18,961 nt of DNA, taken from positions 1-18,961 of the forward strand of contig JAPLMO010000296.1 of NCBI GenBank assembly GCA_026386995.1, in the 5' to 3' direction. The notes under the pieces are model-generated. The model was not told the DNA's origin and made no database searches. It saw nothing but the letters and a program-made list of their open reading frames with translations. A program made the translations under genes and the position numbers. The DNA is from Planctomycetota bacterium. GTDB lineage: Bacteria; Planctomycetota; Phycisphaerae; FEN-1346. Shown here one piece after another: positions 1 to 18,961 of this stretch (the first letter of the stretch is position 1; each line of letters begins with the position of its first letter).

Positions 1-1983
<1,983 letters not shown>

Positions 1984-2122
1984 GTCGCAAACTCCTCATG
2001 CGTGGCGCCGCGGCGGCAAACGACGGCTGTTGAACCTGACAGTTTACCGCGCCCTGAGGGTTTTTCAAGGCCGGTTTCGCGTCCGCGCGTAACCCTCAGT
2101 TTTGGGCGATCCTTCCCCTGCC

Positions 2123-2213
2123 GGGTGGCATGCCCACGCCGCCGTTTGCGTGGGCATGCTCCATGGCCGCGGCGACAGCATGCCCAGCGAACGGCGCGCT
2201 GGGCATGCCACCC
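2123..2213. repeat. Nested palindromic repeat pair (REPIN-like)
   Basis: Outer 14-bp perfect inverted repeats, GGGTGGCATGCCCA at 2123-2136 and its complement at 2200-2213, enclose two hairpins. The first pairs GCATGCCCACGC (2128-2139) with 2148-2159 around an 8-nt loop. The second pairs GCATGCCCAGCG (2178-2189) with 2197-2208 around a 7-nt loop. Both hairpins share the core GCATGCCCA. Two related palindromes facing each other is the layout of REP doublets (REPINs). There is no T-run after either hairpin, so a terminator role is not supported. Confidence 0.75.
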
Positions 2214-2270
2214 TGCTTGGGCCGATTGAGCGCCGGAAACTGAGCGTCCGCGCCCGTCCGAAGAAATGTG

Positions 2271-2388
2271 GGGTGGTCGCCGGGCATGCAGGGCGGGCGC
2301 TATGCACCCACCGTCTTGGCGTTAACGGTCGGCCCGCCACGAGACCGCGCGGATACAGACAACCACGTGGTCGCCCAGGCGACCACCC
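2271..2388. repeat. Inverted repeat with inner hairpin downstream of the PQQ-like gene
   Basis: GGGTGGTCGCC at 2271-2281 is the perfect complement of 2378-2388. The right arm also forms its own tight hairpin, GTGGTCGCC (2367-2375) with GGCGACCAC (2378-2386) and a 2-nt loop, 16 nt past the stop codon of the PQQ-like gene. It could protect the 3' end of that mRNA or act as a weak terminator, but no T-tract follows. It is more likely another dispersed palindromic repeat of this genome. Confidence 0.6.
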
Positions 2389-2401
2389 TACATATGCGAG
2401 G

Positions 2402-3697
2402 CTACTTCCCCCGCACGTCGTAGCACCACAGCGTGTCGTGGTACCGCAGGTACAGCCGCCCGTCCAGGAGCACGGGGTGGGGCCAGACGTCGCTCTTGCG
2501 CGGCGAAGGCGGCACGAGGTTGAACCGGCCGCACGTCTCCAGGCCCGCGGGCGTCGGTTTGATGAGCCGCATCGGGCCGCTCTCGCTCAGGATGTACAGC
2601 CGCCCGTCGGCCCAGAGGCAGGAGCCGCTGTCGAGATCAGTTGTCTCGAACTTCGTCTCGCCCGTCGCAAAATCCAGCCCGCGCCAGCCGCGAAGTTTCC
2701 GATAGCCCGAGCCGTAATAGACGCCGCCGACGAGCACACCCGCGCCCGTGCATGTGTCGAGGTCGTTCTTCCACGCCTCCCTGGCCTGCGTGCGGTCGCC
2801 CCGGACCTCCAGCGCCATGGCCGTTGCGTTGGGGCCGTCCGGCGAGACGAAGAGCACCCGCCCGCCCGAGTAAACGGGCGTGCAGACGTTCACCTGGTAC
2901 TTGTTGACGCACTCGGCGGTCCACTCGAGTTTCCCGGAATCGGCGTCCACACCGAAGGCGTGCCGCGAGGACATGCTCGCGATGTGCCGCCTGCCGCCGA
3001 ATTCAAACAGGATGGGCGACGCGTAGCCCGCCCGCTCGCCCGCGATAGGCTCGGAGGCCCAGACGGTCTTGCCGGTGAGTTTGTCGAGCGCCGCCATCAT
3101 CGCCTTCTTGCCGCCGGGGGTGACGATGATGCGCGGCCCGTCCACCAGCAGGCACTCGGCCATGGCCCATGTGATGTTCTTGGCCTCGAAAGTTTCCAGG
3201 ACGTTGACGGCCCAGAGTTCCTTGCCCGTTGCGGCGTCCATGCACGCCACGCGCCCGTGGGCGTTCATGTGGTAGAGGCGGCCGTCGCTGTAGGCGCAGG
3301 CGGCCCGCGCCCCGGGGTGGGGGTCCTGCCACGCCCCGCCGTTGGCGGCCTGCCACCGGGGCTTACCTTCCAGGTCGAAGGCGAAGACGGTGCACGCATC
3401 ACCCACGTCGCCGGTGATGTATATCGTGCCGCCGACGATGATGGGGCTGGACCAGCCCTTGCCGAGGCCGCTCGTTTTCCAGAGGAGTTTCGGCCCGCCC
3501 TCGGGCCACGATTGCAGCAGGCCCGTTTCATCGGAGATGGCGTCGCGGTATTTGCCGCGCCACTGCGGCCAGCCGGGTTCGGGGGAGGCGACCAGCCCTG
3601 CGGCGTGCTTCTCGATGGCAGCGGCTGCAGCCGGCCCGGCTACGGCGCCAAGCAACGCGAGGGCCATAATGACGCCGAGTGCTTGGTTTACACGCAT
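2402..3697 (-). CDS. Secreted PQQ-like beta-propeller repeat protein
   Basis: This is a 431-aa exported protein with a predicted signal peptide at its N-terminus (basic MRVNQ, hydrophobic stretch about residues 6-20, alanine-rich cleavage region near 22-27). The remainder has repeated propeller-blade signatures of the PQQ/BamB-like type: WPQWRG near residue 43, followed by repeats of the pattern AxDxxTGKxxW (for example MDAATGKELWA, LDKLTGKTVWA, VDADSGKLEW, LDFATGETKFE). Such proteins are abundant in Planctomycetota and are usually annotated as PQQ-binding-like or outer-membrane assembly BamB-like proteins. No dehydrogenase catalytic residues can be assigned, so an enzymatic role and binding of real PQQ are both unproven. 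The ATG start is supported by AGGGG six bases upstream and by the signal peptide. It stands alone between two repeat-containing gaps. Confidence 0.88.
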   Translation of the reverse strand: MRVNQALGVIMALALLGAVAGPAAAAAIEKHAAGLVASPEPGWPQWRGKYRDAISDETGLLQSWPEGGPKLLWKTSGLGKGWSSPIIVGGTIYITGDVGDACTVFAFDLEGKPRWQAANGGAWQDPHPGARAACAYSDGRLYHMNAHGRVACMDAATGKELWAVNVLETFEAKNITWAMAECLLVDGPRIIVTPGGKKAMMAALDKLTGKTVWASEPIAGERAGYASPILFEFGGRRHIASMSSRHAFGVDADSGKLEWTAECVNKYQVNVCTPVYSGGRVLFVSPDGPNATAMALEVRGDRTQAREAWKNDLDTCTGAGVLVGGVYYGSGYRKLRGWRGLDFATGETKFETTDLDSGSCLWADGRLYILSESGPMRLIKPTPAGLETCGRFNLVPPSPRKSDVWPHPVLLDGRLYLRYHDTLWCYDVRGK

Positions 3698-3742
3698 CAG
3701 TTGCCCCTCGAACGCGCCAAGTTTACCGAGTTTGCTCGTCGC

Positions 3743-3748
3743 ATAATA
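3743..3748 (-). promoter_or_regulatory. Possible -10 element for the PQQ-like gene
   Basis: TATTAT on the minus strand lies about 45 nt before the ATG at 3697. The place where a -35 box would be is occupied by the GC-rich hairpin at 3755-3772, so no proper -35 is visible. This is a weak call based on one hexamer in an otherwise GC-rich gap. Confidence 0.25.
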
Positions 3749-3754
3749 AACACG

Positions 3755-3772
3755 CGCCGCGCAAGCGCGGCG
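3755..3772. repeat. GC-rich 8-bp hairpin between the nucleotidyltransferase and PQQ-like genes
   Basis: CGCCGCGC and GCGCGGCG form a perfect 8-bp stem around an AA loop. It lies upstream of the PQQ-like gene and downstream of the HEPN/nucleotidyltransferase pair. No T-run follows on the minus strand within 10 nt, so it is better read as one of the dispersed palindromes in this genome than as a terminator. Confidence 0.55.
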
Positions 3773-3882
3773 GCTAAACGTTGTTGCGCTCGGCGCGCAA
3801 ATCTCGCCGGTGCGTCAACCACGGCAGGCGATCACCATGTTGGATGCCTTGACCTTCATGCCGCCAGGGCTTTATCAGCGGC

Positions 3883-4236
3883 CTACTTCTGCGGCGTCGG
3901 CTCCGGCAATCCTTTCGCGCCGACGCGCTCCCCCTCGCGCCGGGCGATTTCGATAATGGCGCTGGAGTCATCCTCTATCCACTGCTTCTCGCCGCAGGCG
4001 ATGGGCTCGATGCGGCTGTCGGTTTGGGCGGCCACTTCCCAAAGGAGCATCGTGTCCTTCAGTTTTCTTGCCCGGTCGAACTTCGGCGAGACCACGATCA
4101 GGTCGATGTCGCTCCACTCATGCGTGCGGCCGGTCGCCTGGGAGCCGAAAATCACCACGAAGGGCACCTTCACGCCGCGCTTTGCCAAGGCACGGACGTA
4201 TCGCCGCACTGATGCTATAATTTGTCGGCTAACCAT
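3883..4236 (-). CDS. MNT-type nucleotidyltransferase (candidate antitoxin)
   Basis: This 117-aa protein is a minimal nucleotidyltransferase of the DNA polymerase beta superfamily. The diagnostic GSQATG (31-36) and SDIDL (42-46) motifs give the metal-binding Asp43 and Asp45; Glu77 in RIEPIA is a good candidate for the third acidic residue. In HEPN/MNT pairs this partner neutralises the HEPN RNase, in the best-studied case by adding AMP to it. Its ATG overlaps the 3' end of the HEPN gene by 22 nt, so the two are almost certainly translated together. All catalytic residues appear intact. Outside toxin-antitoxin pairs, similar proteins are annotated only as nucleotidyltransferase domain proteins, so the antitoxin role is an inference from the neighbour. 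Confidence 0.85.
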   Translation of the reverse strand: MVSRQIIASVRRYVRALAKRGVKVPFVVIFGSQATGRTHEWSDIDLIVVSPKFDRARKLKDTMLLWEVAAQTDSRIEPIACGEKQWIEDDSSAIIEIARREGERVGAKGLPEPTPQK

Positions 4237-4595
4237 GTGAATGCTTCTCCAGACCGCTTGAGGATGGCGCTGGCCTGCGCTGCGCTCGGCGTGGGCGGAA
4301 GAGTCTCCGGATAGCGGCCTGCCAGACAGAATGCGTTCAGGGTCGCAAGCGTCTTACGACGGTCCTGGCTCAATCGCAGCCCTGTAATCTCGACCAGAAT
4401 GAGCAAGTTGTGTATCCGCGGCGCGAGTTTCCGCGTCGCGGCACAGACGTGGGCCTTGAGAATCTTCTCCATCGCCAGGTGTGCGAAGAACAGGCCGTGG
4501 CGGCTGCGGCCGAGGCCAACCAGTTCCCGCGCCACGGCCCAGTCCTCCTCCGCCCCGTCTCGCCAGTAGGCGACTTGTTTTTCCATGTCGATCAT
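4215..4595 (-). CDS. HEPN-domain protein (candidate RNase toxin)
   Basis: This 126-aa, mostly helical protein carries HEPN family features: the conserved FAHLAMEKILKAH helix (37-49) followed by RKLAPRIHNLLIL (55-67). Arg55 and His62 fit the RX4-6H motif of metal-independent HEPN ribonucleases, although the more C-terminal arrangement seen in well-studied HepT toxins is not obvious. The gene is upstream of, and overlaps by 22 nt, a minimal nucleotidyltransferase, the standard HEPN/MNT order. The start may be ATG 4595 or the ATG three codons on (4586); neither has a strong ribosome binding site. It begins 81 bp after the htrA stop and may be cotranscribed with it. Toxicity is inferred from the family only. 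Confidence 0.82.
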   Translation of the reverse strand: MIDMEKQVAYWRDGAEEDWAVARELVGLGRSRHGLFFAHLAMEKILKAHVCAATRKLAPRIHNLLILVEITGLRLSQDRRKTLATLNAFCLAGRYPETLPPTPSAAQASAILKRSGEAFTWLADKL

Positions 4596-4676
4596 GGCTT
4601 CGGCCGATACCGTTTATTCAGGCAGCGGTATTCTATCATCGCAACAGGCAACGGCCACACGTTTCTGAGGGCGGTC

Positions 4677-6362
4677 CTATGGTTTCGGCTCGCCTTCCTT
4701 CTTCTCGCCAGCCGGCTTGTCCTTGCCGCTCTCCGGCTTGGCGTCGGGTTTGGGCTCCGGCGGCTTCGATTCGGCCGGCCTTTTGCCGCGCTTGCCCTTG
4801 GGTTTTTCGGCCGGCGCCTTGCCGTCGCCCTTATCTTTCTCAACGCCGGGTGGCTGGATCACCCGAACGCCGATGCCCAGGACGTGTACCATGACCGGCC
4901 CCTGCACGTCGGCGATCGCGTCCTCGAACTCCTTGATGCTGGCGATCTTCTTCTCGCCCACCTGGTCGATGACCATGCCGGGAACGAGTTCGGCCCCGGC
5001 GGCGGAGGACCCGTCGCGGACCTCGCGCACAAAGACCCCCTGGTCGCTCTCCTTCAGGCCCGTCTGCGTCCGCAACTCGGCCGTGAGCGGCTCAACGCGC
5101 ATGCCGCGCCACCACTCGCCCATCATGCGGGTCGCCAGGACGTCTTTCGGGGCCGGCCGCCGCGCGACCTCCACCGTCAGCGTCACCTTCTTGCCGTTCC
5201 TGAGGACCGTCAGCGGAATCTTCTCGCCCACGGGCGTGGCCTGGACGACCTGGATGACGTCGTCCGGGCCGTACACGGGCTTGTCGCCCACGGCGATGAC
5301 GACGTCGCCGGTCCTGACGCCCGCCTTCGCGCCGGGCGTATCGGGCATGACTCGGGTGACGAACGCGCCGTTGCCCAACTCGGCGCCGCTCGATTTGGCC
5401 TCCTCTTCCGTGACCTCCATGATCTCTATGCCGACGTATCCGTAGACGATCTCTTCGCCGCGCTTCAGGCGTTCGATGATGCGCTTGGTCTCGGCGGTGA
5501 TCGGCACGGCAAAGCCGACGCCGTCGTTGGCGCCGCTCTGGCTCGAGATGACGGCGTTGATGCCGACGACCTGGCCTTCGAGGTTCACCAGCGGCCCGCC
5601 CGAGTTGCCGGGGTTGACGGCCGCGTCGGTCTGGATGAGGTTGCCGTAATAGCGGTCGAGTTCGCGTCCGATGCTGGGTATAGCGCGGCCGATGCCGCTG
5701 ACGATGCCGAATGAGATGCTGGCCTGTCCGTCGCGGCCGAATCCGAACGGGCTGCCCACCGCCAGGACGAACTGGCCGCGCCGAAGGGCCGAGGCGTCGC
5801 CGAGCGTCGCCGCCGGCAGACCGGAGGCCTGGATGCGGATGACGGCCAGGTCGCGACGGGCATCGGCCCCGACGACCTTGGCCCGGAACTTCTTGCGCGT
5901 CGACAGCGTCACCTCCAGTTCGGAGGCGCCGTGGACGACGTGCTCGCTCGTCAGGATGAGGCCGTCGGACGAGATGATGACGCCCGAGCCGTTGCCCTGG
6001 GTCCGGAAACTCGGATGGCCGCGCTTGCGCAGTTTATCGAGGAAATCGCGGAGGCCGTCGGGCGCGGCATCGGGCGGGCTTTCTTCGGGGTCCAACATCT
6101 CCTCGGTCGCATCGCGCATGACGACGATGTTGACGACCGCCGGGCCGGCCTTCTCTGCGGCACGCTCGATGGCCGTCTCGACGGCCTTGGCCGCATCCAG
6201 CGGCGCAGGGGCCGCGGCCATTGCGGCAGACGCGGCCGATGCGGCAGACGCGGGCGGCAACGCCTTCGCCGGCTCCGGCGCGGCAGCGAAAAGAATGCCC
6301 CCGCACCATGCGGCAACGGCCAGGCAAACCAGCGGAACCAGGACAACCCTCGGTATACGCAT
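4677..6362 (-). CDS. htrA: HtrA/DegP-type periplasmic serine protease with two PDZ domains
   Basis: This is a trypsin-like quality-control protease and chaperone acting outside the inner membrane on misfolded proteins. From the ATG at 6362 the product is 561 aa. It has an N-terminal signal or anchor segment (about residues 5-28), an Ala-rich linker, then the protease domain with triad His141 (TSEHVV), Asp171 (RRDLAV) and Ser254 (NPGNSGGP). Two PDZ domains follow, at about 305-400 and 415-505, then a Lys/Pro/Glu-rich tail of about 55 residues. The open frame runs upstream to 6593, but GGAGG nine bases before the 6362 ATG and the immediate signal peptide favour this start. The usual TNAHVV around the histidine is TSEHVV here, a mild variant. 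It follows the vsr gene after 187 bp and has its own candidate promoter. Confidence 0.93.
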   Translation of the reverse strand: MRIPRVVLVPLVCLAVAAWCGGILFAAAPEPAKALPPASAASAASAAMAAAPAPLDAAKAVETAIERAAEKAGPAVVNIVVMRDATEEMLDPEESPPDAAPDGLRDFLDKLRKRGHPSFRTQGNGSGVIISSDGLILTSEHVVHGASELEVTLSTRKKFRAKVVGADARRDLAVIRIQASGLPAATLGDASALRRGQFVLAVGSPFGFGRDGQASISFGIVSGIGRAIPSIGRELDRYYGNLIQTDAAVNPGNSGGPLVNLEGQVVGINAVISSQSGANDGVGFAVPITAETKRIIERLKRGEEIVYGYVGIEIMEVTEEEAKSSGAELGNGAFVTRVMPDTPGAKAGVRTGDVVIAVGDKPVYGPDDVIQVVQATPVGEKIPLTVLRNGKKVTLTVEVARRPAPKDVLATRMMGEWWRGMRVEPLTAELRTQTGLKESDQGVFVREVRDGSSAAGAELVPGMVIDQVGEKKIASIKEFEDAIADVQGPVMVHVLGIGVRVIQPPGVEKDKGDGKAPAEKPKGKRGKRPAESKPPEPKPDAKPESGKDKPAGEKKEGEPKP

Positions 6363-6440
6363 AACTAAAAGCCTCCACAGTCGCCCGCCGCCAGGGACGG
6401 GCAAGCCCATATCCACCCGCTTGAACACGCCTACCGGGGC

Positions 6441-6446
6441 ATTATA
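6441..6446 (-). promoter_or_regulatory. Candidate -10 box of htrA
   Basis: A consensus TATAAT on the minus strand lies about 80 nt upstream of the htrA start, in a GC-rich gap where such a hexamer is rare. The hexamer 17 nt upstream, CGTACA, is only a weak -35 match. The position would give a leader of about 70 nt. It suggests that htrA is transcribed separately from the vsr operon. Confidence 0.4.
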
Positions 6447-6549
6447 TCCGCGAATGTGGCCGGTGTACGAGGGCAAATGGGGTGGCCAATCGCGGCGGGG
6501 TGTGGCCGCGGATTCCGGCAGGCGGTTTTTTTCGTTCGGGCCTGGAGCC

Positions 6550-6993
6550 CTATCCGCAAGGCTCCTGACCCCGTTGCCGGAAACGAGTGGCAAGGAGTCG
6601 TTTCAGGCGGGCCATGCAGCGCGGCTTGGGCAGGCGCAGGTCGTGTTCCCAGATGCGCAGGATGCGCCAGCCAAGGCGTTTGAGTTCGCGGTTCACCCGG
6701 CGGTCGCGGGCGCTGTTGGCTTCGAGTTTCCGCCGCCAGAATGCACGGTTGTTGGCCGGCTTGGTGTAATGCATCGGGCAACCGTGCCAGAAACACCCGT
6801 CAACGAAGACGGCCAGGCGTGCGGCGGGGAAAACGAAGTCCGGCCGCCCGAACAACGGCCATCCGCGCCGCCATCCGGTGATGCCATTGGCCCGCAGCAG
6901 CCGGATCATCCGCAGTTCGGTTTCCTTGTTTCCCGCGCCGCGGATACGGGACATGCAGTAAGAGCGACGGTCCTTGGAGAGGACATCAGCCAC
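6550..6993 (-). CDS. vsr: Very short patch repair (Vsr) mismatch endonuclease
   Basis: This 147-aa endonuclease nicks next to T:G mismatches formed when 5-methylcytosine deaminates, starting repair to C:G. Matches to the family: the MSRIRG segment (14-19), GRPDFVFP (49-56) with catalytic Asp52, VDGCFWHGCPMH (64-75) with His70, the FWRRKLEANSARDRR segment (85-99), and WEHDL (115-119), where the E. coli protein has Cys in place of His117. Length matches the usual 140-150 aa. The start is taken as GTG 6993, giving MADVLSKDRRSYCMSRIRG; this overlaps the upstream gene by 8 nt, implying translational coupling. The open frame extends to 7068, but those extra residues do not resemble Vsr. It is the last gene of the methyltransferase operon, the expected partner of a C5 methylase. 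Confidence 0.93.
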   Translation of the reverse strand: MADVLSKDRRSYCMSRIRGAGNKETELRMIRLLRANGITGWRRGWPLFGRPDFVFPAARLAVFVDGCFWHGCPMHYTKPANNRAFWRRKLEANSARDRRVNRELKRLGWRILRIWEHDLRLPKPRCMARLKRLLATRFRQRGQEPCG

Positions 6994-7702
6994 GGGATTC
7001 CACCGATTCGCCGCCCAAGACGGACGCCGCCAGCGCGTCCAACTCGGCGTACAACTCCTTTGCGTCAAGAACCGAAGTATCCACTTTGTTGAAATGATGC
7101 CTTATGGCCTTGGCAAGCGTCCGAAACAGGTCTTGGTGGTTGCGGGCCTGCACAAGTGCCTGAAGGGGTGAACCGTGGCACTTGGCACGCTCCGCAAACC
7201 ACTGCACAAACCGCTCATCGTCAAAGCACTCCGAATCGCACAGTTCCACCCAACTTGTCCAGTCACCAAGAGCCTCGGCAGTGGGCCAGTCGAGCCTGCC
7301 CAAGAGCGCCATGTATCGGAAATAACTGTTCTTCGGGCGTTGCTGAGCCCTTACCGAAAGGCGGCCGTTGCGCGTGGGGTTTAGTGCGCCTGCGTGGTCA
7401 TACACGGCTCGCCACAGCCATATCCTGTCTCGCTCATCCCCAACGTCGATCTCGTTGAGGAAACCGAGCCTGTTTCCAACTTCCCACCAAAGGCGTAGCA
7501 CGCCGGCCTTGCCTTTGGTCGCCAGGAGGCCACTCCTACGCATTTCAGCCTCGATCTCCCGCATACGGCGTTCCAGGAGATCGTCATTGCGCTTGGCCAG
7601 CGCCTCGCCATCCCCGGCCAGCACGCCGCCCGCGGTCTTGTACGAAACTTCAAGCACGTCGGGGCGGTCATGGCTTTGGCTCTCACGTATAAGCACGGGC
7701 AT
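6986..7702 (-). CDS. Unrecognised 238-aa protein of the methyltransferase-ATPase-Vsr operon
   Basis: I do not recognise a family. The protein appears soluble and largely helical: no signal peptide or membrane segment, a charged helix around residues 35-65 (ERRMREIEAEMRR), then GVLRLWWEVGNRLGFL (72-87), a basic Arg/Gln-rich patch around 116-124, and a C-terminal helical region with HQDLFRTLAKAIRHHF. No PD-(D/E)XK, HNH or helicase motif is visible. The start is ATG 7702, two bases after the stop of the ATPase gene, with a G-rich ribosome binding site; the open frame reaches 7792, but that extension would lie inside the ATPase gene and looks artefactual. The 3' end overlaps vsr by 8 nt. Tight coupling on both sides argues for a dedicated partner of the GHKL ATPase or the methylase, possibly a DNA-recognition or nuclease subunit (inference). 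Confidence 0.8.
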   Translation of the reverse strand: MPVLIRESQSHDRPDVLEVSYKTAGGVLAGDGEALAKRNDDLLERRMREIEAEMRRSGLLATKGKAGVLRLWWEVGNRLGFLNEIDVGDERDRIWLWRAVYDHAGALNPTRNGRLSVRAQQRPKNSYFRYMALLGRLDWPTAEALGDWTSWVELCDSECFDDERFVQWFAERAKCHGSPLQALVQARNHQDLFRTLAKAIRHHFNKVDTSVLDAKELYAELDALAASVLGGESVESRG

Positions 7703-7704
7703 CG

Positions 7705-9720
7705 TCAGCCCCCGTAGTACGTGTTCAGCAGCCGTGCAACCTGTGCAGCACCTGCAACAAAGAGATCGCTTGGGCACAGATTTTCGGGACAAGAAATCAG
7801 TTTTGGGTTTTCAGAGGCCAAGTCCACTTCAATCAGACCCATACACAAACGCTCAAAGACATATTGTTCCACGCGGGTGCTGTCGTCCTTGATGCTCCGG
7901 TAAGCCTCATGCAGCGTATTATAGAGCAGAATGCGCCTGTCGGCCACCGAGCCGGGACGCACACTGTGCTGCAACTGATGCTCCGGGGGTTGAAGTTCGC
8001 GCGCCACGACGTCCTCGAAGAGTCCCGCCTCCGGCGGGTCCTCCTCGACCCAGAACCGCCTACCGGCCTCGTTGATGATCTTGCCCTTGGCAAACTCCTC
8101 TTTACCAACCTTCACACGCGCCATTGCAATAATGCGATTCTTGAGCACCCACTCGCCTTTTCCAAATTCACTCCGGATGATTCGCAATTCAAAAGGCTCG
8201 GCAAGAGTGACTTCCGTTTGTGCATCCAGATTCAGCGTCTTCTCAAGAAGCACCCTATCCTCGCCCGCCTGTTTATGCACAAGGTAGACTTTGACCTTGA
8301 TATGGATTTCGTGCGGCAAATCGTTTGTCACACATAAAGATTCTGCCTTCAACGACTCACCGTAGTTCACCCTGGCGCTTCCCGAACGAGGAAATACGAG
8401 TCCGCCATTGTAGGTGACACGGATCGGATGAGCGGTTCCCGAACCCCCGCCCCCACCCGTCGTTCCGATCCCCCGCAGTGTTATACCCAAGTTCTTGGCC
8501 AGTCTGTTGAGTTCCAGCATGGCTCGCTTGGCAGCATCGCGGTTTGTAGCATCGTCGGAAGGTACGCCGGGAGCGCCCAAACGCTTCTCGGCGAAGTCCT
8601 GCACCTCCTTCTCAATGACCTCCCGCACCTTCCGGCCAACTCCGCGGCTCAGGTTCACATAAAAATGTGTTGGGTCCTCGAGTTTCTTCATTTCCTCGTC
8701 GAGGTCTTCCTCGAACCGGCAGTAGCCGTGCAACCGCGACGAGATATCATCGGGGATATGGGGAACGCCGAGATTCATGACCCGCATGCCACCGCGCTGT
8801 ATGGCAATACCACGCACGTCATCCTGAACCGGACCGTCTTTAACGGCGGCAACGTGCAGCTTGGCAATGTGGTACGTGTCTCTCCCCACCTTCACAGGCA
8901 GATGCTCTCGCAAAAACACAACATGCTGAGCCGTGTCTTTTTCGGGCATGTCCATTTCTGGAGGAGCCGTAACAGCCAAATCGCCACTGCCATCCCCGGT
9001 ATCAACGGTGATCTGGGCCTTGCAGTTGCGCAGAATTTCCCACCAAGTTGTGGCAATCAGCCGTGCGAACTCCCCGCCTCTCACTACCTTCACAAGTTCC
9101 GCGCTGGGCTTGTCGATTATAACGCGCGTTCCATATTGTTCGAGGGCCGGTATGTCCTCGCAATAATCCCTCAACTGCCTGCGACCGGCATCGCCGTCGA
9201 AATCTACGACGGGGCTCTGCGTCCGCTCCAGCCACCTGGTGCCCAATCGGTAACTGCCATCACAACGCAACGAATCGTACAGAATGCGGTTCTCCTGACT
9301 GGCTGCGACAAAGATGAACTTGCCTTGGCCGCGCGCTCCTAATGAACCCTTTTCACCAGTCTTCGTGAATGCCAGGTTCTCGAATCGTCCCCAGCGTTCC
9401 TCGGTGGGCAGGTCATCACGGTCCAAATCTTGCTCGGTCAGGACGCGCCCCGTGAGCCCGTGCGTACCCCAATCCGTGAACATGAACCATCGGGGCTTTG
9501 CGCCGGTATCAAGATGGAAAGACATTCCCCAGCCCCGACCATGCTTGCGGTTGGTGCGAGCGTCCCATCCGTTCTGGATAGCGTCTTTTTGCACGCCTGC
9601 CGGAATCGATGCATTCCTACTCAGATACTGGTCCTTCACATTCTGAAGCTGTTGAGGCCAGTTAATGAGGGTGGGCCGCATGTCACCGGAAGACTTGAGG
9701 TTGGTCCAGAAGTCAGGCAT
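7705..9720 (-). CDS. GHKL-type ATPase, MORC/paraMORC-like, of a DNA modification operon
   Basis: This 671-aa protein has the ATP-binding signature of the gyrase/Hsp90/histidine kinase/MutL superfamily. Its N-box is DAIQNGWDA (46-54), with Asp46 where Glu is usual and Mg-binding Asn50. The G1 box is DWGTHGLTG (83-91) and the G2 glycine loop GSLGARGQGKF (125-135). A likely S5-type transducer follows, including GIAIQRGGMRV (304-314), and a Gly-rich linker at 420-428 leads to a C-terminal region (about 430-671) I cannot assign. Prokaryotic relatives of eukaryotic MORC ATPases are known from comparative genomics to sit in restriction-modification loci, where they may remodel DNA-protein complexes. 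It starts 27 bp after the methyltransferase stop with a GGGGGA ribosome binding site, and is followed after 2 nt by the unknown gene. Base composition looks less GC-rich than in neighbouring core genes. Confidence 0.85.
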   Translation of the reverse strand: MPDFWTNLKSSGDMRPTLINWPQQLQNVKDQYLSRNASIPAGVQKDAIQNGWDARTNRKHGRGWGMSFHLDTGAKPRWFMFTDWGTHGLTGRVLTEQDLDRDDLPTEERWGRFENLAFTKTGEKGSLGARGQGKFIFVAASQENRILYDSLRCDGSYRLGTRWLERTQSPVVDFDGDAGRRQLRDYCEDIPALEQYGTRVIIDKPSAELVKVVRGGEFARLIATTWWEILRNCKAQITVDTGDGSGDLAVTAPPEMDMPEKDTAQHVVFLREHLPVKVGRDTYHIAKLHVAAVKDGPVQDDVRGIAIQRGGMRVMNLGVPHIPDDISSRLHGYCRFEEDLDEEMKKLEDPTHFYVNLSRGVGRKVREVIEKEVQDFAEKRLGAPGVPSDDATNRDAAKRAMLELNRLAKNLGITLRGIGTTGGGGGSGTAHPIRVTYNGGLVFPRSGSARVNYGESLKAESLCVTNDLPHEIHIKVKVYLVHKQAGEDRVLLEKTLNLDAQTEVTLAEPFELRIIRSEFGKGEWVLKNRIIAMARVKVGKEEFAKGKIINEAGRRFWVEEDPPEAGLFEDVVARELQPPEHQLQHSVRPGSVADRRILLYNTLHEAYRSIKDDSTRVEQYVFERLCMGLIEVDLASENPKLISCPENLCPSDLFVAGAAQVARLLNTYYGG

Positions 9721-9747
9721 GTGTATCCCCCTGAAAAAGAGAACGCC

Positions 9748-11340
9748 TTAACCAGTGACTGTATCCGCTACAAGACCGAGACCGGCTTGTTGTGCCTCTA
9801 CGCAGTAGAAGTCCTGCTCCTTAACCTTGCCTGAATGATAGCGCCGCCAGGCGTTACGCAATACGGGAATCAGGGCGATGGGCCAGCCCGTGGCGGCGTC
9901 TGCAACGCGGAGCGATGCGCACAGGGAATCCGGCAAATCGCACGGAACCTGAGTTGCCTCGGTGACCGCCTCAGGGGAGCGTTGTGGAACGCTGTCGGGG
10001 TGAAGGCCTGGCATCAGGTAAAAGATCGCATACCACCCCGCCAGAAACATCTGTGGGTCAAGATGCGTAAGGGAAGAAGGATTGGCGCGCTCAAGCAGCA
10101 CCAACAAGCGCTCCGCCGCCTCTTCAGGGCCGGCCGGGACATAACGGCTGACGCGACCCTTGGAGAGATTAGGCGCTCCGGCGGCCTTCGCCAAGTAACG
10201 CTGCACGGCTTGACCGATGGCTTTGGCCACGAGAGGAGGCACGGCGTTACCGATGACGCGGTACTGATGGGTGCGCGCCACAGGGAACACAAACCAATCG
10301 GGAAATGTCTGGATACGAGCCGCTTCGCGGGGCGTCAGCGTTCGGCACTGGGTCGGGTGGATAAACATCAGGCCGTCTTTGGCCAGGTGGGCCACGATAG
10401 TGCTGCAAAGTCCCTTGCGCGACTGGCGGGTATACCTGTCCCGGAAGCTGCCCTTGTCGTAAGGAAACTCGAACTCCACGCCGTGCATCATGGCATGCTT
10501 GGAGTTTTCGCCCTCGCGCAGGCGTGCGAAGTCGCGCAGATCGCGCTCGCTGTGTGGCCGCGCCCAATGCGCCGACAGTTCCTTGGCCTTTGCCACCTTC
10601 AAGACGCCATGAAGGAACTGTTTTCCGTATACCTCCGTGTGTTTGCGCCGCAAGTCAAGATCGTACGAGGCATGGTCTTCACCTTCCCCGGCCTTGAGAG
10701 GCGGGAGGTCGCCGATCGCCTCGCCCAGCGTTACGGGATTGTCGACTCGCTTGGCCCTCAGCATCGCCGGGCGGAAAACAGGTAACTCGACCCGCGTGCC
10801 GATGATCAACTGGCGCACACGCTTCTGCGGCACGCCGAAATCAGCCGCATGCACGGTCTGGCCATAGACCCGGTACCCCATATCCCGGGCGTCGGATTGA
10901 ACGGAAGCGAAGTGGCGGCCCCCGTCGGCCGAACGGATGCCCTGCACGTTTTCCATGACGAAAACGGAGGGCCGGAAGAACGCCACATAGGCCAGAAACT
11001 GCTTGTACAGTTCGCGGCGCTCGTCGGGCACGATGCGCTGGCCGTGGTTGGCCCCGTCGCGGCGGCGGACATTGCTGAAGCCCTGGCAGGGCGGGCCGCC
11101 CACGACCACGTCCACCCGGTCCCGGCCGATCATGGCAGCCAAGGCTTCGGGCGGGAAGGCGGTAAGGTCCCGCTCAAGAATGACGGGAACCTCGGGGAAG
11201 TTGGCCCGGAACACAGAGATGGCGTCGTGCGCGAAGTCGATGCCCGCCAAGGTCTTCAAACCCGCCTGCTTCAGGCCCAGCGTGAACCCGCCGCAGCCGC
11301 AGAAGAGGTCGAGGCTGGTGAGTTGCCCTTGCATAACCAT
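9748..11340 (-). CDS. DNA (cytosine-5) methyltransferase with C-terminal extension
   Basis: The enzyme transfers methyl from S-adenosylmethionine to C5 of cytosine in a specific DNA site. All key motifs are present: I, DLFCGCGGFT (11-20); IV, GGPPCQGFSN (81-90) with catalytic Cys85; VI, MENVQG (129-134); VIII, QKRVRQLIIG (172-181); IX, RTLTPREAARIQTFPDWF (333-350); X, GNAVPP (364-369). Target recognition probably lies in 190-330. The site cannot be predicted by eye. Most such enzymes end soon after motif X; here about 140 more residues (390-530) follow with no family I recognise. The start may be ATG 11340 or ATG 11334, both with poor ribosome binding sites. It is the first gene of a four-gene operon with a GHKL ATPase, an unknown protein and Vsr. 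The catalytic machinery looks intact. Confidence 0.95.
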   Translation of the reverse strand: MVMQGQLTSLDLFCGCGGFTLGLKQAGLKTLAGIDFAHDAISVFRANFPEVPVILERDLTAFPPEALAAMIGRDRVDVVVGGPPCQGFSNVRRRDGANHGQRIVPDERRELYKQFLAYVAFFRPSVFVMENVQGIRSADGGRHFASVQSDARDMGYRVYGQTVHAADFGVPQKRVRQLIIGTRVELPVFRPAMLRAKRVDNPVTLGEAIGDLPPLKAGEGEDHASYDLDLRRKHTEVYGKQFLHGVLKVAKAKELSAHWARPHSERDLRDFARLREGENSKHAMMHGVEFEFPYDKGSFRDRYTRQSRKGLCSTIVAHLAKDGLMFIHPTQCRTLTPREAARIQTFPDWFVFPVARTHQYRVIGNAVPPLVAKAIGQAVQRYLAKAAGAPNLSKGRVSRYVPAGPEEAAERLLVLLERANPSSLTHLDPQMFLAGWYAIFYLMPGLHPDSVPQRSPEAVTEATQVPCDLPDSLCASLRVADAATGWPIALIPVLRNAWRRYHSGKVKEQDFYCVEAQQAGLGLVADTVTG

Positions 11341-11464
11341 AATTTATGCCCGCGCGGCCCCTGACTGTCAAGCGTATTCGCCTTCGGAGTGGGCTTGCGT
11401 CGAGTTCCGTCGGCAAATTTGGCAGGTTCCCGGCCCCGAATCCCGACCTCACGGCTCAGGCACG

Positions 11465-11481
11465 ACTGCCAAAATGGCAGT
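11465..11481. promoter_or_regulatory. Perfect palindrome upstream of the methyltransferase, possible operator
   Basis: ACTGCCA and TGGCAGT face each other around AAA, giving a perfect two-fold site 125-141 nt before the methyltransferase start. It resembles a dimeric repressor site in size and symmetry, and lies downstream of the promoter candidate at 11642-11668. No regulator gene is encoded nearby, and it may equally be an RNA hairpin in the leader. Confidence 0.35.
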
Positions 11482-11513
11482 CCCTGAGGCCGCCGGGGGG
11501 GCGAACCACCCGA

Positions 11514-11586
11514 AATCAGGGACAGCGCCAACGCCGCCCGGACCCCCGACCCGGCCCGCCGAAACCGCCTGGCGCTGTCCCTGATT
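11514..11586. repeat. 17-bp perfect inverted repeat pair with 39-nt spacer
   Basis: AATCAGGGACAGCGCCA at 11514-11530 is exactly complementary to 11570-11586. The 39-nt spacer is very C- and G-rich. In RNA this would make a long stable stem within the leader of the methyltransferase operon; as DNA it looks like one of the dispersed palindromic repeats. TCCCTGA also follows the palindrome at 11465-11481, so the two structures may be related copies. Confidence 0.65.
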
Positions 11587-11641
11587 GTTTTGGGGGCGCC
11601 GGAAGGGGTGTCGGGAAATCACGACCAGCCCAGTCGTATAT

Positions 11642-11668
11642 ATTATAGTATATAATGGCGGGTGTCAA
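11642..11668 (-). promoter_or_regulatory. Candidate sigma-70-type promoter of the methyltransferase operon
   Basis: On the minus strand a perfect TTGACA (11668-11663) is followed after 15 nt by a perfect TATAAT (11647-11642). The spacing is two bases shorter than ideal, but the -10 region lies in a run of A and T that would melt easily. It is preceded by the recA terminator candidate and would yield a leader of about 295 nt holding the inverted repeats. It is the best promoter match I find in the window. Confidence 0.5.
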
Positions 11669-11780
11669 AACCGCCGCGCGCGGCTCAAAAAGGTATCAAG
11701 TTCCGATCAAAACCGTGTGTGAAGTATCAAAAACCAGTAAAAAAGCGCCTTACCCATCTTGCCAAACGACGCAAAAACGG

Positions 11781-11807
11781 CCCTGGCGCTAGCGCCAAGG
11801 GGGTTTT
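11781..11807 (-). terminator. Terminator-like hairpin downstream of recA (bidirectional form)
   Basis: A perfect 14-bp palindrome, TGGCGCTAGCGCCA (11784-11797), is extended by CCC/GGG pairing with one bulged A. Read on the minus strand it is followed after three bases by TTTTT; on the plus strand it is followed by TTTT. It lies about 140 nt past the recA stop and before the methyltransferase promoter candidate, so it would separate the two transcripts. Confidence 0.5.
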
Positions 11808-11853
11808 CAGTCTCGCGCGGCGTGAAAAACGCCCGATTTCGCCCTCCGGTGTA

Positions 11854-11888
11854 TACTATAGTGAACGCGATACGTTTCGGTACTATAG
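11854..11888. repeat. Direct repeat TACTATAG, two copies 27 bp apart
   Basis: TACTATAG occurs at 11854-11861 and 11881-11888. The first copy lies in the 8-bp palindrome ACTATAGT (11855-11862). A related sequence in the opposite sense (TATAGTA) lies at 11644-11650 inside the promoter candidate. The spacing is not an exact multiple of a helical turn. Binding by a regulator is possible but unproven. Confidence 0.4.
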
Positions 11889-11939
11889 GCTATAAACCCC
11901 GCGGCACACATAGTCGGCGACCTCGGTTGCCGCAATTTA

Positions 11940-13046
11940 TCAGGCGTCGGCGTCTTCCGGCGGGTCGGGCGGGTTTTCGCCGGATTCGGAGGCTGCGCTG
12001 GGGGCGCCGGCGGCCATGCCCTTGGTGACGAGGATCTTTTCGTGGATTTCCTTGGCCACGTCGCGGTTTTGCTCGAGGAACGCCCGCGATGCGTCGCGGC
12101 CCTGGCCGAGGCGGACCTTGCCGAACGAGAACCACGCGCCCATTTTTTCGACGACGCCCAACTCGGCCCCCAGGTCCAGCAGGTCGCCCTCGGTGGAGAT
12201 GCCGCGGTTGAACATGATGTCGAACTCGGCGTTCTGGAAGGGCGGGGCGACCTTGTTCTTGACGACCTTTGCCCGCGTGCGGCTGCCGACGGCGGTTTCG
12301 CCGGCCTTCAGCGTGTTGATGCGGCGGAGGTCGATGCGGACGCTGGCGTAGAACTTCAGCGCCCGGCCGCCCGGGGTCGTCTCGGGGTTGCCGTACATGA
12401 CGCCGATTTTTTCGCGGAGTTGGTTGAGGAAGATGACGGCGGTCTTCGACTTGGCGATGGAGCCGGTCAGTTTCCGCAGGGCCTGGCTCATGAGGCGGGC
12501 CTGAAGGCCCATGTGGGTGTCGCCCATCTGGCCCTCGATTTCGGCCTTCGGCACGAGGGCCGCCACGGAGTCGATGACGACGACGTCGACGGCGCCGCTG
12601 CGGACGAGGAGGTCGCAGATTTCCATCGCCTGCTCGCCGGTGTCGGGCTGGCTGACGAGGAGCGACTCCAGGTTGATGCCGATGCGTTTGGCCCACGAGG
12701 CGTCGAATGCGTGCTCGGCGTCGAGGAACGCCGCCACGCCGCCCTCGCGCTGGGCGTTGGCGATAATCGTCAGGGCCAGCGTGGTCTTGCCGGAGGCCTC
12801 CGGGCCGAAGAACTCGGCCACCCTTCCGCGCGGCAGGCCGCGGCCGCCCAGGGCGATGTCGAGGCTGACCGAGCCGGTCGAGATGCATGGGGCGTCGATG
12901 TGCAGGTTGCCGGAAAGTTGCATGATGGCGCCCTTGCCGTACTGCTTCTCGATCTGCGAGACGACGCGCGCCAGGCCGGCCTCCCGCTCCTTCGTCCCCG
13001 TGAGGTGCTCGACGGCTTCCCTTTCCGGCCCTTTTTTCTTTGCCAT
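11940..13046 (-). CDS. recA: Recombinase RecA
   Basis: RecA forms filaments on single-stranded DNA, drives strand exchange and acts as SOS co-protease. The 368-aa product is full length. It has Walker [10 protein letters not shown], the DAEHAFD segment (LDAEHALDP is usual), Walker [11 protein letters not shown], the L1/L2 DNA-binding loop segments ([20 protein letters not shown] and the GNPETTPGG region), [10 protein letters not shown] and the FGRDASR-like GQGRDASR segment, with an acidic tail ([12 protein letters not shown]). The ATG start is supported by AAGGAG eight bases upstream. No SOS box of a type I can recognise is visible upstream. thpR and the small membrane gene lie upstream in the same direction, as in many bacterial thpR/ligT-recA clusters, while the methyltransferase operon follows 599 bp downstream. 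Confidence 0.98.
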
Positions 13047-13199
13047 GGTCGCTGCTCCTTCGGCTGTACGGTGTTTTTGTCGTTACCCGAACAATACCCT
13101 AACACCTTATCGTCCGCCGGCGGGTGCGCCAAGAAGATTTTTTCGGATTTTCGGAGAAAGGGCCCCGTGCGGCAAGTTCGCTTCTTCCCGTAGGCGGAT

Positions 13200-13222
13200 G
13201 CCCCGCCGCTTCCGCGTCGGGC
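13200..13222. repeat. Imperfect hairpin repeat between the small membrane gene and recA
   Basis: On the minus strand GCCCGACGC pairs with GCGGCGGGGC around a GGAA tetraloop, with one A-G mismatch and one bulge. Sequences of this kind, read in one frame as SPTRKRRG, are to my recollection common between genes in planctomycete genomes. It lies 16 nt beyond the stop of the small membrane protein gene. No T-tract directly follows. Confidence 0.45.
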
Positions 13223-13237
13223 TCGAATATCTGACCG

Positions 13238-13432
13238 TTATCCAAACATCGCGGCGACGATGGCGGCCGAGCCGAAAAAAGACAACAGCACGAGGACTAC
13301 GCCGGTGACCCACAGCGATTTTCGGTTCTTGATAACACCGGCCACCACGAGAACCAACCCGCCGGCCAGCAGCACGGCCGTTATGAGGCCGGCCACGGCA
13401 AGGACCACGAGAATGGGCGTGAAGTCGGCCAT
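13238..13432 (-). CDS. Small two-helix membrane protein, function unknown
   Basis: This 64-aa protein has two predicted transmembrane helices (about residues 6-33 and 42-62) joined by a short basic loop, KNRKS (35-39). The ATG shares one base with the thpR stop codon (TAATG), so translation is coupled, and GGAGG lies just upstream within the end of thpR. It stops 191 bp before recA. No motif suggests a function. Its existence is supported by the start-stop coupling and the regular hydrophobic pattern, but a function cannot be proposed. Confidence 0.68.
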   Translation of the reverse strand: MADFTPILVVLAVAGLITAVLLAGGLVLVVAGVIKNRKSLWVTGVVLVLLSFFGSAAIVAAMFG

Positions 13433-14013
13433 TACGTTCCTCCGCCATCCAGCGCGATCTTCGCCAGGGGCGTGTACGTCGGGCCCTGGGGCGAGAGGTC
13501 GCTCTTGAAGATCGTCACCTCGCGGGCCTCGAAGGACGGGCCGGTTACGCCGGCCGTCGCGTCGATCGCGCCGGCAAGGTCGCGTCCGCCGCGCGGGCTT
13601 TTGACGCGGCCGAGCGTCAGGTGCGGCGTGTATGCGCGATCCTCCTCTTTTTCGGCGAAGGCGGCCGTTGCGCCGGCGAGTGCCGCCTGGAGTTTCGCCA
13701 GGCCGCCGCTTGCGTCTTCAAGGCCGATCCAGATGGTGCGCGGCAGGCCGCGCGGCGGGAACCGCCCGGCGCCTTGCACGCGAAGGGCCAGCACGCCGAA
13801 CGGCGCGGCCGCCTCGCGCACCGCCGTCTCGAGGTCGGCGAGCATGTCGGCCGGCACGTCGCCCAGGAACACGAGGGTCAGGTGGATGATGTCTGGGCGG
13901 ACCCAGCGGACGTCGCCCCCCGCTCGCCGCAGGCGTTGCTGGCAGTCGGCCAGGTGCGCGTGGACCTGGGGCGGAAGTTCAATCGCGATGAATGTGCGGA
14001 CGGTCTCGGCCAT
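13432..14013 (-). CDS. thpR: RNA 2',3'-cyclic phosphodiesterase (2'-5' RNA ligase family)
   Basis: This 193-aa member of the 2H phosphoesterase family opens RNA 2',3'-cyclic phosphates to 2'-phosphomonoesters; older annotations call it 2'-5' RNA ligase (LigT). The two catalytic HxTx motifs are clear: HLTLVFLG starting at His44 and HLTLGRV starting at His131, about 87 residues apart as expected. The N-terminus RTFIAIELP (residues 6-14) is typical. Length matches the family. The ATG at 14013 has only a weak ribosome binding site (GAGCAG). It overlaps the small membrane gene by one base and lies upstream of recA, an arrangement seen in many bacteria. Nothing suggests loss of function. Confidence 0.93.
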   Translation of the reverse strand: MAETVRTFIAIELPPQVHAHLADCQQRLRRAGGDVRWVRPDIIHLTLVFLGDVPADMLADLETAVREAAAPFGVLALRVQGAGRFPPRGLPRTIWIGLEDASGGLAKLQAALAGATAAFAEKEEDRAYTPHLTLGRVKSPRGGRDLAGAIDATAGVTGPSFEAREVTIFKSDLSPQGPTYTPLAKIALDGGGT

Positions 14014-14334
14014 GTTCTGCTCACGGCGTGTGCGGCGACAGTATAGCGTTGGGAGAGCGTGTCAACCAGATATGAAACGGCGGGATTCGGGATTCGGGAT
14101 TCGGGATTCGGGAATCGGGAATCGGGAATCGGGAATCGGGATTCGGGATTCGGGAATCTGGATTCGGCAGAGGTGCCCCTGGTATTCTGTCAAACTTGTT
14201 TCTGTGAATTGAAGCAAGTCGCGCGGTGGGCAGTCTTGCCCGCCGCGCTTATGCAACTCGCTGTCTCAATCTTGACGGAATACTAGCGGTTTCCGATTCC
14301 CGAATGCCGAATCCCGAATCCCGCCGTTACTTTG
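14014..14334. other. 321-bp intergenic region between pfkB-like and thpR genes
   Basis: No gene is supported. Nearly all of it is the repeat element at 14078-14326. The remaining bases are the thpR leader (14014-14077) and 8 nt between the element and the stop codon of the PfkB-family gene. The open frames across it encode only IPESRIPNPESR-type repeats produced by the heptamer array. Confidence 0.7.
14078..14326. repeat. 249-bp element with 20-bp perfect terminal inverted repeats and heptamer array
   Basis: CGGCGGGATTCGGGATTCGG at 14078-14097 is exactly complementary to 14307-14326. From the left end, 14081-14164 is a tandem array of twelve 7-bp units, mostly CGGGATT or CGGGAAT (four ATT, four AAT, two ATT, one AAT, one variant). 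Inside lie near-perfect 12-bp arms (14182-14193 with 14272-14283, one mismatch), then two hairpins: 14194-14202 with 14211-14219, and 14221-14232 with 14237-14248 (4-nt loop). The whole could fold as a branched structure. It resembles a small non-autonomous (MITE-like) element, but I see no target duplication and no transposase. Confidence 0.7.
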
Positions 14335-15273
14335 TCAGAACGTCAGCATGTCATGGTACTCATTCAGCCGCCGGTCGATCTCATCGATCGAAAGGCGCTC
14401 GAAGCGGCGGAGGCCGAAGTCCTCGATGGCGAAACTGGCGGTGATGGTCCCGTAGGCCATCGCGCGGATCAGGTGCTGGAAGCCGTACTGGCCGGCGCTG
14501 GCGAGGTAGCCCATCATTCCGCCGGCGAACGAGTCGCCCGCGCCGGTCGGGTCGCGGACTTCCGTGGCCGGATAGGCGGGCAGGGGACAGACGTTGTGGG
14601 TCAGGGCCGCGTTGCTTGGGTCGGTTGGATGCAGGACCAGGATGCTGCCGTGCTCGCCCTTCTTGATGACGACGAACTTCGGGCCCAGGGCAAGGACCTT
14701 GCGTCCGGCCATGATGAGGTTGTGTTCGCCGGTCAGCATCCGGGCCTCGCCCTCGTTCAGGACGATGCCGTCCACGCGCGCGAGGAGCGCCAGCAGGGCC
14801 TCCCGTTGCGTCTCGATCCAGAGGTTCATCGTGTCGGCGACCACGAGGTCGGGCTTCTCGATCTGGTCCAGGACGGAGTTCTGTGTGACGGGCGACCCGT
14901 TGGCCAGGAAGACCAGGCGCGTGTCGCGGAAGTTCTTCGGGATGGAGGGCCTGAAATCGCCCAGGACGTTCAGGGCGACGTACTCGGTCTTGGCCTCGTT
15001 CATGGCCCCCTGGTACGAGCCGTGCCAGCGGAACGTCTTGCCGCCCGGCACGACCTCCAGGCCGGCTGTGTCGATGCGGCGCGAGTCGAACACGCGGAGA
15101 AACTCTTTCGGGAAATCCTCGCCGACCACCCCGACGAGCCGGACCGGCACGAAGAAGGAGGCGACCACCGAGAAGAAGGTGGCCGCGCCGCCGAGTTCGT
15201 CCTTGGCCTCTCCGAAGGGCGTGCGCAGGGTGTCCAGGGCGATCGAACCGACGACGAGCAGCGACTTGGGCAT
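14335..15273 (-). CDS. PfkB-family carbohydrate/nucleoside kinase
   Basis: This kinase transfers phosphate from ATP to a sugar or nucleoside substrate that the sequence does not identify. From ATG 15273 the product is 312 aa. Family features: N-terminal VVGSIALDTL and LGGAATFF substrate-binding glycines (about 27-34), VLNEGEARML (171-180) with the NxxE element, and the PfkB signature DPTGAGDSFAGG (241-252) with catalytic Asp247. A GTG three codons upstream (15282) is possible, but AAGGTG six bases before the ATG favours 15273. The ribosome binding site overlaps the stop codon of the upstream kinase-methyltransferase gene, so the two are likely one operon. Given that partner, a sugar linked to cell-envelope synthesis is an attractive but unproven substrate. 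Confidence 0.9.
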   Translation of the reverse strand: MPKSLLVVGSIALDTLRTPFGEAKDELGGAATFFSVVASFFVPVRLVGVVGEDFPKEFLRVFDSRRIDTAGLEVVPGGKTFRWHGSYQGAMNEAKTEYVALNVLGDFRPSIPKNFRDTRLVFLANGSPVTQNSVLDQIEKPDLVVADTMNLWIETQREALLALLARVDGIVLNEGEARMLTGEHNLIMAGRKVLALGPKFVVIKKGEHGSILVLHPTDPSNAALTHNVCPLPAYPATEVRDPTGAGDSFAGGMMGYLASAGQYGFQHLIRAMAYGTITASFAIEDFGLRRFERLSIDEIDRRLNEYHDMLTF

Positions 15274-15283
15274 CTGTTTCACC

Positions 15284-16735
15284 TTATGCAGGATTCAGGG
15301 TGCAGAAAACGAGAGTCTGCCTGGCCATCCATCCGACCGGCACGAACCGGTCGACGCGCATGCCGGCCTCGGCGACCTCTTCGGCGATGTCGCGCCGCGT
15401 CTCGCCGCCGTAACGGCCTCGCAGGCGGTCCCTCAGGCCGCGCCAGGTGCGGCGGCTGTAGAATGAGAACAGTATCCATTTTCGGCTTGCCCGCGCCAAC
15501 TCCTTAAGGACTTCCACCCGCTCAGCGCGTCCGGGGATCCGGTGCAGAAGGCGTATGGCCATCACGAGTTCGAACGTGTCGTCCGCCACCGGCAGATGCC
15601 GCGCATCGGCCGCGATGAACGAGCAGGCGGCGCCGGCCTCGTGTGCGGCCTGCCGCGCCAGGCGGATCATCTCGGGGGCCACGTCGGCGCCTACAGTCTG
15701 CGCGGCCCGCGCCGCCAGGATCGGGAGTAACCGCCCCGTGCCGCAGGGCACGTCCAGCACGGGGCCGGTCAGCGTGAGGCCGCGTAGCCAGTCGCCTATG
15801 ATCCGCCGCTCGGCGGCGTCGACCTTGCGGCCGTGGCGCGACCGGGCGAAGCGGCTGTCGCGATAGTTGGCGGCGTCGGCCGCGGTGGCGTAGCGCCGGG
15901 CGAAGGCGTCGAGGGCATCCTGGTCAATCCGCCCCTTGGCGAAGTTTCGTGCCAGGAGGCCACGGGCGCCGGCCAGGGCCTGGGCAAAGATGTCGTCCAA
16001 CGGCTCGGTCACGAGGCCCAGGTTCTCCCGGCGGTCGATTTCGGCCGCGGCCTCCATCATCGACTTCACCCATCCTGGGTCGGCGTCTTTGAGGAGAATG
16101 AACGTGCCAAGTGTGGCCAGCATCTGCTTGAGCGCCCCGTGCACGCGGGCGTCGCGGAAGTTCGTGTGCCGCAGGTCCACCAGCGTTACGGCCGGGGAGT
16201 GGCCGCTGTCCTCGGTGACGAGAATATTCTCGGGCCGCACGTCACGGTGCAAGACGTTGTGGGACGCCAGGTCCACGAACAGCCGCGCTGTGGCATTCGC
16301 GAGCGTCCGGCGTTGCTCGGCGGTTGCCGCACCGGGCCGGAGGAGGTCGGCCAGGGGGCGGGCGTTCGGGACGTACTCCATCCACAGGTACGTCCGCCAG
16401 GCGCCCCCGGCGGCCTGCTCTCGCACCAGGGCCAGAGGGCGCGGCACGGGCAGGCCGAGTTCACGGAGGCGGATCGCGTTGATGAATTCGCCAAGCGCCC
16501 CGCGGGACCCCGACCGGAACAGGCCCCATAGCGATGAGGTTCGGTAAACCTTGACGAACACCCCGACGGGCACGCCAGGGTGCTCGGGCAGGAGGCCATA
16601 CGCGCGGCCGACGCTCTCGCGCCCGGTCGTGCCGGGAACGGTCCGGAGCCGCTCCGCGGGTTGGAACGCCTGCGCGAGGGCCGCGCGGAGCGGGCCCTCA
16701 AGATCGGGCGCAAATCGCCAGAGAAGTTTGGCCAA
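15284..16735 (-). CDS. WaaP/InaA-like lipopolysaccharide kinase fused to a class I methyltransferase
   Basis: This 483-aa protein has two enzymatic parts. Residues 1 to about 240 form a protein-kinase-like fold of the lipopolysaccharide (Kdo/WaaP) kinase type: VFVKVYR with Lys62, HNVLHRDVRPENILV (159-173) with catalytic Asp165 and Asn170, and TLVDLRH with metal-binding Asp187. Residues about 300-483 form an S-adenosylmethionine methyltransferase: GPVLDVPCGTGRLLP (324-338), VGADVAPEMI (348-357), FIAADARHLPVADDTFELV (373-391). No membrane segment is seen. The start is TTG 16735, supported by GGAGG five bases before it and a candidate promoter. Both domains keep their key residues, so a bifunctional enzyme modifying a glycolipid or glycan is likely, though the substrates are unknown. 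It is coupled to the PfkB-family gene downstream. Confidence 0.87.
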   Translation of the reverse strand: MAKLLWRFAPDLEGPLRAALAQAFQPAERLRTVPGTTGRESVGRAYGLLPEHPGVPVGVFVKVYRTSSLWGLFRSGSRGALGEFINAIRLRELGLPVPRPLALVREQAAGGAWRTYLWMEYVPNARPLADLLRPGAATAEQRRTLANATARLFVDLASHNVLHRDVRPENILVTEDSGHSPAVTLVDLRHTNFRDARVHGALKQMLATLGTFILLKDADPGWVKSMMEAAAEIDRRENLGLVTEPLDDIFAQALAGARGLLARNFAKGRIDQDALDAFARRYATAADAANYRDSRFARSRHGRKVDAAERRIIGDWLRGLTLTGPVLDVPCGTGRLLPILAARAAQTVGADVAPEMIRLARQAAHEAGAACSFIAADARHLPVADDTFELVMAIRLLHRIPGRAERVEVLKELARASRKWILFSFYSRRTWRGLRDRLRGRYGGETRRDIAEEVAEAGMRVDRFVPVGWMARQTLVFCTLNPA

Positions 16736-16775
16736 GCCAGCCTCCGTACGGGTCCGCGTAATCGTACGGTTGCGC

Positions 16776-16803
16776 AGGATAATGGGCGAAAGGAAAGAAT
16801 CAA
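16776..16803 (-). promoter_or_regulatory. Candidate promoter of the kinase-methyltransferase/PfkB operon
   Basis: On the minus strand TTGATT (16803-16798) and TATCCT (16781-16776) are separated by 16 nt, each four of six to consensus. The leader to the TTG start at 16735 would be about 35 nt. Two CGTACG palindromes (16745-16750 and 16763-16768), 18 bp apart, lie in this leader and could bind a regulator. Confidence 0.35.
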
Positions 16804-16859
16804 GGGATTAAGCGATTACGCCGTACCCCGCTCAATCTCGTGCGCCTACCCTATCGGCT

Positions 16860-16935
16860 GTGGCACGGCTGGCTTGTCCAGCCGTGGGTAACGCCGCAGA
16901 CCTTCCGCCACGGCTGGGCAAGCCAGCCGTGCCAC
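16860..16935. repeat. REPIN-like inverted pair of palindromic repeats
   Basis: Two 28-bp arms (16860-16887 and 16908-16935) are complementary with one mismatch and are separated by 20 nt; the outer 17 bases (GTGGCACGGCTGGCTTG and complement) match perfectly. Each arm contains its own hairpin, CACGGCTGG with CCAGCCGTG (one arm) or the equivalent in the other. Two inverted palindromes forming a larger hairpin is the hallmark of a REP doublet. An outer 8-bp repeat, GATTACGC (16814-16821) and GCGTAATC (16939-16946), brackets it. Confidence 0.8.
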
Positions 16936-16977
16936 ATTGCGTAATCTGGAGCGGGCGCACGTAACTGAGGCTTTACG

Positions 16978-18961
16978 TTACGCCGCCTTGCGTTTGCCGT
17001 CAACGCGATGGGCGGTGTCGCGCCGGCGGTCGGGGCGCATCCAGTTGGCGATGAGTGGCTCGCAGACGGCCAGGAGTAGGCAGGCCATCAGGATGTACTG
17101 CCAGAGTTCGCGTCTGGCGGTGTCCTCGAATCGCGACACGAGTTCCGCGAGGCTCGCGGCCACGTGGGTCTCGCGTGCACCGATGTCGCCGCGTAGTTTC
17201 TCGTCGGCGATCTCGGCCAGGTCGGACTCGGCGCCGTCGGGGTTGGTGGCAAACAGGCCCGTGCCCTGGATGTCGCCCGGAACCCGCCAGGCATAGTAGC
17301 CGAGTTGCCAGGTCTTATCGAACTTCACGATGTTCTTGGCGCCGGCGACCTGGCTCTCGCGATGCTCGGTGGCGGTCTGGCTGTTGGGTCCCAGGGGGCC
17401 GGTGAACTCCACGGTCGCGACCGCCTTGGCGTGCGTGTACAGGTTCGCCTCAAAGGGCTGGCCGGCCATCAGGTTGATGCGTTCGCCCTGGCTGCGTGCT
17501 GCCACGTGAACGATGCGCATGGCCAGCGGCAGGAAGAGGTTACGGATCGGGAAGTTCGACCAGTCGGTGGTGGCCGGGACCGTCAGCAGAAGGACGTGCC
17601 CTTCGCCATAAGGCTTATATAGGAGGAAGGGGTCGCCTCCGCCCAGTCGCGCCAGGACGGCGTCGGCCGGCGCACCCTCGGTGCGGAGGTACTGGTACAC
17701 GAGGATGCCTTGGTAGATGTCGGCCGAGTCGACGAGGTCTTCCAGGTACGGCGATTGGCCGGCCACCTGGGTGACCTTCTCGACGGTGGTCCTGAGGACG
17801 GCATCGCCGACGGATTCCTTGAGTTTGGCCGGCAACAGGCCGCCCATCGCCGGGACGCCGTCGATGAAGAGTTTGTTGTACTCGGCCGGGACGACGTTGG
17901 AGCCGCACAGGATGACCAGCGTCCGGCCACGCGCGACGTAGTCGGCCAGTGCCTTGACCGCCTCTGGCGCCAGGCCGCCGACGTTGTTGAGGAAGACGGC
18001 CTCGTATGTGTCGAGCGCGGCTGGGTCGAAGTTGGCCACGGTCGTCTCGACGGGCTTGATGGCCCAGGGGATTTCCGCATTTCCGCCGACGGGGTCCAGT
18101 GCGCGGGCCAGGTAAAAGTCGGCGTCCTGGAACGGGACGTCGGCCTGCTGCTGCTTTATGAGGAGGACCGGGATGCGGTCGGCGATGACGAGGGCGATCC
18201 GCCGCGTGTTGTCGAGGTCCAGCGAGTCGGTCCCTTCGAGGGCCGCCAGGATCCGGTGCGGGCCGGGCTTGTCGAAGACGTGCGTGAAGGTGGCCATGCG
18301 GGCCGAGCCGGGCGCGGCGGCGGGGGCCATGTCCACTGGCGTCTTCTGGCGGGCCTGGCCGAAGTCGTCGACGAACAGCAGGATGTTGCGTTTCTCGGGG
18401 GCCGGGCCGGCGTTGCGGACGTTAACGTCGATGCGGATGGGCATGCCCACGACGCGGCTGCGCGAGATTATCTCGGCGCCCGTCAGTGCCACGTTGGTCA
18501 GCGACGGCTCGGTCGGCCGGATGACGGCGATGGGGATGTCGGGGTGCCTGCGCGGCTCGTCGATGTTCCGGAGGCCCTCCCAGGAAAGGGCCTGGCGGTC
18601 CGTGAGGACCCAGAGGCGTTTGTCGGCGGAATCGGCCTTGTCCAGGAGGGCGTAGGCGGCCTTGAGAGTGCCGACGAGGTCGGCGCGGCCGCTGGAGACC
18701 TGGGCGCCGTCGATGTCGGCGAAGAGTTTCGCGCGGTCGTTGATGAGGCGCGCGGGCGAGGGCTGCACGCCGGGGTTCGTCAGGAGGACGGCGGCCTGGG
18801 CGGGCTTCCACTTGCTTTCGAGGATGGCTCGGGCCTCCTGCTTGGCCTTGGAGAACCGCGTCTCCTCGCCCTGGCGGACGTTCATCGAGTATGAGTTGTC
18901 GAGCACGAGGACCGCCGCGCCGCTCCTTTGCTCGTCAAACAGGCCGAACGCCTCCGACAGG
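16978..18961 (-). CDS. BatA-like von Willebrand factor A membrane protein, N-terminus cut off
   Basis: About 661 residues are in the window and the frame stays open to the right edge. The first part is a VWA domain: VLVLDNSYSM holds the DxSxS metal-ion-dependent adhesion site, and LWVLTDRQALSW is the second metal-site region. A beta-rich section follows (IRIDVNVRNAGPAPEKRNILLFVDD), then an amidotransferase-like Rossmann region (YEAVFLNNVGGLAPEAVKALADYVARG followed by TLVILCGS) without an obvious catalytic triad. Near the C-terminus a single membrane helix (LWQYILMACLLLAVCEPLIA) precedes a basic tail. Planctomycete homologues usually start with a BatA-type two-helix region, which would lie to the right of this window. 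The role is unknown; such proteins often accompany MoxR ATPases. Any start inside the window, such as GTG 18906, would split the VWA domain and is therefore wrong. Confidence 0.88.
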   Translation of the reverse strand, partial: LSEAFGLFDEQRSGAAVLVLDNSYSMNVRQGEETRFSKAKQEARAILESKWKPAQAAVLLTNPGVQPSPARLINDRAKLFADIDGAQVSSGRADLVGTLKAAYALLDKADSADKRLWVLTDRQALSWEGLRNIDEPRRHPDIPIAVIRPTEPSLTNVALTGAEIISRSRVVGMPIRIDVNVRNAGPAPEKRNILLFVDDFGQARQKTPVDMAPAAAPGSARMATFTHVFDKPGPHRILAALEGTDSLDLDNTRRIALVIADRIPVLLIKQQQADVPFQDADFYLARALDPVGGNAEIPWAIKPVETTVANFDPAALDTYEAVFLNNVGGLAPEAVKALADYVARGRTLVILCGSNVVPAEYNKLFIDGVPAMGGLLPAKLKESVGDAVLRTTVEKVTQVAGQSPYLEDLVDSADIYQGILVYQYLRTEGAPADAVLARLGGGDPFLLYKPYGEGHVLLLTVPATTDWSNFPIRNLFLPLAMRIVHVAARSQGERINLMAGQPFEANLYTHAKAVATVEFTGPLGPNSQTATEHRESQVAGAKNIVKFDKTWQLGYYAWRVPGDIQGTGLFATNPDGAESDLAEIADEKLRGDIGARETHVAASLAELVSRFEDTARRELWQYILMACLLLAVCEPLIANWMRPDRRRDTAHRVDGKRKAA

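Follow-up and report, generated by a model that had tools for sequence, protein, structure and literature searches.

The window, a stretch of 18,961 nucleotides (nt) from a member of the Planctomycetota, carries a compact four-gene operon which, in our estimation, has about an even chance of being a methylation-based self/non-self system of the paraMORC2/PDC-M33 kind. It would work free of a restriction endonuclease (REase), with a GHKL ATPase and an all-helical partner protein (UNK) as sensor and effector. All four genes are intact and lie on the minus strand between positions 6550 and 11340:

9748..11340, minus strand: C5 cytosine DNA methyltransferase, 530 amino acids (aa) (PF00145, E 2.6e-63; TIGR00675 over cut-off; motifs)
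7705..9720, minus strand: paraMORC2-like GHKL+S5 ATPase, 671 aa (alignments, predicted model, fold matches, PDC-M33A profile match)
6986..7702, minus strand: UNK, 238-aa all-helical partner protein (relatives, predicted model, adjacency to the ATPase, profile comparison)
6550..6993, minus strand: Vsr-type T:G mismatch nicking endonuclease, 147 aa (PF03852; TIGR00632 over cut-off)

Composition of the operon

The catalytic part of the methylase comprises residues ~8-385 and is followed by a C-terminal extension (residues 389-530). The Vsr gene has a GTG start and overlaps the UNK gene by 8 nt. Its product contains the Vsr domain with the active-site residues, which align with those of PDB 1cw0 (E 1.8e-18). 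Searches with Pfam, PADLOC and NCBIfam recognised no REase among the four genes, and no SF2 helicase was recognised in the operon. Compared with a type II restriction-modification (R-M) system, the operon has the C5 methylase, and no cognate REase was found among its four genes. The original prediction of an under-described operon with intact methylase and Vsr genes, a MORC/paraMORC-type ATPase and no recognisable REase or helicase is supported in these points.

Searches of the window ATPase and UNK against Pfam, PADLOC, NCBIfam and PHROGs yielded nothing useful. Their GC contents (0.561 for the ATPase and 0.60 for UNK) are lower than those of seven flanking genes (0.66-0.72); two small flanking genes have 0.61-0.62. 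The difference from most of the flanking genes suggests that ATPase and UNK were gained horizontally.

The predicted fold of the ATPase is closest to MORC-type proteins

Scoring of 7993 candidates revealed 204 relatives of the ATPase. The window protein displays an N-box (K45-D46-x-x-Q49-N50) and the further motifs D83-x-G85, G128-x-x-G131-x-G133-K134 and E348-x-x-x-H352. Alignment of 68 family members showed that E348 is conserved in 90% or more of the sequences and that H352 is invariant. At the N-box position of the catalytic glutamate, all 68 have aspartate, so that ATP turnover may be slow or absent. A fold search with the predicted model identified SMCHD1 and MORC3/4 as the nearest folds of the GHKL+S5 part. 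Matches to MORC, Hsp90 and MutL chains end at residue ~380-390; beyond S5 follow a C-terminal beta-rich region (residues ~433-601) and a small end domain. Sequence searches of the PDB with the ATPase and with UNK returned chance-level matches only.

The N-terminal GHKL domain with ATP-binding motifs, the C-terminal S5 domain and the ExxxH motif in the C-terminal part of S5 agree with the description of paraMORC2, for which the E-x-x-x-H motif is stated in the relevant passages of Iyer, Abhiman and Aravind (2008; PMC2292703). The same passages tie prokaryotic MORC relatives to R-M loci by gene order. The operon differs from these R-M neighbourhoods in that no SF2 helicase or REase was recognised in it. 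UNK and the small protein C3 (see below) are not mentioned in those passages, and the likeness is one of motifs and domains.

The ATPase profile gave 107 pattern matches in viral contigs, none of which was confirmed. No match to the window ATPase was found in phage and plasmid records, nor to two distant family members in plasmids.

ATPase and UNK form a conserved pair

In 30 of 34 loci from bacteria and archaea, including Asgard lineages, the ATPase gene is followed on the same strand by the UNK gene, at a distance of -50 to +33 nt (mechanically called starts). Recurrence of the gene order in distant genomes had been proposed as a check; the order is kept for this pair (the module), and the full four-gene order is not conserved. 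Among the closest relatives, P0038 shows 92% identity. The distribution is sparse: 2 of 301 Chloroflexota genomes have a strong match and 5 more a weak one, and the figure for Omnitrophota is 3 of 285 genomes (centres included in both cases). Searches of open-access papers listed none that describes PDC-M33, DUF6339 or the pairing of ATPase and UNK.

Methylase, Vsr or glycosylase, ATPase and UNK occur together with no REase recognised in L001, L004-L006, L008-L010, L016, L033 and the window, covering several phyla and one archaeon; the scan took in part of the neighbours of these loci, and some of the contigs stop nearby. L005 is an inserted cassette of ATPase, UNK, methylase and glycosylase with no room for a further gene. 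Two Dehalococcoidales loci (L026 and L031) have the order C3-ATPase-UNK, and no C5 methylase was found in their genomes. In L003 and L032, an AlwI/FokI-like REase adjoins the methylase and the module. As for the possibility, named beforehand as a refutation, that the operon is a decayed part of a known nuclease-bearing system, relatives do at times adjoin an REase; this REase varies, however, and many loci have no recognised one.

UNK has 33 relatives. Its predicted structure is all-helical (pLDDT 89.3) and contains no recognisable nuclease, which argues against a nuclease hidden in this protein, as had been considered. For residues 389-530 of the methylase, also considered as a possible effector, the ORFs of the 34 loci gave no further match at E<=1. 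The extension thus lies outside the conserved set, and an effector role for it is not supported.

Coupling to C5 methylases and T:G repair enzymes

A C5 methylase lies beside the module in 14 of the 34 loci, compared with 0.32 expected, and in 11 of those 14 genomes it is the sole C5 methylase found. These partner methylases come from several clades. The fetched DNA of 20 of the 34 loci (some on short contigs) contained no C5 methylase, and none was detected at E 1e-10 in 10 of the 34 genomes, so methylation cannot be the gate everywhere.

Vsr is present in three of the 34 loci and in the window, and nine other loci carry an HhH glycosylase; the fetched DNA of 22 loci contains neither cluster. 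The glycosylase is not related to Vsr and resembles a G:T-mismatch enzyme. Comparison of four of the nine members with the PDB revealed 1kea as the best match for those of L004, L009 and L002. For the L003 protein, whose ORF is short (183 aa) and lacks the cysteine tail, MutY (1.4e-30) was level with 1kea (2.3e-30). The other five show 60-65% identity to the L004 glycosylase. Since an unrelated HhH glycosylase takes the place of Vsr beside the methylase, the most likely function of Vsr is repair of deaminated 5-methylcytosine, and the effector role that had been considered for it is not supported.

Within 1.5 kb of the methylase, Vsr or an HhH glycosylase was found in 11 of 15 module loci; among 60 control methylases, 16 have such a neighbour (Fisher p 0.0017). 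This figure and the Poisson value, given as 0.0, are guides only, because the module loci are mutually related and also served to build the glycosylase profile, and because one genome (G598), a centre chosen for having PDC-M33A, contributes 7 of the 30 Bacillota controls. Under this strict rule L003, L032 and L034 score negative. So does the window, because ATPase and UNK separate its methylase from Vsr. None of the 60 control methylases has ATPase, UNK or C3 in its 1.5-kb flanks, and one (L095) has a PDC-M33A match there.

Kinship to PDC-M33

PDC stands for 'phage defence candidate'. The PADLOC candidate PDC-M33 consists of the GHKL ATPase PDC-M33A, PDC-M33B and PDC-M33C/DUF6339, and sequence comparisons indicate that the ATPase-UNK pair is a remote cousin of it. 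PDC-M33A is a homologous GHKL+S5 ATPase (profile match E 2.3e-10 over 302 columns), and its E-x-P-x-H stretch aligns with the E-x-x-x-H of the operon family. The PADLOC PDC-M33A model was matched by 11 of 68 family members at E<=0.01; the window ATPase (P0002) matched none of the PADLOC families, PDC-M33A included. The DUF6339 gene stands last in its set, at the place of UNK in the operon, and C5 methylase and Vsr are among the neighbours. C3 lies directly upstream in four of six plasmid PDC-M33 loci, as in some ATPase-UNK loci; it was found in just 4 of the 14 PDC-M33/DUF6339 loci scanned and was not found in the window. In one case, the module and PDC-M33 are swapped beside related AlwI-type R-M genes (79% identity for the methyltransferases, 64% for the REases). 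Plasmid examples of PDC-M33 have AbiG (L066), Shedu (L070) and R-M genes in their vicinity. The REase beside PDC-M33 cousins is of AlwI, Sau3AI/MutH or NgoFVII type or another type II enzyme.

In contrast to these similarities, the match to the operon ATPase spans GHKL and S5 only, not the C-terminal half, and the operon family carries aspartate instead of glutamate in the N-box. No PDC-M33B gene is present: a three-sequence model gave no match at E<=1 among selected ORFs (>=60 aa) of the 34 loci and the window. UNK matched no PADLOC or Pfam model, PDC-M33C and DUF6339 included, and is at best a remote, though probable, relative of PDC-M33C/DUF6339, the link being weak. Profile comparison with hhalign gave a probability of 4.2 with six PDC-M33C sequences. 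With 14 sequences it gave 10.0 for a 52-row UNK alignment and 1.1 for a 24-row alignment of close relatives. The best value, 39.5, was obtained with a UNK subset of 43 sequences (38 after filtering) that was picked only after the first result, the full alignments giving 1-10; twelve control comparisons gave 0.0-0.9.

Comparison with other systems

M.MthTI pairs with Mig.MthI, and in this pair, as in Dcm-Vsr, a C5 methylase likewise comes with a T:G repair enzyme of its own; repair enzymes of both kinds occur among the loci described here. Neither pair is known to include a GHKL ATPase or UNK. VcSduA, a Shedu protein with a GHKL domain annotated as paraMORC3, shares the GHKL ATPase, was tested as anti-phage and is modelled as a clamp-like dimer; in contrast to the operon ATPase, in which no nuclease was recognised, it needs its own C-terminal DUF4263 nuclease (portions of PMC12137116 consulted). 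The DUF4263 PD-(D/E)xK domain had no Pfam match in the ATPase at E<=1. In the Response_reg_2/HEF_HK systems a GHKL-type protein is likewise linked genetically to C5 methylases and Vsr (relevant passages of PMC8011034); PF19191 and PF19192 are not among the matches of the window proteins at E<=1. The helicase/DrmB and DruE-type cores of DISARM and Druantia are absent from the four genes, and the DrmMII/DruM models match the methylase only.

Possible mode of action and alternative explanations

In the explanation that we favour, the C5 methylase would mark the host genome at a short site, and Vsr would repair T:G mismatches arising from deamination of the mark. The ATPase would be a MORC-like, ATP-gated dimeric clamp acting with UNK on DNA without the mark; closing on invading DNA, it would loop or compact this DNA and make it unusable, most likely without cutting. 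The defence role, the methylation gate, the clamping and the way in which ATPase and UNK would share the work are inferred, and we know of no phenotype for any relative. More tentatively, a MORC-like ATP-driven clamp and its helical partner might sense that the C5 methyl mark is missing and then compact or silence the incoming DNA, leaving it uncut, a form of restriction without a restriction enzyme.

Somewhat less likely still, the module could be an accessory of an ordinary type II R-M system that helps or controls the REase, the window REase having been lost or lying elsewhere so that a solitary methylase, Vsr and the module were left. The REases in L003, L032 and beside the PDC-M33 cousins are the reason to consider the module an accessory only. 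The recurrence of REase-less sets in several phyla and an archaeon (neighbours partly scanned), the clean L005 cassette and the genomes of L026 and L031, in which no C5 methylase was found, argue against it. We consider it improbable that the ATPase assists Vsr or the glycosylase in very-short-patch T:G repair in the manner of MutL, which would make the operon a modification-plus-repair unit and not a defence system: 22 of the 34 loci contain neither repair cluster in the fetched DNA, and the 16 control methylases with such a neighbour have no ATPase, UNK or C3 in their 1.5-kb flanks. Moreover, the repair reactions that Vsr and the glycosylase initiate are not the same, which makes it unlikely that a single ATPase is dedicated to both.

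A similarly low probability applies to a solitary epigenetic or nucleoid-organising unit, in which methylation and the MORC-like ATPase shape the cell's own chromosome or regulate host genes. Eukaryotic MORCs are described as compacting and silencing their own DNA, and a solitary Caulobacter C5 methylase with a Vsr-like protein affects host fitness (as given in the part of PMC12907096 consulted). However, the rare and patchy distribution in Chloroflexota and Omnitrophota, the GC content below that of most flanking genes, the mixed clades of the partner methylases and the plasmid defence islands of the cousins are marks of mobile conflict genes. Least probable, and very doubtful, is that Vsr is the effector, loaded or switched by the ATPase and UNK so as to nick unmethylated foreign DNA. 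Vsr has a PD-(D/E)xK nuclease fold with the active-site residues in place, and no other nuclease was recognised in the operon; yet neither it, found in three of the 34 loci, nor the glycosylase that replaces it in nine others is constant in the module.

If confirmed, the methylation-gated clamp would amount to restriction without a restriction enzyme; if true, it would be spread over bacteria and archaea including Asgard lineages and form a prokaryotic counterpart of eukaryotic MORC silencing. Among the paraMORC families, a tested function was found in print only for VcSduA, which has its own nuclease (PMC12137116, as far as consulted). In the operon, which is compact, no nuclease was recognised apart from the repair enzyme, and natural swaps isolate its parts (Vsr and glycosylase, module and PDC-M33 beside AlwI-type R-M genes, methylase-bearing and methylase-free cassettes), so that the role of a prokaryotic MORC-like ATPase is directly testable with four genes.

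Organisation of the operon

The four-gene operon proposed in the original prediction was borne out on the window sequence, both in its coordinates and in its gene assignments. From methylase to Vsr, the genes are spaced by a 27-nt gap, a 2-nt gap and an 8-nt overlap.

Genes of the operon
11340-9748, minus strand: C5 methylase
9720-7705, minus strand: ATPase (paraMORC2-like, GHKL+S5)
7702-6986, minus strand: UNK, a 238-aa protein
6993-6550, minus strand: Vsr

GC content is 0.561 for the ATPase, 0.60 for UNK, 0.627 for the methylase and 0.649 for Vsr. Seven flanking genes show 0.66-0.72, and a small flanking gene pair (3883-4595) lies below these at 0.61-0.62. We take the operon neighbours to be a trypsin-like protease gene on one side and recA on the other.

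Conservation of the ATPase-UNK pair

In a scan limited to a single genome for each species, ATPase relatives turned up at 34 loci. Their hosts are bacteria (Chloroflexi/Dehalococcoidia, Atribacteria, Ignavibacteriales, Omnitrophota, Gammaproteobacteria, Bacillota and several candidate phyla) and archaea, including Thor-, Loki- and Bathyarchaeota. UNK directly follows the ATPase on the same strand in 30/34 loci. Among the others, L012 has a short ATPase ORF that stops 120 nt short of the locus end, L013 runs off its contig and L030 stops 327 nt past the ATPase; in L021 (Lokiarchaeota) UNK is absent after the ATPase. The conserved unit is the ATPase-UNK pair. Recurrence of the whole gene order had been raised earlier; the pair recurs, but a C5 methylase is present in the fetched DNA of 14/34 loci (match counts and genome sizes predict 0.32) and a Vsr near it in three. 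The unit is rare, occurring in 2/301 Chloroflexota and 3/285 Omnitrophota genomes, search centres included; in five further Chloroflexota genomes the matches were weak (E 2e-6 to 1e-4) and fell on other proteins.

In L026 and L031 (Dehalococcoidales), the ATPase-UNK pair, preceded by the small gene C3, sits between gene families C15 and C11, which adjoin each other in L005 (Dehalococcoidia). In L005, ATPase-UNK-methylase-glycosylase sits between C16 and C17, which adjoin each other in L026 and L031. Since the flanking genes of each set adjoin where it is missing, both behave as clean cassettes. The same cluster of conserved genes in Dehalococcoidia hosts both the methylase-bearing (L005) and the methylase-free (L026, L031) cassettes, but at two separate points close to each other.

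Sequence searches detected 33 UNK relatives and a deeper profile 58 proteins, none with a precomputed Pfam domain. A hidden nuclease fold in UNK, as suggested previously, is disfavoured by the confidently predicted structure (pLDDT 89.3), which is helical after a short N-terminal hairpin. Comparison with the PDB gave no weighty match. On contig C144 of the L033 genome (G011), a second UNK match, interrupted by one TGA, adjoins a second C5 methylase.

The conserved C3 family of small proteins (about 76 aa; members include L004:8717-8944 and L065:6737-6967) lies directly 5' of the ATPase in 12/34 loci; none was found in the window, and two members scanned had no Pfam match. In four loci this position is held by C7, a family of 344-392 aa (L003:4906-5937, L009:7787-8956, L013:7773-8948, L025:2095-3159), likewise with no Pfam match for two members scanned.

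The methylase and its probable repair partner

The partner methylases are spread over several clades of the tree. In 11 of these genomes (L001, L003-L006, L008-L010, L016, L025, L032) the partner methylase was the sole C5 methylase found (E 1e-10), the two matches in L005 being pieces of one ORF. Near the methylase, L001, L016, L025 and the window carry a Vsr and nine loci (L002-L006, L008-L010, L033) an HhH-GPD protein; thus 12 of the 14 methylase loci, and the window, hold an enzyme suited to T:G mismatches, of one or the other of two unrelated types. Four of the nine HhH-GPD proteins were compared with the PDB. For L004 (E 4.4e-43), L009 (3.3e-39) and L002 (9.5e-44) the closest chain, before MutY and endonuclease III, was 1kea, recorded as 'Possible G-T mismatches repair enzyme' and presumably Mig.MthI; for the short ORF of L003, MutY and 1kea were level. 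The other five are 60-65% identical to the L004 protein, which also matches the PADLOC model 'Type II nicking endonuclease' (E 2.5e-46). All nine share with 1kea a tyrosine two residues past the final glycine in the hairpin motif, which by itself is also compatible with MutY, but the proteins are short (183-244 aa).

A Vsr or glycosylase lies within 1.5 kb of the methylase in 11/15 module loci versus 16/60 control methylases from Chloroflexota and Bacillota (Fisher p 0.0017), where the window and L003 count as negative owing to intervening genes, and L032 and L034 for having no repair gene. Within the same distance of the 60 controls no ATPase, UNK or C3 was found; one had a match to PDC-M33A, described below. 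From this occurrence and the control comparison, Vsr is best read as the repair partner of the methylase. Its proposed use as an effector fits less well, given the unrelated HhH-GPD proteins that stand near the methylase in more loci than Vsr does. Residues E26, D52, D65, H70 and D97 of the window Vsr agree with the list in the available text of PMC12907096, and D replaces H64, which is also the case in two Vsr proteins that, according to the same source, tolerate relatively degenerate motifs.

Relationship to PDC-M33

PDC-M33 is a three-gene PADLOC candidate comprising A (GHKL ATPase), B (about 290 aa) and C (DUF6339). Its A model is matched by 11/68 ATPase relatives (best E 9.9e-9), and profile comparison with the ATPase aligned 302 columns, including the ExxxH stretch, at E 2.3e-10. 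In Bacillota, the phylum of the search centre G598, which was picked because it carried A, A and DUF6339 occur in the same 5/199 genomes. Twenty-one plasmid records carry A, and six neighbourhoods were examined.

Genes near PDC-M33A on plasmids
L065: dcm, Sau3AI/MutH
L066: AlwI, AbiG
L067: N-6 methylase genes
L068: dcm, Vsr
L069: dcm, Vsr, AlwI
L070: dcm, Vsr, type II enzyme, Shedu

The clearest link between the two is a module swap. The window-type locus L032 (Paraliobacillus) and the PDC-M33 locus L069, on a Planococcus plasmid, have methylases 79% identical and AlwI-type restriction endonucleases 64% identical, but their modules differ. The small ORF directly 5' of PDC-M33A belongs to C3 in 4/6 plasmid loci (E 6.7e-22 to 1.5e-27), these being the only ones among 14 PDC-M33/DUF6339 loci scanned. 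UNK and PDC-M33C are each the last gene of their ATPase set. Their profiles are weakly similar with a UNK subset (probability 39.5, E 3e-4); full alignments gave probabilities of 1-10, and 12 control comparisons 0.0-0.9. Homology of UNK to PDC-M33C appears likely. Taken together, the swap, the ATPase match, the common C3 and the like position of UNK and C suggest that the two modules are functionally equivalent and have homologous ATPases.

Both module kinds occur in one genome in two cases (L015 with L047; L034 with L046). A large Sigma70_r4-domain protein lies directly 5' of the window-type ATPase in L012 (6935-8977) and of the PDC-M33 ATPase in L046 (3-2039), the latter with a weak match to MzaA.

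Possible mode of action

The kind of system is already known, from PDC-M33 as a PADLOC candidate and from paraMORC genes in restriction-modification neighbourhoods, noted in 2008 in the available text of PMC2292703. No description was found in the open-access literature of the ATPase-UNK pair, its archaeal spread, the Vsr/glycosylase exchange in its loci, the C3 common to window-type and PDC-M33 loci, or the swap between these modules.

C5 methylases mark sites, and GHKL+S5 proteins, closed as dimers by ATP, can hold DNA. In the text available for each source, Vsr nicks at T:G mismatches arising from deaminated 5-methylcytosine (PMC12907096), DNA looping is argued for GHKL+S5 proteins (PMC2292703), and C. 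elegans MORC-1 is reported to entrap and condense DNA (PMC8277788). ATPase and UNK may together make up an ATP-gated clamp whose target is DNA without the methyl mark, likely acting by trapping or compaction, since no nuclease was recognised besides the repair enzyme.

The main rival reading makes the module an accessory to a restriction endonuclease, which some relatives have but which was not recognised in the window operon. It draws on endonuclease-type matches in L003 and L032, the only ones among the 34 loci whose ORFs were matched when five nuclease-type proteins from plasmid loci and two FokI-like proteins served as phmmer queries. Sets with no recognised enzyme of this type nevertheless recur in several phyla, as judged from neighbours scanned in part (for Pfam, 20 proteins taken from the loci), and this recurrence, like the clean cassette in L005, argues for a self-sufficient module.

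Other features of the window

Methylase residues 389-530 (9748-10176) form a C-terminal extension that matched none of the ORFs selected from the 34 related loci. A perfect 17-nt inverted repeat 5' of the methylase (11514-11530 / 11570-11586, arms separated by 39 nt, core AGGGACAG) has no further copy within the window at up to 2 mismatches and is possibly a mobile-element or terminator relic. The overlapping small genes at 3883-4236 and 4215-4595 (minus strand) resemble by eye a toxin-antitoxin pair, with a nucleotidyltransferase look (GSQATGRTHEWSDIDL) and a HEPN-type partner; the second resembles L008:2154-2540, near another module copy. A 483-aa ORF at 15284-16735 (minus strand) appears by eye to combine a kinase-like domain with a following S-adenosylmethionine methyltransferase domain.
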